NCBI RefSeq assembly: GCF_900116565.1
Contig: NZ_FPCJ01000001.1
Coordinates: forward strand, 2,104,540 to 2,168,539
From: Thermoflavifilum thermophilum
Lineage (GTDB): Bacteria; Bacteroidota; Bacteroidia; Chitinophagales; Chitinophagaceae
Length of the DNA stretch: 64,000 bases
Direction: 5' to 3'
Position 1 is the first letter of the stretch, and every line of letters starts with the position of its first letter. The translations under genes and the position numbers were made by a program. The notes beneath the pieces were generated by a model. That model was not told the origin of the DNA. It saw only the letters and a program-made list of their open reading frames with translations, and did not search any database. Shown piece by piece: positions 1-64,000 of this stretch.

Positions 1-3000
1 AATTCACGGATCATGTTGGTGAACTTCAGAATGTTGGCGTCATCAAGCGGTGCATCCACTTCATCCATGATGCAAAAAGGTGCAGGTTTAATCAGATAGA
101 TTGCAAATAACAGCGCTATAGCCACCAGGGTTTTCTCGCCCATGGACAGCTGGCTGATAGATGCAGGTTTTTTACCTTTGGGTTTTGCGATAATGTCAAT
201 AGGAGATTCAGCCAGGTTTTGGGGATCTGTTAAAATCAGATCGCATTGATCTTCATCTGAAGAAAGAGAGCGAAATACGCGTTGAAAGTTTTCTTTAATC
301 TTTTCAAAAGTAGTCAAGAAACGTTCATTGGCCGTGTTTTCAACTTCTTCAATCGTGGCCAGTAGCGAGTTTTTGGCTTGCAGCAAATCATTCTTTTGTG
401 TTTCAATAAATTCATATCTTTTTTTCATTTCCTGATAAGCCTCGATGGCGGTGGGATTCACTTCTCCCATATTTTCCAGCCGTTTTCTAAATTTGTCTGC
501 CTCAGCCTGCAATTCTTCCACAGATAACTCTGTCTGCCGGGGCTCATCGATAATTTCTTCCAGATTTACTTTGAATTCCACTTGCAGGCGTTCTTTCAGT
601 GATGCCAGCTGCAGTTTTACCTGACTCAGCTGATCACGGATCTGCATCAGCAGTTGCTCACATTGTTCACGTTGGCGATGCAGTTGCCGGAGTTGTGCTT
701 CTTTTTCATTCAATGCTGCCCGGAAATCATAATAAACTTTTTCTTTTTGCTGCACGACCACCATTTGTGCATCGCGCTCACGAATCAAATCCACAAGCGT
801 TTGTTCAATCTGCTGCAGTTGCTCACGGGTTTGGGTGATAGCTGTTTCTGTTTCGGTTTGTTGAAGCGTATGTTGTTCAATGCCTTTTTGAAGTTCGGTT
901 AATTTTTGTTGTTGGAATTGTATTTCCTGTTGGATAGACTGAAGCTTGCTTTGCTGGCGGGTGAACAGGATCTGATGTTCGTTGTATTGTTGTTGGGCAG
1001 ATTGATAATTTTTTTCTGCTTCATGAGCAAGTCGCTGTACTTCCTCAAAATTTTGCTGGAAGGTTGTTTGTTCCAGGTTTAGTTCCTGAAGAGCTTGCTG
1101 CAGTTGCTGGATATGTAGTTGTTGTTCCTGCAGCTGTTGTTGCAATCCCTGAATTCTGCCGGCATTTTGCTGATGTTGATGTTCAAATTGTTCAATTTGG
1201 TTTTGCAAGGAAAAAAGTTGTTTTTCCTGTTGATTCAATTGATCCTGTAATTGTGTGATTTCACGTTCATGCAGCTGGTGGGTGATTTCGGTGATTTGTT
1301 GCTGATGTGCCTGAATTTGTTGTTGCAGTTGCTGGATCTCGTTTTCAAGTTCTTGGACAACCTGCTGCAATTTTTCCAATTGATGAACCCGACCGATTTT
1401 ATATCCGCTGAAAGTACGCACCGAACCGCCGGTAACAAAGTAGTTGCCGTAGATAATCTTTCCTTCTTTATCCAGCACCACCATGTGCGTATCTGTCAGC
1501 TTGCCGTTGGGTTTTTCTGGTATTTCTGTTGTTAGATACACATGTCCCAGCAAATGGCTGATCAAAGGCAGATAAGGCTCAGCTGTTTCCACTACTTGCA
1601 TCGCCGGAATCCATGCAGGCTCGGGCATCTGGGAAGAATCGCGCACAACAGCAGGAAGCTGATTGAGAATAAAAAAGCTGGCCCGGCCTTTCTGATGTTT
1701 GTCGAGCAGCTCAATGGCAGCGCGTGCTTCTGCGATATCCTGCACTACGTAATAATTCAGATAAGGTTCCAGCAAATTTTCGATAGCTGTTTTATAAGCA
1801 TCCTGTACATTCAATACATCGGAAAGCAGCAATGGGTGGGCAGACCAGCCCGATTGTTTTTTCAGAAAACGAATACTTTCCGGATAGCCTTCCAGATTAT
1901 CAACCAATGATTTCAGCAGTTGATATTCATTTTTTCGGGCATCATGCAGGCGGGTTTTCTCGCGCATTTGCTCCCTGAGCTGATCGAGGGCTTGTTGCAG
2001 GGAAAGGATTTGTTGTTTTTTGTTTTGATGTGTCTCTTTGAGTTGTAGCAGTTGCAGCTGAATTTGTTCAACAGATTGTGCAAGATTTTGTTTGCGTTCC
2101 TGCAGTTGTTGCAATTGTGTTTGCCGTTGTTGTGATTCCTGTTCGTATTGGCGGATGAGGCGTTCGGTATTCTGCCGGGAGGTATCGCCTACAGCCATTT
2201 TCTTTTCCAGTTCAAACTGCCGGCGGCGCAGCTCCTGCTGGGCTTGTTGCAAGGCCGACAGTTTTGATTTATGGGTTTCCCAGTTTTGACGGGCTGCTTG
2301 ATAGGCATCGGAAAGTGATTGTCTGGAAGCCTCCATCTGTTGCAGCTGCTGTTGTTCGGTTTGCAGCTGGGAAGCAAGTGTGGCAAGGGTTTCCTGCAGC
2401 TGCTGATGCTGTGTATCAGCCCGAGAAAGAAATTCGGTATGCTGATGGGCTTTTTCCTGCAGATGATTCAAGCGCTGGCGCGCCAGTTGTTGTTCGCTTT
2501 CTTTTGTGCGGATCTGATTTTGCAAATCATTGACAGCCTTCTGGGTGGTCTGCAGGTCTTTTTCCAGATCAATAAGTTGATTTTTATCCTGTTCCAAACC
2601 AGCTTCCTGTGTGGCTATGGTAGCATCCAGGCTGGCTTTGCGCTGGGTTTCATCATTGAGTTGTTGCTCCAGCTGTTGAAAATTCAGATGAAAACTTTCC
2701 AATACAGCTTTTGCCAGTTCAATACTCACACGCTTGTATTCTTTTTTTACTTCCTGATAGCGCTCGGCTTTGCGGGCCTGGCTTTCCAGCGTTTTCAGGT
2801 TATGCTGGATTTCATACAGCAGATCTTCAATGCGGCTTAGATCATTTTCAGTGGCTTCCAGTTTTTGTTTGGCTTCTTTTTTACGTGTTTTATACACAGA
2901 AATACCTGCAGCCTGTTCGAACATGCGCCGGCGACTGTTATCCTTATCCTTGATGATATCATCCACCATGCCCAGTTCAATAATGGCGTAGGAATCACTG

Positions 3001-3401
3001 CTGACGCCGGTATCGAGAAACAAATTCTGAATATCTTTCAAACGGCAGGTTACATCATTGAGCCTGTATTCGCTTTCGCCGTTTTTGTAAAAACGACGGG
3101 TGATGGTAACAGTGGTAAATTCAGTTGGAAGAATATTCCGTGTATTTTCAAAAGTGAGTGAAACCTCAGCTACACCGCTGGCTGCGCGGGTTTTCGAACC
3201 GTTGAAAATTAAACTTTCCAGAGAATCCGATCGAAGGTTGCTGATTTTGTGTTCACCAATTACCCAGCGAATCGCATCCACAATATTGCTTTTGCCGCAT
3301 CCATTGGGGCCTACCACGCCGGTGATTCGTTCGTCGAAATAAATGATGGTTCTGTCAGCAAAACTTTTAAATCCTTTGATTTCAAGCGTCTTCAGTCGCA
3401 C
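1..3401 (-). CDS. smc: Chromosome segregation ATPase SMC, C-terminus cut by window edge
   Basis: SMC forms the ATP-driven ring that compacts and segregates the chromosome, normally with ScpA and ScpB. The visible 1133 codons start with VRLKTLEIKGFKSFAD and then the Walker A segment GPNGCGKSN. Long Gln/Leu-rich coiled-coil arms follow, with a hinge around residues 500-680 (GGSVRTFSGYKIG at about 1395-1430). Near the left edge are the ABC signature LSMGEKT and the Walker B segment CIMDEVDAPLDDAN. All three landmarks are in the same frame, so I see no net frameshift. The start is GTG at 3401, the only start codon in frame after the upstream sequence. Only about the last 40-50 residues should be missing. 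It lies downstream of ribBA on the same strand, but with its own -7 box. Confidence 0.95.
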   Translation of the reverse strand, partial: MRLKTLEIKGFKSFADRTIIYFDERITGVVGPNGCGKSNIVDAIRWVIGEHKISNLRSDSLESLIFNGSKTRAASGVAEVSLTFENTRNILPTEFTTVTITRRFYKNGESEYRLNDVTCRLKDIQNLFLDTGVSSDSYAIIELGMVDDIIKDKDNSRRRMFEQAAGISVYKTRKKEAKQKLEATENDLSRIEDLLYEIQHNLKTLESQARKAERYQEVKKEYKRVSIELAKAVLESFHLNFQQLEQQLNDETQRKASLDATIATQEAGLEQDKNQLIDLEKDLQTTQKAVNDLQNQIRTKESEQQLARQRLNHLQEKAHQHTEFLSRADTQHQQLQETLATLASQLQTEQQQLQQMEASRQSLSDAYQAARQNWETHKSKLSALQQAQQELRRRQFELEKKMAVGDTSRQNTERLIRQYEQESQQRQTQLQQLQERKQNLAQSVEQIQLQLLQLKETHQNKKQQILSLQQALDQLREQMREKTRLHDARKNEYQLLKSLVDNLEGYPESIRFLKKQSGWSAHPLLLSDVLNVQDAYKTAIENLLEPYLNYYVVQDIAEARAAIELLDKHQKGRASFFILNQLPAVVRDSSQMPEPAWIPAMQVVETAEPYLPLISHLLGHVYLTTEIPEKPNGKLTDTHMVVLDKEGKIIYGNYFVTGGSVRTFSGYKIGRVHQLEKLQQVVQELENEIQQLQQQIQAHQQQITEITHQLHEREITQLQDQLNQQEKQLFSLQNQIEQFEHQHQQNAGRIQGLQQQLQEQQLHIQQLQQALQELNLEQTTFQQNFEEVQRLAHEAEKNYQSAQQQYNEHQILFTRQQSKLQSIQQEIQFQQQKLTELQKGIEQHTLQQTETETAITQTREQLQQIEQTLVDLIRERDAQMVVVQQKEKVYYDFRAALNEKEAQLRQLHRQREQCEQLLMQIRDQLSQVKLQLASLKERLQVEFKVNLEEIIDEPRQTELSVEELQAEADKFRKRLENMGEVNPTAIEAYQEMKKRYEFIETQKNDLLQAKNSLLATIEEVENTANERFLTTFEKIKENFQRVFRSLSSDEDQCDLILTDPQNLAESPIDIIAKPKGKKPASISQLSMGEKTLVAIALLFAIYLIKPAPFCIMDEVDAPLDDANILKFTNMIRE

Positions 3402-3420
3402 TTCATTGATTTTAGGGCAA

Positions 3421-3428
3421 CAAAAATA
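3421..3428 (-). promoter_or_regulatory. Bacteroidota -7 promoter element for smc
   Basis: On the minus strand this reads TATTTTTG, an exact match to TAnnTTTG. It lies about 20 nt upstream of the GTG of smc, giving a very short leader. No TTG was found at the expected -33 distance, so this rests on the -7 box and position only. Confidence 0.45.
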
Positions 3429-3471
3429 ATAGGAATTGTATTTACGAGGGAAACACGCATGATATGGCGTT

Positions 3472-3505
3472 GATCTGTTGCGCACAAATGGCTGAGCAAC
3501 AGATC
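3472..3505. other. Perfect 10-bp hairpin between ribBA and smc
   Basis: GATCTGTTGC and GCAACAGATC form a perfect 10-bp stem around a 14-nt loop. It lies 26 nt past the ribBA stop and upstream of the smc promoter. Neither strand has a T tract right after the stem, so it is not a typical intrinsic terminator. It could stabilise the ribBA transcript end or act as a protein site. Confidence 0.5.
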
Positions 3506-3530
3506 CATATGCATCCGTAAGAACTAATGT

Positions 3531-4751
3531 TCAGGATGGCTTTTCATTTTGCAGAATTTCATGTCCCATTTTATCCCGTTTTGTTTTCAGATAAAACTCG
3601 TTGTAAGGATTGGGTGGGATTTCGATGGGCACATTTTCTACGATTTCCAGGCCATAGCCGCTCAGGCCAGCGCGTTTTTTGGGATTGTTGGTCATCAGGC
3701 GCATTTTGGTAACGCCCAGATAACGGAGGATCTGAGCACCTACGCCATAATCGCGTTCATCCATTTTAAAACCCAGAGCCAGATTGGCTTCCACCGTATC
3801 TTTTCCTTCTTCCTGCAACTTGTAGGCTTTGAGTTTATTGATAAGTCCGATACCCCTGCCTTCCTGGTTCATGTACAATACCACGCCTTTGCCGGCTTTT
3901 TCTACCATTTGCATGGCAGCATGCAATTGTTCGCCACAGTCGCAGCGCAGGGAATGCAGGATATCGCCAGTGAAGCAAGAAGAATGCACACGCACCAGGA
4001 TAGGCTCATCTTTTTCCCAATGGCCTTTTACCAGAGCCAGGTGAACATCCCCCGAATTGGTTTGCCGGAAGGCCACGAGATCGAAGAATCCGTATTTGGT
4101 GGGCATTTTCACGCGCACTATTTCTTCGATTAATGATTCGGTGCGGAGGCGATAAGCAATTAGGTCCTGAATAGAGATGAGCCTGAGGTCGAATTTTTCG
4201 GCAATTTTTTTCAGTTCCGGCAGCCGGGCCATGGTACCATCTTCGTTCATGATTTCAACCAGTACGCCACCGTGTGGTGGAGGAAAGCCCGCCAGTCGAA
4301 CCAGATCAACCGTGGCTTCGGTATGGCCTGCTCGCCGCAATACCCCGCCCGGCATGGCCCGCAACGGGAAAATATGTCCGGGCCGCCCCAGGTCTTCTTT
4401 TCGGGTGGCCGGATCCACCAGGGCACGAACGGTTTTGGCTCGATCGTGTGCCGAGATACCGGTGGTGCAGCCATGCCCTAACAGATCAACGGATATGGTA
4501 AAGGGTGTTTGATGTGGAGCTGTGTTGTGTTGCACCATCAGATCAAGACCCAGTTCATCACAGCGCTCGGCCGAAAGGGGAGCGCAGATCAGGCCACGGC
4601 CGTGTTTGGACATGAAATTGATGATTTCGGGCGTCACCGTGTGGGCAGCTCCTACGAAATCGCCTTCATTTTCACGCGATTCGTCATCTACCACAATCAC
4701 CAGCTTGCCTTTCCTGATATCTTCAATGGCTGATTCGATTGTATCTAACAT
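3531..4751 (-). CDS. ribBA: Bifunctional DHBP synthase / GTP cyclohydrolase II
   Basis: This enzyme supplies both branches of riboflavin synthesis. The N-terminal RibB half makes 3,4-dihydroxy-2-butanone 4-phosphate from ribulose 5-phosphate. The C-terminal RibA half opens GTP. RibB motifs are visible early ([30 protein letters not shown]). RibA motifs follow from about residue 205: [20 protein letters not shown] carries the zinc cysteines and NQEGRGIGL is a core segment. The length of 406 residues is normal for the fusion. The ATG at 4751 gives the canonical N-terminus [12 protein letters not shown]. There is no room for an FMN riboswitch between the proposed promoter and the start. The next gene downstream is smc. 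Confidence 0.97.
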
Positions 4752-4769
4752 AGCAGATATTTAAATAAA

Positions 4770-4777
4770 CAAAATTA
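4770..4777 (-). promoter_or_regulatory. Bacteroidota -7 promoter element for ribBA
   Basis: The minus strand reads TAATTTTG, an exact TAnnTTTG match, 18 nt upstream of the ribBA ATG. The leader is therefore too short for a riboswitch. Confidence 0.5.
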
Positions 4778-4951
4778 CAACAACTCTGCAGGCTTTTCGT
4801 TCAGCGCGTTCCAGGAAGGGTCATGCCCGGGTTATTTTTACAGAAAGTTTGACTTGGCTGACAAAACGACGGTTAAAGAGTTCATAATTTGTTCATTTTA
4901 TTTAGAAAATTATTTACTTTTTTTGCAGGCAGAAACCAAAACCTTTGCACT

Positions 4952-7900
4952 ATGCACTACAAAAAATTACTCTTGCTTACCTGCTTATGGATGTTAGCGC
5001 TGTTCACTGCCGCAGGGCAGGTTACGACGAGCAGCCTGGTAGGCACCGTTACCGATGCCAATGGACAACCCTTGGTGGGTGCTACCGTCAAAGCCATCCA
5101 TCTCCCCTCAGGAACTGTTTATGGAACGGTTACACAGGCCAATGGAACCTTTGCCATACAGGGCATGAGAGTGGGAGGCCCCTATCGTGTGGAAGTTTCT
5201 TACATTGGCTACCAGACAGGTGTATATGAAGGAATTCAACTAAGGTTGGGTGAGCCTTACAATCTATCTGCTCAGCTTGCACAAACCGGTAAACAACTGC
5301 AGGAGCTTACTGTGGTGAGTGCGCGAAAATTAGCACAGGAGCGCACCGGGGCGTCAACAGTTATTAACGTGGAGCAATTATCCACATTGCCTACTGTAAG
5401 CCGCAGCATTGTGGATTTCACAAAATTGACGCCACAAGCCAACGGAACCAGCTTTGCCGGTAGAGATGGACGTTACAACAATCTGCAAGTAGATGGAGCA
5501 AACCTGAACAACAATTTTGGTCTGAGCTCGGATCCATTGCCAGGTGGTGGGGATCAACCCATTTCGCTGGATGCTTATGATCAAATTTCGGTGAACATTG
5601 CCCCCTATGATGTGCGCCAGTCAGGCTTTACAGGTGCGGGTATCAACGCAGTTACCAAAAGTGGTACCAATACTTTTCATGGTTCTGCATACGGATATTA
5701 CCGCAACCAGCATTTTATTGGAACGCATGTGGGTGACGTGAATATCAAGAATCAAATTGTCAACAGCTCACATTCCATTTATGGCGCCACATTAGGCGGA
5801 CCTATCATTAAAAATAAGCTTTTCTTCTTTGCAAATGCAGAATTCGAAAAAGGCAATTCGCCCGGTATTTCATATTCTCCGAAGGGTGGATCGGGCCAGG
5901 GAACCGTTTCATCTACACCCATTGACTCATTGAAAAAACTCGCTGATTTTCTGAAAAACACCTACAATTACGATCCGGGTGCCTACGACAATTTCCCCAA
6001 TTTTGAATCAAAGAACCATAAGCTGCTGGCAAAAATCGACTGGAACATTAGCACCAAACATAAACTCACGGTGAAATACAGCGATTTTGTGGGTACACAG
6101 GATCAGCAAGTTAACGGAAGCAGCATTCCAAATGGTGGAGGTTTTAAGGTAACGGGTCGTACAGGTACAGTAAGTCGTTTGCCCAACAACCGTTTTAGCA
6201 ATAATTCCATGGCTTTTGCCAATTCCAATTATGGATTTAAGAATATTGTGCGTACGGCAACTGCTGAATTGAATAGCAATTTTAACAATAAGATAGCCAA
6301 CCAGTTCTTGTTAGCTTATACACGCATTCGCAGTACCCGCACTTTTCCTGGTAAAGTGTTTCCCACTATAGATATTTTTGATGGCAATGGGAATAACTAC
6401 ATCAGTGTGGGAATGGATCCATTCACCTATCACAACGATGTCATCAATAATATATTCAGTGCCACCGAAAATTTCACTTATTACTATAAAAATCACACAA
6501 TTACAGCAGGAGCCAGTTTTGAATATCAACGGGTAGGTAATATGTTTATGCCTGGATCGGAAAGTTATTACGTGTACAATACCTTGAACGATTTTATTAC
6601 CAATCAGGCACCCGTTTACTATGCATATACCTATTCCCTTGTAAATCCAGGTGGTGGCGTATATTCTGCCAATCTAAAAATTGGCCAGCTGGGCATCTAT
6701 GTACAAGATCAATATGATGTGAGTCGGGCATTGCGTTTGACTATTGGACTTCGTGCAGATAAGCCCGTTTATTTCCAACAACCTCTTGAAAATCCAGCCA
6801 TTACTGCATTAACATTTCCAGATGAGAACGGGAATATGACGCATTATACTACCGGTAAATGGCCTAAGGGTTCGGTATTGTTTTCTCCGAGAGTTGGATT
6901 CCGTTGGGATGTGAAAAAAGACAATACTTTGATTGTACGTGGAGGTACAGGCATATTCACAGGTCGCATTCCTTTTGTGTGGTTAACCAATATGCCTACC
7001 AACAGTGGAATGTATCAAAACAGCGTGCGCATCACAGATCCAACCCAGTTGGTTAATTACAAATTCAATCCTGATCCCAATGCTTACCTGAATAATTTCC
7101 CCAAAACTCCATCGGGAACGGTTCCGGCAAATATTGTGCTGATTGAACCTAACTTCAAGTTCCCACAAATCTGGCGTTCAGATCTGGCTGTAGATAAATC
7201 ATTGGGTAATGGCCTGGTTGCGACTGTGGAAGCTATGTACACAAAGGATATCCATGCTGTGCGCATGCGTAATGCAAATATGAAAAATCCGGATGGAACA
7301 GTGACGGATGCTCCTGGATTTACCCGCCCAGCCTTCACTTCAAGCTCCAACCGGTATTATTACAACAATATTTCAACAGCTATCGTGCTTGGCAATACCA
7401 ACAAAGGTTATGCGTATTCCATTACAGCCCAGTTAAGCAAATCATTCTCGAATGGCTTCTATGGTTCAATAGCCTATACTTTCACCCAATCGAAATCTGT
7501 AACCGATAATCCCGGCTCACAGGCAACTTCAGTGTGGAACTCAAATCCAAACGTAGGCACTTCCAATGCAGTAGAACTGGGATATTCTTCCTATTTTGTA
7601 CCCCATCGCGTAGTAGCTGATATTTCTTATCGGTTTGAATATGCAAAGCACTTTGCTACTACTATTTCCTTGTTCTACCAGGGTGAGAATAATGGAAATT
7701 ACAGCTTTGTGATAAATGGGGATTTAAATAACGATGGGAACAACTCTACCGATTTGATGTATATCCCAAAATCTGCCAGCGAGATTACTTTCCTTCAATA
7801 TACAGGTAAAGATGCAAACGGAAATACCGTTACCTTCACACCCCAGGATCAGCAGGCAGCCTTTGAAAGATTTATCAGCAGCTCGCCTTATCTGAAAAAG

Positions 7901-8251
7901 CATCGTGGACAATATGCAGAAAGAAATGCCGCATTGTATCCATGGTACAATGAGCTGGATCTGAAATTCCTGCAGGACTTTTACATTGTTACAGGAAAAA
8001 GTCAAACCAAACACAATCTTCAATTCTCGATTGATATCCTGAACTTTCTTAATCTGATCAATAAGAATTGGGGAATTGTGAAAACCACTTATACACGTAA
8101 TCCACTTATTTTCAAAGGACTTGATAGCAATGGTGTACCACAATATAATTTACAAAACATAGGTGGTGTGCTGGTTGATCATGCTTTCCAGAATGTAATT
8201 AGTCCGTCCAGTACATGGTATATGCAGCTTGGCCTCAGATATAGTTTTTAA
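4952..8251 (+). CDS. TonB-dependent receptor, Oar-like
   Basis: A 1099-residue outer-membrane protein. The ATG at 4952 begins a clear signal peptide (MHYKKLLLLTCLWMLALF, cleavage near AAGQ). The frame is open further upstream, but that extension is not a plausible protein start. Residues about 26-110 form a carboxypeptidase-regulatory-like beta-sandwich (LVGTVTDANGQPLVGATVKA). A plug domain follows, with the segment RDGRYNNLQVDGANLNNNFG. The long barrel ends in the outer-membrane signature LGLRYSF with terminal Phe. This resembles the Oar family of TonB receptors, whose substrates are mostly unknown. No SusD homologue is adjacent, so a polysaccharide utilisation role is not supported. The substrate cannot be read from the sequence. 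The gene stands alone with its own terminator. Confidence 0.93.
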   Translation: MHYKKLLLLTCLWMLALFTAAGQVTTSSLVGTVTDANGQPLVGATVKAIHLPSGTVYGTVTQANGTFAIQGMRVGGPYRVEVSYIGYQTGVYEGIQLRLGEPYNLSAQLAQTGKQLQELTVVSARKLAQERTGASTVINVEQLSTLPTVSRSIVDFTKLTPQANGTSFAGRDGRYNNLQVDGANLNNNFGLSSDPLPGGGDQPISLDAYDQISVNIAPYDVRQSGFTGAGINAVTKSGTNTFHGSAYGYYRNQHFIGTHVGDVNIKNQIVNSSHSIYGATLGGPIIKNKLFFFANAEFEKGNSPGISYSPKGGSGQGTVSSTPIDSLKKLADFLKNTYNYDPGAYDNFPNFESKNHKLLAKIDWNISTKHKLTVKYSDFVGTQDQQVNGSSIPNGGGFKVTGRTGTVSRLPNNRFSNNSMAFANSNYGFKNIVRTATAELNSNFNNKIANQFLLAYTRIRSTRTFPGKVFPTIDIFDGNGNNYISVGMDPFTYHNDVINNIFSATENFTYYYKNHTITAGASFEYQRVGNMFMPGSESYYVYNTLNDFITNQAPVYYAYTYSLVNPGGGVYSANLKIGQLGIYVQDQYDVSRALRLTIGLRADKPVYFQQPLENPAITALTFPDENGNMTHYTTGKWPKGSVLFSPRVGFRWDVKKDNTLIVRGGTGIFTGRIPFVWLTNMPTNSGMYQNSVRITDPTQLVNYKFNPDPNAYLNNFPKTPSGTVPANIVLIEPNFKFPQIWRSDLAVDKSLGNGLVATVEAMYTKDIHAVRMRNANMKNPDGTVTDAPGFTRPAFTSSSNRYYYNNISTAIVLGNTNKGYAYSITAQLSKSFSNGFYGSIAYTFTQSKSVTDNPGSQATSVWNSNPNVGTSNAVELGYSSYFVPHRVVADISYRFEYAKHFATTISLFYQGENNGNYSFVINGDLNNDGNNSTDLMYIPKSASEITFLQYTGKDANGNTVTFTPQDQQAAFERFISSSPYLKKHRGQYAERNAALYPWYNELDLKFLQDFYIVTGKSQTKHNLQFSIDILNFLNLINKNWGIVKTTYTRNPLIFKGLDSNGVPQYNLQNIGGVLVDHAFQNVISPSSTWYMQLGLRYSF

Positions 8252-8277
8252 GCAATTAGTTAAAACATTTTCTTATC

Positions 8278-8313
8278 AATCCCGCAACTCATATAGCGTT
8301 GCGGGATTTTTTT
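8278..8313 (+). terminator. Intrinsic terminator after the TonB receptor
   Basis: An 11-bp stem (AATCCCGCAAC with GTTGCGGGATT) closes a 9-nt loop and runs into a stretch of seven or more T. It lies 27 nt past the receptor stop codon, a textbook rho-independent terminator. Confidence 0.88.
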
Positions 8314-8362
8314 ATTATTTTAAATAGCATATTCTATCTTGCTTAATAAATGCATTGCTGGT

Positions 8363-9526
8363 ATGCGAATATGTGTGCTCCTGCAGGGGATGCTCATTTT
8401 TGGAATGATTCTGCAATCTAATGCACAATCCAGTGTTATTTCTTTTCTTCTTCATCGCATCGATAGTTGGCAAGTTAGGAGCGATGGTTTTTATTATGAG
8501 GGTATGTTCACGTCTTTTCGTTATTATGCAGCATTTCCTCACCGGCCCAAACAAGACAACAACATTTTTTTTACTGCGATAACCTGCTATACGTTGCGAC
8601 AGGTAAGGGCTGAATTACCAGATTCACTCCAGCCTGTGGCGGATAGTATATTGTTACGTGCACAGCATGCTTATGCTTTTTATCAAAAACCTCAACATCC
8701 ACTTACCTATAATTTCTGGCCGGTTGATCCACCAGAGGTTTTTCCAAATTCATTTTTATTAAAGCCTTTTCGCTATATCAACGCATTGTCCGACGATGCA
8801 GACGATGCCAGCATGATCTGGCTGGCCATGCATCCACCTGATAGTGTTATGAAGGCATATCATGCATACTTAACGGAATATGCCAATACCATGCATCATC
8901 AAATCAGAAATACTTACAAAAAATATAAACACTTACCTTTTTACAATACATGGTTTGGGGAAAAGATGCCTGTGGATGTGGATTTTTGTGTATTATGTAA
9001 TGTGTTGACTCTGCTATATTCTTATCATATTTCTTTCAATCGGTATGATAGTGCCAGCATGAAATGGTTGGAAGATATGCTTCAGGAACGAAAATATATA
9101 CTCGATGCAGCCTACATTTCCCCCCATTATGCCAGACCACCTGTGTTGATTTATCATGCAGCAAGGTTGTGGCACATAGCACATCCAGAATGGATGAAGC
9201 CTTATATAAAGCAGTTGCAAATGGATGCTATCCGATGTTTGCAGCACACGAATTGTGCAATGGATAGCATCATCCTTTACACTTCATTGATGCGCCTTGG
9301 AACTAAGCCTGAGGTAATGATGCAAATAGATGCCAATAGGGTAGAAGAAATCGAACAGCAATCTTGTGCTATATTTTTCGAAGCTGGTTTTTATGCTATG
9401 TTGCGCAACCCATTTAAACGATGGTTTACTCCACTTAGTTTTATCAAATATTATTTTTCCTCTCCGGCTTATGTGGATGCATTATTACTTGAATATATCA
9501 TGACATATAAATTTAGTGGTAATTAA
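8363..9526 (+). CDS. Secreted protein of unknown function with a DxDD-like motif
   Basis: I cannot assign a function. The 387-residue product starts at the ATG at 8363, giving a convincing signal peptide (MRICVLLQGMLIFGMILQ, cleavage near SNAQ). An upstream TTG in frame would spoil it. The mature part looks all-alpha. It holds ALSDDADDASMIWLAM at about residues 145-160, similar to the DxDD(T/S) acid motif and following helix of class II terpene cyclases and related alpha/alpha toroids. A Tyr-Asn-Phe-Trp-Pro segment sits about 30 residues earlier. Signal-peptide export argues against a cytosolic cyclase, so the likeness may reflect only the toroid fold. Its last 14 nt overlap the 3' end of the opposite-strand isoprenoid-synthase-like gene. 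Confidence 0.75.
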   Translation: MRICVLLQGMLIFGMILQSNAQSSVISFLLHRIDSWQVRSDGFYYEGMFTSFRYYAAFPHRPKQDNNIFFTAITCYTLRQVRAELPDSLQPVADSILLRAQHAYAFYQKPQHPLTYNFWPVDPPEVFPNSFLLKPFRYINALSDDADDASMIWLAMHPPDSVMKAYHAYLTEYANTMHHQIRNTYKKYKHLPFYNTWFGEKMPVDVDFCVLCNVLTLLYSYHISFNRYDSASMKWLEDMLQERKYILDAAYISPHYARPPVLIYHAARLWHIAHPEWMKPYIKQLQMDAIRCLQHTNCAMDSIILYTSLMRLGTKPEVMMQIDANRVEEIEQQSCAIFFEAGFYAMLRNPFKRWFTPLSFIKYYFSSPAYVDALLLEYIMTYKFSGN

Positions 9527-10568
9527 CTTTTTGCAATCCCTGGTAATACAATTTTCGGGTTGTTTTCAACCATAACTTTAGATTTTCAACTTTTTCCATG
9601 TCAATGATCCAGTCTTTTCGATGTGCGGAATCATAGGCAGGCAAATAATTTTGGTCGCCTTGCAAACGAGTAAGCTGGTCCATGGCAATATATCCAAAAC
9701 TCAGCGTACCAGCAATGTGCAATAAGAAATTTTGCTTGGCTGACTTGCGGGCAGGATGTTGTTTGATCAGTTCCCATAATGTTTCCACTTGTTGATGGAA
9801 GATGCGGACAAATTGATGCATATCCTGCACTGCCAGTACAGATGAACGGATTTGTTGTGAAGCATCTTTCCAGACGTCGTACAGATCGTTTGTCAGCTGA
9901 ATCAATACACCCAGCTGATACCAGATTTTTCGTTCAATTTCCGGAACTTTATCATCTAAATAATAACTGCTAAGTTGTACAGCATATCCGCCTTTGCGGA
10001 ATGTAATATCCAGAACTGTTGATGGAGGTAGATCCTTATCAAACTGAAGTAACGACTCTTTTTGCGCAGTAAACAACGCATGACTGCATATCTCATATCC
10101 CTGAGTATCGTTTACTTGTTTTCGCAACCAGCGATGGGCATCCAGAAATACCTCTTCCTCGAATGTGGTACTTGTTTCTTCTTCAGGCTTAAAGGAAAGC
10201 ATGGCTATCCGCTCAAAAGGCATACGCATGTCGTCCACAAAATAATCAAACAACGAACTGCAGATGAAATAATAAACAAAACGTTTTTTTTCAGCAGCTG
10301 ATGCCTTTCGTCCACGCAACCTGCAAAATCCTTCCACCACCACAGATTCGTAGATACCGTAGCTTACCGCAATTTTTTCAAAAATCTCAGGTGGAAATTT
10401 CTGAGCTTTTTCCTGCTCAATATGCCATAAACATTTTCTGGCGCGAAGCGTTTCGGTTTTTCTTTTCCGGATAATATCCCATGCTTTTATCAGCAGGCGT
10501 GTCAGAAAGCGGATATGTAAAATCACAGTCATTTCTGTGCAAAAACAGCTCAAGTTAGCCAATTCCAT
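9513..10568 (-). CDS. Class I isoprenoid synthase-like protein
   Basis: A 351-residue all-helical protein with hallmarks of the class I isoprenoid/terpene synthase fold. FDYFVDDM at about residue 110 resembles the first Asp-rich metal site. LGVLIQLTNDLYDVWKD at about residues 240-256 closely resembles the second Asp-rich region of prenyl diphosphate synthases, with the usual first Asp replaced by Asn. The substrate and product are unknown. Its overall sequence is too divergent to call FPP or squalene synthase. The ATG at 10568 is used here; Met13 is an alternative start. It is divergent from pruA, with only 62 nt between the starts. It converges on, and overlaps by 14 nt, the secreted DxDD-motif protein. 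Confidence 0.7.
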   Translation of the reverse strand: MELANLSCFCTEMTVILHIRFLTRLLIKAWDIIRKRKTETLRARKCLWHIEQEKAQKFPPEIFEKIAVSYGIYESVVVEGFCRLRGRKASAAEKKRFVYYFICSSLFDYFVDDMRMPFERIAMLSFKPEEETSTTFEEEVFLDAHRWLRKQVNDTQGYEICSHALFTAQKESLLQFDKDLPPSTVLDITFRKGGYAVQLSSYYLDDKVPEIERKIWYQLGVLIQLTNDLYDVWKDASQQIRSSVLAVQDMHQFVRIFHQQVETLWELIKQHPARKSAKQNFLLHIAGTLSFGYIAMDQLTRLQGDQNYLPAYDSAHRKDWIIDMEKVENLKLWLKTTRKLYYQGLQKVNYH

Positions 10569-10605
10569 TCATACCTGGTTATCGGAAACTTCCGGTGTGA
10601 AATTG

Positions 10606-10613
10606 TAATTTTG
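10606..10613 (+). promoter_or_regulatory. Bacteroidota -7 promoter element for pruA
   Basis: TAATTTTG is an exact TAnnTTTG match, 17 nt before the pruA ATG, in the 62-nt space shared with the divergent isoprenoid-synthase-like gene. Confidence 0.45.
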
Positions 10614-10630
10614 TAGAAAATCTATTGTTC

Positions 10631-12262
10631 ATGAGCAATGGTTATTTTTATTTTCCCGAACCACAAAACGAGCCTGTTTATGCCTATGCTCCGGGGTCAC
10701 AGGAGCGGCAGTTGCTGAAACAGCAACTGGTACATCACAAGGCTGAAGAGCTGGATATTCCCATGTATATCAATGGTCAGGAAGTGCGCACAGGACAGCG
10801 GATTGCCATTCATCCTCCGCATGAATTGCGACATACCCTGGGGTATTATCATAAGGGCGATGCCAGCCATGTGCAGGCTGCCATTGATGCGGCCCTGAAG
10901 GCAAAAGCGGCCTGGGCTTCTATGCCATGGGAACACCGGGCTTCCATTTTTTTAAAAGCTGCAGATCTGATTACGGATAAGTACCGGTATGCTATGAATG
11001 CCACCACCATGCTGGGGCAGAGTAAAAATGTATTTCAAGCTGAAATTGATGCGGTATGCGAACTGGCCGATTTCCTGCGGTTTAATGTACATTATCTCAG
11101 TGAAATTTATGCACAGCAACCGATTTCTCCACATGGAGTCTATAACCGCATGGAATATCGTCCGCTGGAAGGCTTTGTGGTAGCTATTACGCCGTTTAAC
11201 TTTAGCTCCATTGCCGGAAATCTGCCTACTGTGGCCGCCATGTGTGGCAATGTAGTGGTTTGGAAACCCGCGGAAAACCAGATTTACGCAGCTCAGCAAT
11301 TCATGCGCATTTTGATTGAAGCAGGTCTTCCCGCTGGTGTGATTAACCTGGTTTTTGCTCCTGGTGCAACGGTAGGTGAAATTTGTTTCAATCATCCTGA
11401 TTTTGCAGGCGTGCATTTTACAGGATCGACAACAGTGTTTCAAGACATGTGGAATAAGATCGGACAGCATATTGCCCGTTACAAATCTTATCCGCGCATT
11501 GTAGGTGAAACCGGAGGCAAGGATTTTGTAATAGCGCATGCTTCAGCCGACATAGATGCGGTGGTGGCCAATTTGGTGAGAGGTGCTTTTGAATATCAAG
11601 GACAAAAATGCTCGGCTGCATCGCGAGCCTACCTGCCCTCCAATCTGGCAGATAAAATTGTAGATAAATTAATCCATGAGGTTAAAACCATCAGAATGGG
11701 TACAGTGGAAGATTTCAGGAATTTCATGAATGCGGTGATTGATGAAAAGGCTTTCGATAAAATTACAGGTTATATTGAACAAGCACGAAAAAGCCCACAG
11801 GCACAGATTCTGGTAGGCGGGAATGCGAGCAAAGAGGAAGGATATTTTATTGAACCCACTGTGATTGAAGCCAAAGATCCGCATTTTGTAACAATGGAAG
11901 AAGAAATCTTTGGTCCCGTGTTATCGGTATATGTGTATGATGAAAAACACTATGAAGAAACATTGGATCTGGTTGATCGCACTTCACCTTATGCCTTAAC
12001 CGGGTCAGTTTTTGCTACCGATCGCAAAGCCATTCTGCTGGCTGAACAAAAACTGGTGAACAGTGCAGGTAATTTTTATATCAATGATAAACCCACCGGT
12101 GCGGTGGTAGGTCAGCAACCCTTCGGTGGAGCAAGGGCTTCAGGCACCAATGATAAAGCAGGATCCATACTGAATCTATACCGCTGGCTGAGTGTGCGTA
12201 CCATCAAGGAAACTTTTGTACCCGTGCTGGATTACCGATATCCTTTCATGAAAGAATCTTAA
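10631..12262 (+). CDS. pruA: L-glutamate gamma-semialdehyde dehydrogenase
   Basis: The last step of proline degradation: NAD-dependent oxidation of glutamate semialdehyde (from pyrroline-5-carboxylate) to glutamate in the cytosol. The 543-residue protein is a full aldehyde dehydrogenase of the PruA type found as a stand-alone protein in Bacteroidota. Visible are the nucleotide-binding run ITPFNFSSIAGNLP, the general-base Glu in VGETGGKDFV, the catalytic Cys in GQKCSAASRAYLP and the C-terminal PFGGARASGTNDKAG. The ATG at 10631 is chosen over a TTG six bases upstream. No proline dehydrogenase is in the window. Confidence 0.95.
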   Translation: MSNGYFYFPEPQNEPVYAYAPGSQERQLLKQQLVHHKAEELDIPMYINGQEVRTGQRIAIHPPHELRHTLGYYHKGDASHVQAAIDAALKAKAAWASMPWEHRASIFLKAADLITDKYRYAMNATTMLGQSKNVFQAEIDAVCELADFLRFNVHYLSEIYAQQPISPHGVYNRMEYRPLEGFVVAITPFNFSSIAGNLPTVAAMCGNVVVWKPAENQIYAAQQFMRILIEAGLPAGVINLVFAPGATVGEICFNHPDFAGVHFTGSTTVFQDMWNKIGQHIARYKSYPRIVGETGGKDFVIAHASADIDAVVANLVRGAFEYQGQKCSAASRAYLPSNLADKIVDKLIHEVKTIRMGTVEDFRNFMNAVIDEKAFDKITGYIEQARKSPQAQILVGGNASKEEGYFIEPTVIEAKDPHFVTMEEEIFGPVLSVYVYDEKHYEETLDLVDRTSPYALTGSVFATDRKAILLAEQKLVNSAGNFYINDKPTGAVVGQQPFGGARASGTNDKAGSILNLYRWLSVRTIKETFVPVLDYRYPFMKES

Positions 12263-12401
12263 AATGTCAATCTAAAGTAAATCATAGATGAAGTGTAGAA
12301 GTGTATGTCAACAATTTGGCTGATTATTTGTGATGTTAAATTACATGCATAATTTTTTTAAATAAGTATCTATTGATTTATTCACTTTTAAAACTGATCA
12401 T

Positions 12402-12812
12402 ATGAAACGTACAGCCACAGCGATTTGGAAAGGTGCCGGCAAAACAGGTTCCGGCCAACTAACCACCCAAAGCAAGGTTTTGAACAACACACCTTATGAT
12501 TACAAATCGCGTTTTGAGGATGGTACCTACACCAATCCCGAAGAACTGATTGCAGCTGCACATGCAGGTTGCTTTAACATGAAACTTAGTTTTGTGCTGG
12601 GCGATGCAGGGTTTACACCCGAAAGCCTGGAAACCACGGCCGAAGTGGCTTTGGAAAATGGCGCCATTACGTATTCCAAACTCACTTTAAAAGCCAAAGT
12701 ACCCGGCATTTCCAAGGAAAAATTTCAGCAATGTGCAGAAGATGCAAAGGCCAATTGCCCGATCAGCAAATTACTCAATACCAAAATTGAACTGGAAGCT
12801 ACTTTGCTTTAA
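12402..12812 (+). CDS. osmC: OsmC-family peroxiredoxin
   Basis: A small thiol peroxidase that reduces organic hydroperoxides. The 136 residues cover the whole OsmC fold. The two reactive cysteines sit in AAHAGCFNMKLSF (about residue 57) and DAKANCPISK (about residue 121). The N-terminus MKRTATAIWKGAGKTGSGQL is typical. It is monocistronic, with 139 nt of AT-rich sequence upstream and a strong terminator downstream. Expression under stress is known for the family, but no operator is visible here. Confidence 0.93.
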   Translation: MKRTATAIWKGAGKTGSGQLTTQSKVLNNTPYDYKSRFEDGTYTNPEELIAAAHAGCFNMKLSFVLGDAGFTPESLETTAEVALENGAITYSKLTLKAKVPGISKEKFQQCAEDAKANCPISKLLNTKIELEATLL

Positions 12813-12831
12813 ACGAACAAATTTCTTTATG

Positions 12832-12877
12832 CAGCAGATCAGCGAATGATGTAATTACCGGCTGGTCTGCTGTTTTT
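12832..12877 (+). terminator. Intrinsic terminator after osmC
   Basis: CAGCAGATCAGC pairs with GCTGGTCTGCTG over 12 bp (one G-U pair) around a 17-nt loop, followed directly by five T. It separates osmC from the aldo/keto reductase. Confidence 0.85.
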
Positions 12878-12903
12878 GTTATTGTTATTTAAATTTCAAG
12901 TCC

Positions 12904-13854
12904 ATGCACTACAGAACACTGGGAGATACCGATCTACAGGTTTCTGTACTTTGCTTCGGAGGCAATGTATTTGGCTGGACAGCCGATGAGCAAACATCTT
13001 TTCGTTTAATGGATCATTGGGTAGCAATGGGATTTAACTTTATAGACACAGCCAACAGTTATTCCCATTGGGTGCCCGGCCATCAGGGCGGTGAGTCTGA
13101 AACTTTGATTGGCAAATGGCTCAAACGCACTGGCAAGCGACATGAGCTCATCCTGGCTACCAAAGTGGGAAGTGGAATGGGAAAAGAAAAAAATTGCCTG
13201 TCCCGCCAGCACATTCTTCAACAGGCCGAACTTTCCCTCAGGCGATTGCAAACAGATTATATTGATTTGTATCTTTCACATTATGATGATCCAGATACAC
13301 CTGTTGAAGAAACGCTGGAAGCCTATCAGCAACTGATTCAGCAGGGAAAGGTGCGGTACATCGGTGCATCGAATTTTTCACCGCAACGTTTGCAACAATC
13401 TCTTGATATCAGCCGGCAACACAACCTTCCGCGATATATTTGTTTGCAGCCTTTGTATAATTTGTATGATCGGGAAAGCTTTGAAACCCAGTACCGTCCT
13501 ATTTGTAAGAGAGAACATCTGGGTGTGATGACGTATTATTCACTGGCGAGTGGATTTTTAAGTGGCAAATACCGCACGGTGGAAGACGCACAAAAAAGCG
13601 TGAGGGGCGAGCAGGTCATTAAAAAATATCTGAATCCGCGGGGGCTGAAAATTCTGAACGCACTCGATCAAATAGCCAGGGAAACCAAAGCCACGCCCGC
13701 CCAGGTAGCGCTGGCCTGGCTCATCAGACAACCCGACGTAACTTCGGCCATCGTGAGTGCAACCAATGTGTATCAACTCACCGAAATCATGCAAAGCGCA
13801 CAGCTCTCATTAGATAGCTCTCAGATAGATGCATTGAATGCTGCAAGTGCATGA
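12904..13854 (+). CDS. Aldo/keto reductase
   Basis: A cytosolic NADPH-dependent oxidoreductase of 316 residues with a TIM-barrel fold. The catalytic tetrad is visible as Asp and Tyr in DTANSYSHW, Lys in ATKVGSGMG and His in LSHYDDPDTP. IGASNFSPQRLQ and the C-terminal ALAWLIRQPDVTSAIVSATN match the cofactor-binding part of the family. It resembles the YajO/Tas-like group. The natural substrate is not evident. It lies just after the osmC terminator and converges on rpsT with a 176-nt spacer. Confidence 0.9.
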   Translation: MHYRTLGDTDLQVSVLCFGGNVFGWTADEQTSFRLMDHWVAMGFNFIDTANSYSHWVPGHQGGESETLIGKWLKRTGKRHELILATKVGSGMGKEKNCLSRQHILQQAELSLRRLQTDYIDLYLSHYDDPDTPVEETLEAYQQLIQQGKVRYIGASNFSPQRLQQSLDISRQHNLPRYICLQPLYNLYDRESFETQYRPICKREHLGVMTYYSLASGFLSGKYRTVEDAQKSVRGEQVIKKYLNPRGLKILNALDQIARETKATPAQVALAWLIRQPDVTSAIVSATNVYQLTEIMQSAQLSLDSSQIDALNAASA

Positions 13855-13944
13855 CATAAGGCACTGCAAAATCAGATATGTATGCTGCCAGGGATAGATG
13901 AAATTGTTGAAGTTGCGGGGGAAGTATGCATACAAGTTTTTTAG

Positions 13945-13967
13945 CCGCAAAGCATTCTCCTTTGCGG
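13945..13967. other. Hairpin in the aldo/keto reductase-rpsT spacer
   Basis: CCGCAAAG and CTTTGCGG form a perfect 8-bp stem with a 7-nt loop, between two convergent genes. A T run precedes it on the plus strand rather than following it, so its use as a terminator is uncertain. The rest of the 176-nt spacer shows nothing recognisable. Confidence 0.4.
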
Positions 13968-14030
13968 TGGATACATCCCCTAAGCCCAAAAGCAAACGAT
14001 AAAATCCTGAAGAGGTTATTGCCCAAGCAT

Positions 14031-14303
14031 TTAGGCATGAGCCTTTTCAGCGCTTAACTGATGCGCTTTTTTCATGAGCTTGGATTTCAGGTTGGATGCT
14101 TTGTTTTTATGGATGACCCCTCTTTTGGCCAGCTTATCTATCATGGAAATCACGGTTGGTAATTTTCCCTTCACTTGTTCAGCGTCGGTAAGCGCTCTCA
14201 AAGCACGCACGGCATTGCGGGTGGTTTTGGCGTAATAACGATTATGCAGCCTGCGTTTGCGGGACTTGCGGACATCTTTCTTCGTTGCCTGATGATTTGC
14301 CAT
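14031..14303 (-). CDS. rpsT: 30S ribosomal protein S20
   Basis: A primary 16S rRNA-binding protein of the small subunit. At 90 residues, it starts with MANHQATKKDVRKSRKRRL, and the whole chain is Lys/Arg-rich helices, including KRGVIHKNKASNLKSKLMKK. Length and N-terminus are standard for the family. It is a single gene with its own promoter, divergent from sucA. Confidence 0.96.
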   Translation of the reverse strand: MANHQATKKDVRKSRKRRLHNRYYAKTTRNAVRALRALTDAEQVKGKLPTVISMIDKLAKRGVIHKNKASNLKSKLMKKAHQLSAEKAHA

Positions 14304-14331
14304 AACAAACGAATATTCAAATTTGAGCTGG

Positions 14332-14339
14332 CAAAGTTA
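14332..14339 (-). promoter_or_regulatory. Bacteroidota -7 promoter element for rpsT
   Basis: The minus strand reads TAACTTTG, an exact TAnnTTTG match, 28 nt upstream of the rpsT ATG. A TTG lies 15 nt further upstream, slightly closer than the reported 17-23 nt. Confidence 0.5.
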
Positions 14340-14528
14340 GGGATTTTTTTATTGCAAGATGTTTTTTTGTTTTCAGGATTCATGTTAGCCAGGTAGGTCA
14401 TAAACCTGAAAACCTCCGTTAAAATAGCTTGCTGGCTTTCGGGAAATGAAAAAACGCACGATATTTGCAAAAATACCTGCCCTTTCCCAGATTCGGAAGG
14501 TTCACTCCACGGGATTAAACCGAGAATT

Positions 14529-17270
14529 ATGAACGACTTTTCTTTTGTGACCCACTCTCATCCCGCATATATCGAGCAGCTTTACCGGGAATACAAGCAA
14601 AATCCTGCAGCTGTAGATCCCGAGTGGGCACGCTTTTTTGAAGGGTTTGATTTTGCCGTGAGTTATGCCGACGGTAAATCGGTTGCTGGTGAACTCAATG
14701 AACAGCAGCTTGAAAAAGAACTTGCCGTTTATCGGCTGATTGCAGCTTATCGTCGCAAGGGCCATCTGGTGGCCACTACCAATCCCATTCGCCCGCGTAA
14801 GGACAGACGGGCCAACCTGGCGCTGGAATATTTTGGACTCTCGGAAGCTGATCTGGATACGCCCTTCTATGTCGGGCATGCGGTGGGGCTTGGCAAAGCT
14901 CTTTTGCGTGATATCCTGCAGTTCCTGAAAAAATGCTATACCGGCAATGTTGGAGTCCAGTTTACTTACATCAACGACCCGGAAAAGGAAGCCTGGATTC
15001 AGCGTGAAGTGGAAACTACCCTGCAGCAGCCACTATCATTGCAGAAGCGACGCAGGATTCTGGAAAAACTGAATGAAGGTGTGGTATTCGAAAAATTCCT
15101 GCACACCAAATACATTGGTCAGAAGCGTTTTTCACTGGAAGGAGGCGAAACCACCATTCCCGCGCTGGATGCCCTGATTGATATGGCCGGATCGCTGGGT
15201 GTGAAAGAAGTGGTCATCGGCATGGCTCATCGGGGTCGGCTGAATGTGCTGGCCAATATCCTGGGCAAAACCTATGAACAGATTTTCAGTGAATTTGAAG
15301 GCGCCCTGCCAGCCGACAATTACATGGGCAGTGGTGATGTAAAATATCATCTGGGCTTTCGTAGCCAGATCAACACATTTTCCGGCCACAGCATCAATCT
15401 GCAGCTTTGTCCCAATCCCTCGCATCTGGAAGCTGTGGACCCCGTGGTGGTGGGATTTGCCCGTGCCAAGGCCGATACTTTGTATCAGAGCGACTATCAG
15501 CAGATTTTGCCTTTGTTGATACACGGTGATGCTGCTCTTGCCGGCCAGGGTATTGTATATGAACTGCTGCAGATGAGCAAACTAAAAGGCTACTATGCCG
15601 GTGGCACCCTGCATTTTGTGATTAACAACCAGATTGGCTTTACAACTGATTTTGATGATGCCCGCAGCAGCGACTATTGTACTTCGCTGGCCACGATGAT
15701 TCAGGCGCCCGTGTTTCATGTGAATGGCGATGATCCGGAGATGGTGGTAAAAGTCGTAGAAATTGCCACGCGGTACCGGCAACAGTTCCATGAAGATATT
15801 TTTGTGGATATGGTGTGCTATCGCCGGCATGGTCACAATGAAGGTGATGAGCCCAAGTTTACCCAGCCCCATCTGTATGCACTCATTGAAAAACATCCGG
15901 ATCCGCGTGAGGTTTATACCCGTCGGCTGCTGGAAGAGGGTGACCATGAAGCCCAGGAACTGGCCAGGGAAATGGAAAAACACTATTGGCAAATCTTGCA
16001 GGAGCGGCTTGATGAAGTGAAGCAAAAACCTTTGCCATATACCTATCAGCAACCGGAAAAGTGGTGGAGTGAACTGCGTGCGGCTACGGAAGAGGATTTT
16101 GAGCAGTCGCCCGCCACTGCGGTGGATGAAAAGCTTTTGCAGGATTTGTTTTACCGGATTATGCAGTGGCCTGATGACTTCCATCCATTGCGAAAAGTAG
16201 CGCGCCTGTTGCAGGATAAAATCAAATTGTTTGAAGAGTCCCGTAAGATTGACTGGGCAACAGCCGAATTGCTGGCCTATGCTTCAATTCTGGTAGAAGG
16301 GAAAGATGTGCGGCTGAGTGGTGAAGATGTGAAGCGGGGCACCTTTTCCCATCGTCATGCTGTCATTTACGATGAGCAAACCAATGCAGAATATAACCGG
16401 TTAAGCCGGCTGGGCGAAAAGCAGGGTAGATTTTTCATTTACAATTCGCTGTTGAGTGAGTTAGCGGTGCTGGGGTATGAATATGGCTATGCCATGGCCA
16501 ATCCACATGTGCTCAGCATCTGGGAAGCCCAGTATGGCGATTTTGCCAATGGTGCCCAGGTGATTATTGACCAGTACATCAGCAGTGCCGAGCAGAAATG
16601 GGGCATCATGAACGGATTGGTGATGTTGCTGCCGCATGGTTATGAAGCCGGAGGGCCGGATCATTCCAGTGCACGCCTGGAACGGTTTCTGCAAATGTGT
16701 GCCGAGCTGAATATGGTGGTAACCAATATTACCACGGCAGCCAACTTTTTCCATGCCCTGCGCCGGCAACTGGCCTGGCCTTTCCGCAAACCGCTCATCA
16801 ACATGTCGCCCAAGGCTAATCTGCGTCACCCCGGAAGCTACAGCGAAATACAGGAATTTACACAGGGACGTTTTCAGGAAGTGATAGATGATCCAGAGGC
16901 AAGCAAACATCCGGATACGATCCGCAAAGTATTGTTCTGCTCAGGGAAAATTTATTTCGAACTCAAAGAAAAGCAGGAAAAAGACAATCGTCAGGATGTA
17001 GCCATCATCAGGCTCGAACAGCTTTACCCATTGCCCATTCGGCAAATCAGACAACTGATTCAAAAATATCGGCAGGCAAGCTGGTTCTGGGTGCAAGAAG
17101 AGCCCCTGAATATGGGAGCTGCGGGTTATTTACAACTCAACCTAAAAATAGGAGACTTCGGTTTCGGTATCATCAGCCGCAATCCCAGCGCAGCCTCGGC
17201 TACGGGCTTTGCCCGGATTCATCATCAGGAACAGGAAGAAATCATTGAAACGGCATTTAGCCTGTCGTAA
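14529..17270 (+). CDS. sucA: 2-oxoglutarate dehydrogenase E1 component
   Basis: The thiamine-diphosphate-dependent decarboxylase of the 2-oxoglutarate dehydrogenase complex (TCA cycle). The 913 residues match the usual E1o length. The N-terminal E2-binding tail (HPAYIEQLYREYKQNPAAVD) is followed by the ThDP core with GMAHRGRLNVLANILGKT and HGDAALAGQGIVYELLQMS. The transketolase pyrimidine-binding part begins near residue 600, with WEAQYGDFANGAQVIIDQY, and the C-terminal part has LEQLYPLP. The start at 14529 is an ATG. It is followed after 23 nt by sucB, so the two are almost certainly one operon. No E3 (lpd) gene is in the window. Confidence 0.97.
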   Translation: MNDFSFVTHSHPAYIEQLYREYKQNPAAVDPEWARFFEGFDFAVSYADGKSVAGELNEQQLEKELAVYRLIAAYRRKGHLVATTNPIRPRKDRRANLALEYFGLSEADLDTPFYVGHAVGLGKALLRDILQFLKKCYTGNVGVQFTYINDPEKEAWIQREVETTLQQPLSLQKRRRILEKLNEGVVFEKFLHTKYIGQKRFSLEGGETTIPALDALIDMAGSLGVKEVVIGMAHRGRLNVLANILGKTYEQIFSEFEGALPADNYMGSGDVKYHLGFRSQINTFSGHSINLQLCPNPSHLEAVDPVVVGFARAKADTLYQSDYQQILPLLIHGDAALAGQGIVYELLQMSKLKGYYAGGTLHFVINNQIGFTTDFDDARSSDYCTSLATMIQAPVFHVNGDDPEMVVKVVEIATRYRQQFHEDIFVDMVCYRRHGHNEGDEPKFTQPHLYALIEKHPDPREVYTRRLLEEGDHEAQELAREMEKHYWQILQERLDEVKQKPLPYTYQQPEKWWSELRAATEEDFEQSPATAVDEKLLQDLFYRIMQWPDDFHPLRKVARLLQDKIKLFEESRKIDWATAELLAYASILVEGKDVRLSGEDVKRGTFSHRHAVIYDEQTNAEYNRLSRLGEKQGRFFIYNSLLSELAVLGYEYGYAMANPHVLSIWEAQYGDFANGAQVIIDQYISSAEQKWGIMNGLVMLLPHGYEAGGPDHSSARLERFLQMCAELNMVVTNITTAANFFHALRRQLAWPFRKPLINMSPKANLRHPGSYSEIQEFTQGRFQEVIDDPEASKHPDTIRKVLFCSGKIYFELKEKQEKDNRQDVAIIRLEQLYPLPIRQIRQLIQKYRQASWFWVQEEPLNMGAAGYLQLNLKIGDFGFGIISRNPSAASATGFARIHHQEQEEIIETAFSLS

Positions 17271-17293
17271 AACCTTAAAAACAAAAAGAAAAT

Positions 17294-18949
17294 ATGCAAG
17301 CAGTAACCGTACCGCACATCGGCGAATCGATCAATGAAGTGACTATTGCCAGATGGCTGAAGCAAGAAGGTGATTATGTACAGCAGGATGAAGTGATAGC
17401 TGAAATTGAGTCGGAAAAAGCCAGTTTCGAAATCCGCGCAGAAGTTGCCGGTCGCCTTCATATTCTTGCAGAAGATGGAGCTGATGTGCAGGTAGGAGCT
17501 GCCATCGCTGAAATTGATACGGATGCAGCACCTTTGCAGCAGGCTGCTGATGCTGTGGAACCTAAGCGGGAAACAGTAGCCGCATCTGTAAAGGAACAAC
17601 CGGCTGCAGATGACCGGGCCTCAGATGTAAAGCCCAAGCCTTCCACGCACCAGCCCTCCGGCGAATCGCTGGAAGTAAAAGTGCCATCGGTGGGCGAGTC
17701 TATTCAGCAGGTTACTCTGGCCCGCTGGCTGAAGCCCGATGGAGCTTTAGTGCAGCTGGATGAAGTAATAGCTGAGCTGGAATCGGAAAAGGCCAGCTTT
17801 GAAATTCGTGCAGAAGCCAGTGGATGGTTGCATCACCAGGCTAAAGAAGGAGATGATATACCTATCGGAGCCATCATTGCCATTATTGAACCATCGGTGG
17901 AAGGTGCATCTGCTGCTGCCCAGCCTGAGACCCAATCTGCACCCGAACCGGCATCTTCAGATCAACCTCCTATTACCGTTGAGACTCCGGCTTCACCTGC
18001 TACCCTCCGGGCTACCCCGGTGGCAGCAGCTATGATGGCCGATCAACATCTTTCCCCTGCCGAAGTGCGGGGCAGTGGCCCATCTGGCAAAATCCGCAAG
18101 GAAGATGTGCGTGCGGCACTGCAGCGCCCCGGAATCACCATCGAAAAACCTGCCCAGCCATCAGACAAATCTCCCGCACAGCCGGCAGCACAACCCGCAT
18201 CCACCGGCACACAGGCTTTTAGCCGCAACGAACGCCGGGAACGCATGAGCAACCTGCGGCGCACCATTTCCCGTCGCCTGGTAGAGGCCAAAAACACCAC
18301 GGCCATGCTCACCACCTTCAATGAGGTGGATATGAGTGCCATCATGCAGATTCGCAACCAGTACAAAGAAGCTTTTAAGGAAAAACATGGGGTAAGCCTT
18401 GGTTTCATGAGTTTCTTTACCAAGGCCTGTTGTTATGCCCTGCAGGAATGGCCAGCTGTGAATGCCTATATCGATGGCGACGAAATTATATACCATGATT
18501 ACTGCGATATTTCCATTGCAGTAAGCACGCCGCGCGGATTGGTAGTGCCGGTAATCCGCAATGCCGAAAGCCTCTCCATGGCTGAAATTGAAAGAAAAGT
18601 GCTGGAGCTGGCTACCAAAGCACGCGAAGGCAAGCTAAGCCTGGAGGAGATGACCGGTGGCACCTTTACCATCACCAATGGCGGTGTATTTGGCTCGCTG
18701 ATGAGCACACCTCTGCTCAACCTGCCTCAGTCGGCTATCCTGGGTATGCATAAAATTCAGGAACGTCCGGTGGTTATCAACGGACAGATTGTAGCGCGTC
18801 CCATGATGTATGTGGCCCTGAGTTATGATCATCGCATCATCGATGGCCGTGAGTCGGTGAGTTTCCTGGTCAGGGTGAAGGAATTGTTGGAAAATCCGCA
18901 GCAGTTGCTATCTGGCAGAGATCCGGTGAAAACCTTGCTGGAACTCTAG
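17294..18949 (+). CDS. sucB: 2-oxoglutarate dehydrogenase E2 (dihydrolipoyl succinyltransferase), two lipoyl domains
   Basis: Transfers the succinyl group from E1 to CoA and forms the core of the complex. The 551 residues hold two lipoyl domains (about 1-76 and 118-196). In each, the lipoylated Lys lies in [12 protein letters not shown]. Pro/Ala/Gln-rich linkers follow. The peripheral-subunit-binding domain contains [13 protein letters not shown], near residues 230-275. The acyltransferase domain carries the catalytic His in [14 protein letters not shown]. coli SucB has one lipoyl domain and about 405 residues, so this is an enlarged form. The assignment to 2-oxoglutarate rather than pyruvate rests mainly on the adjacent sucA. 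Confidence 0.93.
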
Positions 18950-18960
18950 CTCATCTGCTT

Positions 18961-20184
18961 ATGCGCCATCTCCCTTCCACCCTGGTCCGTTTCTATCTGC
19001 AAAAAGCGATTGAATGGCTGCAGCAATACCTGTCGGCTGGCGATATGCCACTGCATCTTTTTTTGAAAAACAAGTTTCGCTGGTGTTCGTCGTCGGGTGA
19101 ACATGCTCCGCAGTTGGGCTCGCGTGATCGTCGTTACATATCAGCTCTGCTTTACGATTATTTTCGGTTGGGGAAAAGCTTTTCCGGTAGGAGCGTAGAA
19201 GACCGGATGATGATTGGATTTTTAATTTGTGAGCAAGATCCAACCCCGATTATTCGGGAATTGCGGCCGGAATGGCTGCAGGCAACAGCTTTTGCCAATC
19301 CTTTGGAAAGAGCCGGCTGGTTTGCTGATTTTCAGCCGGAGGACATTTTTCCCTGGGCATCGGAGTTAAGTCCGGGAGTGGATGCCCGAGCTTATGCTGT
19401 GAGCTATTTGCAGCAGCCCAACGTGTTCATTCGTATTAGGCCGGGGCATGAAGGTGGGTTTGCGGTATTGCCCGACCCGATTGTCCGCGTGAGTCGTCAC
19501 ACGTTAGCGGTTCCCGCAGCTACCAATTTGCATCGGTTGCTGCGTGCCCGGGAAGGTGTGGATTATGTGGTGCAGGATTGGGCATCCCAGCAGGTCATGG
19601 AGTGGCTCATAGAGGAGCTGCCTGCCGGCAAGGCAGACCCATCGCATGTGTGGACTGTATGGGATTGCTGTGCCGGCAGCGGGGGTAAATCGCTTTTTCT
19701 GGCCGATCATCTCCCGATGCAGCAGCTCGTGGTTACCGATATCCGTGCTTCCATTTTGACCAATCTCCGCCAACGCTTTCGCCTGGCCGGCATCCGTAAA
19801 TACAAGTCGGCTGTGTTAGATGTAACCCAAGCCGAAGCTTCTGATAACATCCTGGGTAGCAAACGGTTTGATTTGATCATTGCCGATGTTGCCTGCAGTG
19901 GCAGCGGCACCTGGGCGCGTACACCTGAACAACTGCATTTTTTCATTCCGGAGCAACTTAAGGATTTTCATAACCGACAGATTTCCATTGTAAAACAAGC
20001 CTGTCGCCATCTCCAACCTGGTGGCTATCTGGCCTACATCACCTGTTCGGTATTTCGCAGGGAAAACGAAGATGTGGCCGATGAAATCCGGCAAATGGGA
20101 CTCACGTATGTAAATAGCACTCTTATCACCGGTTATTCGGCAGGCGGGGATTCCATGTTTGTTGCGCTGTTTCGGGCATCCTAA
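18961..20184 (+). CDS. RsmB/RsmF-type rRNA (cytosine-5) methyltransferase
   Basis: An S-adenosylmethionine-dependent RNA m5C methyltransferase of the Fmu/NOL1 family, 407 residues. An N-terminal helical region resembles the NusB-like part. The methyltransferase core has the SAM-binding motif DCCAGSGGKSL (about residue 238), DVACSGSGTWARTPEQL for motif IV, and YITCSVFRRENE for motif VI with the nucleophile Cys. In motif IV the usual Pro-Cys is Ala-Cys. The Cys is kept and the Pro is lost. The target is probably 16S rRNA, but the exact cytosine cannot be told. It begins 11 nt after sucB, so it may be cotranscribed, and its end overlaps the opposite lipoprotein gene by 4 nt. Confidence 0.87.
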   Translation: MRHLPSTLVRFYLQKAIEWLQQYLSAGDMPLHLFLKNKFRWCSSSGEHAPQLGSRDRRYISALLYDYFRLGKSFSGRSVEDRMMIGFLICEQDPTPIIRELRPEWLQATAFANPLERAGWFADFQPEDIFPWASELSPGVDARAYAVSYLQQPNVFIRIRPGHEGGFAVLPDPIVRVSRHTLAVPAATNLHRLLRAREGVDYVVQDWASQQVMEWLIEELPAGKADPSHVWTVWDCCAGSGGKSLFLADHLPMQQLVVTDIRASILTNLRQRFRLAGIRKYKSAVLDVTQAEASDNILGSKRFDLIIADVACSGSGTWARTPEQLHFFIPEQLKDFHNRQISIVKQACRHLQPGGYLAYITCSVFRRENEDVADEIRQMGLTYVNSTLITGYSAGGDSMFVALFRAS

Positions 20185-20945
20185 AGGGTATCTTTCAGGC
20201 TGAGGATTATTTCCACACCGTTGCGAGGCTTCAGGGCCTGACAATTACCCTGCGAATCGTAGCCCGCACATTGTTGTTCCCAATGAATGAAATGGCGGTA
20301 CACCAGGCCGATTCCCCGGGCATATTGTTCGATGCTGTAGGTGCGAAAAGCATAGGTATTGCTTTGCAACGAATCATTGGCCTGCATCACCGTGAGGGTA
20401 GAGTCAAAACGAATTCCACCAGGAGAAGCGGGCTGATTCACCTGTTGGTAGGTATAGATCCAGCCGCTCAGGTATTGCAGGTCGGGGTTTAGGTTGGTTT
20501 CGATGTAAGCATTTCCGTCCCAGCTGGCATTGTCTCGCACAGGGAAAATCAGCTTGATGAAACGCAAATTACCTTCCAGCCATTCCATGCGCCGGGGTAG
20601 CAAGGTAATGGCTATGCTGATATTCGGTTGCCAGGTGGCGGAGCCGAGCGGGCGCAGTTGCCGCAGGATACGAAATACCGTTTGTCCGGAATCATCCGTA
20701 TAACTGGTATCCACTCGATCCCACGCTTCATAGCGGGAAGTATCCACGCTTCCGTCAAAATCGTGGTAAACAATCGAATCCAGCCAATAGTGCCTTTCCA
20801 TACCCACATATATCGGAAAATAGGCATAGCCCATATCAGGCGGAGGAACTTGTTCAGATTTATGGCATGAGCTGAGAAGCATGATGATTCCAGCCAGCCC
20901 AACGCCAGCCAGCATATGTTTCGCTTGCAGAAACCCTGTGCGCAT
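20181..20945 (-). CDS. Putative lipoprotein of unknown function
   Basis: I do not recognise a family. The 254 residues start with a basic N-terminus and a hydrophobic stretch, ending in LLSSC at about residue 27. This is a lipobox, so the mature protein is probably a lipid-anchored envelope protein. The rest looks beta-rich, with Trp and Tyr scattered (YFPIYVGMERHYWLDSIVYH near the N-terminus). It resembles the many single-gene Bacteroidota lipoproteins with no known role. The start ATG at 20945 is the first that gives the signal sequence. It converges on the rRNA methyltransferase gene with a 4-nt overlap, and 250 nt of featureless sequence separates it from the divergent flavoprotein gene. 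Confidence 0.75.
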   Translation of the reverse strand: MRTGFLQAKHMLAGVGLAGIIMLLSSCHKSEQVPPPDMGYAYFPIYVGMERHYWLDSIVYHDFDGSVDTSRYEAWDRVDTSYTDDSGQTVFRILRQLRPLGSATWQPNISIAITLLPRRMEWLEGNLRFIKLIFPVRDNASWDGNAYIETNLNPDLQYLSGWIYTYQQVNQPASPGGIRFDSTLTVMQANDSLQSNTYAFRTYSIEQYARGIGLVYRHFIHWEQQCAGYDSQGNCQALKPRNGVEIILSLKDTL

Positions 20946-21195
20946 GCCAATATCAAAAATAAAGGATTCAGTATGAGATGGTAAAATTTTTTGGCAACAG
21001 GTTTATGAAAGTTTTGAAAAGGGAAATTTTAGGGAGTCTGCATCGTATCAGGTTAAAAAACAAGTTATCCATCATCTAAATTCTAAATTTTATTGGGTTG
21101 AAAGCAAAACGGCTGTATCTTAAAAAGCGCATGGATCAGCAGAAGAGAAATCATACCGGTATAGCAGTCATATTGTTCTGCTTAAATGATTTAAC

Positions 21196-22467
21196 ATGAA
21201 ATCGAAATCTGCTTTTGAAAGACAAAGGGAAATCTACATCCGTGGGTTTTCGGGGAAGACTTCCCGCATTCCCTTTCATGCATCGGCTTTGAGAGAAAAA
21301 GCGAGGAAAAAAATGTCGCCCAACGCTTGGGCTTACGTAGATGGTGGCGCATCCGATGAAGCCACAATGACGCGCAACCGCAAGGCTTTTGATGCAATAG
21401 CTATTATTCCCCGGATGATGCGTGACAATTCCGCGGCTGATTACTCTTCCGTGCTATTCGGAACCTCGTTGTCATTTCCTCTTCTGCTTGCACCTATCGG
21501 GGCGCTGGATATGATTTATCCCCGGGCGGATCTCATGGTATCGGCTGCTTGTCACGCCATGGGCACTCCTTTTATTTTCTCAAATCAGGCCGGTAACTCC
21601 ATGGAAAGCTGCTCGCGCATAATGGGAAATACAGACAAGTGGTTCCAGCTATACTGGAGCAAATCAGACGATCTCGTCCTTTCCTTTGTGAAAAGGGCGG
21701 AAAACTGCGGCTGCAAGGCTATTGTACTGACAGTAGACACCCCCATGCTGGGATGGAGAGCACGCGATCTGACACGCGGATATCTTCCGTTTCTGCATGG
21801 TTTCGGTATCGCTCAATATACATCGGATCCTGTTTTTCAAGAATATCTCCAAAACGGATGGGAAGCGGATACGCATGAAGATGCGGTTAAGCCTTCCTTT
21901 ACGTTACACACCATGTGGCACGTGTTGAAATTAGGTCTCAGATATAAAGGCCGGCTCAGGCAAGGATTAAAGGCAGCCAAACTTTTTACCCGTATCTATA
22001 CCAACCCTTCTCTTAACTGGGAGCGTATAGCCTGGTTAAAAAGCCAAACCCGCCTGCCGGTTATCATCAAAGGAATATTGCATCCTGCGGATGCACGGAA
22101 AGCAAAGGAATCAGGGGCAGATGGAATCATCGTTTCCAATCATGGAGGAAGGCAGGTAGATGGCGCTATCGCATCAATCGAAGCTTTGCAGGAAATCAGA
22201 AAAGCGGTACCACGTCCCTATAAAATACTGTTAGATAGTGGGATTCGCAATGGCAGCGATATCTTTAAAGCCCTGGCGCTGGGCGCAGATGCCGTATTGC
22301 TGGGAAGACCCTATGTGTATGGGCTGGCCATAGGAAAACAAAAAGGAGTGGAAGAAGTTATCCAAAACATCTGGAATGACTTTGAGCTAACCGCACGTTT
22401 ATCTGGCTGTCGAAATCTGGATGAAATCAAAGAGGCGGAAATTTACCGCGCTGCTAAACCAGAATAG
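21196..22467 (+). CDS. FMN-dependent alpha-hydroxy acid oxidase family protein
   Basis: A flavoprotein oxidising 2-hydroxy acids such as L-lactate, 423 residues. The active-site His and Arg lie in SNHGGRQVDG, the FMN phosphate site is near DSGIRNGSDIFKAL and GADAVLLGRPYVYG, and the early LLLAPIGALDM matches the family. It resembles lactate 2-monooxygenase more than glycolate oxidase by its length and by the TPMLGWRARDL segment. Lactate oxidase and mandelate dehydrogenase remain possible. The ATG at 21196 gives MKSKSAFERQREIYI. It stands alone. The 183 nt to the convergent mnmA hold nothing I can identify. Confidence 0.85.
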   Translation: MKSKSAFERQREIYIRGFSGKTSRIPFHASALREKARKKMSPNAWAYVDGGASDEATMTRNRKAFDAIAIIPRMMRDNSAADYSSVLFGTSLSFPLLLAPIGALDMIYPRADLMVSAACHAMGTPFIFSNQAGNSMESCSRIMGNTDKWFQLYWSKSDDLVLSFVKRAENCGCKAIVLTVDTPMLGWRARDLTRGYLPFLHGFGIAQYTSDPVFQEYLQNGWEADTHEDAVKPSFTLHTMWHVLKLGLRYKGRLRQGLKAAKLFTRIYTNPSLNWERIAWLKSQTRLPVIIKGILHPADARKAKESGADGIIVSNHGGRQVDGAIASIEALQEIRKAVPRPYKILLDSGIRNGSDIFKALALGADAVLLGRPYVYGLAIGKQKGVEEVIQNIWNDFELTARLSGCRNLDEIKEAEIYRAAKPE

Positions 22468-22650
22468 ATCAAGTCTTATTCTTCCCATCTGGTTGCAAAG
22501 ATCAATCAGCATGTATTCCTGAGTGGTTTCACCAATGGAAGCGCGGGTAATTATGCCGAATAAGGGAGTTCAGATTTGTTTATTGCATCCTGAAATCAAA
22601 TTAAACATGAAGGATCAGCGTGGTGAAGGATTGATTGTCTTTCTGATTTT

Positions 22651-23757
22651 TTAATGCTTCTCCTTCACGCTTCTCAGGATAATGCCTCCGCCGATCACAT
22701 CATCGCCTTCGTAGAACACGGCCGACTGGCCGGGAGCAATACCTTTCACGGGTGTATCGAAATCTACCCGCAATGGATCGGTACCTGCATGCAGCACACC
22801 CGGTGTGCCCCGGTCGCGATAGCGCACTTTGATGGTTGCCTGCATGTCGGCATTCAATCCGGGATATTTCATCCAGTTGAGCTTATAAACTTCCATAGTC
22901 GGGCGGTACAGATCGCGTTCTTCGCCCAGCACCACGGTGTTGGTTTCCGGAATGATATCGGTAACATAGGCCGGCTTACCGAGGGCCACGCCCAGTCCTT
23001 TGCGCTGGCCAACGGTATAAAACGGATAACCTTCATGTTCACCCACAACCGTACCATCCTGCCAAACCAGCTTACCTCCGCGGGTTTGGCTTTCAAGCCC
23101 TTCTACCTTTCGCTTCAGGAATCCGCGATAATCATTATCCGGGATGAAGCAGATTTCATAGCTTTCGCTTTTCCTGGCCAGTTCTGGAAATCCGTAGGCA
23201 AGTGCCATTTCGCGGATTTCGGTTTTGTGGTATTTGCCCAGCGGAAATATCGTACGGCTCAGGCATTCCTGGCTCAAACCCCACATCACATAGCTCTGGT
23301 CTTTGTTTTCGTCCACGCCTTTAGATACAAAGTAGCGGCCGTTTTCGTATTTCAGGTTCACGTAATGACCGGTAGCAATATAATCGCAATGAAGGGCATC
23401 GGCCCGTCGAAGCAGGGCTTCCCATTTGATATGGGTATTGCAGAGGATGCAGGGATTGGGTGTTCGTCCGGAAAGATATTCTTCGATAAAATTATTGATC
23501 ACAAAATGGCCGAATTCTTCCCGGATGTCAATGATATAATGCGGGAAGCCATGCTTTACCGCTGCGGCCCGGGCATCGTTGAACGAATCCAGGTTGCAGC
23601 AGCCAGTTTCCTTTTTGCTGCTGCCCGATGTGGCATAGTCCCAGGTTTTCATGGTTACACCCACCACTTCATATCCCTGGTCATGCAGCATCAGCGCAGC
23701 AACCGTGCTGTCCACACCGCCACTCATAGCTACCAATACCCTGCCATGCTTGCTCAT
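22651..23757 (-). CDS. mnmA: tRNA-specific 2-thiouridylase MnmA
   Basis: Installs the 2-thio group on wobble uridine 34 of Lys, Glu and Gln tRNAs, using ATP and relayed sulfur. The 368 residues carry the PP-loop AMSGGVDSTVAALML at the N-terminus. Two catalytic cysteines are visible, in TPNPCILCNTHIKW (about residue 108) and in YEICFIPDNDYRGFL (about residue 205). GHYVNLKYENGRYFVSKG also matches the family. Start ATG and length are standard. It is divergent from the GH15 gene, with separate -7 boxes in the 149-nt spacer. The cysteine desulfurase that would feed it sulfur may be the one at 58.4 kb. Confidence 0.97.
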   Translation of the reverse strand: MSKHGRVLVAMSGGVDSTVAALMLHDQGYEVVGVTMKTWDYATSGSSKKETGCCNLDSFNDARAAAVKHGFPHYIIDIREEFGHFVINNFIEEYLSGRTPNPCILCNTHIKWEALLRRADALHCDYIATGHYVNLKYENGRYFVSKGVDENKDQSYVMWGLSQECLSRTIFPLGKYHKTEIREMALAYGFPELARKSESYEICFIPDNDYRGFLKRKVEGLESQTRGGKLVWQDGTVVGEHEGYPFYTVGQRKGLGVALGKPAYVTDIIPETNTVVLGEERDLYRPTMEVYKLNWMKYPGLNADMQATIKVRYRDRGTPGVLHAGTDPLRVDFDTPVKGIAPGQSAVFYEGDDVIGGGIILRSVKEKH

Positions 23758-23774
23758 CGGAAATGGATTTCATG

Positions 23775-23782
23775 CAAATTTA
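23775..23782 (-). promoter_or_regulatory. Bacteroidota -7 promoter element for mnmA
   Basis: The minus strand reads TAAATTTG (TAnnTTTG), 17 nt upstream of the mnmA ATG. Confidence 0.45.
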
Positions 23783-23864
23783 ACCCTTTATTTCTGCCTT
23801 CTTGTTTGGGTTCTGTCAATCTTTCCCAGACCCAATACCCTGCGTGGCTTCACATAACCTTTAT

Positions 23865-23872
23865 TAGTTTTG
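23865..23872 (+). promoter_or_regulatory. Bacteroidota -7 promoter element for the GH15 gene
   Basis: TAGTTTTG matches TAnnTTTG, 34 nt before the GH15 ATG, in the divergent spacer shared with mnmA. Confidence 0.45.
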
Positions 23873-23906
23873 TGTTTTATGTAAAATCAAAATATCCATC
23901 CTGCTT

Positions 23907-25685
23907 ATGGCCCGACATGTGTATGAAACTGGTATCATTGGCAATTGTTCCTACATCGCGCATGTGCATCTGAATACCAATATTGAATGGCTTTGCTGGC
24001 CCAGGTTCGACAGCAGTTTTATTTTCGGGGGATTGCTCGATAAATCAAAAGGAGGTGAGTTTTCCATTCGTCCGCAGGGAGAATTCACCTCCAGGCAATA
24101 TTATATTGACAATACCAATGTGTTGGTTACTGAAGTAAGCTGTGCACAGGGGCGTTATCGGGTGATTGATTTTGCACCGCGCTTTGTGCAGTATGAGCGG
24201 TATTTCAAGCCCCTGATGCTTATCAGAAAAATTGAATTGCTCGAAGGCAGGCCTTTGATCAGGGTTACCTGCAGGCCGATGGGTAATTACGGACAGATTG
24301 CGCTTCATCCCTACAAAGGCAGCAATCACATGGAATATCACGGGTTGAGTGATCCCGTGCGACTCACAACCGATGTGCCTTTAACCTATATTGATGAAAA
24401 CAAGCATTTTGTATTGAATGAAAACAAATATCTGGTACTGACGTATGGTTCGCCGCTGGAAGCACCTTTGCAGCATACAGCCGATTATTTTCTGGAAAAA
24501 ACCATCGAATACTGGCGACAATGGATTCAAACCACCGGCATTGAAAATATCTATCAGGAAGAAGTCATCCGCTCATCCCTTGCATTGAAAATTCATCAGT
24601 TTGAAGACACGGGAGCCATCATTGCAGCCAGCACCACCAGTCTGCCCGAGGCCAACGGCAGCGGCCGCACCTGGGATTATCGCTATTGCTGGTTGCGGGA
24701 TGCATATTATATCCTGCAGGCTTTTAACCATATCGGACACTTCGAAGAGCTGGAGCGATATTTTCATTTCTTTGAAAACATTGCAGTCTCCAGCCGGGAG
24801 CGTTTTCAGCCATTGTACAGCATTACGGGTGAATCATATTTACCTGAGCGGGAAATTGATCTGGAAGGTTATCTGGGCAATAAGCCCGTGCGTATTGGCA
24901 ATCAGGCAGCCGAACAAATTCAAAACGATACTTATGGTCAAATATTGGTTTCATTGCTGCCGTTGTATGTAGATAACCGCATTAAATATCGCGCCCGGGT
25001 GGATGCTGCACAATGGGTAAGCAACATTTTGCATAAGATTGAAGCTGTGATGGATGAGCCTGATGCAGGGTTATGGGAGTTTCGCAACATCAGGCAATAT
25101 CATTGTTATACTTATCTATTTCATTGGGCTGGTGCCTGTGCTGCTATGAAGATGGCCGAAAAAATTCAACATAAATCACTGCGTCAGCTGGCTGTTAAAT
25201 TAAGAAATAAAGCTGCTGAAAAAATTGAACAATGCTACGATCCGCAGCGTCGGGTATATACCGAAGCCATTGGTTCCAGACATCTGGATGCCAGCACGCT
25301 GCAGCTCATATTGATGAATTACTTAGATCCGAAATCACAGCGCGCCAAAGATCATTTGCGTTGTTTGGAACAACATCTGAAAGCAGAAAATGGATTGTTT
25401 TACAGGTATAAACATGAAGATGATTTTGGCAAACCTGAAACAACTTTTTTGGTTACGGCATTCTGGTATGTAGAAGTGCTGGCTCATATGGGGCGTGTGA
25501 AAGAAGCACAGGAGAATTTTGAGCAATTGATGAAATATACCAATCATCTTGGTTTATTGAGTGAAGATGTGGATGCACGCGATGGTAGCCAGTGGGGTAA
25601 TTTTCCACAGGCCTATAGCCATGTGGGTGTGATGAATGCAGCTTACCGGATTGCCAAGAAGATTGATCAGCCTATTTTTTTATGA
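23907..25685 (+). CDS. Glycoside hydrolase family 15 protein (trehalase/glucoamylase-like)
   Basis: A 592-residue cytosolic GH15 enzyme with no signal peptide. The N-terminal GNCSYIAHVHLNTNIEWLCWPRFDSS and the segment WDYRYCWLRDAYYILQAF at about residue 255 are hallmarks of this family. NDTYGQIL and DARDGSQWGNFPQAYSHVG near the C-terminus line the catalytic barrel of bacterial members. Family members hydrolyse alpha-glucans or trehalose. Its position tail-to-tail with a trehalose-phosphate synthase/phosphatase fusion favours trehalose turnover, but this is inference. The ATG at 23907 fits the conserved N-terminus. The last 14 nt overlap the 3' end of otsAB. Confidence 0.88.
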   Translation: MARHVYETGIIGNCSYIAHVHLNTNIEWLCWPRFDSSFIFGGLLDKSKGGEFSIRPQGEFTSRQYYIDNTNVLVTEVSCAQGRYRVIDFAPRFVQYERYFKPLMLIRKIELLEGRPLIRVTCRPMGNYGQIALHPYKGSNHMEYHGLSDPVRLTTDVPLTYIDENKHFVLNENKYLVLTYGSPLEAPLQHTADYFLEKTIEYWRQWIQTTGIENIYQEEVIRSSLALKIHQFEDTGAIIAASTTSLPEANGSGRTWDYRYCWLRDAYYILQAFNHIGHFEELERYFHFFENIAVSSRERFQPLYSITGESYLPEREIDLEGYLGNKPVRIGNQAAEQIQNDTYGQILVSLLPLYVDNRIKYRARVDAAQWVSNILHKIEAVMDEPDAGLWEFRNIRQYHCYTYLFHWAGACAAMKMAEKIQHKSLRQLAVKLRNKAAEKIEQCYDPQRRVYTEAIGSRHLDASTLQLILMNYLDPKSQRAKDHLRCLEQHLKAENGLFYRYKHEDDFGKPETTFLVTAFWYVEVLAHMGRVKEAQENFEQLMKYTNHLGLLSEDVDARDGSQWGNFPQAYSHVGVMNAAYRIAKKIDQPIFL

Positions 25686-27963
25686 GCTCTTCCACATTAG
25701 CTTCAGCAAAATTATTCAGCAATGCCCGCACTTCCTGATAGGAACGCAGGTAATATTGGGCTAATGAAAGCGTGCTTCCAACGCGAATGGTATAAGCCCG
25801 TGAAGGCATAGCCCGGAATGTATCTTCATCGGTGGCATCATCGCCGATAGCCAGAATGAAATCATACCGCTGTTCCTTCAGCAGCGCCCGTGCAGCTTTT
25901 CCTTTGTTGACTTCAGCATTTTTGATTTCAATCACCTTATTGCCTGAAAGTACTTGCAAACCATGATGAGAAGAAAAGAATTTCAGGTTATCAATCAATT
26001 CACGAGCTCTTTCTTCTCCGAGTTCTGCACTTACGTTGCGGTAATGCCAGGCCAGCGAATAGCTTTTTTCTTCGATAAACGACCCGGGCGTGCGGTGCAT
26101 GTACATCTCCAGAATATGGCGAATGCTGGGTTTCCAGGCAGTGCTCAGATCTGTGAACTTTTGCCAGTCCTGGCCATGATCTTTTCTCCACACGCCATGT
26201 TCGGCAATCAGGTCAACCGGAAGATCACCCAGCCATTTGGAAAGGGTTTCGTGGGTTCGTCCGCTGATAACCACAACCCGATTACGCGTGTCGCGTGCAA
26301 GTGCCAGCAATAATCGTTTTAGCTCCCGATCGGGTATAGCCTGATTGATGTCGGAGAAATAAGGCACCAAAGTACCATCGTAATCAAGCAACAAAATGCG
26401 TTTACGAGCTTGTGCATAATGCCTGATCATGTGTTCTGTAACCTGTCTGTTCAGCATTTTCGTGGTTAGCTTATCTTGTTGTTGTTTCACCTCTTCCAAA
26501 GTTTCAATGAATAAATTCACCCAGTGATATACGTTGTATTTAGCAATGATTTCCTGCATGGCACGGATGCGGTAAACCTGTTCTTCTTCCGGCATTTCGA
26601 TGGCTTGCAACAGGGCATCCACCATGGCTTCAATATCATTCGGATTCACAATAATAGCATGCAGCAGCTCTTTTGAAGCGCCTGCCATTTCGCTGAGAAT
26701 GAGCACACCTCTCGGATCAATTTTGCTGGCTATGTATTCTTTGCTTACAAGGTTCATTCCATCGCGCATGGGTGTAATCATGGCAATATCGGCTGTTTTG
26801 TACAAAGCCGATAGCATGTCCATCTGGAAGGAACGGTAGAAGTAATAAATGGGTGTCCATCCAAAGCTGCTGAAGCGGCTGTTGATGGAGCTTACTTTTT
26901 TATCGATTTCATCTTTCAGCCAGCGATATTGTGGCACCTGATCGCGTGAAGGAACCACAAGTTGAATAAATGAAATTTTTCCACGCATGTGGGGGTAGCG
27001 ATCCAGCAACTGTTCGAATGCTTCGAGGCGGTTCAGGATACCTTTGCTGTAGTCGAGCCGGTCAACCGAAATCATAATTTTCAACGAGCCCACCAGGCTT
27101 CGCAGCCGTCGTTCATTTTGCAGGGTGCGTTCTTTGCGTGCCCATTGCTGAAACTTTTCAAAGTCAATACCCATCGGGAATGTATCAACCATCACTTCGC
27201 GGCCTTCCACAACTATTCGATTCATCATCACTTCCAGATTCAGCAGGCGTGAGCATGAGGCGATGAAATGCTTAGTATCATCGAGGGTGTGAAAACCAAT
27301 CAGATCAGCACCCAGCAGGCCTTTCAGTATTTCCTTCCGCCAGGGCAGCAAACGGAAGATTTCAAAATCCGGAAACGGAATATGCTGGAAAAAGCCAATC
27401 GTCACATTAGGCAATTGTTGCCGGATTAGTTCGGGCACCAGACAAAGCTGATAGTCGTGCACCCAGATAATATCTTCCTCTCGCGCCACACGCAACACAT
27501 GCTCGGCAAATTTGCGATTCACCGCACAATACATCTCCCAATCATCCTTTTTGTACAAGGTATAGGAAGGAAAGTAATGATATAACGGCCAGAGTGTTTC
27601 ATTTGAAAAGCCTTCGTAATAAGCGGCGATCTCTTCTTCCGTCAAATAAACAGGTAATAATTTTTCAGCTTCAAGCAAGGGTTGCACCTGGGCGCGCTGG
27701 CGCTCATCCAGAAAGGCGCCGGGCCAGCCGATCCACAGGTTATCATTGCGTTTATACACACTGCTCAGCCCTGTTGCCAATCCGCCTTCGCTGGGCTGAA
27801 GCTGAAATTGTCCGGATTTGTTGATGACTACTTTTACCGGTAACCTGTTAGAAACAATAATGATTCGCCTTTCTGTCAGCAACCCTCCTTCATCGAAGCT
27901 GGGCAGAGAGCTGGTGATATACGGTATGTTTTTTTGTTTGTTTTTCCGTCTGCTGAAAAGCAT
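25672..27963 (-). CDS. Bifunctional trehalose-6-phosphate synthase / phosphatase (OtsA-OtsB fusion)
   Basis: Makes trehalose from UDP-glucose and glucose 6-phosphate in two steps on one chain of 763 residues. The GT20 synthase part (about 30-500) shows IIIVSNRLPVKV, GGLATGLSSVY, WIGWPGAF, WVHDYQLCLVPELI, FQHIPFPDFEIFRLLP, DRLDYSKGI and TPMRDGMNLVSKEY. The HAD phosphatase part (from about 515) shows the nucleophile motif LLLDYDGTLVPY, VVISGRTHETL and GDDATDEDTFRAM. The start ATG at 27963 gives a 30-residue basic leader; a later start cannot be excluded. Trehalose protects against desiccation, osmotic stress and heat. The convergent GH15 enzyme could provide the degrading arm. Confidence 0.95.
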   Translation of the reverse strand: MLFSRRKNKQKNIPYITSSLPSFDEGGLLTERRIIIVSNRLPVKVVINKSGQFQLQPSEGGLATGLSSVYKRNDNLWIGWPGAFLDERQRAQVQPLLEAEKLLPVYLTEEEIAAYYEGFSNETLWPLYHYFPSYTLYKKDDWEMYCAVNRKFAEHVLRVAREEDIIWVHDYQLCLVPELIRQQLPNVTIGFFQHIPFPDFEIFRLLPWRKEILKGLLGADLIGFHTLDDTKHFIASCSRLLNLEVMMNRIVVEGREVMVDTFPMGIDFEKFQQWARKERTLQNERRLRSLVGSLKIMISVDRLDYSKGILNRLEAFEQLLDRYPHMRGKISFIQLVVPSRDQVPQYRWLKDEIDKKVSSINSRFSSFGWTPIYYFYRSFQMDMLSALYKTADIAMITPMRDGMNLVSKEYIASKIDPRGVLILSEMAGASKELLHAIIVNPNDIEAMVDALLQAIEMPEEEQVYRIRAMQEIIAKYNVYHWVNLFIETLEEVKQQQDKLTTKMLNRQVTEHMIRHYAQARKRILLLDYDGTLVPYFSDINQAIPDRELKRLLLALARDTRNRVVVISGRTHETLSKWLGDLPVDLIAEHGVWRKDHGQDWQKFTDLSTAWKPSIRHILEMYMHRTPGSFIEEKSYSLAWHYRNVSAELGEERARELIDNLKFFSSHHGLQVLSGNKVIEIKNAEVNKGKAARALLKEQRYDFILAIGDDATDEDTFRAMPSRAYTIRVGSTLSLAQYYLRSYQEVRALLNNFAEANVEELIKK

Positions 27964-28385
27964 TTGCGTCAGGGTTTAACATCGTTTGAATGAACGTTTC
28001 TGTCTATAAAAAAATCGGAGGCTGTGAATCTTTACAAAATTACAAAAAATGACTGAGTTACCGGAATTCGACTACAGCTTCTCCGGTTTTTTGTCTGAAA
28101 TACACATATGTTGCTATACCTAAACAACCAAGCATAATTCATGCCGGATGCAGATGTGAGCATGATGATGAAAATGCGGGTTTAAGATAGAATTATCAAT
28201 GCTTATGGTGATGGTAAAAATAAGTTTTTGATTTTACACACGTACTCCTCACAATTGAAGTGAATGTTCACACTATTTAATGTGCTTATTTGTTTTGTAT
28301 GCATGTAAAGTATGTGCTGAGCAGGAACCTTCATGGTTTTCATTCATCCATTCATCATCAGCATGTGAGTTTGCATTTCATGATT
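27964..28385. other. 422-nt intergenic stretch without a gene
   Basis: This spacer lies between the otsAB start and the 3' end of the M1 peptidase gene. It holds the otsAB promoter candidate and, at 28060-28092, a weak 6-bp hairpin (ACCGGA and TCCGGT) followed by six T on the plus strand, where no plus-strand gene ends. Short open frames are not convincing as proteins. I see no RNA gene or repeat. Confidence 0.5.
28035..28042 (-). promoter_or_regulatory. Bacteroidota -7 promoter element for otsAB
   Basis: The minus strand reads TAATTTTG (TAnnTTTG). It would give a leader of roughly 65 nt. Confidence 0.4.
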
Positions 28386-30338
28386 TTATTTCAAATACAC
28401 GTTGTTGCTTTCATCAATGTCGGCCATGCGTTTAGATGGATCAATCTGTACAGAACGGATTTGTGTAAAACTAATCGGCAGGTTGAATTCATATACAGGA
28501 TCCGTCCATCTCCAGGCAGGCAATACGGTGCGAGGTATTGCACGATTTTCCTGAGGTTTTGTACCAAACATTAAATCCAGCGGAATATAGATCAATTGTT
28601 GTTTTCCGTTTTGGAAGGTAATTAGCAAATCAATAGGCATGGGCATTTGTCCAATTCTTCTCAATACAATTCTTGTGGCATTGCCTTCGGGTTGTACCTG
28701 TTCAATAGCATAATCAATGGTTTTGGTGGTGTAAATCCAATATTCCAGATACCAATCCAGTTTCAGGCCGCTGGTTTGTTCGGCCACATGGATGAAATCA
28801 ATCGGCGTAGGATGTTTGAATCGCCATTGCCAGTAATAATTCAATAAGGTTTGATTGCGCAGGCTATCGCCGATGATATAGCCCAGTTGTTCCAGAAACA
28901 CCGCACCTTTTGAATAAGCATTCTGGCTGTAAGCGAAATTGGTTTCATAATGATCGGCATGGGTGGTCATCGGTTCTGCCAATCCGCTTTTTACCAATGC
29001 ATAATATCCTTTGTAGGAGCCTGATTCTCCGCGGGGTAAACTTGTATCCAGGCGTTGGAGGAAAGCTATTTTTTCTGATTCGTTTTGAAAGATGCTGTCT
29101 GCAAACTGATGATAGTAATAATAGCTCACCTTGCCTTCGGCCCAGGTGGTAAAGCCCTCGTCCATCCAGGGATAGAGCGATTCATTGGTGCCCAGCATCA
29201 TCTGATACCAGCTGTGCATCCATTCATGAAAAGCCGTACCCAGGCTGGGGCCCTTGATCAATGTGGCCATCGGATATTCCATGCCTCCATCACCTCCCTG
29301 AATAAAACTATATTGATGATAGGGATAAGGTCCGAAATGTTGTTCCATAAATGGCAATACACGCACAGCAGCTTTCAGCAGGTTTTGCCAGTCCTGATCT
29401 TTGGATGTGATCGGATCTTTTTTGTAAAACACGTGAATGGCTGTATGCGCAGCGTTATGAGCCGTATCTACCAGATGTACATAATCCGGATCGGCGGCCC
29501 ATACAAAATCGTGCACGTTAGGAGCCACGAAGTGCCAGGTCAGTTCATTGCCGGTTGCAGGTTTCACGCGGGTGCCCGGTCGCTCATATCCATAGCCAAT
29601 TTCATCCGGATTTTGCAAGTATCCGGTTGCCGCCACCACATAATGTTTATCCAGCGTAAGCCACACATCGTAATCGCCCCAAACGCCATAAAATTCGCGG
29701 CCCACATAAGGTGTAGGATGCCATCCCTGCTGATCATATTCACAAATTTTCGGGTACCACTGGCTCATGGAATAACGCACTCCTTCTGCATTATCGCGGC
29801 CACTGCGGCGGATTTGTATATTCACCTGTGTTTTGAAATCCACATCGAAAATAACTTGCTGATGGGGTAATATGGGCTTTGTTAAATGTACCTGTAAAAT
29901 AGTTTCTTTGGTTTCAAAAGGTTGGGCAATACCGTTCATGGTAATGTGCGTAACGCTGTCGTAGCCTATTTCATCGGGTTTTAGATGCGCAATTCGATCA
30001 CGCACCCGGCTATCCCAGTCGCGGATGGTATCGCCCTGAGGTGTTATTCCTAAAATCAATTTTCCCGCTTCCCGGCTACGTATGTCCATCATACTTCCGG
30101 GCTGAAATGCATTCCAGTATAAATGAAAAAATACCTGTTTTAAAGTATCTGGTGAATGATTCTCGTACACAATGTGTTCCTGTCCGGTAAGGCGATTGGT
30201 GTGTACATCCAGACGTGCATGTATGGTGTAATGTACACGTTGTTGCCAGTAATTGTTTTGAGCAAAAAGCGAAAAAGGGCATTCCCCCAAAAAGAAAAAA
30301 AGCAACCCAAACATCCTGTTTCTCATAAGATGTATCAT
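28386..30338 (-). CDS. M1-family zinc metallopeptidase, exported
   Basis: An aminopeptidase-N-like gluzincin of 650 residues. The N-terminus (MRNRMFGLLFFFLGECPFSL, cleavage near FAQ) is a signal peptide, so it acts in the periplasm or outside. The zinc site is HEWMH at residues 371-375, with the third ligand Glu394 in WMDEGFTTWAE. The substrate-binding GxMEN loop is represented by GGDGGMEYPMATL just upstream. The N-terminal beta-saddle (YTIHARLDVHTNRLTGQEHI) and a C-terminal helical part complete the fold. It begins 17 nt after the PepSY-like gene and is probably cotranscribed with it. Confidence 0.92.
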   Translation of the reverse strand: MIHLMRNRMFGLLFFFLGECPFSLFAQNNYWQQRVHYTIHARLDVHTNRLTGQEHIVYENHSPDTLKQVFFHLYWNAFQPGSMMDIRSREAGKLILGITPQGDTIRDWDSRVRDRIAHLKPDEIGYDSVTHITMNGIAQPFETKETILQVHLTKPILPHQQVIFDVDFKTQVNIQIRRSGRDNAEGVRYSMSQWYPKICEYDQQGWHPTPYVGREFYGVWGDYDVWLTLDKHYVVAATGYLQNPDEIGYGYERPGTRVKPATGNELTWHFVAPNVHDFVWAADPDYVHLVDTAHNAAHTAIHVFYKKDPITSKDQDWQNLLKAAVRVLPFMEQHFGPYPYHQYSFIQGGDGGMEYPMATLIKGPSLGTAFHEWMHSWYQMMLGTNESLYPWMDEGFTTWAEGKVSYYYYHQFADSIFQNESEKIAFLQRLDTSLPRGESGSYKGYYALVKSGLAEPMTTHADHYETNFAYSQNAYSKGAVFLEQLGYIIGDSLRNQTLLNYYWQWRFKHPTPIDFIHVAEQTSGLKLDWYLEYWIYTTKTIDYAIEQVQPEGNATRIVLRRIGQMPMPIDLLITFQNGKQQLIYIPLDLMFGTKPQENRAIPRTVLPAWRWTDPVYEFNLPISFTQIRSVQIDPSKRMADIDESNNVYLK

Positions 30339-30355
30339 TAGAAAAATGAGGATAA

Positions 30356-30814
30356 TCAGAGTGTGATATTGTCGTGCAGCAATCTGCCTTTGCTGTTAAA
30401 GTACAGGTTTTTCTTCTGGATGGCATTTTTCGATACACCAATCCGATATTCTATCGGTTTATCGGGTTGATACAGGATATATACTGATTCAATATCCCAA
30501 TCTGCATATTTGCTTTTATGAAATCCGTCCTGCACGGCTTCCGGCAATTCTGCAAAGCTTGATTCCTGCAACGTGGCTTGCCATTCGCCTTTATTGCTGA
30601 AGCGGGCTTTGTAATGCACATTTTTGATTTGAAAGCTTACATCTGTTTCTACCAGTTTATTTACAAATGTAGCTTCGCTGGCATCCGGATATTTTTCTTC
30701 AAATGCCTGTGTAACGGCATCAGGAATTTTTCCGATCTGAGCATAAGATGTATGTGCAATCATGCCAAACATAATCAAAGCAAAAAACCAGGTGTACCCA
30801 TACTTGCATTTCAT
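30356..30814 (-). CDS. PepSY-like domain secreted protein
   Basis: A 152-residue exported protein. The ATG at 30814 gives the signal peptide MKCKYGYTWFFALIMFGMIA with cleavage near TSYAQ. The open frame upstream is not needed. The mature part has two repeats of the pattern (L/I)PxAVxxxFxxxYPxAx...W..., seen at KIPDAVTQAFEEKYPDASEA and at ELPEAVQDGFHKSKYADWDI. This is typical of Bacteroidota PepSY-like (BLIP-like) proteins. PepSY domains are proposed to inhibit proteases, so its place just before an M1 peptidase gene is suggestive, but a functional link is inference. It has its own -7 box. Confidence 0.8.
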   Translation of the reverse strand: MKCKYGYTWFFALIMFGMIAHTSYAQIGKIPDAVTQAFEEKYPDASEATFVNKLVETDVSFQIKNVHYKARFSNKGEWQATLQESSFAELPEAVQDGFHKSKYADWDIESVYILYQPDKPIEYRIGVSKNAIQKKNLYFNSKGRLLHDNITL

Positions 30815-30835
30815 GATGATAGCAGATTTGAATTT

Positions 30836-30843
30836 CAAATTTA
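30836..30843 (-). promoter_or_regulatory. Bacteroidota -7 promoter element for the PepSY-like gene
   Basis: The minus strand reads TAAATTTG (TAnnTTTG), 21 nt upstream of the chosen ATG, which supports the shorter start. Confidence 0.5.
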
Positions 30844-30900
30844 CAGATTCCCGGATGATATTGATCATCCGCCCCATGGATTTACACAACTATCATTCAT

Positions 30901-31611
30901 TCAATCATGTGCGATGTGCTCATCAGTTGCAGGTTTTTCAGGATGTTGATTTCCTTCAATGACCAGCACATATTCACCGCGTATTTCTTTTTGCTGAAGT
31001 TGAGTAAATACTTCATGCAATGTGCCCCGCAGGTGTTCTTCAAATTTTTTCGATATTTCACGGCTTACGCAACATCGGCGGTTTTCACCCAGATGATGGA
31101 TGAGATCCTGCATGGTTTTCAGCAGGCGATGCGGTGATTCATACAAAATAAAAGTACTTGTTTCTTTGCTCAGTTGTTGCAAGAGTTGCGTTCTGCCTTT
31201 TTTTACTGGCAGAAAACCTTCAAAACAAAACCGATGCATAGGTAAGCCGCTGCAAACCAGGGCAGGCACAAATGCAGTGGGTCCGGGCAGGCATATCACC
31301 GGAATCCCGGCTGCAATGGCTTCGCGAACCAGCAAAAATCCTGGATCCGAAATGCCCGGAGTACCGGCATCGCTGAGCAAGGCCATGGTAGTGCCTTTTT
31401 TCATTTGCTCGACCAATGACTGCACAATGGCATGTTCGTTATGCTGATGATAAGCGCGTAGTGGTTTTTCAATCTGATAATGTTTGAGCAGAAAACCGGA
31501 GGTGCGGGTATCTTCAGCCAGGATAAGATCTACCTCCTGCAGTACACGCAGGGCGCGAAGCGTAATGTCTTCCAGATTGCCTACCGGTGTGGGTACAACA
31601 TACAGCTGCAT
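30901..31611 (-). CDS. rsmI: 16S rRNA (cytidine-1402-2'-O)-methyltransferase RsmI
   Basis: Methylates the 2'-OH of C1402 in the ribosomal decoding centre, using SAM. The 236 residues show the tetrapyrrole-methylase-like fold with VPTPVGNLEDITLRALRVL and AEDTRTSGFLLKHY at the N-terminus. LLSDAGTPGISDPGFLLV and VICLPGPTAFVPALVCSGLP follow, then the RsmI-specific ILYESPHRLLKTMQDL. Length is slightly short of E. coli RsmI but complete. It starts 3 nt after purS and belongs to the same leftward gene cluster. Confidence 0.96.
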   Translation of the reverse strand: MQLYVVPTPVGNLEDITLRALRVLQEVDLILAEDTRTSGFLLKHYQIEKPLRAYHQHNEHAIVQSLVEQMKKGTTMALLSDAGTPGISDPGFLLVREAIAAGIPVICLPGPTAFVPALVCSGLPMHRFCFEGFLPVKKGRTQLLQQLSKETSTFILYESPHRLLKTMQDLIHHLGENRRCCVSREISKKFEEHLRGTLHEVFTQLQQKEIRGEYVLVIEGNQHPEKPATDEHIAHD

Positions 31612-31614
31612 GAG

Positions 31615-31884
31615 TTATGAGGCTTGGCTATCGGGTGCAGGCACGATCTGAATATGCGCATATTCCATCACCGGATTGGCCAGCAATTGTTCACATGCCT
31701 GCTCTGCTATTTGCCGGGCTTCTGAAGCATCGGCCGATTCCAACGTGAGTTCTATATGTTTACCTATGCGTACATCTTCAGTCTGATTGAGGCCCAGCTG
31801 TTTCAATGCCGCCTGCACAGCCTTTCCCTGCGGATCCAGTAATTCCTTCAGCGGCATCACATCAATATGTGCAATGAATTTCAT
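31615..31884 (-). CDS. purS: Phosphoribosylformylglycinamidine synthase subunit PurS
   Basis: PurS is the small bridging subunit of the three-part FGAM synthase (PurLQS) of purine synthesis. The 89-residue product MKFIAHIDVMPLKELLDPQG starts with the usual first strand. IGKHIELTLESADASEARQI and the C-terminal LLANPVMEYAHIQIV match the family. The start ATG at 31884 overlaps the pssA stop as ATGA, and gives the correct length. A longer frame upstream lies inside pssA and is not used. No purL or purQ is in the window. Confidence 0.88.
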   Translation of the reverse strand: MKFIAHIDVMPLKELLDPQGKAVQAALKQLGLNQTEDVRIGKHIELTLESADASEARQIAEQACEQLLANPVMEYAHIQIVPAPDSQAS

Positions 31885-32648
31885 TCGGAAAGCAGTTGTT
31901 TTCTGGCCAGCAAAGATAACAGAATATACAGTACAAATCCGCCGATAATGGCAGCTGTGCCCAGCCAGATGATACCTGCCAGGAACAGCAGGATCCACAC
32001 ATAGCGATACCAGTTTTGTTTCCAGCCGAAATGGCTAAACTTGAATGAAAACATAGGAATGCGGCTGACCATCAGGTAACAGAGTAAAATGAGAATGGCA
32101 TATAAAATCCAGATGTTTTGCAGATAAGTGGATAGATGAAATGTATCTTTCAGCAACACAAGCGGGAAAGACGCTATCAGCAAACCAGCAGCGGGCGTGG
32201 GCAATCCGGTAAAATAATGCTGGCCGGATGATTGGATATTGAAACGCGCCAGCCGCCAGGCAGCAAAGCAGGGCAGCAGCAGGGTAAAGGCAAGATTGAT
32301 GATGCTCACATTGATGGCATCGGGCAATTGCATGTAGGCATTTTTCAAAAGCTGAAACAAAATCATGGCCGGTGCCACACCGAAAGTGACCACATCGGCA
32401 AGGGAATCCAGCTGCTTGCCCATCTCGGATGCAGCCTTCATCCACCGGGCTACCAATCCATCCGCAAAATCAAGAATCGCAGCCATGCCTATCAATACAG
32501 ATCCCCAGAACAGCGGCTCGGGGGCCGTAACCAGGTAATCCTGTCCGTTATAGCTGGAGATATAGCAGGGCGATTGAAGAATGAATACGAGCGATAGCGT
32601 ACCGCAGAACAGGTTTCCCAGCGTAAGCAAATTGGGTAATTGCTTCAT
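31881..32648 (-). CDS. pssA: CDP-diacylglycerol-serine O-phosphatidyltransferase
   Basis: Makes phosphatidylserine, the precursor of phosphatidylethanolamine, in the inner membrane. The 255-residue protein from ATG 32648 begins MKQLPNLLTLGNLFCG and has several hydrophobic spans. The CDP-alcohol phosphotransferase signature is complete: DGLVAR, then 8 residues, then GKQLDSLAD (D-G-x2-A-R-x8-G-x3-D-x3-D). An upstream ATG would add a tail that is not typical of the family. Its stop overlaps the purS start by 4 nt. pepP lies 65 nt upstream on the same strand. Confidence 0.93.
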   Translation of the reverse strand: MKQLPNLLTLGNLFCGTLSLVFILQSPCYISSYNGQDYLVTAPEPLFWGSVLIGMAAILDFADGLVARWMKAASEMGKQLDSLADVVTFGVAPAMILFQLLKNAYMQLPDAINVSIINLAFTLLLPCFAAWRLARFNIQSSGQHYFTGLPTPAAGLLIASFPLVLLKDTFHLSTYLQNIWILYAILILLCYLMVSRIPMFSFKFSHFGWKQNWYRYVWILLFLAGIIWLGTAAIIGGFVLYILLSLLARKQLLSE

Positions 32649-32713
32649 ACAGCCGGCAAGATAAGGGATAAATCCAGCATCTGCAACACCAGCAGCCGAT
32701 GCCGAAATGCGCA

Positions 32714-34003
32714 TCATTTACGCATCAGGCGTTCAATATCTTCGGCTTCTACCGGGATTTGCTGCATCAGATCTTCATTTCCGTTTTCCGTAATCAGGAT
32801 ATTGTTTTCAATGCGAATACCGATCTGTTCTTCTTCTACGTAAATGCCGGGCTCTACGGTGAGTACCATGCCGGGAATCAAAGGCTCGGTTTTGCTGCCC
32901 AGATCATGCACATCAATGCCCAGGAAATGGGAAATGCCGTGGTAAAGATATTTTTGATAGGCGCGGTTTTCCGGGTCTTCATTTTTGACATCGCTTTCTG
33001 TGAGCAGACCCGCTTTCAGGAACAGGCGGGTGGCTTCATCACCCAGCAGTTCGTGATAGCGGTGAAGGGTGATGCCGGGTTTCAGCAAGCCGATGGCATA
33101 TCGCTGCAATTGCAGACAGGTGTTGTACAACTCTTTTTGTCTGGCGGTGAAACGGCCGTTCACGGGCACCGTGCGGGTGAGATCGGCGCAGTAGCGTGCA
33201 TATTCGGCTCCGAAATCCATCAACACCAGCTCGCCGTCTTCGCATTCCTGATCATTGAACACATAATGCAAAACCCGGGCCCGGTCGCCACTGGCAATGA
33301 TGGAGCTGTAAGCCGGACCTGTAGCGCGGTTGCGAAGAAACTCATGCCAGATTTCAGCTTCAATTTCATATTCCATCACGCCCGGGCGGATGAATTGCAG
33401 CACGCGCAGGAATGCTTTATGGGTAATATCAATGGCTATGCGCATCAACTCAATTTCATAAGGCGTTTTTACCGAGCGCAGCCTGGCCAGGATACGAGCC
33501 GCCCGTTGAAAATCGTGAGCCGGATATTTTCGTCGCAGCTCTTCTGCATAACGATAATCGCGGGTGGGCAGCCAGCTGCGTTTGCGGTCGTTTTCATTGG
33601 TGTTGATGTAAATATGATCGGCCAGATGAATCCAGGCTTGCAGCAGGCCTTCTATCTGATCCAGCCAGATCACCGTCTGAATGCCTGAAATCTTGCGGGC
33701 TTCATCGGCCCGTAACCGATGACCATCCCATTTTTCCTTGAGCGGTTCGGGGCGGGCCAGCACCAATACTTCCCGGTATTTGGGATCGGGATGATCGGGA
33801 AACAAAATCAGCATCGTATCTTCTTGCTCAATGCCGCAAAGCCAGTACAAATCTGAGTTCTGCCGGAAAGGGTATAAAGCGTCGCCATTGGAAGGCATTT
33901 CATCATTGGAATGAAAAATGGCGATCGACATGGGCAACATGCGCGCCATGAAACGTTTGCGGTTGGTGATAAACAACTGTGGATTCACCGGAAGGTATTT
34001 CAT
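32714..34003 (-). CDS. pepP: Xaa-Pro aminopeptidase (M24B)
   Basis: Removes N-terminal residues that precede proline, a cytosolic two-metal enzyme. The 429 residues contain an N-terminal creatinase-like domain (PMSIAIFHSNDEMPSNGDAL, DLYWLCGIEQEDTMLIL). The pita-bread catalytic domain has the metal ligands Asp and Asp in VLMDFGAEYARYCADLTRT, His in YHGISHFLGIDVHD, Glu in LTVEPGIYVEEE and Glu in GIRIENNILIT. Start and length are normal. It has a -7 box and may lead the cluster pepP-pssA-purS-rsmI. Confidence 0.95.
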   Translation of the reverse strand: MKYLPVNPQLFITNRKRFMARMLPMSIAIFHSNDEMPSNGDALYPFRQNSDLYWLCGIEQEDTMLILFPDHPDPKYREVLVLARPEPLKEKWDGHRLRADEARKISGIQTVIWLDQIEGLLQAWIHLADHIYINTNENDRKRSWLPTRDYRYAEELRRKYPAHDFQRAARILARLRSVKTPYEIELMRIAIDITHKAFLRVLQFIRPGVMEYEIEAEIWHEFLRNRATGPAYSSIIASGDRARVLHYVFNDQECEDGELVLMDFGAEYARYCADLTRTVPVNGRFTARQKELYNTCLQLQRYAIGLLKPGITLHRYHELLGDEATRLFLKAGLLTESDVKNEDPENRAYQKYLYHGISHFLGIDVHDLGSKTEPLIPGMVLTVEPGIYVEEEQIGIRIENNILITENGNEDLMQQIPVEAEDIERLMRK

Positions 34004-34043
34004 GCCTGAGAGATTTAGGTGTATAAAATGATGCAGATGTATG

Positions 34044-34051
34044 CAAAACTA
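34044..34051 (-). promoter_or_regulatory. Bacteroidota -7 promoter element for pepP
   Basis: The minus strand reads TAGTTTTG (TAnnTTTG), 40 nt upstream of the pepP ATG. Possible promoter of the pepP-pssA-purS-rsmI cluster. Confidence 0.45.
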
Positions 34052-34137
34052 TGGCTTCTGCGGATGAGTTGTGTGCGGATGATTCAATCCCTTCAAAATA
34101 TTTCAGGCCAATGATGGTTTTTTTATTTCCGGTGAAA

Positions 34138-34145
34138 TAGATTTG
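34138..34145 (+). promoter_or_regulatory. Possible -7 promoter element for pckA
   Basis: TAGATTTG matches TAnnTTTG but sits 134 nt before the pckA ATG and has no -33 TTG. A weak candidate. Confidence 0.25.
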
Positions 34146-34279
34146 TTGAATCTTGTAAATAAACAACATGCAATTTTAGAATACATCAAAAATATGACCT
34201 CCAAAAAAGCTGCTGTTTTGAAATTTTCGAATATTCCTGCGAACTTAGCAACATTGGTCACTGCAAAATCTGAGTCTGC

Positions 34280-35890
34280 ATGCTTTCCAAAGACATGGGA
34301 ATGTCTTTCGATTTTGATCAGCAGGAGCCGTGGTTTCATGCGGCTCATGTGCATTATCAATTATCTCCTGAAGAGTTGATTCATCAGTCTCTGCAACGCG
34401 GCATGGGTGAGCTCGACGAAAGGGGGGCTTTAGTGGTGAGCACGGGTACCTACACCGGTCGTTGTCCGCAGCATCGCTATATTGTGCGGGATGCGTTCAC
34501 TGCAGCACAGGTTGATTGGAACACCATCAATCAACCCATGGATGAAGATGTATTTGAGGTGTTTTTGCAAGAAGTATTGGCATATCTGGAGGGTCGCGAG
34601 TTGTGGGTGCGGGATGCCTGGATAGGTGCCAGCCAGCAATGGCGCCAGCGCCTGCGTGTGGTGAGTGAACTGCCGTGGGCCGATTTGTTTGTGCATCATT
34701 TGTTTTTGCCGCGCAGCTCAGATTTGCATGATGCCTATGACTGGCTGGTGTTGCACGTACCTCATTTTACCAGGCCTGCCTGTCCGGCGGGCAGGCCTAC
34801 TGATCACGCCCAACAGCCCTGCATTGCCCTGCATTTTACCCGAAAGCTGATCCTTATTTCCGGTACGGCTTATACCGGCGAAATCAAAAAAGCTGTTTTC
34901 ACGGCCATGAATTATGCCTTGCCGCAGCAGGGCGTGCTTACCATGCATTGTTCGGCCAATATGGATGAACAGGGTCAATCGGCCTTATTTTTCGGCCTCA
35001 GCGGCACGGGCAAAACTACCCTAAGCTGTACGGCCGACCGCAGGCTGATTGGCGATGATGAACATGGATGGGATGAAACGGGTATTTTCAACCTCGAGGG
35101 AGGCTGTTATGCCAAATGCATTCATTTGAATCCCGATACCGAACCTGTGATTGCAGCTGCGATAGGCGAGGGCACGCTGGTGGAAAATATGCGTTTTTAC
35201 CCCGGTACCAAACGCCTGAATTTTGAAGATCAAAGCATCACGGAGAATATCCGCGCAGCTTTTCCGTTAACCCGGGTTCCCCATCATGTGGAAGACCACT
35301 GTGGACCTGCGCCGCGGTGGATTTTCTTTCTCACCTGCGATGCCCATGGTGTGCTCCCGCCAGTAGCCAGGCTCACCGTGCCCCAGGCCATTTATCAGTT
35401 TTTATCGGGCTATACGGCAAAAGTGGCGGGTACCGAAACCGGCGTGCTTTCACCCAAAGCCACGTTCAGTACTTGTTTTGGTGCACCTTTCATGCCTTTG
35501 CATCCTACAGTGTATGCCCGCATGCTGCAGGAAAAAATTCAACACCACAGCGTGTCATGCTGGCTCATCAACACCGGATGGATGGGCGGTCCCTATGGCG
35601 TGGGGCAACGCATTCCATTGCCCATTACGAGAGGAATTCTGTCGGCCATCTTTGCCGGAAAGCTAAATGATGCATGTTTTGAAGCCCATCCGGTTTTTGG
35701 CTTCATGGTGCCCCGGCATTGTCCGGGCGTGCCCGATAGCTGGCTGCAACCGGGCGGCAGCTGGGATGATCCCCTGGCTTATGCACAGGCTTCTGCTCAG
35801 CTGGCACGTGCTTTTCAACAAAATTTTCAGCGCTTCGCTAATCAAGTGCCCGAAAAAATCCTGCAGGCGGGGCCGATTTCGCGCTTCTAA
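34280..35890 (+). CDS. pckA: Phosphoenolpyruvate carboxykinase (ATP)
   Basis: Converts oxaloacetate plus ATP to phosphoenolpyruvate and CO2, the entry step of gluconeogenesis. The 536 residues carry the P-loop GLSGTGKTTLS, the metal site RRLIGDDEHGWDETG-like run (here beginning DRRLIGDDEHGW), LEGGCYAKCIHL, and FLSGYTAKVAGTETG. Length is close to the family norm. Odd point: a surface loop near residue 170 is about 5-6 residues longer than in relatives I recall, and it is encoded by a 27-nt inverted repeat (see the repeat at 34772). The reading frame is kept. The start ATG at 34280 is the first plausible one; Met6 is an alternative. Confidence 0.94.
   Translation: MLSKDMGMSFDFDQQEPWFHAAHVHYQLSPEELIHQSLQRGMGELDERGALVVSTGTYTGRCPQHRYIVRDAFTAAQVDWNTINQPMDEDVFEVFLQEVLAYLEGRELWVRDAWIGASQQWRQRLRVVSELPWADLFVHHLFLPRSSDLHDAYDWLVLHVPHFTRPACPAGRPTDHAQQPCIALHFTRKLILISGTAYTGEIKKAVFTAMNYALPQQGVLTMHCSANMDEQGQSALFFGLSGTGKTTLSCTADRRLIGDDEHGWDETGIFNLEGGCYAKCIHLNPDTEPVIAAAIGEGTLVENMRFYPGTKRLNFEDQSITENIRAAFPLTRVPHHVEDHCGPAPRWIFFLTCDAHGVLPPVARLTVPQAIYQFLSGYTAKVAGTETGVLSPKATFSTCFGAPFMPLHPTVYARMLQEKIQHHSVSCWLINTGWMGGPYGVGQRIPLPITRGILSAIFAGKLNDACFEAHPVFGFMVPRHCPGVPDSWLQPGGSWDDPLAYAQASAQLARAFQQNFQRFANQVPEKILQAGPISRF
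34772..34798. repeat. REP-like palindrome inside pckA
   Basis: AGGCCTGCC and GGCAGGCCT form a perfect 9-bp inverted repeat around a 9-nt GC-rich loop. It encodes Arg-Pro-Ala-Cys-Pro-Ala-Gly-Arg-Pro-Thr in frame, in a loop that is poorly conserved in PEPCK. No second copy was noticed in the window. Confidence 0.65.
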
Positions 35891-36001
35891 TCATTCTGCA
35901 TGATCCATCCCTTCATTCAGATGTACCACCGGGGCCAGAAATCCCGGTAAATAGCTGATAGCGTTGGGTGGCGCATCTGCAGCGATTTGCGGGTGCTTCC
36001 G

Positions 36002-36009
36002 TATCTTTG
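36002..36009 (+). promoter_or_regulatory. -7 promoter element abutting the folD start
   Basis: TATCTTTG matches TAnnTTTG and ends only 3 nt before the folD ATG. If used, transcription would start at or just inside the start codon, giving a leaderless mRNA. Confidence 0.5.
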
Positions 36010-36012
36010 CGC

Positions 36013-36915
36013 ATGCAATTACTCGACGGTCGTATTGCCTCGCAGGCCATCCAGCAACAGTTAGCGGAACAATGGCAATCGCAACGTAATTTGTTCAGGC
36101 GTCCGCCACATCTGGCCTGCATTCTTGTGGGCCATCATCCGCCCAGCGAAACCTATGTGGCTTCCAAGATCAAAGCCTGTGCGCAGGTGGGTTTTCAAAG
36201 CAGTCTGATTCGTTTTCCGGAAACGATATCTGCACATGAATTGTTGAAAAAAATCCACGAACTCAATGCCGATGCAGGTGTAGATGGCATTCTGGTGCAG
36301 CTGCCTTTGCCCGCGCATATCAACGAACAGCAGGTCATTGAAGCCATTGATCCCGATAAAGACGTGGATGGCTTTCATCCAGTGAATATGGGCCGGCTCG
36401 CCAACGGGTTGCCTGGCTTTGTGCCGGCTACGCCAAAAGGGATTATGCTGTTGCTGGCGCATTACCGGATTCCAACACGGGGGCTGCATGCGGTGGTCAT
36501 AGGCCGCAGTCATATTGTGGGTACACCGGTGAGCCTGCTGCTGAGCCGCAATGCCGAGCCCGGCAATTGCACGGTTACGCTGTGTCATTCACAGACGCGC
36601 AACCTGCCGGAGCTCACCCGCCAGGCTGATCTGATCGTGGCTGCGCTCGGCAGACCGGCTTTCCTGAAAGCTGATATGGTGAAAGAGGGAGTGATTGTGG
36701 TGGATGTAGGCATTAACCGGGTGCCCGATACATCGAAAAAATCGGGTTTTCGCCTGGTGGGCGATGTGGATTTCGAACAGGTGGCACCCCGCTGCAGCTA
36801 CATCACACCGGTGCCGGGTGGTGTGGGACCCATGACCATTGCGGCTTTGCTGAGCAATACCTACCAGGCTGCCCAATTGCATGCCGAACGAGCCCGATCG
36901 CGGGTTTCATCCTAA
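36013..36915 (+). CDS. folD: Methylenetetrahydrofolate dehydrogenase / cyclohydrolase
   Basis: Interconverts 5,10-methylene-, methenyl- and 10-formyl-tetrahydrofolate with NADP. The 300-residue protein from ATG 36013 starts MQLLDGRIASQAIQQQLAEQ. It shows the catalytic Tyr and Lys in SETYVASKIKAC, VDGILVQLPLPAHI, DKDVDGFHPVNMGRL and the Rossmann segment GLHAVVIGRSHIVGTPVSLL. The C-terminal TPVPGGVGPMTIAALLSNT completes it. A longer frame begins upstream at 35968, but the -7 box lies inside that extension, so the shorter start is preferred. queE follows immediately. Confidence 0.96.
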   Translation: MQLLDGRIASQAIQQQLAEQWQSQRNLFRRPPHLACILVGHHPPSETYVASKIKACAQVGFQSSLIRFPETISAHELLKKIHELNADAGVDGILVQLPLPAHINEQQVIEAIDPDKDVDGFHPVNMGRLANGLPGFVPATPKGIMLLLAHYRIPTRGLHAVVIGRSHIVGTPVSLLLSRNAEPGNCTVTLCHSQTRNLPELTRQADLIVAALGRPAFLKADMVKEGVIVVDVGINRVPDTSKKSGFRLVGDVDFEQVAPRCSYITPVPGGVGPMTIAALLSNTYQAAQLHAERARSRVSS

Positions 36916-36920
36916 CTTTG
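36913..36920 (+). promoter_or_regulatory. -7 promoter element abutting the queE start
   Basis: TAACTTTG matches TAnnTTTG, overlaps the folD stop codon and ends 5 nt before the chosen queE ATG. It would give a leaderless or nearly leaderless transcript. Confidence 0.45.
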
Positions 36921-36925
36921 CAGAA

Positions 36926-37597
36926 ATGCATGCCGACACAGCACATATCAAACCCCTGAAGGTGGCGGACACGGCCTGTCCGCTGAATGCGGCTGATCCC
37001 GACCGGCTCCCTGTGATGGAAACTTTTTACAGCCTGCAGGGCGAAGGTTTTCATCAGGGCAAAGCCGCTTTTTTCATCAGGTTGGCGGGTTGCGATGTGG
37101 GTTGTGTGTGGTGCGATGTAAAGGAAAGCTGGATGGCCGAAGGATATCCTGTGCTATCAGCCACAGAAATTGCTCACCAGGCTGCTCTTCATCCCGCGCG
37201 CATGGCCATCATAACCGGCGGCGAACCCACCCTTTACGATCTGAGAGCTTTGTGCCAGGCCCTGCATCAACAAGGCTTTCGGGTTCATCTGGAAACTTCT
37301 GGAGCACACGAGCTCGTGGGTGATTTCGACTGGATTTGCCTTTCCCCCAAAAAATTTAAATCCCCTCTGAAAAGCGTTTGCCAGCAAGCCCATGAGCTCA
37401 AGGTGGTCATCTATCATCGGTCAGACTTTGCCTGGGCCGAAACCCACGCCAGACAAGTAACGCCTGCATGCAAGCTGTATCTGCAGCCGGAATGGAGTCG
37501 CCGCGAACGCATGACTCCCCTGATCATTGATTACATCCAGCAACATCCGCAATGGGAGCTGTCCCTGCAGCTGCATAAATACGTGCAGATTCCGTAA
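36926..37597 (+). CDS. queE: 7-carboxy-7-deazaguanine synthase (radical SAM)
   Basis: Converts carboxy-tetrahydropterin to 7-carboxy-7-deazaguanine, on the path to queuosine and other deazapurines. The product is about 223 residues. The radical-SAM cluster ligands are in GCDVGCVWCDVKESW (C-x3-C-x2-C). FYSLQGEGFHQGKAAFFIRL precedes it, and ITGGEPTLYDL holds the SAM-binding Gly-Gly-Glu-Pro. FDWICLSPKKFKSPL fits the QueE family. The start is taken at 36926, after the -7 box. An ATG at 36881 inside folD and one at 37016 are alternatives; the last matches the family core but would drop 30 residues. A 7-bp hairpin (GCGGACA and TGTCCGC) lies at 36965-36983 within the poorly conserved N-terminus. No other queuosine gene is in the window. 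Confidence 0.9.
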   Translation: MHADTAHIKPLKVADTACPLNAADPDRLPVMETFYSLQGEGFHQGKAAFFIRLAGCDVGCVWCDVKESWMAEGYPVLSATEIAHQAALHPARMAIITGGEPTLYDLRALCQALHQQGFRVHLETSGAHELVGDFDWICLSPKKFKSPLKSVCQQAHELKVVIYHRSDFAWAETHARQVTPACKLYLQPEWSRRERMTPLIIDYIQQHPQWELSLQLHKYVQIP

Positions 37598-37819
37598 TGC
37601 AGCCATTCAGACTGTATCCTGTCGTGTACACGAAGGGCCTGCCTTCATGGTTTTTGTTGTTGTTTTAGATGATGCGTTCATCATAATTCCGTTGCCAGAT
37701 GGGTTGTCCAGGGGTATTGCGGAATATGTTGATTTGTTTTGCCACATTCATTTTGAAATAACCCATTATTTTGGGCAATAACATTTTACGCCGTTGGTAT
37801 GCATCCGGTGGTTGTTGTG

Positions 37820-37865
37820 GTAGGGGCAATTCATGAATTGCCCCTACATCATGAATTGCCCCTAC
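37820..37865. repeat. 28-nt perfect palindrome plus a third half-copy inside the RAYT gene
   Basis: Positions 37820-37847 are a perfect 28-nt palindrome with half-site GTAGGGGCAATTCA. The 17-nt segment TCATGAATTGCCCCTAC at 37831-37847 recurs at 37849-37865, an 18-nt tandem duplication that encodes VGAIHD then VGAIHE. The half-site looks like REP elements I recall from Bacteroidota and cyanobacteria, which suggests this is the element family the RAYT acts on. Confidence 0.85.
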
Positions 37866-38141
37866 ATTACGTGTATTATTGTTATCATCATTTATAATCA
37901 TAATCCCATGAATATGATTTGGCATGATCACATGTTCGTCCAACGATACATTCGGAAAATGATTCGGTATTTCCAACCAACATTGTTGGGCGATTATTCC
38001 CCAATCATTCAAAATTATTTCCCCATCTTCAATTTCACCAAACAAACATGCACGGTTTTTTGTGCAAATGGTAATAAAATATGCACCGGCAGAGGAATAA
38101 TCGTATCCTTGCAATCGGATGGAACGGCGATGGTGTTTGTT

Positions 38142-38149
38142 GGGGGGGG
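38142..38149. other. G8 homopolymer breaking the RAYT frame
   Basis: Eight consecutive G on the plus strand (eight C in the coding strand) lie directly after the second codon of the RAYT. Removing one base joins the ATG to the rest of the conserved N-terminus. It could be slipped-strand variation, decay or an assembly error. Confidence 0.75.
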
Positions 38150-38153
38150 TATT

Positions 38154-38369
38154 TCATTTTTGATTTTCAATTATCTTTTTTTCATCATCGGTTAAATCGT
38201 ACAACCTATATACCAACCTATCTATTTCCCTCTCCCATTCGCTGGTATCCGGTTGGGGCGTATTGCGATACGCCCTTACCTTTTTTGCCTCAAGGATTTT
38301 ATCCACCAGCGATTCTATCTGACGAAAGATGGGTTTGTTGGCTGTTAGTCTTCTAAAAATGAAAATCAT
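38154..38369 (-). pseudogene. Orphan C-terminal tail of an Eco57I/PglX-type methyltransferase
   Basis: A 71-residue frame whose sequence matches the extreme C-terminus of type IIG/BREX-like adenine methyltransferases as I know them. IESLVDKILEAKK is followed by DTSEWEREIDRLVYRLYDLT and a short acidic end. Nothing of the methylase domain precedes it. The complete methyltransferase at 39.3-42.8 kb already has its own end, so this is a leftover of a second gene. Between AKK and PDTSE it carries VRAYRNTPQ, about 5 residues more than usual, encoded by a palindrome. It overlaps the end of the DUF3800 gene by 17 nt and the RAYT start by 4 nt. Whether it is translated is unknown. Confidence 0.6.
38251..38280. 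repeat. Second REP-like palindrome, inside the orphan methyltransferase tail
   Basis: GGGCGTAT and ATACGCCC at 38256-38275 form an 8-bp stem with a 4-nt loop. GGT and ACC extend the symmetry to 30 nt with two mismatches. It differs in core sequence from the palindrome in the RAYT gene but has similar size and architecture. Confidence 0.7.
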
Positions 38370-39273
38370 CTTTAATTTCGTCTTTTCCTCTTTGTGAAAA
38401 TATTGAATCCATTTTTTTCCTGTAATTTTCTCTAATATTATTATTTCCTGGTGTTTCTTTTAATCCACTTCCCCATATCTCGTTTTTTTTATCTTTACAA
38501 AGTTTTGGATAAATATAATTACAAAAAAATTCAACCGCTTTTTGATAGTTATTTGAGTCTTGTTTTTTTATCGAGGTCAGCGTTCCAGCAAAAGTCCCTG
38601 CAATAAAATCCATCATTTGTAAGAGTTTGTTATCATATGAGTCATCAAAAAGAAGTGACTCATAAATTGAGTTATATTCTTTTATAAAATCTCCATTTGT
38701 AATAATTTCGTTATGAATAGCTTTAAATAATTTCTTTTTATTATCATCTATACTGTCATAAACAACAATTACAATCGAATTACTACATTGCATTTGAATC
38801 CTTTCCAGATGATCCTGTATGTGAAATTTATATATATCTTTTTCTTTATGGTTGGGATATTTTGATTTTTCCGTGAAAGTCAAAATTATTTTGAAATCAT
38901 ATTTTGATTCATTAAGAAGAGAAAGAACTCTATCGCAATATTCAATTAACTGATGATAATCTCCACCTAATTTTTTTAGAAATGAATAGATAGATTTTAA
39001 TCTTTTGTCGGAAGGATCTTTATTTTGCTTAAAACAATTTCTTAATCTCCATAAATCCTGCCATTTTATTTCTTCATTCAAATTACCAAGTTGTAAACTT
39101 TCTCTAATGCTTATAATATCATTCTCAATATCTTTTAATTGGGTGGTATCTACCAAAAGTGATGCTCTAATATAAAAATTGGTTCTCTCATCATTCCAAC
39201 TGCCTGATTCATCATTAAAACAAATGTAGGTTTTCATATTTATTTCGTTTTCAAATAAATCTATATTTTTCAT
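38353..39273 (-). CDS. DUF3800 domain protein
   Basis: A 306-residue protein of the DUF3800 family, whose members are often found in phages and defence islands and whose fold is thought to be RNase H-like. The acidic N-terminal signature is YICFNDESGSW. The later conserved Asp is in KLLQMMDFIAGTFAG (about residue 220), so both expected catalytic positions are kept. IVVYDSIDDNKKKLF lies between them. Base composition is clearly AT-rich (18 G+C of 60 at 38521-38580). The start ATG overlaps the methyltransferase stop by 4 nt (ATGA), so it is translationally linked to that gene. Met13 is an alternative start. A role as effector or accessory nuclease in the restriction-like locus is inference. Confidence 0.8.
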   Translation of the reverse strand: MKNIDLFENEINMKTYICFNDESGSWNDERTNFYIRASLLVDTTQLKDIENDIISIRESLQLGNLNEEIKWQDLWRLRNCFKQNKDPSDKRLKSIYSFLKKLGGDYHQLIEYCDRVLSLLNESKYDFKIILTFTEKSKYPNHKEKDIYKFHIQDHLERIQMQCSNSIVIVVYDSIDDNKKKLFKAIHNEIITNGDFIKEYNSIYESLLFDDSYDNKLLQMMDFIAGTFAGTLTSIKKQDSNNYQKAVEFFCNYIYPKLCKDKKNEIWGSGLKETPGNNNIRENYRKKMDSIFSQRGKDEIKDDFHF

Positions 39274-42200
39274 TTCAAATACATTCCCTCCACCATCTCA
39301 TCCAACTCCTTTTGTATTTCATTTAATTTTAATTCCGCTTCCGGCTCGCTTATTTTACCCACAAATTTTTGCTTTTGTATCTCTACGGCACGATTGAAAA
39401 TGCTTTCAAATGCTTTTAGCTGGGTTTCATTGGGAATGATAATCGGAAATTCTTTTGCGTCACCTGTAGTTAAATGATGCGATGTATTAATAAATAGCAT
39501 TCTGTATTGTCCATAAAAAGTAGAATTCAGCATGCAAACTAAATAGTAATTAGGCAAAATATTTTCTAATAAAGAAATAAAGGTCATGGCTTCTGTAGAA
39601 TGAACAGATTTTTCTTTCATTCTACATTTTATTTTTTCATCAGAAAGTACATTATTCCAGCAAAACCCCTCCCGGAAATAAAATTGCGGATTTCGTACAA
39701 CAGGCATTCCTTCGCCTTTTTTACCGGAATTTTCTTTCAAAAATTTCACATTCTCCCTGCTCCAATCAATATAATACGGCGTAGGTGCATACCAGCGGTT
39801 GCCGTCTTTATCGCCTTTGTCATAGGGTACAAAGGTTCTATTTCCTTTTATACCGTTGAGTTTTTCGTCTTCTGTAAGTGCTTCTACATCGGCAATTTCA
39901 TCAGGGCTAACTATTCTGTAAAGCCAGCCCTGTCCGAAAACATCTCTGCCGTATTTTTCCTTTAAATCATCAAACAGATTTCTTATTTCATGCTCGCTAA
40001 GAGTCTCTAAATATCTTTGAGCTTCTTGTTTGCCGGTAATATTATTTTTTTTGCAAAATTCTGTGGCAAGCAACAGTTTTTCAGGTCTTTGCTTCCTTAC
40101 ATTTTCTGCCCATTTGGTTCTTTCCAACACACCTATATATTTGCCGTTGTTTCCAGTTTGTATACCCACTCCACCTTCTGTAATTAACCCAAGCAGGGTA
40201 ATATCACCGGGTTTCAATGCATTGCGGTATTGTTCTAACTCCCGTTTGTATTTTTCTATGTTTTTGCTTGTAGAAATTTTATCCCACCATTTATTGAGCA
40301 GTTCATTTACTTTTTTGCCGTATTTTTCAAAGATTTTAAGATTGTAATCAGTAATTGGATAAAATACCCGATTGGGTGCTTGCCGGTAATATTCAATATT
40401 ACCGATTGTTTTTGATGGATTTAGTATATCCTTAGTTCCGTCTAAATATGTAAAAGTATAATTTTCAGCATTAGCATTTTTCATTACAAGTATTACACTT
40501 GTATCGACCATTGCCGATTCAAAAGGATTGGCTGTATCAAACAAACTAAGCAATTGGTTTCTTAAAATGAATTCACGCAAATTTTTCTTGGTTTGAATTG
40601 TCCAGAAAGTTTTAGAAGAAATAAAAGCCAGAATTCCTTTTTGTTTAAGAATTTCCATTCCTTTAAAGTAGAAATGATTGTAAAGGTCATCAGCAAAACC
40701 AAAATATTTTTCCAGCTGTTTTTTAAATTCATTATCAACACCTTTTGTAGAGACATACGGCGGGTTGCCAATCACCACATCAAAGCCACCTTTTTGATGA
40801 AACACCTCTGAAAAATACACCTCAAAGTCAAATTCGCTATGACCATTGGTGATTTGGCTAATTAAATCATCAATCTGCTTTTTGTATTTCTGCTTGTCAG
40901 TAGGATTGGTTTCATTAAAGTACAGAGGTTTAAGTTTTTCAAGTTCGGCAAACAAGTGATCGTTAAACAAATTCTTCTCCAAACCCAGCAGTGAATTGCC
41001 GCACACAATTTTATAATCGAGGTTTGGTAAGGGTTTTATCTGCCGTATATCTTCCTCTTCCACCACCAATGATAGCCACAGCCTTAGCTTAGCAATCTCC
41101 ACAGCCCCCGGGTCGATGTCAACGCCGTAAATCGAATGTTCAATACAATGGCGTTTGAATGCGTAATCGTTTCGATTTTGCTCTGATATAAAAACTGACA
41201 ATATGTTTCTGGCACAGACTATCTCGTGCATCATCCCCACCGGAAAGGCACCACTACCCACAGCCGGGTCGCAAACCGTAATATCTGCAAGCCATTTATC
41301 GATGGTGGCGGCGTGGTCCTTTATGCTGTTGGCCAGAAGGCTGTTGTATTTAGAGGTTTTTTGGGAACCGTTTTTAATTTTCTGCTCTTTGATATTTGCA
41401 GTTGCCTCGTGCTCTGTTATCATCTCACCTACTTCGATCAGGTCTTCAATGTCTTGTTTTTTGATAGATTCTGTTAGTCCGGCTTTTTCGACACAGGTAT
41501 AGAGATAATGGATGAGGCTTTGCTTGCACATGTAGTGCACGATTTCGCGCGGGGTGTAGTAAACGCCAAATGTTTTGTTGAATTTGTTTTCCTCGTTACT
41601 GCTCGCGTTTTTTAATGCTTTTTTGTATTCTTCAAAATTGTCGGGGCGGATGGCATTGAATTTCTCATACACTTTTCCCAGAAGCTCCGGATCGATGGCA
41701 ACATCTTTTTCCAGCGGTTCATCTTCCTTAACAGTAAAATTATAGCGGTCGAATATATCCAGTATTCCGTTGCCTATATCGCCTTCTTTGGTTGTTACAT
41801 CATTTGAAAAAAGTTCATTGGGCAAAGTAATATCGGTATGCACCCAGTCGTAATTACCGATGGGGTCAAACAAGCCGCCATTGAGGAATGGTATTTTGCA
41901 GTTAAAACGGCTGTAGTAGTGGTCGTCGTGGCTGCGATCAACCCGCAGGGCTTCATAAAAAAGCGGCTCCAGAATATCGTTGAAAAAATTATGGTATGGG
42001 CCGTATTCCCTGTTGAATAGTCGCCGTAAAAAATCTTTCGGGCCGGTGCCCCAATCGGCATCCCTGTCAACCCCAAACCAGCCTTTTTTCTGCAGAAAGT
42101 AAAGGAAAACGACCTGGCCAAGCAGCTTTTTAGCAAAGTTGACCGTGTCTATCTCTTTGGTATCGAAATCGGCTTTGACCTTTTCGTTACGTGCCACCAC

Positions 42201-42848
42201 CTCATCCAGCGCCTCTTTGGTACGGATGAAAAGCTCACGGTATTTCAGGAAGAATTCTTTGGTAACGGTTTCAATGTTAAACGCCTCTTCCAGTTGCGCC
42301 AGGGTGGGCTTATGCTCATCATCCATAAGCAGGGGAATAAACCTGCTCTGGGCGGTGTGGCTGGCTTCATTCGCACCCACCAGAAACGACCATCGGCGGG
42401 CAGGGGTGAATTCTTCTTTTACTTTTATTTTTCCAGAAGGAGTTTCTTCAAAACGATAATCCATTTTGACAAAGGAAAAGCGCCAATCTTCACTGTTTGG
42501 TGATACAAAGGCCACGAGGGCTGCATCTTTCAATTTCCCCTTTCGGCTGCCGTTTAAGTACCATGCAATAAAGTTGCGCTGCATGGTGCGGGCACGCTCA
42601 ATCGATGTCTGTTTTTTTAGTTGTACGACGAGGATGTCAATCTCATGTTCTCCATCGGTATATTTGTACAAACGCTCCAGCGATATAATGTATTCTTTGT
42701 AAGCATCGGGAATATAATTGCCCTGATAGGTAAATGGAGCGGACTCGACATTATTAAGGAGATTTTTGACAAAGTTTTGGAAATTTGCTTTATTAAAAGA
42801 ATTCTCAAAGGTATCCTTTATGATTTTTTGTGCTTGCGTCTTATCCAT
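39270..42848 (-). CDS. Eco57I-type DNA methyltransferase / type IIG-like restriction-modification protein
   Basis: A 1192-residue N6-adenine DNA methyltransferase with long flanking domains. The N-terminal about 100 residues hold EIDILVVQLKKQTSIERART, which could be a degenerate PD-(D/E)xK nuclease site (Asp then Gln-x-Lys) or only a structural strand. The methylase domain has GVYYTPREIVHYM, the SAM motif CDPAVGSGAFPVGMM (527-540), YGVDIDPGAVEIAKLRLWLS and the catalytic motif IGNPPYVST (NPPY at 695-698). The rest, to about 1190, should contain the target recognition domain and ends with a helical tail (AELKLNEIQKELDEMVEGMY). It begins 3 nt after the helicase stop. The methylated sequence cannot be read. 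Confidence 0.9.
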   Translation of the reverse strand: MDKTQAQKIIKDTFENSFNKANFQNFVKNLLNNVESAPFTYQGNYIPDAYKEYIISLERLYKYTDGEHEIDILVVQLKKQTSIERARTMQRNFIAWYLNGSRKGKLKDAALVAFVSPNSEDWRFSFVKMDYRFEETPSGKIKVKEEFTPARRWSFLVGANEASHTAQSRFIPLLMDDEHKPTLAQLEEAFNIETVTKEFFLKYRELFIRTKEALDEVVARNEKVKADFDTKEIDTVNFAKKLLGQVVFLYFLQKKGWFGVDRDADWGTGPKDFLRRLFNREYGPYHNFFNDILEPLFYEALRVDRSHDDHYYSRFNCKIPFLNGGLFDPIGNYDWVHTDITLPNELFSNDVTTKEGDIGNGILDIFDRYNFTVKEDEPLEKDVAIDPELLGKVYEKFNAIRPDNFEEYKKALKNASSNEENKFNKTFGVYYTPREIVHYMCKQSLIHYLYTCVEKAGLTESIKKQDIEDLIEVGEMITEHEATANIKEQKIKNGSQKTSKYNSLLANSIKDHAATIDKWLADITVCDPAVGSGAFPVGMMHEIVCARNILSVFISEQNRNDYAFKRHCIEHSIYGVDIDPGAVEIAKLRLWLSLVVEEEDIRQIKPLPNLDYKIVCGNSLLGLEKNLFNDHLFAELEKLKPLYFNETNPTDKQKYKKQIDDLISQITNGHSEFDFEVYFSEVFHQKGGFDVVIGNPPYVSTKGVDNEFKKQLEKYFGFADDLYNHFYFKGMEILKQKGILAFISSKTFWTIQTKKNLREFILRNQLLSLFDTANPFESAMVDTSVILVMKNANAENYTFTYLDGTKDILNPSKTIGNIEYYRQAPNRVFYPITDYNLKIFEKYGKKVNELLNKWWDKISTSKNIEKYKRELEQYRNALKPGDITLLGLITEGGVGIQTGNNGKYIGVLERTKWAENVRKQRPEKLLLATEFCKKNNITGKQEAQRYLETLSEHEIRNLFDDLKEKYGRDVFGQGWLYRIVSPDEIADVEALTEDEKLNGIKGNRTFVPYDKGDKDGNRWYAPTPYYIDWSRENVKFLKENSGKKGEGMPVVRNPQFYFREGFCWNNVLSDEKIKCRMKEKSVHSTEAMTFISLLENILPNYYLVCMLNSTFYGQYRMLFINTSHHLTTGDAKEFPIIIPNETQLKAFESIFNRAVEIQKQKFVGKISEPEAELKLNEIQKELDEMVEGMYLK

Positions 42849-42851
42849 AGT

Positions 42852-45800
42852 TTATTCTCCTTTTAAATACATTGATAAAATAACTTCCCGTTTAGCAGTT
42901 AAATTCAGGTTTTGCCCGACATAATGAGCTTGTAAGAAGCGCAAGGGAATGTGAGCTTGCAAAGCAGCTACCACTTTAAGCGGATGAATAAGTTCCTGTT
43001 GCAGCTGTTGCAGTGCATGAAATGCTTTGTTGGCAGTTTGTTTAGGTATTGCACCGGCTTCCAGTTGCTCTGCCAGCTGTTTAAGATATTCTTCTTGTTC
43101 GTCAGTAAGCTGTTGCGATTGATGTAAAGTTGCTTTTATAATCCTCAGTATCTGATATGTTTTATCACGGCCACGTCGCTGACTATATTCTGCTGTTTCT
43201 TGTGTTGTGGCCATCCTGAAGGCTTCTTTGTTTTTATCAAGAAGCTCAAAAAAATCTTTTGGCAATTGTTCTTTTTTCTCATTCGGTGAGCTCTCCAGCA
43301 ATTCTGCAGCGCTTATAAAATCTAATTCCCGGGTATCGTTGTTGGGGGAAGACAAGTAAAACTTATGCAATTTCCCAAGTTTAAAGTAGGTGAGGAGGGC
43401 GCCTTTCTCCTGGGGGCTTTCTTTAGCTGTTCGGGCTTTTTTAGGTAATCGTTTTATTTTTTCAAAAAGATCTCGTTCATTGTCTCTTATATCTTTTATA
43501 ACCTTCAGGTATTTCAATTCGCTTTCCTCTGCTTCGTCTTCTCCCGTAAGTGTTTTCTTGGAAATCAATCTGTTAAACAGTTCATGCGAACCAATAGGTT
43601 CTCCATCGGTCAGTAGTGCGGCATCACCACCAAGCAGGGTGAAAAAGGCGTGTATCTTTGCTTCAGCAATTTCTTTAAGTTTGATTTCATTATCAGCTTG
43701 TGTTGTTGGAAAAAAGTTGAAGGTGTAAATTTTATCAAAATTTGTATCCACCCGATTAATACGTCCAACCCTTTGCATCATGCGGGTTGGGTTCCACGGA
43801 ATATCGTAGTTGATAACCACATTGGCCCGATGCAAGTTTACGCCTTCTGAAAGGACTTCTGTAGTTATCAGAATTCGATAATCATCTTTAGGATTTTTCA
43901 CTTTTGCATCAAAATTTTCTACGACTTTGTCACGCACACTTTCACGGGAGGAACCGGTATAACACAGGGCCGGATAGGTGAATTTGCCTGTATTGCCAAA
44001 TTTTTTATTGATTTCTTCGGTAAGATATTCTGCTGTTTCTTTTGATTCAGTGAAGATGATAAGCTTGTTTGTGTTTAAAATTTTATCTTTTGAGAGTTTA
44101 TCCAGAAAAGCAAGCAGTTTCGGATCTCGTGTAATTTGTGACCATAGTGATTGTAATTTTTTCAGTTGTTTCAAATCGTTTGTAAGGTCTGTTAAAAAAG
44201 CCTCTGAAAAGTCGGCTGCATCATAACAATCGGCTTTGTTTTCATCAAGCAAACGTTGAATTGATTCATCGTCATCGTTTTCAAGGAATTCAAAAATTTT
44301 ATTCGCATATTTTTTACTAAAATAAACAGATCCTTCTTTGTATGCATCAATGAAAATTTCATAAGAGTGAATAAATCTATCAATAGATTTTCTGAAAGCA
44401 TGAAAACTGCTTTCAAGCCGCTTGACGAGCAAAACCTTCATAAATCTCCCCATATTTATCTGGGACTGTTCCTCAAGTGGTTGTATTGACTTTTTGTAAT
44501 ATTTAGGTAGCAAGGGTGTGTAACGTGCGTAGGTTAATTGTTGCGATATCAGCTTTATGGTTTCATTAAATATGCTATCTTCTTTTTCATTCAATTGATA
44601 GTATAAGGGCTTGGGATCATTTACCTCAGGAAATTTAAGGCCTTGTTTTTTCATATCTTCTGAAAAATATTTCACAATTTCTGTTCTGGTTCTTCGCACC
44701 ATCAGGTGTTTTAATACTTTTTCTCTGATTTCTTTGGCATTCTCTTTTACTGTTTTTATGTACTTTTCGTAATCCTTCTGCTTATCAAAGTTTTTGAGTT
44801 TATTTTCCAGTTGCCTGAAAAAGTTTTCAAGATTAGGTAAATTCGGAATAGTGCTTCTTCTGGGATTTTGAAAAAGTTTTATCTGGCTCAAAATATCCAT
44901 GGGTGAGTTGTTGTAGGGAGTGGCCGTAACCAATATAACTCTTTTGCCCCTGCAAATTTCTGCTAAGAGTTCGTATGAGAGTGTAGATTCATTGCGGAAG
45001 CGATGAGCTTCGTCGATGATAATGTTTTTGTACTTGTCTATATCCCTTTTGCGTAAATCATCCAGCCTTCCAACCGATTCATAGTCAGCTGCCACGTGGA
45101 AATCGGAAAACACATTTGGCCACGAGCCGGGGTTGCTTTTTTCGAGTAGGACCGGTGGAGCAATGACCAATGTTCTTCCATCGAGTTGCGATGCAAGCAT
45201 AGCAGCAATGTATGTTTTACCAAGACCTACTACATCTGAAATAAACACGCCGCCATATTCTTCCAGGATTTTTTTTGCATTGAGTACGGCCTGTTCCTGG
45301 TATTCCAGTTTTTTAAATTCCTGAGGTATATATTTAAGCAATACTTCTTCGCTTTGGCTGAGTTCGTCTTTAAAATATTCATATAGAAATTTCAGGTAAA
45401 GCTCATAGGGTTCTATGTTTGGATTAATCCATGTTTCCTCTTCAATGGTTTGTATAAATTTCTCACTCACATCCACAGCTTCTTGCCATAATTCTTCAAA
45501 CTTTTGTATTGCAAACCTGTAATCGGAAGGGTGTTTTAATTCTACATTAAATTCGAGATTATCTTCAAGACCAGATTGAGTAAAGTTGCTTGAACCTGTA
45601 ATTACCCGGCCTTCGTCTCTGTCTCCTTTTTTAAAGGTCATGATGTAGAGTTTGGCATGGATGTTTTGTGCAGGGTAGGCTCTGATCTCAAGCTTTTTAT
45701 TTATGATCCATTCCCGGAATTTTAAGGTACCCTCTTCTACACGGGATGAGTCTTCAGATTGTTCATATTCGTTTTTAACTGCTTCGGCGTATTGCTGCTT

Positions 45801-46067
45801 TATTTCTGCGTGTGAGAAAATGTTGGGTACTGTCTGTGCGGATGTAGATTGTTGAATCAGATCAAAAGTTTCTTTGTTGGTGCTCATGCCAATGAGAATT
45901 CTGATTTTCTCAGTTTGCTCAAGTGCCGGATACAGTCGATAAAACCCGCTGGTGTAAAAATATCCTACCAGACAATCGAACAGATGCGTGTCTTTAATTA
46001 AGGTTTTAAAGCGTTCGAGCAGGGTCTGGTTGTTTTCGTTTGTGATAAATGACAGGGAGTTTTCCAT
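42852..46067 (-). CDS. PLD-nuclease/SNF2-type helicase
   Basis: A 1071-residue protein combining a phospholipase-D-like nuclease domain with a superfamily 2 helicase. The PLD part shows NIHAKLYIM (His137, Lys139) and VITGSSNFTQSGLEDN (about 155-170), one HxK-GSxN motif as in other helicase-linked PLD nucleases. The helicase part shows Walker A in SDVVGLGKTYIAAML (Lys284), DEAH at 352-355, VTATPYNNSPMDIL, and the C-terminal LSEGVNLHRANVVINYD with QRVGRINRVD. The start at ATG 46067 (MENSLSFITNEN) is preferred over a longer frame that would run through the promoter. It leads the operon helicase-methyltransferase-DUF3800. A DNA translocase/nuclease role in restriction is likely. Composition is AT-richer than the flanks. 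Confidence 0.9.
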   Translation of the reverse strand: MENSLSFITNENNQTLLERFKTLIKDTHLFDCLVGYFYTSGFYRLYPALEQTEKIRILIGMSTNKETFDLIQQSTSAQTVPNIFSHAEIKQQYAEAVKNEYEQSEDSSRVEEGTLKFREWIINKKLEIRAYPAQNIHAKLYIMTFKKGDRDEGRVITGSSNFTQSGLEDNLEFNVELKHPSDYRFAIQKFEELWQEAVDVSEKFIQTIEEETWINPNIEPYELYLKFLYEYFKDELSQSEEVLLKYIPQEFKKLEYQEQAVLNAKKILEEYGGVFISDVVGLGKTYIAAMLASQLDGRTLVIAPPVLLEKSNPGSWPNVFSDFHVAADYESVGRLDDLRKRDIDKYKNIIIDEAHRFRNESTLSYELLAEICRGKRVILVTATPYNNSPMDILSQIKLFQNPRRSTIPNLPNLENFFRQLENKLKNFDKQKDYEKYIKTVKENAKEIREKVLKHLMVRRTRTEIVKYFSEDMKKQGLKFPEVNDPKPLYYQLNEKEDSIFNETIKLISQQLTYARYTPLLPKYYKKSIQPLEEQSQINMGRFMKVLLVKRLESSFHAFRKSIDRFIHSYEIFIDAYKEGSVYFSKKYANKIFEFLENDDDESIQRLLDENKADCYDAADFSEAFLTDLTNDLKQLKKLQSLWSQITRDPKLLAFLDKLSKDKILNTNKLIIFTESKETAEYLTEEINKKFGNTGKFTYPALCYTGSSRESVRDKVVENFDAKVKNPKDDYRILITTEVLSEGVNLHRANVVINYDIPWNPTRMMQRVGRINRVDTNFDKIYTFNFFPTTQADNEIKLKEIAEAKIHAFFTLLGGDAALLTDGEPIGSHELFNRLISKKTLTGEDEAEESELKYLKVIKDIRDNERDLFEKIKRLPKKARTAKESPQEKGALLTYFKLGKLHKFYLSSPNNDTRELDFISAAELLESSPNEKKEQLPKDFFELLDKNKEAFRMATTQETAEYSQRRGRDKTYQILRIIKATLHQSQQLTDEQEEYLKQLAEQLEAGAIPKQTANKAFHALQQLQQELIHPLKVVAALQAHIPLRFLQAHYVGQNLNLTAKREVILSMYLKGE

Positions 46068-46095
46068 TTTTGTAGATGCTTGGGTGATATGATTC

Positions 46096-46115
46096 CTCAA
46101 ATCTAAAAATTTGAG
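46096..46115. promoter_or_regulatory. Inverted repeat overlapping the -7 box of the restriction-like operon
   Basis: CTCAAAT and ATTTGAG form a perfect 7-bp inverted repeat with a 6-nt spacer. On the minus strand, the left arm and spacer include TAGATTTG (46098-46105), an exact TAnnTTTG box about 30 nt before the helicase ATG. The layout suits an operator that blocks the promoter, though no regulator gene is visible. Confidence 0.45.
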
Positions 46116-46335
46116 ATGTAGCCAGATAAAAAAATATCGTGCATACAGATGATTTTATTCCATTCGGTTACATGCTCTGGCTGCGCCGAATCATGGCGGA
46201 TGTCAGGGAAAGATAAGAGTGGCGCATATCATACGGTTCGTATTTGATCCACAAAAACAACTGATGGCCGGGGAACATATATCAACTCAAATTTCCTTGT
46301 AATTTTACCCGGTTGATGTTAATGCTACTACAGAT

Positions 46336-49275
46336 ATGAATCCGGAAAAATTGCAGGGACTTGCCCAGCGGCTGGATGGGGAATTGTATTTTGATCTCAC
46401 CATGCGCAGCCTGTATGCTACCGATGCATCGGCCTATCGGGAATTGCCGTTGGCTGTAGCTTATCCAAAGACGATAGAAGATCTGAAAAAGCTGGTATTG
46501 TTTGCGCGTGCCGAAAACACCTCGCTGATACCGCGTACGGCAGGCACTTCGCTGGCCGGGCAGGTGGTGGGGCATGGCATTGTGGTGGATATGTCGCGCT
46601 ATTTTACCCAGATTCTGGAAGTGAATCCCCGGGAGCGTTGGGTGCGCGTGCAACCGGGCGTCATCCGCGATGAACTGAATATGTACCTGAAGCCTTATGG
46701 GCTGATGTTTGCTCCGGAAACCTCCACTGCCAATCGTGCCATGATTGGGGGCATGGTGGGCAATAATTCCTGCGGCAGCAATTCAGTGGTCTATGGTACC
46801 ACGCGTGATCATTTGCTGGAAGTGAAGGCTATTTTGAGCGATGGCACCGAAATGCAGTTTGGGCCGCTGGATAAAGAAAGCTTTTATGCCAAATGTCGTT
46901 CTTCTCATCCGCTGGAAGCGGCCATCTACAGCCAGATCCGCGATGCGCTGAGCGATCAGGCTGTGCAGCAGGAAATCATCCGTGAATTCCCCAAAAAAGA
47001 AGTTACCCGTCGCAATACCGGATATGCGCTGGATCGGCTTCTGGAGATGGTGCCCTTTAAACCCGATGGCGAGGCTTTTAATTTCTGCAAACTCATTGCC
47101 GGTTCCGAAGGTACTTTGGCACTCCTCACAGAAATGAAACTCAACGTGGTGCCTCTGCCACCTAAAGAAATCGGCTTGATCTGTGCGCATTTTCACAGCA
47201 TTGATGAATCGCTCCGGGCCAATGTGATTGCCATGAAACACAAGCCCAGCGCCAGCGAGCTCATTGATCACTACATTCTGTCTTGCACTGAGCAAAACCT
47301 GGAATACCGCAAGTATAGCTTTTTTGTGGAGGGCCAGCCTCAGGCCATTCTGATTATTGAGTTTCGCCGTGATACGGTGGAAGAGGTGAAGGCTGCTGCC
47401 CAGCCGTTGATTGAAGAACTCAGGCAGGCTGGTTTAGGATATGCTTATCCGCTGATTACTGGTAGCGATACGGCTAAGGTTTGGGCGTTGCGCAAGGCCG
47501 GGCTGGGCTTATTAGGCAATATCCAGGGTGATGATAAGCCCGTGCCTGTGATTGAAGACACGGCAGTTTCGGTAGAAGACTTACCGGCATACATCCGGGA
47601 GTTTAACCAGATTCTACAGAAATATCAGCTATATTCGGTGCATTATGCCCATGCGGGGTCGGGAGAACTGCATCTGCGGCCTATCCTCAATCTCAAATCA
47701 AAGGAAGGCCAGCGTATGTTCCGCACCATTGCCGAAGAAATTGCGGCGCTGGTGAAAAAATACCAGGGCTCACTGAGCGGTGAGCATGGCGATGGGCGGT
47801 TGCGGGGCGAATTCATTCGCCGGATGGTGGGTGAAAAAAATTACGCTTTGATGCGGCAGCTAAAGTACACCTGGGATCCGCAAAACGTGTTTAATCCCGG
47901 TAAAATCATTGACACACCGCCCATGGACACCATGCTGCGTTATGCGCCTGATCAGCAAGATCCGGAAATCCGCACCTATTTTGACTTTGGTGCCGTTAGC
48001 ATCTTGCAGCATGCCGAACAGTGTAATGGCACGGGCGAATGTCGGAAAACCCATCTCAGTGGTGGCACCATGTGTCCCAGCTACATGGCCACGCGTCATG
48101 AAAAAGATACTACCCGCGCGCGAGCCAATATCCTGCGCGAGTTCCTCACCCATTCCACAAAACCCAATCGCTTCAATCATCAGGAGATATACGAGGTGAT
48201 GGATTTGTGCCTGCTCTGCAAGGGCTGCAAATCGGAATGTCCGTCGAATGTGGATGTGGCCAAGCTGAAGATGGAATTTTTACAACAATACTACGATGCC
48301 AATGGCATTCCGCTGCGAAGCAGGCTCATTGCGCATTTTGCCACGCTCACGGCATTGGCGGCGCGCGTACCCGGGCTGTATAATTTTCTGATTAAACAGT
48401 CGTTTACTTCCAGGCTCTTCAAACGGCTAACCGGCTTTGCTCCACAGCGCAGCCTGCCTACCTTGCATCCGTTTACATTGAAGCAATGGTGGACAAAGCG
48501 AACACCGCCCGTAATCCCGTCCGATAGGCGCAAAGGGATGGTATACCTGTTCAACGATGAATTCACCAACTACCACGACGTGGAAGCCGGCATGCACACC
48601 ATATTGTTGCTGGAAGCACTGGGCTATGAAGTGCGTATACCCGAACACGTGCAGAGCGGACGGGCTTTGCTTTCAAAAGGATTTCTGAAAAAAGCACGTG
48701 AAATCGCTGAAAAAAATATTGCCCTGCTTGATCCCATGGTGGATGAACAGCATCCTTTGATTGGGGTTGAACCCTCTGCTATTCTCACTTTCCGGGATGA
48801 ATATCCTGATCTGACCCGGGGCGAAATGCAGCAAAAAGCCCGCCGGCTGGCCGGACATGCCCTGCTGCTGGAAGAATTTTTGTGGCGCGAACATCAGGCC
48901 GGACGCATCACTGCCGATGATTTTACCGATGAATCACAAAGCATTTTGCTGCACGGCCATTGCCAGCAAAAAGCACTCGTGGGCACGCAACCCCTGAAAC
49001 AGGTGCTGTCCATCCCCAAAAATTATCGCGTCACGGTGATCCCCAGCGGATGTTGCGGCATGGCTGGTTCCTTTGGTTATGAAAAAGAACATTACGATTT
49101 GTCGATGAAAATTGGCGAATTGGTGTTGTTCCCTTCTGTGCGTGCAGTGCCCCAGCAAACGGTTATTGCCGCACCCGGCACCAGCTGCCGGCATCAGATC
49201 AAAGACGGGACCGGCAGGCATGCCCAACATCCGGCTACCATACTCTGGCAGGCGGTGAAAAGAAAATCGGCTTGA
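46336..49275 (+). CDS. FAD-linked oxidase fused to Fe-S/CCG domain (D-lactate/glycolate dehydrogenase-like)
   Basis: A 979-residue respiratory-type 2-hydroxy acid dehydrogenase, a GlcD-like flavin part fused to a GlcF-like iron-sulfur part. The PCMH FAD-binding domain (about 30-270) has LIPRTAGTSLAGQVVG and MIGGMVGNNSCGSNS. The FAD-oxidase C-terminal domain follows, with HYAHAGSGELHLRPI and GEHGDGRLRGEFIRRMVG. Two cysteine clusters for 4Fe-4S follow: CNGTGECRK with a Cys in GGTMCPSY, and CLLCKGCKSECPSNVDV. CCG-type motifs include HGHCQQKALVG and VIPSGCCGMAGSFGYEKEHY. D-lactate is the commonest substrate for this fusion (YdiJ/Dld-like), but D-2-hydroxyglutarate is also possible. Electrons probably go to quinone. 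It is a single gene, divergent from the restriction-like operon. Confidence 0.92.
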   Translation: MNPEKLQGLAQRLDGELYFDLTMRSLYATDASAYRELPLAVAYPKTIEDLKKLVLFARAENTSLIPRTAGTSLAGQVVGHGIVVDMSRYFTQILEVNPRERWVRVQPGVIRDELNMYLKPYGLMFAPETSTANRAMIGGMVGNNSCGSNSVVYGTTRDHLLEVKAILSDGTEMQFGPLDKESFYAKCRSSHPLEAAIYSQIRDALSDQAVQQEIIREFPKKEVTRRNTGYALDRLLEMVPFKPDGEAFNFCKLIAGSEGTLALLTEMKLNVVPLPPKEIGLICAHFHSIDESLRANVIAMKHKPSASELIDHYILSCTEQNLEYRKYSFFVEGQPQAILIIEFRRDTVEEVKAAAQPLIEELRQAGLGYAYPLITGSDTAKVWALRKAGLGLLGNIQGDDKPVPVIEDTAVSVEDLPAYIREFNQILQKYQLYSVHYAHAGSGELHLRPILNLKSKEGQRMFRTIAEEIAALVKKYQGSLSGEHGDGRLRGEFIRRMVGEKNYALMRQLKYTWDPQNVFNPGKIIDTPPMDTMLRYAPDQQDPEIRTYFDFGAVSILQHAEQCNGTGECRKTHLSGGTMCPSYMATRHEKDTTRARANILREFLTHSTKPNRFNHQEIYEVMDLCLLCKGCKSECPSNVDVAKLKMEFLQQYYDANGIPLRSRLIAHFATLTALAARVPGLYNFLIKQSFTSRLFKRLTGFAPQRSLPTLHPFTLKQWWTKRTPPVIPSDRRKGMVYLFNDEFTNYHDVEAGMHTILLLEALGYEVRIPEHVQSGRALLSKGFLKKAREIAEKNIALLDPMVDEQHPLIGVEPSAILTFRDEYPDLTRGEMQQKARRLAGHALLLEEFLWREHQAGRITADDFTDESQSILLHGHCQQKALVGTQPLKQVLSIPKNYRVTVIPSGCCGMAGSFGYEKEHYDLSMKIGELVLFPSVRAVPQQTVIAAPGTSCRHQIKDGTGRHAQHPATILWQAVKRKSA

Positions 49276-49416
49276 ATCAAACATCCGGAAAATGCGGGCA
49301 GTTGCAAAATTTCAATCGGAGAGCTGCTTATCCATCTGCCGGCGGTTTGCAGAATTGCGGGGAAAGCATTAGCTTAAAATGCGATTTGCTCAGCATTTGC
49401 ACAAAAAGCCATATTT

Positions 49417-51516
49417 ATGCAAAAGGCACTAATCAGATGGGTGATCGGCGTGTTTGGGGTGGCATCCTTATTTTTTCTTGCTTTCCTTTCTGCATCTCAT
49501 CGCACAGCTCCATTGAGTGATTCAGACATACAGGTGGTTGATCGCCCGCCGCTTAATGAGCGGAACAACTATTATGTTTCCAATCGTCCACCGCTTGCAT
49601 CGCAGGCGTTCATTCCCTTGCCAATAGGCAGTATTGAGCCACGGGGATGGCTGCGTACGATGCTGGAATTGCAGCGCGATGGGTTGAATGGACATCTCGA
49701 AGAAATCAGTGCCTGGTTGGTGAAAAAAGATAATGCCTGGCTAAATCCGGATGGGCGCGGTGAACATGGCTGGGAAGAAGTGCCCTACTGGCTCAGGGGA
49801 TATAGTGCATTGGCTTATGTATTGCACGACAGCGCCATGATTAGAGAGGCCACATTCTGGTTACACGCTGTGATGCGCAGCCAGCGTGCAGATGGTTATT
49901 TGGGTCCGGAAGCCAATCGCTATGCCAGCGACGGGAAGCCTGACCTGTGGCCTAATATGGTGATGCTGGAATGTTTGCAATCGTATTATTCCTTTTCCCG
50001 GGATCCACGGGTATTGTCGTGCATGCAACGGTATTTTCACTGGGAGCTGCAGCTGCCCGACAGCCTGTTTCTGACGCATTATTGGGAAAAAAGCCGGGGA
50101 GGCGATAACCTGTACAGTGTGTTGTGGCTCTACAACTACACCGGCGATACCAGCTTGTTGCGACTGGCAGAAAAAATTCACCGGCATACAGCCAATTGGG
50201 AGCAGCCAGGCACGTTGCCCAACTGGCACAATGTGAATATTGCCCAATGTTTTCGCGAACCGGCCACTTATTTTCAATTCAGCCACGATAGTACCGACCT
50301 GCATTTTACGTATGCCGATTTTCAGTTAATCCGCCAGCTTTACGGACAGGTGCCGGGCGGCATGTTCGGTGCCGATGAAGATGCACGACCTGGGCACACG
50401 GGTCCTCAGCAGGCGATTGAAACCTGCGGCATGGTGGAACAGATGTTTTCCGATGAGATTTTGCTGGCGCTAACTGGAGATCCCTTCTGGGCCGATCATG
50501 CCGAGGATGTGGCTTTCAATAGTTATCCCGCCGCGCTGATGCCCGATATGCGGGCCCTACGTTACCTCACAGCGCCCGACATGATCAGCAGCGATTGGCA
50601 CAATCATGCACCGGGCGTGGAAAACGAAGGCCCCTTTTTTCAGATGAATCCCTTCAGCCATCGGTGTTGCCAGCATAATCATGGCATGGGCTGGCCCTAT
50701 TATGCGGCCAGCCTGTGGATGGCTACGCCCGATAATGGTCTGGCTGCCCTGCTTTACAATGCCAGCCGGGTAAAAGCCCGGGTGGGAAAGGGAGATACAG
50801 TGGTTCTGGAAGAGCTTACGCATTATCCTTTTGATTCGCAAATCCGGTTTTTGCTGCATTTGTCGCACCCTCAGCAGTTCCCCTTGTATCTGCGCATCCC
50901 TGCCTGGTGCGGCCGGCCTGTGGTGAAGCTGAATGGCCAGGCCCTGCCTGTGCAGGCTGCTACGGGTAAGTATATCCGGATTTACCGCACCTGGCGGGAG
51001 GGCGATATGCTGACACTTGAGCTGCCCATGGAGCTTCAGGTGCATCGTTGGCGGGCCCAGCGCAACAGTATCAGTGTGAACTATGGCCCCCTGACATTTT
51101 CGTTGGGTATCCGCGAGCGTATCCGTACGGAAAGCCCTGCGCTGCATGTCGTGCCCGATGCCCGCTGGCAGCCGAATGCCGATACATTGCGCTGGAGAGC
51201 TTACAATATAGAGCCGGCCAGCCCATGGAATATAGCCCTGGTCAGCAATCCCTCGGGCAGTCTGGCCTGGGTTAAGATAAAATCCTATCCTTATCTGGAG
51301 AAGGGCAATCCCTTCACCCCTGAACATGCACCCATCCGCATTTTCGCTTTGGGTCAAACGGTGCCCGGCTGGCAGGTTGATTCCACTGGCCTGTGCGGAC
51401 CTCTACCGCAGAGCCCGCTTCAGCTGCAAACTCCGGTAGATACGGTGGAACTCATTCCTATGGGTGCAGCGCGATTGCGAATAGCGGTGTTTCCGGAAGC
51501 CATCACTCATCCGTAG
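49417..51516 (+). CDS. GH127-like (DUF1680) glycosidase, probably beta-L-arabinofuranosidase
   Basis: A 699-residue enzyme of the beta-L-arabinofuranosidase superfamily. An N-terminal hydrophobic stretch (WVIGVFGVASLFFLAFLSAS) is a signal peptide or membrane anchor, so it works outside the cytosol. The catalytic alpha/alpha barrel has EEVPYWLRGYSALAYVL and the metal-site run AIETCGMVEQMFSDE. The paired cysteines in SHRCCQHNHGMGWPYY supply the nucleophile Cys and Zn ligand in GH127. PLYLRIPAWCGRPVVKLNGQ starts the beta domain. Substrate by family: beta-L-arabinofuranosides of plant glycans. No other carbohydrate-utilisation gene is near. Its end overlaps the convergent CorC-like gene by 14 nt. 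Confidence 0.85.
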   Translation: MQKALIRWVIGVFGVASLFFLAFLSASHRTAPLSDSDIQVVDRPPLNERNNYYVSNRPPLASQAFIPLPIGSIEPRGWLRTMLELQRDGLNGHLEEISAWLVKKDNAWLNPDGRGEHGWEEVPYWLRGYSALAYVLHDSAMIREATFWLHAVMRSQRADGYLGPEANRYASDGKPDLWPNMVMLECLQSYYSFSRDPRVLSCMQRYFHWELQLPDSLFLTHYWEKSRGGDNLYSVLWLYNYTGDTSLLRLAEKIHRHTANWEQPGTLPNWHNVNIAQCFREPATYFQFSHDSTDLHFTYADFQLIRQLYGQVPGGMFGADEDARPGHTGPQQAIETCGMVEQMFSDEILLALTGDPFWADHAEDVAFNSYPAALMPDMRALRYLTAPDMISSDWHNHAPGVENEGPFFQMNPFSHRCCQHNHGMGWPYYAASLWMATPDNGLAALLYNASRVKARVGKGDTVVLEELTHYPFDSQIRFLLHLSHPQQFPLYLRIPAWCGRPVVKLNGQALPVQAATGKYIRIYRTWREGDMLTLELPMELQVHRWRAQRNSISVNYGPLTFSLGIRERIRTESPALHVVPDARWQPNADTLRWRAYNIEPASPWNIALVSNPSGSLAWVKIKSYPYLEKGNPFTPEHAPIRIFALGQTVPGWQVDSTGLCGPLPQSPLQLQTPVDTVELIPMGAARLRIAVFPEAITHP

Positions 51517-52807
51517 TTTCTGCATCCGGAGCTGGGGGTGTCAGGCTCACCAGCACCTTGTCAATGCGGTGGCCATCCATGTCCACCACTTCAAAACAAA
51601 AATCTTTCCACGCCACTTTTTCGCCTGTGTGCGGGATATGTCCCAATTGGTTGAGCAGAAAGCCGGCCAATGTATCAAACCCCTCTTCAATTTCTTCCAT
51701 CAGTTCTACCCGGTCAAAGTATTCCAGGAAATCGTAGAAGGCAATCTGAGCATCCACCAGGTAGCTGCCGTCATCGCGTTTGACGATTTCCGACTCGGTT
51801 TCATCCTGATCGGGCATATCGCCCACCAGCCCTTCGAGGATATCATTTACCGTAATCATACCCAGCATGCTGCCATATTCATCTACAATAAAAGCAGCGT
51901 GGGTCTTGAATTGCTTGAATTTCTGGATTACCTGATAAGCCGTATTGCTGTCGGGCACAAACAAAGGTTTGCGCATGATGTCTGTGAGCGATTGTCCGTT
52001 TTCGGCCAGGTACAAGTCTTTGATATGCACCACGCCCATCATGTTATCGATCTGGCCGTCGCATACCGGGTAGATGGAATGGGGCGATTCCCTGATTTTT
52101 TGCCGATATACTTCCGGTGGATCATGGATATCCAGCCAGGCCATTTCCGATCGGTGGGTCATGAGAGAAGTGATGTTGCGGTCGCCCAGCCAAAAGACCC
52201 GCTCGATGATATCCTGTTCTTCTTCTTCCACGGCGCCGGATAAGGTGCCCTGGTTAATCATGGCGATGATTTCTTCCTCTGTGACATCAGCATCTTCCGA
52301 AACCTTGATATGAAACAATCGCACAATGGCGTTTGAAGAAACACTTAACAGCCAGATGAAAGGAAAGGTAATGGTGGAAAGCCATTTCATGGGGCGGGCC
52401 ATGAGTTTGGCGATGCTTTCGGGTCTGGCCAACCCCAATTGTTTGGGTACCAGTTCGCCCAGAACCAGGGAAAAATAGGTAATGACGAGTACCACCACGA
52501 TGGTTGCGATGGAATTACTGTAGGACGCTATCATGGGCCAGCGGGCAAACCACTGGGCCAGGCCTTCTTTGATAGCCTGGCCTGTAAACAATCCCGTCAG
52601 GATACCAATGAGCGTGATGCCAATCTGGATGGTAGAAAAAAAACGATCGGGTTGGGTAGCCAGTTCCAGGGCTGTGCGAGCAGCTGCATCGCCTTTCTCC
52701 GCTTTTTGCTTTAACCGGATTTTTTTCACAGATACCAGTGCTATCTCTGCCATAGCCAGCAAGCCATTCAGAAAAATCAATATGAAAATGATCAGTAATT
52801 CTTTCAT
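51503..52807 (-). CDS. HlyC/CorC (CNNM) family membrane protein
   Basis: A 434-residue inner-membrane protein of the DUF21-CBS-CorC architecture, linked to Mg2+/Co2+ homeostasis. The N-terminal DUF21 part (about 1-190) has three or four hydrophobic spans (LLIIFILIFLNGLLAMAEIA first). Two CBS domains follow (MTHRSEMAWLDI... and ...FKTHAAFIVDEYGSMLGMIT). The C-terminal transporter-associated domain contains DTLAGFLLNQLGHIP and EVVDMDGHRIDKVLV. Bacteroidota gliding protein GldE belongs to the same family, but nothing here points to gliding. It converges on the GH127 gene with a 14-nt overlap. Confidence 0.9.
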   Translation of the reverse strand: MKELLIIFILIFLNGLLAMAEIALVSVKKIRLKQKAEKGDAAARTALELATQPDRFFSTIQIGITLIGILTGLFTGQAIKEGLAQWFARWPMIASYSNSIATIVVVLVITYFSLVLGELVPKQLGLARPESIAKLMARPMKWLSTITFPFIWLLSVSSNAIVRLFHIKVSEDADVTEEEIIAMINQGTLSGAVEEEEQDIIERVFWLGDRNITSLMTHRSEMAWLDIHDPPEVYRQKIRESPHSIYPVCDGQIDNMMGVVHIKDLYLAENGQSLTDIMRKPLFVPDSNTAYQVIQKFKQFKTHAAFIVDEYGSMLGMITVNDILEGLVGDMPDQDETESEIVKRDDGSYLVDAQIAFYDFLEYFDRVELMEEIEEGFDTLAGFLLNQLGHIPHTGEKVAWKDFCFEVVDMDGHRIDKVLVSLTPPAPDAETTDE

Positions 52808-53027
52808 AGCAGCTCATTCAATGGCAGAAATAGGAAAATCCTTTGCTGGGGCTGACCCGAACATTTCGTCTCTGTTTCGGCACGTTAAAGCACCGGAAAA
52901 CATGTCTTGCGCAGGATGAATTCCTGGTTATCCGAGGATTGGAAAGAAGCTGGAAGTATAATCGACAGGCATCGGTATCCATACTGTGTACAAATATCCT
53001 CAATTTCGGGTATTTGCGCTAATCATA

Positions 53028-53759
53028 TCAGGCTACCCAAAAACTAATGAATGCAAGTCCGAACCCCAGAAGCAGGGCCATCCATTTCCACAAGGAAAAA
53101 CTATGGCTTTGTGTGCCGCTTTCAAACAGGATCGTAGCGGAAATATGCAGAAAAGACCCGGCTACCCCGGCAATGATCCAGGGCATGACAGAATGAAAGG
53201 CTGTCCAGGTATGTTCGGTGGTTTCGCTCAGCAGGGCCGAGACAGGTGTAACCAGCGCAAAAGCTACCAGTAACACCCACCTGATCCATTTGCTGATGGG
53301 CCTCAAGATGAGGATACTCATCAGGGTGATAGTTTCTGGAATTTTATGAAATGAAATCCCTGCCACCAAAGCAGTGAATACGCCAGGCCTGGAATAGGGA
53401 TATCCAAGAGGAAGACCTTCGAGAAAGGCATGCAGGCTAAGCCCTAACAGCAAAGTACCCAGCATGCCCTGGTGGCTCATTTCGCGGGTAGGGGTGTGGC
53501 TATGTTCCATGCCATGGGATAGAAGCTGCAAAAACAACTGCAGCATGAAGCCCAGTAAAATACCCAGACCAGCCGTGGAGCCAAGACTTTGAAATACCGA
53601 AGGAATAAGATCAACCAGCGTAATGCCCAAAAGAAAAGATCCCGAAAACGCCAGCAAAGGAGCCATTCCATTTTGCTGAAAATGAGCTGACAACAAGGGA
53701 ATGCTCCCTCCAATCAGCGTAAGCAGGAAAACAACAGATAGGCTAATGAAAAAAGTCAT
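53028..53759 (-). CDS. ZIP-family metal transporter
   Basis: A 243-residue polytopic membrane protein taking up divalent metals such as zinc. The ATG at 53759 gives MTFFISLSVVFLLTLIGGSI; the frame is open upstream but lies within the preceding gene. TM4-TM5 carry the metal-binding His residues in LLLGLSLHAFLEGLPLG and AGISFHKIPETITLM, the second matching the HxxPE signature of ZIPs. A His-rich loop (HGMEHSHTPTREMSH) precedes them. The start overlaps the PAP2 gene stop as ATGA, so the two are cotranscribed. Confidence 0.88.
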   Translation of the reverse strand: MTFFISLSVVFLLTLIGGSIPLLSAHFQQNGMAPLLAFSGSFLLGITLVDLIPSVFQSLGSTAGLGILLGFMLQLFLQLLSHGMEHSHTPTREMSHQGMLGTLLLGLSLHAFLEGLPLGYPYSRPGVFTALVAGISFHKIPETITLMSILILRPISKWIRWVLLVAFALVTPVSALLSETTEHTWTAFHSVMPWIIAGVAGSFLHISATILFESGTQSHSFSLWKWMALLLGFGLAFISFWVA

Positions 53760-54385
53760 GATGACTGCAACGGGATAAATCGTACAAAGATACTGCCTGT
53801 AACCCCTCCGATAAGTAACCCCAATAACATACCTGCCAGCACATCGCCCGGAAAATGGACGCCCACATAAATCTGCGCATATGAAATCAGGAAAGCCCAC
53901 GCAAATACCACAAAAATCCATTTGCCAGTAAATCGCCGAAAACTCAAAAACATAAACATAGCCAGGGCAAAGTGATTAGTGGCATGCGCTGACGGAAACC
54001 CGTATTGTCCGCCGCATGAAATCAATAAATGAACCGTAGGAGCCACTACCGGATCATGACAGGGCCGCAGGCGCTGGACAAACATCTTAAAAACTTCCAC
54101 ACTCAGCTGATCGGCAATGGCAAAGGTGAGAAGAAAAAATGCGATCCACCACAGGCCTCGCCAGCGAAAATGCATAACGACCACCAGCAGCAGAAAAAAA
54201 TACAAAGGCGCCCAGGTGTAGGGATTTCTGACAAATGGCATTACCGCATCCCAAAACGGCGTATGCCAGGTTCCATTTATCAGGTGAAACAATTTTCTAT
54301 CGAGCACAATCCAGTGTTGCCATGCAAGCAGCAAAGGGGATAGGCCATGATTTTTCAACATAAAAAGCAATATTGACCGGCGCAT
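53756..54385 (-). CDS. PAP2-family membrane phosphatase
   Basis: A 209-residue membrane phosphatase, probably acting on undecaprenyl or lipid phosphates. Family motifs: KMFVQRLRP (C1), FPSAHATNH (C2, PSxH) and YAQIYVGVHFPGDVLAG (C3). In C3 the usual Ser-Arg is Ala-Gln, while the catalytic His and Asp remain. C1 follows the third hydrophobic span. The ATG at 54385 and Met9 are both possible starts. It is translationally coupled (ATGA) to the ZIP transporter. The link between metal uptake and lipid phosphate is not obvious. Confidence 0.88.
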   Translation of the reverse strand: MRRSILLFMLKNHGLSPLLLAWQHWIVLDRKLFHLINGTWHTPFWDAVMPFVRNPYTWAPLYFFLLLVVVMHFRWRGLWWIAFFLLTFAIADQLSVEVFKMFVQRLRPCHDPVVAPTVHLLISCGGQYGFPSAHATNHFALAMFMFLSFRRFTGKWIFVVFAWAFLISYAQIYVGVHFPGDVLAGMLLGLLIGGVTGSIFVRFIPLQSS

Positions 54386-54454
54386 AAAATTGATATTTAT
54401 TTTTGATTATCCCGAAAGCCTCCCGGTTATTCTTTTTCAAAAACCAGTTTGGCC

Positions 54455-54462
54455 TATCTTTG
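54455..54462 (+). promoter_or_regulatory. Bacteroidota -7 promoter element for glmM
   Basis: TATCTTTG matches TAnnTTTG, 21 nt before the GTG start chosen for glmM, and supports that start over upstream codons. Confidence 0.5.
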
Positions 54463-54483
54463 CCACACAAAACCCTCTCACTT

Positions 54484-55905
54484 GTGTCGCTGATAACTTC
54501 GATTTCAGGTATTCGTGGTACGATAGGCGGAAAACCCGGCAATAGCCTTACTCCGGCAGATATTGTGCGCTTTACTTCAGCTTATGCACGATGGTTGATG
54601 GGCCGTGGAGATAACCGCAAAGTAGTGATTGGTCGGGATGGCCGTGGATCCGGTAAAATGGTGAGTGAGCTGGTGGCCGCTACTTTGCAGGCCATGGGAA
54701 TGGATGTGGTGGATCTGGGTTTAACCACCACACCCACGGTTGAAATTGCCGTAATACAGGAAAGAGCTGCCGGTGGCATCATCATCACGGCCAGCCATAA
54801 TCCGGAAGAATGGAATGCGCTGAAACTGCTCAACCACTACGGTGAATTTCTTGATGCTGCGGAAGCCCGCGAAGTGATTGCGTTTGCTGGCGAACCAGGT
54901 AATTTGACTTATGTTGATTTGTATCATCTGGGAAGATATACCACAAACGAAAACTATCTGCAAAAGCATGTTGAACTGATTTTGCAGCATCCGTTGGTAC
55001 AAGCTAAAGCTATTCAGGACAAACAATACCGGGTTGTGGTAGATGCCATCAACTCTTCCGGTGCCTTGTATGTACCTGCTTTATTGCGGGCGCTGGGCGT
55101 GCAGGAAATCATCATGCTCAATGATGAGATTAATGGTCGTTTTGCCCATAATCCCGAACCCTTGCCTGAACATTTAACCGGGCTGAAAGCTGAAGTTAAA
55201 AAACGCAATGCACATTTAGGCATTGCAGTAGATCCTGACGTAGATCGCCTGTGCTTTGTGTGTGAAGATGGCAGCATGTTTGGTGAGGAATATACTCTTG
55301 TGGCTGTTGCAGATTATATGCTCATGCATCGCAAGGGCAATACGGTTTCCAATTATCTTTCTACCCAGGCTTTAAGAGAAATCACCGAAAAACGCGGCGG
55401 GCAATATTTTCCAGCTCCTGTAGGTGAAATCAATGTCGTACAGAAAATGAAACAGGTGCAAGCAGTTATTGGCGGAGAAGGCAACGGTGGCGTGATTGTA
55501 CCTGAATTGCATTACGGAAGAGATGCGCTGGCAGGCATCGCCTTGTTTTTATCTCATCTGGCCTTATCTGGTAAAAGTGCATCTGCATTGAGGAAACAAT
55601 ATCCCAATTATTTTATTTCAAAAAATAAAATTGCGCTACAGGATGGCATGGATCTGCAGGTTATTCTGCAAGGGATAAAAGAAAAATACAAACAATATCC
55701 CACCAATACAGAAGACGGTTTGCGAATTGAATTTGAAAACAATGACTGGGTGCATCTGCGTGCATCCAATACGGAGCCTATCATTCGCATTTATGCAGAA
55801 AGCAAGTTTGAAACTACGGCCAACAATATTGCCCGCCGCATCATGGAAGATATCCGCGAATGCATCAACCAGCAACCTTCATCTGCAACTAAAGGATCTG
55901 TGTAA
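54484..55905 (+). CDS. glmM: Phosphoglucosamine mutase
   Basis: Converts glucosamine 6-phosphate to glucosamine 1-phosphate for peptidoglycan precursor synthesis. The 473-residue product starts with GTG at 54484, giving the Bacteroidota-type N-terminus VSLITSISGIRGTIGGKPG. The active-site Ser is in TASHNPEEWNALKLL, the metal loop is VDPDVDRLCFV, the sugar loop GGEGNGGVIVPELHYGRDAL is intact, and the phosphate site is RASNTEPIIRIYAE. A frame open 27 codons further upstream includes the promoter, so it is not used. Phosphoglucomutase/phosphomannomutase activity is a close alternative for this family. Confidence 0.88.
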   Translation: MSLITSISGIRGTIGGKPGNSLTPADIVRFTSAYARWLMGRGDNRKVVIGRDGRGSGKMVSELVAATLQAMGMDVVDLGLTTTPTVEIAVIQERAAGGIIITASHNPEEWNALKLLNHYGEFLDAAEAREVIAFAGEPGNLTYVDLYHLGRYTTNENYLQKHVELILQHPLVQAKAIQDKQYRVVVDAINSSGALYVPALLRALGVQEIIMLNDEINGRFAHNPEPLPEHLTGLKAEVKKRNAHLGIAVDPDVDRLCFVCEDGSMFGEEYTLVAVADYMLMHRKGNTVSNYLSTQALREITEKRGGQYFPAPVGEINVVQKMKQVQAVIGGEGNGGVIVPELHYGRDALAGIALFLSHLALSGKSASALRKQYPNYFISKNKIALQDGMDLQVILQGIKEKYKQYPTNTEDGLRIEFENNDWVHLRASNTEPIIRIYAESKFETTANNIARRIMEDIRECINQQPSSATKGSV

Positions 55906-55921
55906 TTTCAGATTTATCTGG

Positions 55922-56170
55922 TTATTCCACGACTTCATGCAAAGGTTCTGATTTCGTTTCTGGTTTTTTGTGTGGCGAAGAGCCAGGGATCTGGCATGCG
56001 CCAGATCCGCAGCATCCGGTGTTGGTGATGGCCTGGAAAAGCAATAATCCGGCAGCAGCTCCCAGCCAGATGTCGTGCATTTGCCAGGATCCCACAACCA
56101 GCAACAAACCGGATACGAGGCGTATCCAACGCATGGCATGCCAGTTGGTAAACAGCATCTGCTTCATCAT
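55922..56170 (-). CDS. YgaP-like membrane protein (DUF2892)
   Basis: An 82-residue small membrane protein, last gene of the sulfur operon. From MMKQMLFTNWHAMRWIRLVSG it has two hydrophobic spans (LVSGLLLVVGSW and WLGAAAGLLLFQAITN), followed by the Cys-rich TGCCGSGACQI and a charged tail. This matches the inner-membrane module that is fused to rhodanese in E. coli YgaP, where it is thought to export thiocyanate or sulfur species. Here it is separate but immediately follows a rhodanese gene with 1 nt between them. The exact role is inferred. Confidence 0.78.
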   Translation of the reverse strand: MMKQMLFTNWHAMRWIRLVSGLLLVVGSWQMHDIWLGAAAGLLLFQAITNTGCCGSGACQIPGSSPHKKPETKSEPLHEVVE

Positions 56171-56171
56171 A

Positions 56172-56483
56172 TCAGCGAATTTGATTGTGTAAACGCATCC
56201 AGCTGCCGCCATTATATACTTCCGCAAATCCCGCCTGCTTAAGGATGCTTCGGGCCATGGCACTGCGTGCGCCTGATGCACAACAGGTGATGATGATCTT
56301 ATCTTTTTTGAGTCGATGTAATTGCTGTTGCAGTTGTTGTACCGGAATATTGATGGCCCCAGGAATATGTCCGGATTTGAATTCCTGAGGCGTGCGTACA
56401 TCCAGTATCACAGCTCCTTGCTGAACCAGCGTTTTTAAATCTTTTTTTTCCTGTTTGCCAAATAATCTGCTGAGGAATCCCAT
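56172..56483 (-). CDS. Rhodanese-like sulfurtransferase
   Basis: A 103-residue single-domain rhodanese, cytosolic. The CH2A-type segment DVRTPQEFKSGHIPGAINIP and the active-site loop CCASGARSA (Cys then 5 residues to the Arg/Ser end) are intact. It carries sulfane sulfur as a persulfide on the loop Cys. It has a short basic N-terminal extension (MGFLSRLFGKQEKK). It lies between another rhodanese gene and the YgaP-like gene in a tight operon. Confidence 0.9.
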   Translation of the reverse strand: MGFLSRLFGKQEKKDLKTLVQQGAVILDVRTPQEFKSGHIPGAINIPVQQLQQQLHRLKKDKIIITCCASGARSAMARSILKQAGFAEVYNGGSWMRLHNQIR

Positions 56484-56502
56484 AGTTTAAAATGTTTAAA
56501 TG

Positions 56503-56742
56503 TTATAACAAATCCATCCAGCTTCCGCCGTTTTCACAGGGGATACCGAAATTTTCAAGGATCAGCTTGGCTCTTGCACTGCGGTTTCCGCTTGCACAAC
56601 ACACGATGATGGGTGTTTGCAGCGAACGGATTTCATCAATGCGTTGCGGAATTTCGTGCAATGGAATATTGATACTTCCTTCCACATGTCCGCCTGCAAA
56701 TTCCTGTGGTGTGCGGACGTCAATAATGGTGAATGTTTCCAT
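56503..56742 (-). CDS. Rhodanese-like sulfurtransferase, minimal
   Basis: A 79-residue minimal rhodanese. IIDVRTPQEFAGGHVEGSIN and the active loop VCCASGNRSARA are present, and the C-terminus GGSWMDLL mirrors that of its neighbour (GGSWMRLH), suggesting the two arose by duplication. It acts in the same sulfane-sulfur pathway. It begins 10 nt after DUF6132. Confidence 0.9.
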   Translation of the reverse strand: METFTIIDVRTPQEFAGGHVEGSINIPLHEIPQRIDEIRSLQTPIIVCCASGNRSARAKLILENFGIPCENGGSWMDLL

Positions 56743-56752
56743 GGTTTATTTT

Positions 56753-56944
56753 TTATTTGTCTTCGCGTTGAAATAATTGAGAAGCTATGCCGCCCATCAT
56801 GGCACCATACAAGGTGCTGTTAACCGGATGTGAAGTAATCACACAATATCCACTGGTACAACCTATGAAATGATAATAGGCATAGCCGGCAATCGCGCCG
56901 ATGATTGCTCCAATTGTGAATAGAAAAACAGATGATTTCTTCAT
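56753..56944 (-). CDS. DUF6132 small membrane protein
   Basis: A 63-residue protein with two hydrophobic stretches (VFLFTIGAIIGAIAGYAYYH and STLYGAMMGGIASQLF) and a short conserved segment with two cysteines, GCTSGYCVITSHP. It matches DUF6132, a Bacteroidota family often near rhodaneses and heavy-metal genes. The two Cys suggest binding of a sulfur species or metal; no function is established that I know of. It starts 1 nt after the persulfide dioxygenase stop. Confidence 0.75.
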   Translation of the reverse strand: MKKSSVFLFTIGAIIGAIAGYAYYHFIGCTSGYCVITSHPVNSTLYGAMMGGIASQLFQREDK

Positions 56945-56945
56945 T

Positions 56946-58274
56946 TCAGAAATCTTTAATTGCTACACTTAAATCGTAAACCGGTGTTTTATCTTTAAAT
57001 GCAGGGTACAACAAACTTGCTGCGGCCGCGCTGCGGAAGCCTCCTGCACAATGCACCACTACAGGTTTGTTTGCTGGTATTTCGTGCAAACGTTGCTTTA
57101 ATTCCTGCAAAGGAATGTGTAAGGCATGTGAAAAGATGCGACGTTCCTGTACTTCGTTGTTATCACGTACATCCACGATGGTGTATTGTTCCGGATGTTG
57201 CCTAAAAGCACGAATATCCAGATCGGGCATTTGCAACAAGCCTTGTTTCATCACAAAGGCTGAAACAACCTGTGGTTCATAACCAATTTTGGCAATGCGA
57301 TACAAAACACGATGAAGCTGTGGCATATTTGATGCTGCCAGGTAGAATGGCTGTTGCGGTTCAATAAGTGTTCCCAGCCAGGTTTCAAAACGCGTGTCTT
57401 CCATTAGATTGATGGCGTTGGGCAGAAATCCGGCTTTGAACTCAGATTCTGGCCGCACATCAATAATCGGTATGTTGTTCTGCAATGCAGGCTGTGTGTT
57501 GTGGATGGGTATGCGGGCAAGGCTCTGCTGCAGTGGAGGAGCGCCTTTCCGGTTGATCTCCACATCGAAGGGGAAATAAGCCGGGATGAAGGGTTGGCTG
57601 TCGAGCAGGCGATTGACAAATTCATCTTCTTCCATGGGTTGCAGGCTCCAGTTGCTCAGTTTTTCGGCTCCTATAGTGCTATGGGATGCATCCTTAAGGC
57701 CTTTCCCACAGAGGGTTCCTGCTCCGTGTGCGGGATAGACTTTTACAGGATCGGGTAAGGACAAGAGTTTTTCCCGCAATGAATGATACATTTGACGGGC
57801 TTGCTTTTGCCGGTCCACCTGGATATTTCCTGCATGCTCTCGCAGATCGGGCCTTCCACAGTCGCCTATAAACAAGGTATCACCCGTAAATACGGCTACC
57901 GGACGATCCTTGTCGTACGCGACTATGCTGATGCTGTCCGGAGAATGTCCAGGCGTAAACAAAATTTTCAGAGTCGTTTGTCCAACCTTTATCTGATTGC
58001 CGTCGTCTACAGGTTGATGGGAATAAGCTGCTCCCAACAGGCGACTCACATAAATGGGTGCGCCAGTGGTCTGGTGAATTTCCAGGTGACTGCTCACAAA
58101 ATCAGCATGTGGATGGGTTTCAATCACCCCTACTATACGGGCTTGGTTTTCCTCAGCAAAAGCAAAATAAGGCTTTGGATCACGAGCCGGATCAATTACA
58201 ATCATTTCCCCTTCGCTTACCAGGGCATAACTGTAGTGCGATAAATTGACATCTTCAAATTGATGTATTTTCAT
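56946..58274 (-). CDS. Persulfide dioxygenase-rhodanese fusion (CstB-like)
   Basis: A 442-residue fusion that should oxidise protein or low-molecular-weight persulfides and pass sulfur on. The metallo-beta-lactamase domain (about 1-240) has the iron-site signature THPHADF (His54, His56, Asp58), FTPGHSPDSISIVAYD and FTGDTLFIGDCGRPDL, all as in ETHE1-type dioxygenases. Rhodanese 1 (about 255-350) has FYLAASNMPQLHRV where the Cys loop should be, so it is a pseudo-domain. Rhodanese 2 (about 355-442) has the intact VVHCAGGFRSA with Cys409. This order, dioxygenase, pseudo-rhodanese and active rhodanese, matches S. aureus CstB. It leads the five-gene operon and is divergent from the cysteine desulfurase gene. 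Confidence 0.9.
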   Translation of the reverse strand: MKIHQFEDVNLSHYSYALVSEGEMIVIDPARDPKPYFAFAEENQARIVGVIETHPHADFVSSHLEIHQTTGAPIYVSRLLGAAYSHQPVDDGNQIKVGQTTLKILFTPGHSPDSISIVAYDKDRPVAVFTGDTLFIGDCGRPDLREHAGNIQVDRQKQARQMYHSLREKLLSLPDPVKVYPAHGAGTLCGKGLKDASHSTIGAEKLSNWSLQPMEEDEFVNRLLDSQPFIPAYFPFDVEINRKGAPPLQQSLARIPIHNTQPALQNNIPIIDVRPESEFKAGFLPNAINLMEDTRFETWLGTLIEPQQPFYLAASNMPQLHRVLYRIAKIGYEPQVVSAFVMKQGLLQMPDLDIRAFRQHPEQYTIVDVRDNNEVQERRIFSHALHIPLQELKQRLHEIPANKPVVVHCAGGFRSAAAASLLYPAFKDKTPVYDLSVAIKDF

Positions 58275-58296
58275 AAGCGGTTTTTATGTCAGGCGC

Positions 58297-58324
58297 CAAA
58301 GTTAAGATGCACCTGAGCTAACAA
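58297..58324 (-). promoter_or_regulatory. Promoter of the sulfane-sulfur operon
   Basis: On the minus strand, TTG (58324-58322) is followed after 17 nt by TAACTTTG (58304-58297), matching TTG-N17-23-TAnnTTTG. It is the most complete promoter I found in the window, 23 nt upstream of the CstB-like ATG. Confidence 0.65.
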
Positions 58325-58370
58325 AGGGTAACTCCTGTTACAAACCTTTCCTCCGGCCGGGATGAATATG

Positions 58371-58378
58371 TACCTTTG
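58371..58378 (+). promoter_or_regulatory. Bacteroidota -7 promoter element for the cysteine desulfurase
   Basis: TACCTTTG matches TAnnTTTG, 17 nt before the desulfurase ATG. The divergent sulfur-operon promoter lies about 50 nt away, so a shared regulator is possible. Confidence 0.45.
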
Positions 58379-58395
58379 CTGATAGAGTCCTGCTT

Positions 58396-59562
58396 ATGAA
58401 TCGCATTTATCTTGACAATGCAGCAACCACTCCGCTCGATCCGGAAGTGCTGGAGGCAATGATGCCTTATCTGAAGGAAAAATTCGGCAATCCATCTTCC
58501 ATTTATTCCTATGGCCGGGAAACCCGGCTGGCTGTTGAAAACGCGCGCCGTACTGTAGCCCGGCTGATAGGTGCGCATCCGGGAGAAATATTTTTTACGT
58601 CGGGTGGAACAGAAAGCACCAATACTGCCATCACGGCTGCTATCCGCGACCTGGGCTGCCAGCATATCATCACGTCTCCCATTGAGCATCACGCAACCCT
58701 GCATACCACTGCATTTTATCATGAGCATATGGGCGTGCATCTTTCGTATGTACGCATTCAGCCAGATGGACATGTGGATTTGGATAGCTTGGAAACCTTG
58801 CTGCGCAATAGCAAGGAGAGATGTTTGGTATCGTTGATGCATGCCAACAATGAAATTGGCAATCTGCTGGATATCGAAAAAGTGGGGGAGCTGTGCAAAC
58901 AATATGATGCCATATTTCATTGTGACACCGTGCAAACCGTTGGGCATCTGCCCATAGATGTACGCCAGTTGTATGTGCATTTTATCCAGGCATCCGCACA
59001 CAAATTTCATGGGCCGAAAGGAGTAGGATTTTTATATATCAATGAAAATATCCGGATTCATCCGTTGCTGATGGGAGGTAGCCAGGAGCGGAATATGCGT
59101 GCAGGTACGGAAAATGTGTATGGCATCGTCGGTCTGGCCAAAGCATTGGAAATGGCCGTAAATCGGATGGATGAAGACAGGCAGTATATTCTTTCCTTAA
59201 AGCACGAACTTGCCCGGCAGCTCCAGGCGCAGATTCCGGACATCCAGTTTAATGGCGACTGGAATGGGAGAAGTTTATACACCGTGCTGAATGTATCTTT
59301 CCCCTACAATGAGCATACAGAATTGCTGTTGTTTAATCTGGACATGGAAGGTATTTGTGTGTCGGGCGGAAGTGCCTGCAGTTCAGGTGTCGAGCATGTA
59401 TCGCATGTGATTCAGGCCTTGCGTCCCGGTGCAAAAGAGGTGCCTGTGCGTTTTTCGTTTTCCAGATACAATACCCGCGAAGAAATTGATCGGGTGGTAA
59501 CAACCGTCAAAAAGCTGGTTACGGCTCCTGTAGGCGGACACAGTTCGGCCGTATCACTTTAA
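58396..59562 (+). CDS. Cysteine desulfurase (NifS/IscS family)
   Basis: A PLP enzyme of 388 residues that releases sulfur from cysteine as an enzyme persulfide. The start MNRIYLDNAATTPLDPEVLE is canonical. TSGGTESTNTAI binds PLP phosphate, the Schiff-base Lys is in ASAHKFHGPKGVGFLY, and the catalytic Cys is in GGSACSSGVEHVSHV. The loop with its short Cys region resembles class I (IscS/NifS) enzymes. The sulfur may go to Fe-S clusters or tRNA thiolation (MnmA at 22.6-23.8 kb). It is divergent from the sulfane-sulfur operon, and its end overlaps the convergent TlpA gene by 9 nt. Confidence 0.93.
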   Translation: MNRIYLDNAATTPLDPEVLEAMMPYLKEKFGNPSSIYSYGRETRLAVENARRTVARLIGAHPGEIFFTSGGTESTNTAITAAIRDLGCQHIITSPIEHHATLHTTAFYHEHMGVHLSYVRIQPDGHVDLDSLETLLRNSKERCLVSLMHANNEIGNLLDIEKVGELCKQYDAIFHCDTVQTVGHLPIDVRQLYVHFIQASAHKFHGPKGVGFLYINENIRIHPLLMGGSQERNMRAGTENVYGIVGLAKALEMAVNRMDEDRQYILSLKHELARQLQAQIPDIQFNGDWNGRSLYTVLNVSFPYNEHTELLLFNLDMEGICVSGGSACSSGVEHVSHVIQALRPGAKEVPVRFSFSRYNTREEIDRVVTTVKKLVTAPVGGHSSAVSL

Positions 59563-60660
59563 GATACGGGCAAGTGTTTCGGCTAATTCTTCTCCCCGCA
59601 AATTTTTGGCAATGATACGTCCCTGCGGATCCAGCAGGAAGTTGGCTGGTATGCTTTGCACATGATATTTTACGGCCACTTCATTTTGCCAGTATTTCAG
59701 ATCACTTACCTGTGTCCAGGTAAGGTGATCATCATGGATGGCTTTTATCCAGCGGTCACGGTCGTAGTCGAGCGATACGCCGAGAATCGTGAAATTCTTG
59801 TCTTTGAATTGTTCATAAGCCTGTACCACGTAAGGGCTTTCCATGCGGCAGGGGCCACACCAGCTGGCCCAGAAATCAACCAGTACGTATTTACCGCGAA
59901 ACGAGGAAAGCTTTACAGGCATGCCGTTGGTGTCGGGCAGGGTGAAATCGGGTGCTATGGCGCCTTCGGCAGTGAGCAGAGCTCCCTGCAGATAATCGGC
60001 AGCAGCCCGGCCATAGCGTGATTGCTGTACAGACGGGCTGAGGGTTTGAAAAGCTTTTTGCAATTCCATAGCGGGCATGCGCTCCCGAAGCTCATTCATC
60101 AAAATCAATACACTGGCGATATTTCCGGGATGGCTATGGATAAAATCCAATCCGGTTTTTACGACATCCGAATTAAACTGATTTACTTCTTCGCGCAGCC
60201 GGGCTATTCCACTGGTATCATCAGTAGCCTGCACACGCTGGATTTCCTCATTCAATGTGGAAGCCCGCGCTCCCAGCGGGCGGAAGGCATCCATATAAGC
60301 TTGCATTGCATCAGCTTCAGGACTTCCTTTTACCCGTGCCTCCTGAAACCTGGCTGCATCGCCGGTTACAATCAGCTGAGCGCCGGGCGAAAGCAGCGTA
60401 ATAAGTGGGCTTCGCTGCCCGGAGATGAATAACCCATACAAGGCAGTGGAATCAACCCGTACCTTGAAATAAAATTTTCCGGCTTCCACACGGGCTGAAT
60501 CCACGGGTGTATTGGAAGTATCGCTAAACAGATAAACAGTTTGAGCCGTTTGATTATCAGCAGGCGTGAGCTGGCCATTGATGTAGCAATAGGATTGTGC
60601 ATGGCTGATCTGTATCCAGCCCATCCACAGGCTTGTGAGGAGCAGTAATTTCTTTATCAT
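59554..60660 (-). CDS. TlpA-family thiol-disulfide protein with DUF4369, first paralogue
   Basis: A 368-residue exported thioredoxin-like protein. It has a signal peptide (MIKKLLLLTSLWMGWIQI, then SHAQ), an N-terminal DUF4369-like beta domain (YCYINGQLTPADNQTAQTVY) and a helical linker. The C-terminal TlpA/AhpC-like domain holds the active site FWASWCGPCRMESPYV. It probably reduces or oxidises disulfides of envelope proteins. Its C-terminal half closely resembles the neighbouring paralogue; the N-terminal halves have diverged. It lies 9 nt after that gene, so they form an operon. Confidence 0.88.
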   Translation of the reverse strand: MIKKLLLLTSLWMGWIQISHAQSYCYINGQLTPADNQTAQTVYLFSDTSNTPVDSARVEAGKFYFKVRVDSTALYGLFISGQRSPLITLLSPGAQLIVTGDAARFQEARVKGSPEADAMQAYMDAFRPLGARASTLNEEIQRVQATDDTSGIARLREEVNQFNSDVVKTGLDFIHSHPGNIASVLILMNELRERMPAMELQKAFQTLSPSVQQSRYGRAAADYLQGALLTAEGAIAPDFTLPDTNGMPVKLSSFRGKYVLVDFWASWCGPCRMESPYVVQAYEQFKDKNFTILGVSLDYDRDRWIKAIHDDHLTWTQVSDLKYWQNEVAVKYHVQSIPANFLLDPQGRIIAKNLRGEELAETLARILK

Positions 60661-60669
60661 GGACGTTCA

Positions 60670-61785
60670 TCAGTTTTGAAAGATACTGGCTAACTTTTTA
60701 TCGAGTGCATCCCCGCGCAGGTTCCGGGCAATGATTTTGCCCTGTGGATCAAGCAGAAAATTGGCTGGGATGGCCTGTACACCATAAAGCCGCGCTGCTG
60801 CATTGTTCCAGTATTGAAGATCGGAAACCTGATGCCAGTAGAGGTGATCTTCATGAATCGCCTGCAGCCAGCTGTTCCGGTCTTTGTCGAGTGACACACC
60901 CAGAATGGTGAAATTTTTCTGCTTGTATTTCTGATAGGCCTGCACCACGTGCGGATTTTCCATGCGGCAGGGGCCACACCAGCTGGCCCAGAAATCAATC
61001 AGCACGTATTTGCCCCGCAAGGAAGAAAGGCTCAGTGGTTGTCCACTGGTATCTGGCATGGTGAAGTCGGGCGCCGTCTGGCCTATAGCCGTACGTCTGG
61101 CTATTTCGAGGGTTTGATAAATTTGTTTGCCATAAGGAGTCGCACGTACGGTGGTGTCGAGGGATTGATAGATTTTTTCCAACACCTGTACATCCGGTTC
61201 ATAGATCAGATTGCTGCGCGTGACCACCCAGGCGCTCACCACCGATTTGGGATGTTCGGCAATGAAACTCACCATGGCCTGGGTTTGCAGGCTGTCAATT
61301 TCATTGGCAGTTGCATTGATGCTGTCCTGTTTTTCCGGAAGCGTACCGCTCCGCACGGCATCTTCATACACCTGATACAGGGCCGTGTATTGCTTGTTAA
61401 ATGGCTGCATCTGTTGCTGATAAGCTTCATAATCCTGTTGTGCAGCTGAGCCGCTAACCCGTGCCTGAGCCAGCGAATCGGCATGTCCGCTGATGCGGAT
61501 ATCGGCATTTTCTACGAAGAAATCCAGCTCCTGCATGCTATTGGGTAGCGAAAGGCTAAACAATGTGGGTGCATCCACTTTGCCAGTAAACCGGAAGTGT
61601 CCGTTCTGGATTTTGGCTGAATCATTGATTACAGAATCACCTTGTTGGTGGAGAAAAAACACCCATCCATCGGGCGCACCCTCAATTTGTCCTTCAATCA
61701 CAAAGCCCTCAGAAGTATGATGCTGGCAGGCACTGAGCCATCCTACCAACCAGATGCTGATAAGTGCTATGATCCAGGATTTCAT
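60670..61785 (-). CDS. TlpA-family thiol-disulfide lipoprotein with DUF4369, second paralogue
   Basis: A 371-residue lipoprotein. The ATG at 61785 gives MKSWIIALISIWLVGWLSAC, a signal sequence ending in a lipobox Cys; a longer frame upstream lacks this. The DUF4369-like domain follows (GFVIEGQIEGAPDGWVFFLH), then the TlpA domain with FWASWCGPCRMENPHV and the cis-Pro segment VQAIPANFLLDPQG. Likely anchored in the envelope, with a disulfide role as in its paralogue. An 89-nt gap to hisIE shows nothing notable. Confidence 0.87.
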   Translation of the reverse strand: MKSWIIALISIWLVGWLSACQHHTSEGFVIEGQIEGAPDGWVFFLHQQGDSVINDSAKIQNGHFRFTGKVDAPTLFSLSLPNSMQELDFFVENADIRISGHADSLAQARVSGSAAQQDYEAYQQQMQPFNKQYTALYQVYEDAVRSGTLPEKQDSINATANEIDSLQTQAMVSFIAEHPKSVVSAWVVTRSNLIYEPDVQVLEKIYQSLDTTVRATPYGKQIYQTLEIARRTAIGQTAPDFTMPDTSGQPLSLSSLRGKYVLIDFWASWCGPCRMENPHVVQAYQKYKQKNFTILGVSLDKDRNSWLQAIHEDHLYWHQVSDLQYWNNAAARLYGVQAIPANFLLDPQGKIIARNLRGDALDKKLASIFQN

Positions 61786-61874
61786 GGAGAATTTTGTTTT
61801 GATATGGCAGTTCATGTGTACAAATTTATGTTCGGGAGGGTAATAAGATTCATCTGCAGGGAATTGGAAGATGC

Positions 61875-62525
61875 TCAATGGTGGCGTTTTTTCAATACTT
61901 CAATCACATCATTCAGCACATATCCTTTGGCAGCCAGCAACACCAGATAGTGATATAATAGGTCGGCGGCCTCATTCAGGAAAAGTTCTTCATTATCATC
62001 TTTGGCCTCGATTACCACTTCCACGGCTTCTTCACCCAGTTTCTGGGCAATTCGGTTGATGCCCTGGGCAAATAATCGCGCTGTATAGGAATTTTCCGGC
62101 CGGCGGTGTTTGCGATCCCGAATTACATTTTCCAGATGTTCCAGAAAATTATCTGAAACATTGGGCTCATTGAAGCAAGTGTCGGCACCGGTGTGGCAAA
62201 CGGCTCCGAGCGGGCGAACCTTCACCAGGATGGCATCCTGATCACAATCGGTGCGTATTTCTTCTACCATCAACAGATGGCCGCTTTCTTCGCCCTTCAT
62301 CCACAGGCGTTGTTTGGAGCGGCTATAGAAAGTGACGCGTTTATCTTTAATAGTTCTGTCGAGTGCTTCCCGGTTCATGTAGCCCAGCATCAGCACGCGG
62401 CGGGTATGGATATCCTGAATGATGGCGGGTACCAGTCCATCGGGAAACTTATCGAAATTTATCTGCAAATCCGTTTCTGTGAATTCCTGCATGACACGCT
62501 GCTGTTGGGTTACCGTTTCATTCAT
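61875..62525 (-). CDS. hisIE: Phosphoribosyl-AMP cyclohydrolase / phosphoribosyl-ATP pyrophosphatase
   Basis: Catalyses steps 2 and 3 of histidine synthesis. The 216 residues hold HisI (about 1-125), with VLMLGYMNREALDRT, FYSRSKQRLWMKGEESGH and the Zn/Mg site DCDQDAILVKV with a Cys in GAVCHTGADTCF. HisE (about 130-216) has YTARLFAQGINRIAQKLGEE and EAADLLYHYLVLLAAKG. It follows hisF by 21 nt on the same strand. Confidence 0.96.
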   Translation of the reverse strand: MNETVTQQQRVMQEFTETDLQINFDKFPDGLVPAIIQDIHTRRVLMLGYMNREALDRTIKDKRVTFYSRSKQRLWMKGEESGHLLMVEEIRTDCDQDAILVKVRPLGAVCHTGADTCFNEPNVSDNFLEHLENVIRDRKHRRPENSYTARLFAQGINRIAQKLGEEAVEVVIEAKDDNEELFLNEAADLLYHYLVLLAAKGYVLNDVIEVLKKRHH

Positions 62526-62546
62526 ACCATAAAGGTAAGCAAAAAC

Positions 62547-63302
62547 TCAATCTCTGACGGGAATACCGTTTTGTTTTAAAAAAGCTTTCAGTTCGGGGAT
62601 GCTGATTTCACCGAAATGAAAGATGCTGGCTGCAAGGGCTGCATCGGCATGGGCTTGCTGGAATACATCGAGAAAATGCTGCATGGTACCGGCTCCGCCT
62701 GAGGCAATAATCGGCACGGGCAGGGTAGTGGCCAATTCACGGGTAAGATCCAGGGCAAAACCTTGTTTGGCACCATCATGGCTCATGGAAGTAAGCAGAA
62801 TTTCACCTGCGCCGCGGTCAACCACTTCATGGGCCCAGTGAACAGCGCGCGTTTGGGTGCGGATGCGTCCTCCGTTCAGATACACCCACCAGTCGTTTTC
62901 TTCAAATTTGGTGTCAATAGCCACCACTACACACTGAGAGCCAAACAGGCGAGCCAGTTCATCGATCAATGCCGGGTTGCGATAAGCAGCTGTATTGACA
63001 GAAATCTTATCGGCACCGGCGTTTAGCAGGGTATGCACGTCTTCGGCCGTGCTGATGCCGCCTCCTACGGTAAATGGAATCGAAATATGATGGGCAATTT
63101 GCCTGACCAGTTCTGCAAAGGTTTTTCTTTGTTCATGGGTGGCGGTGATGTCGAGAAACACCAGCTCATCAGCCCCTTCTGCAGCATAGCGGGCTCCCAG
63201 CTCAACCGGATCGCCAGCATCGCGGATATTTTCAAAATAAATTCCCTTTACGGTCCGTCCGTCTTTGATGTCCAGACAGGGAATGATGCGTTTGGTTAGC
63301 AT
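62547..63302 (-). CDS. hisF: Imidazole glycerol phosphate synthase cyclase subunit
   Basis: Uses ammonia from HisH to close the imidazole ring of the histidine precursor. At 251 residues, the TIM barrel begins [20 protein letters not shown] with the catalytic Asp11. The second catalytic Asp is in [11 protein letters not shown]. The phosphate sites are in [12 protein letters not shown] and [17 protein letters not shown]. Length and start are standard. It lies between hisA and hisIE in the usual order. Confidence 0.97.
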
Positions 63303-63352
63303 GATGGTTTGCTTTTCTCCTCAATCAAATCTAAAATGCTTGCTTCTATCTG

Positions 63353-64000
63353 TCAGCTTATGCCTTGTTCGGGTTGTTTTTGCTTCTTCCATTCCTCCAG
63401 CGATATTTTTCCTTCGTAAATAGCTTTGCCCACGATCACGCCTTTCAGGCCAATTTGTTCCAGTCGTTTTATATCTTCCATGGATTGCACCCCTCCGCTG
63501 GCAATGAGGTGGATATCGGGCAAAGCTTTCAGAATTTGGGAATATAATTCAAATGCTGGTCCCTGCAGCATGCCATCGCGCTCCACATCGGTACAAAACA
63601 CCTGTTTAACACCCATCTGTAGCTGTTGTTGCAAGAATTCGACCACAGGTTTTGAAATGGTTTGTTGCCAGCCATGAATGGCAATATGATTATTCTTCAC
63701 GTCGGCTCCCAGCAAAAATTTGTCGGCACCAAACATATCCAGCCATTGCCTGAATAAGTCCGGCTCTCTGGCGGCCATGCTTCCCACCACTACCAGGCTT
63801 GCTCCGCTTTGCAAAGCACGCTTTACTTCTTCGGCAGTGGTAATACCACCTCCGAAGTCAATGACCAATGAAGTATGCCGGGCAATGCGTTCCAGCACTT
63901 CCCAGTTTTTTACTTTTCGCTCCCGGGCCCCATCCAGATCCACCAGATGAAGCCGGCGCAGACCGGAGGCTTCAAACAAACGCGCTACTTCCAGCGGATC
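63353..64000 (-). CDS. hisA: HisA (ProFAR isomerase), N-terminus cut by window edge
   Basis: Isomerises the ProFAR intermediate of histidine synthesis. 215 codons are visible, and the frame runs off the right edge. DPLEVARLFEASG at the edge is followed by LHLVDLDGARERKVKNWEVL, IDFGGGITTAEEV, VFCTDVERDGMLQGPAFELY with the second catalytic Asp, and LIASGGVQSMEDI. Roughly the first 30 residues with the first catalytic Asp are missing. A 50-nt spacer precedes hisF. Confidence 0.94.
   Translation of the reverse strand, partial: DPLEVARLFEASGLRRLHLVDLDGARERKVKNWEVLERIARHTSLVIDFGGGITTAEEVKRALQSGASLVVVGSMAAREPDLFRQWLDMFGADKFLLGADVKNNHIAIHGWQQTISKPVVEFLQQQLQMGVKQVFCTDVERDGMLQGPAFELYSQILKALPDIHLIASGGVQSMEDIKRLEQIGLKGVIVGKAIYEGKISLEEWKKQKQPEQGIS

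Follow-up and report, generated by a model that had tools for sequence, protein, structure and literature searches.

Two convergent genes in the genome of Thermoflavifilum thermophilum raise a question about terpenoid chemistry. Do they encode a pair of terpenoid enzymes, one of each class, and if so where could a class II enzyme act whose N-terminus resembles a signal peptide? An earlier note, made from the letters of the window (the whole 64,000-nucleotide stretch that was analysed), placed a tail-to-tail pair with class II-like and class I-like motifs at 8363-10568. Both open reading frames are there, P0001 running on the + strand from an ATG at 8363 to a stop that ends at 9526, and their ends overlap by 14 bases. 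The features are listed here.

8363..9526, + strand: P0001, 387 residues, a monodomain class II terpene cyclase-like protein with a signal peptide-like N-terminus
8363..8425, + strand: signal peptide-like N-terminus, P0001 residues 1-21, possible cleavage between A21 and Q22
8792..8812, + strand: DDADDAS, P0001 residues 144-150, putative class II DxDD motif
8999..9001, + strand: P0001 N213, aligned to the Asn in the NVLY stretch of the drimenol synthase AsDMS
9128..9130, + strand: P0001 Y256, aligned to AsDMS Y427
9513..9526, both genes: 14-base overlap of P0001 and P0002, convergent, tail to tail
9513..10568, - strand: P0002, 351 residues as an open reading frame, predicted class I isoprenoid-synthase-fold protein
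9864..9890, - strand: putative second metal motif NDLYDVWKD, P0002 residues 227-235
10233..10247, - strand: first Asp motif DYFVD, P0002 residues 108-112; relatives mostly have D, D/N, x, x, D
10625..12262, + strand: aldehyde dehydrogenase (Pfam Aldedh), context only

Translation of P0002 may begin at Met13 (base 10532) instead of at the start of the open reading frame; Met occupies this column in all eight rows of alignment A2, which is weak evidence since the starts of some rows were picked by the analyst. Neither protein scores above the cut-off of any Pfam or NCBIfam model, P0001 gives no Pfam match at E values up to 1, and the alignment members of both families give scattered weak rows only against the models of these collections. 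By alignment, P0001 and P0002 are members of two conserved families: 178 class II matches reduce to 128 distinct sequences and 103 class I matches to 51.

The predicted structure of P0001 (AF2, pLDDT 93.5) finds its best Foldseek match in the class II cyclase domain of AsDMS with E 1.8e-9, and all ten matches at E ≤ 0.001 are AsDMS entries (1.8e-9 to 2.9e-8). The matched stretch of AsDMS starts at about residues 187-201 and is the TCbeta part. VIA gives Z 30.4 with AsDMS (300 aligned, 4.0 Å), 23.5 with the one-domain class II cyclase MstE (299 aligned, 3.5 Å), 23.3 with 8paj, an entry titled squalene-hopene cyclase, and 18.5 with the top carbohydrate epimerase. Cyclases, class II or squalene/oxidosqualene by their titles, account for 30 of the first 31 VIA rows, and the remaining one is an untitled Actinoplanes protein. 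A sequence profile of P0001 also reaches AsDMS, at E 8.1e-4, or 0.0047 with a larger profile. The modelled fold of P0001 is an α/α toroid of the class II terpene-cyclase β domain (TCbeta) type; the earlier note had allowed for a fold unrelated to toroids, and the model speaks against this. No HAD-like phosphatase domain is found in the 387 residues, which have no HAD match in Pfam, and PF13243 (SQHop_cyclase) matches neither P0001 nor anything else in the window's genome. At this length P0001 falls short of the two-domain, β-γ form of a squalene-hopene cyclase. A QW-like motif occurs in five of the 128 relatives.

The likeness of DDADDAS to the class II DxDD acid, pointed out from the letters, gains from the toroid model and from an Asp/Asp/Asn/Tyr set that falls on the acid network of AsDMS. 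In the sequence alignment D145 and D147 lie on AsDMS D331 and D333; the Asn of the NVLY stretch, on which N213 lies, would correspond to N324 of the fungal enzyme AstC. D145, D147, N213 and Y256 are all kept in 128 of 128 distinct relatives. According to the available text of PMC12365925, AsDMS D333N or Y427F loses activity wholly, and the accessible part of PMC13244436 includes N324 in the AstC acid network and reports no product from N324A or Y361F. As judged from aligned positions, P0001 carries the class II acid motif and its supporting Asn and Tyr; model and alignment together make it very probably a competent class II cyclase.

The binding of diphosphate is another matter. Y373, R378 and Y426 of AsDMS are essential for it (PMC12365925, part available) and align, in an alignment read by hand, with W197, M202 and H255 of P0001. 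Among the 128 relatives Tyr takes the first position in ten and the third in 25, while Arg takes the second in none. The AsDMS diphosphate binders are mostly replaced in the aligned P0001 family, which makes a substrate without diphosphate plausible.

The nearest known systems share some features with P0001 and differ in others. AsDMS and AstC (HAD-TCbeta; PDB 9m7d-f, 9mhs, 22ty) have the class II β-domain toroid, as P0001 does, their acid-network Asp, Asp, Asn and Tyr align with those of P0001, and they are its best match by both sequence and fold. Unlike them, P0001 lacks both the HAD phosphatase domain and most of the diphosphate-binding residues, reads DxDD(T/A/S) where they have DxDTT, and begins with a signal-like N-terminus. 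The cyanobacterial (Scytonema) merosterolic acid synthase MstE (PDB 6sbc) is a single β domain of a length similar to P0001, although searches of the PDB with P0001 sequence profiles do not find it at E up to 10. We know of no signal peptide in MstE. Its substrate, by PDB entry titles geranylgeranyl dihydroxybenzoate, is without diphosphate.

The model of P0002, built on four sequences, has pLDDT 86 and pTM 0.86. Its first fold match by VIA is the class I pimarane-type diterpene synthase Sat1646 (PDB 7e4n; Z 17.0, 268 aligned, 3.7 Å, 11% identity), with others tied within 1 Z of this lead; MoeN5 has Z 16.7, and the class IB structures 6loo and 5yo8, which rank among the best matches, have 16.4 and 15.8. 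The fold predicted for P0002 is an all-α class I isoprenoid-synthase fold. DYFVDDM (residues 108-114) and LIQLTNDLYDVWKD (residues 222-235) had been likened to class I enzymes, a comparison borne out by this fold and by the retention of both Asp motifs. A first motif of DDxxD/E type (D108, D/E at 112) is present in 50 of 51 relatives and a second of the form (N/D/E)DxxDxxxD in all 51, where D228, D231 and D235 are invariant. With D145 and D147 of P0001 invariant in 128 of 128 and these three aspartates in 51 of 51, the motifs of both proteins go beyond chance.

Isoprenyl diphosphate synthases carry an Arg pair shortly after the first Asp motif. Such a pair (RR within 15 residues from position 112 on) occurs in none of the 51 P0002 relatives. 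As to the second Asp motif and helix Lys of the E-type enzymes, the family gives a weak local alignment to octaprenyl diphosphate synthase (E 0.016, 78 profile positions), and K192 is found in 50 of 51. An NSE/DTE second motif and the class ID RXXKD motif are likewise found in 0 of 51. PF00494 (squalene/phytoene synthase) does not match P0002; it matches four of 50 members of alignment A6 at E up to 0.1 (best 0.023) and one gene in the window's genome, at another locus. One scan of viral contigs, with P0002 alone, gave no copies. In the part of PMC11234867 that is available, the non-canonical classes ID, IE and IF have a class I-like fold among hypothetical proteins, as does P0002, and at times lie outside gene clusters; the RXXKD motif given there for class ID is missing from the P0002 family, and DDxxD-like plus NDxxDxxxD differs from the class IB motifs that it describes. 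On model and motifs, we regard P0002 as probably a class I terpene synthase.

Are the two proteins partners? In the window's family, class I is present in 40 of 48 genomes with class II, against 28 of 147 without (one-sided p 1e-15), so that eight class II genomes are without class I and 28 have class I alone. Counted by hand at the level of genus, the figures are 24/27 and 16/74 (p 9e-10). The two genes are adjacent in 19 of the 40 genomes with both, in two gene orders, 15 on one strand and four tail to tail. As a label, adjacency requires four changes on the class II tree and six on the class I tree, with at least two changes forced by well-supported branches on each; any such change could be either a gain or a loss, and the trees alone are thus not proof of several origins. 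Branches are long in the class I tree, where 20 of 48 inner ones are open; in the class II tree 29 of 125 are. The named genome scan covered the best 80 of 217 relatives, and alignment A4 holds 76 of 83 sequences, namely the window's own and 75 of 82. A sample of the phylum (296 genomes) gave 11 genomes with class II and nine with class I, seven shared. Two of these rows look spurious: class II in G251 is a fragment containing a stop (E 9.6e-4), and class I in G265 contains two (E 7.9e-4) and does not come up in the profile search. Minus these rows, six genomes have both, four class II only and two class I only, one of the latter being G267 at E 4.0e-4; the p value computed for the phylum sample still counts the two rows.

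A second family, f10, groups with Spirosoma and Larkinella by tree. Class II is found in 52 of its 61 genomes, in one of them (G514) as a weak fragment only, and nearly all scored rows are without signal; a profile search found P0002's class I family in 0 of 61, using a profile that matches in 4/4 and 68/195 genomes elsewhere. Class II seems, then, not to need a P0002-type partner. The earlier note had proposed to check co-occurrence across Bacteroidota and named genes that never co-occur as a refutation. This outcome did not arise: the pair co-occurs in the window's family, often with adjacent genes, while in f10 this class I family was not found. Within the window's family we lean towards P0001 and P0002 belonging to the same pathway.

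Nine window neighbours were scanned and eight have a family match: the aldehyde dehydrogenase, OsmC, an aldo/keto reductase, two oxoglutarate dehydrogenase-type subunits, an RsmB/F-type methyltransferase, an FMN dehydrogenase and a riboflavin enzyme. The ninth has no match, and on these neighbours a biosynthetic gene cluster was rejected. The aldehyde dehydrogenase, which we take to be P5C dehydrogenase-like, often lies next to the class I gene of P0002's family in divergent orientation. The wider neighbourhood was read for 44 distinct class I rows out of 51, and in 20 of these 44 the dehydrogenase is no more than 1.5 kb away. The gene at 4889-8251 presumably encodes a TonB receptor-like protein. 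Recurrent neighbours among the relatives, judged by clustering and a visual check of how the cluster representatives begin, appear housekeeping-like, and many class II genes are flanked by such genes rather than by class I. Tailoring enzymes may lie close to single loci. A squalene or carotenoid substrate supplied by a phytoene/squalene synthase was also rejected: 35 of 48 class II genomes have PF00494, as do 99 of 147 others (p 0.59), which is no association, and 13 class II genomes are without it. As for a squalene-hopene cyclase, PF13243 is above its cut-off in none of 20 genomes read, with two weak rows below it.

P0001 begins with MRICVLLQGMLIFGMILQSNA followed by QSS, which to the eye is like a Bacteroidota signal peptide. 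All signal calls here rest on hydropathy and sequence reading. A lenient test (hydropathy; ATG, GTG or TTG starts allowed) finds a signal-like N-terminus in 94 of 95 scorable class II rows outside two lineages, 58 of the 94 passing a crude cleavage pattern, and in 1/25 and 0/5 rows inside them. The 95 are the group of 98 outside these two signal-less lineages minus three rows without N-terminus, the group being all rows unassigned to either lineage and many labelled just Bacteroidetes. A stricter first test, with ATG only and the cleavage pattern, divides all 128 rows into 64 signal peptides, 14 hydrophobic without the pattern, 47 with none (including the two lineages) and three without N-terminus. 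When the class II tree is rooted at its midpoint, four of the 98 (L088, L072, L067 and L094) group with the Spirosoma half, so signal does not divide that tree cleanly. The signal peptide that had seemed puzzling on one protein appears, by these calls, usual outside two lineages. The segment might also be an uncleaved anchor. Of the two options posed in the earlier note, a look-alike secreted toroid and an exported cyclase, the exported cyclase is the better fit.

The computation supports both folds, the catalytic residue sets, their conservation, the co-occurrence, the repeated adjacency and the export-like N-terminus. From here we infer the order of reaction, the substrate, the product and the place of the second step. 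We give an even chance to a terpenoid pathway of two steps over two proteins and, in the window's family, two compartments, class I then an exported class II. In the cytosol, P0002 would bind a polyprenyl diphosphate through Mg2+ (D108/D112 and N227/D228/D231/D235), expel diphosphate and free a neutral linear or cyclic terpene. P0001, exported by means of its signal peptide, would accept this neutral lipid either in the periplasm or in the outer membrane. There D147, with N213 and Y256 setting its orientation, would protonate a terminal double bond and a cation cascade would close rings within the toroid. The product would probably be a polycyclic lipid, hopanoid-like or drimane/labdane-like. 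In the available part of PMC8144471, YtpB of Bacillus yields a neutral polyprenyl terpene and SqhC a cyclised membrane terpenoid. The proposed route from P0002 to P0001 has the same logic as YtpB (tetraprenyl-β-curcumene synthase) followed by SqhC (class II), although SqhC is there a squalene-hopene cyclase homologue and P0001 is monodomain. That P0001 is exported and acts second on a neutral substrate we put just short of an even chance.

The order could be reversed, as for labdanes, with both enzymes on the cytosolic side: P0001, anchored at the inner membrane through an uncleaved N-terminal helix, would first cyclise a prenyl diphosphate, and P0002 would ionise the cyclic diphosphate. A class II step yields copalyl diphosphate. 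Sat1646, the closest fold to P0002, accepts it (available text of PMC9814573), class II proteins in two lineages lack the signal, and the AF2 model joins the P0001 N-terminus and the first domain helix in one continuous helix. P0001 would need to remain on the inner side, however, whereas its N-terminus has the look of a signal that is cleaved, many family members having small residues ahead of Q, and the residues essential for diphosphate binding in AsDMS are mostly lost; we consider this order unlikely, if worth keeping in view. Two genuine terpene enzymes might instead be joined by lineage history only, the class II lipid being independent of class I. In f10 and in eight of 48 genomes of the window's family class II occurs with no class I detected, which is in keeping with that, as are the genes, presumably acyl-CoA dehydrogenase-like and YggS-like, beside many class II genes. 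Adjacency in two gene orders, with its forced changes on each tree, and a co-occurrence that persists in 24 of 27 genera argue against it, and we hold it to be unlikely.

Exported toroids are often carbohydrate enzymes, and P0001 might be a secreted α/α toroid of another function, carbohydrate enzyme or lipid-binding, that resembles a cyclase. Epimerases and a GH105 entry do appear at VIA Z 16.7-18.5, and the first non-cyclase Foldseek row is an unsaturated glucuronyl hydrolase at E 3.0e-3. With AsDMS far ahead (Z 30, E 1.8e-9), cyclase titles filling the leading VIA rows, the acid network whole in every relative and no Pfam match for P0001 even at E up to 1, we find this very improbable. Returning to the exported class II enzyme, its most specific form is a tentative proposal that we think somewhat doubtful: a P0001 located in the periplasm or outer membrane, fed by a new cytosolic class I synthase, would close the rings of neutral polyprenyls to a hopanoid-like lipid in Chitinophagaceae that have no squalene-hopene cyclase.

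The literature covered, with subscription journals and preprints mostly outside its scope, yielded no recognised report on the P0001 and P0002 families, nor one on a terpene cyclase that is exported. To our knowledge, P0001 would, if exported, be the first terpene cyclase to work outside the cytoplasm. The two families appear to be terpene enzymes spread across Chitinophagaceae, Spirosoma-type bacteria and one further lineage, and mining by Pfam or NCBIfam probably misses both since the window members lie below the cut-offs. The P0001 family occurs both with and without signal, which makes the question of export directly testable. If the class II protein is exported, a carbocation cyclase acts on extracytoplasmic lipids; this would be a new place for terpenoid chemistry and might point to an unrecognised class of outer-membrane lipid.

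The two genes converge, with a 14-base overlap, and belong to a 2.86-Mb genome:

8363-9526, + strand, P0001, putative class II terpene cyclase-like protein of 387 aa
9513-10568, - strand, P0002, class I isoprenoid-synthase-fold protein of 351 aa

Both products fall short of every Pfam and NCBIfam cut-off. P0001 gives no row at E ≤ 1 against these libraries and P0002 two Pfam rows alone, below cut-off at E 0.13 and 0.4. Further members of both families yield scattered weak rows, the best relevant being polyprenyl_synt, which 9 out of 50 class I members match with E values down to 4.2e-4. Among the matches listed, the closest named relative of P0001 is L023 from a Thermoflavifilum sp. (63% identity); the locus L153, from a genome (G400) of the window's genus, has identical scores. 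A separate 254-aa ORF at 20181-20945 (- strand) has no Pfam match at E ≤ 1e-5.

A 12-sequence P0001 profile searched against all PDB sequences finds the drimenol synthase AsDMS (E 8.1e-4), and a single-sequence search weakly matches fungal AstC (E 0.025). With a 76-sequence profile AsDMS is still first (E 0.0047), but the best single stretch is weak alone (0.028 and 0.12), so that the sequence evidence, taken by itself, is suggestive. AlphaFold2 models the protein with confidence (mean pLDDT 93.5, pTM 0.92). All ten Foldseek matches at E ≤ 0.001 are AsDMS, and VIA re-alignment places AsDMS first (Z 30.4), followed by the one-domain class II cyclase MstE (23.5), squalene-hopene cyclase (approximately 22) and SsDMS (20.6), with carbohydrate epimerases next at Z 18.5. 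The model thus bears out the toroid that the earlier note had envisaged, and P0001 is very probably a class II terpene-cyclase beta domain.

In AsDMS, Asp331, Asp333 and Tyr427 are reported as essential, the D331A, D331N, D333N and Y427F changes abolishing activity (PMC12365925). The acid of AstC, Asp273, is described as oriented by Asn324 and Tyr361, and N324A and Y361F give no product (PMC13244436). In a profile alignment read by hand, Asp145, Asp147, Asn213 and Tyr256 of P0001 align with AsDMS Asp331, Asp333, the NVLY asparagine, which we infer to be the counterpart of AstC Asn324, and Tyr427. All four are present in each of 128 distinct relatives, the two aspartates bearing out the class II-like motif first noticed, and count among the 13 columns that never vary across the 76 aligned sequences; this conservation is strong but alignment-dependent, because conserved columns guide such alignments. 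The diphosphate-binding residues fare differently. Y373A and Y426A cost AsDMS all activity and R378A 96%, effects its authors attribute to phosphate recognition (PMC12365925). AsDMS Tyr373, Arg378, Arg425 and Tyr426 align with Trp197, Met202, Pro254 and His255 of P0001, and most relatives carry other residues than AsDMS at these positions (tyrosine at 255 in 25/128, at 197 in 10/128). A lysine or arginine at position 201, found in 87/128, could be a partial stand-in. P0001 and its relatives thus retain the acid machinery and mostly lack the known diphosphate clamp.

For P0002 a model built from four aligned sequences has pLDDT 86 and pTM 0.86. Foldseek ranks dehydrosqualene synthase CrtM top (E 8.1e-4) and the class I diterpene synthase Sat1646 fifth. 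VIA gives Sat1646 Z 17.0, MoeN5 16.7 and a class IB synthase 16.4; prenyl synthases and canonical class I cyclases come lower, near 15. Rows within 1 Z count as tied, and helical bundles can score about 13 through common arrangement alone. The model supports a class I fold, with ties spanning several subfamilies. The Asp motifs initially proposed hold across the family: the first in 50 of 51 relatives, the second, (N/D/E)DxxDxxxD, in all 51. None of the 51 has the NSE motif, the arginine pair after the first Asp motif, or RXXKD, the class ID terpene synthase motif (PMC11234867). This combination favours an enzyme that ionises a prenyl diphosphate and does not condense it with IPP, and P0002 is likely a class I terpene synthase.

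Are the two proteins partners? Among 195 genomes of the window's family, 48 have class II and 68 class I. Class I occurs in 40 of the 48 and in 28 of the 147 others, which lack a class II match (p 1e-15), and by genus in 24/27 against 16/74 (p 9e-10), the p values being a guide only since the genomes are related. Of the 40 genomes that carry both, 19 have the two genes no more than 2 kb apart: 15 pairs on the same strand with class I upstream, and four tail to tail, all in the window's genus. Explaining adjacency takes four changes on the class II tree and six on the class I tree, with at least two per tree forced by well-supported branches. Each change may be a gain or a loss, but that the pairs come in two gene orders favours more than one joining. 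An aldehyde dehydrogenase gene adjoins class I in 20 of the 44 distinct rows with a wider neighbourhood read, even with class II at another locus. This suggests that class II was the gene that relocated to join class I. On balance we favour a common pathway for P0001 and P0002.

Other loci show further arrangements. At L178 (G344), a single class II gene follows two tandem class I genes that have diverged strongly and share its strand. Tandem class II duplicates occur at L049 (3143-5559), L058 (6581-8997) and L087 (667-3092), flanked by acyl-CoA dehydrogenase-like and YggS-like genes, names read from sequence; these paralogues may differ in substrate. In the four genomes of the distant f12 lineage, of the window's phylum but a different class, class II and class I are on different contigs, and class I (L179-L182) sits in a conserved block beside a gene that reads as LepA-like.

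The apparent signal peptide of P0001 had rightly seemed puzzling. A lenient test (a ten-residue stretch of mean hydropathy ≥2.0, upstream of the domain and after a possible ATG, GTG or TTG start) is passed by 94 of 95 scorable class II rows outside two lineages, and within these by 1/25 of the Spirosoma group and 0/5 of the f12 lineage. Midpoint rooting of the class II tree puts four signal-bearing rows in the Spirosoma half. A stricter initial screen required an ATG start and a cleavage pattern: of all 128 rows, 64 passed as signal peptides, 14 were hydrophobic but lacked the pattern, 47 had neither and 3 had no N-terminus. Many segments close with A↓Q or a comparable site; 58 of the 94 positives fit a crude cleavage pattern, and 3/128 relatives match a crude lipobox. 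The segment is possibly an uncleaved anchor instead. If the signal is real, cytosolic prenyl diphosphates would not be the natural substrate of P0001, in agreement with the missing diphosphate clamp.

A second family, f10, which the tree places among named Spirosoma and Larkinella loci, has class II in 52 of 61 genomes (one a weak fragment) and class I in none by profile search, which a much diverged protein could escape; the same profile matches in 4/4 genomes of another lineage and in the 68 noted for the window's family. The class II substrate, at least in f10, is thus probably independent of this class I protein. The window's genome holds one PF00494 gene, away from the pair, and no squalene-hopene cyclase match.

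Since the apparent signal and missing clamp point away from prenyl diphosphates as P0001 substrates, P0002 would act first and P0001 second. Bacillus has the same order, YtpB producing tetraprenyl-beta-curcumene and SqhC then giving baciterpenol A (PMC8144471). That the second step is exported we propose only tentatively. Monodomain class II cyclases and class I synthases are already known as kinds; what is new is this family pair and the apparent export of its class II member.
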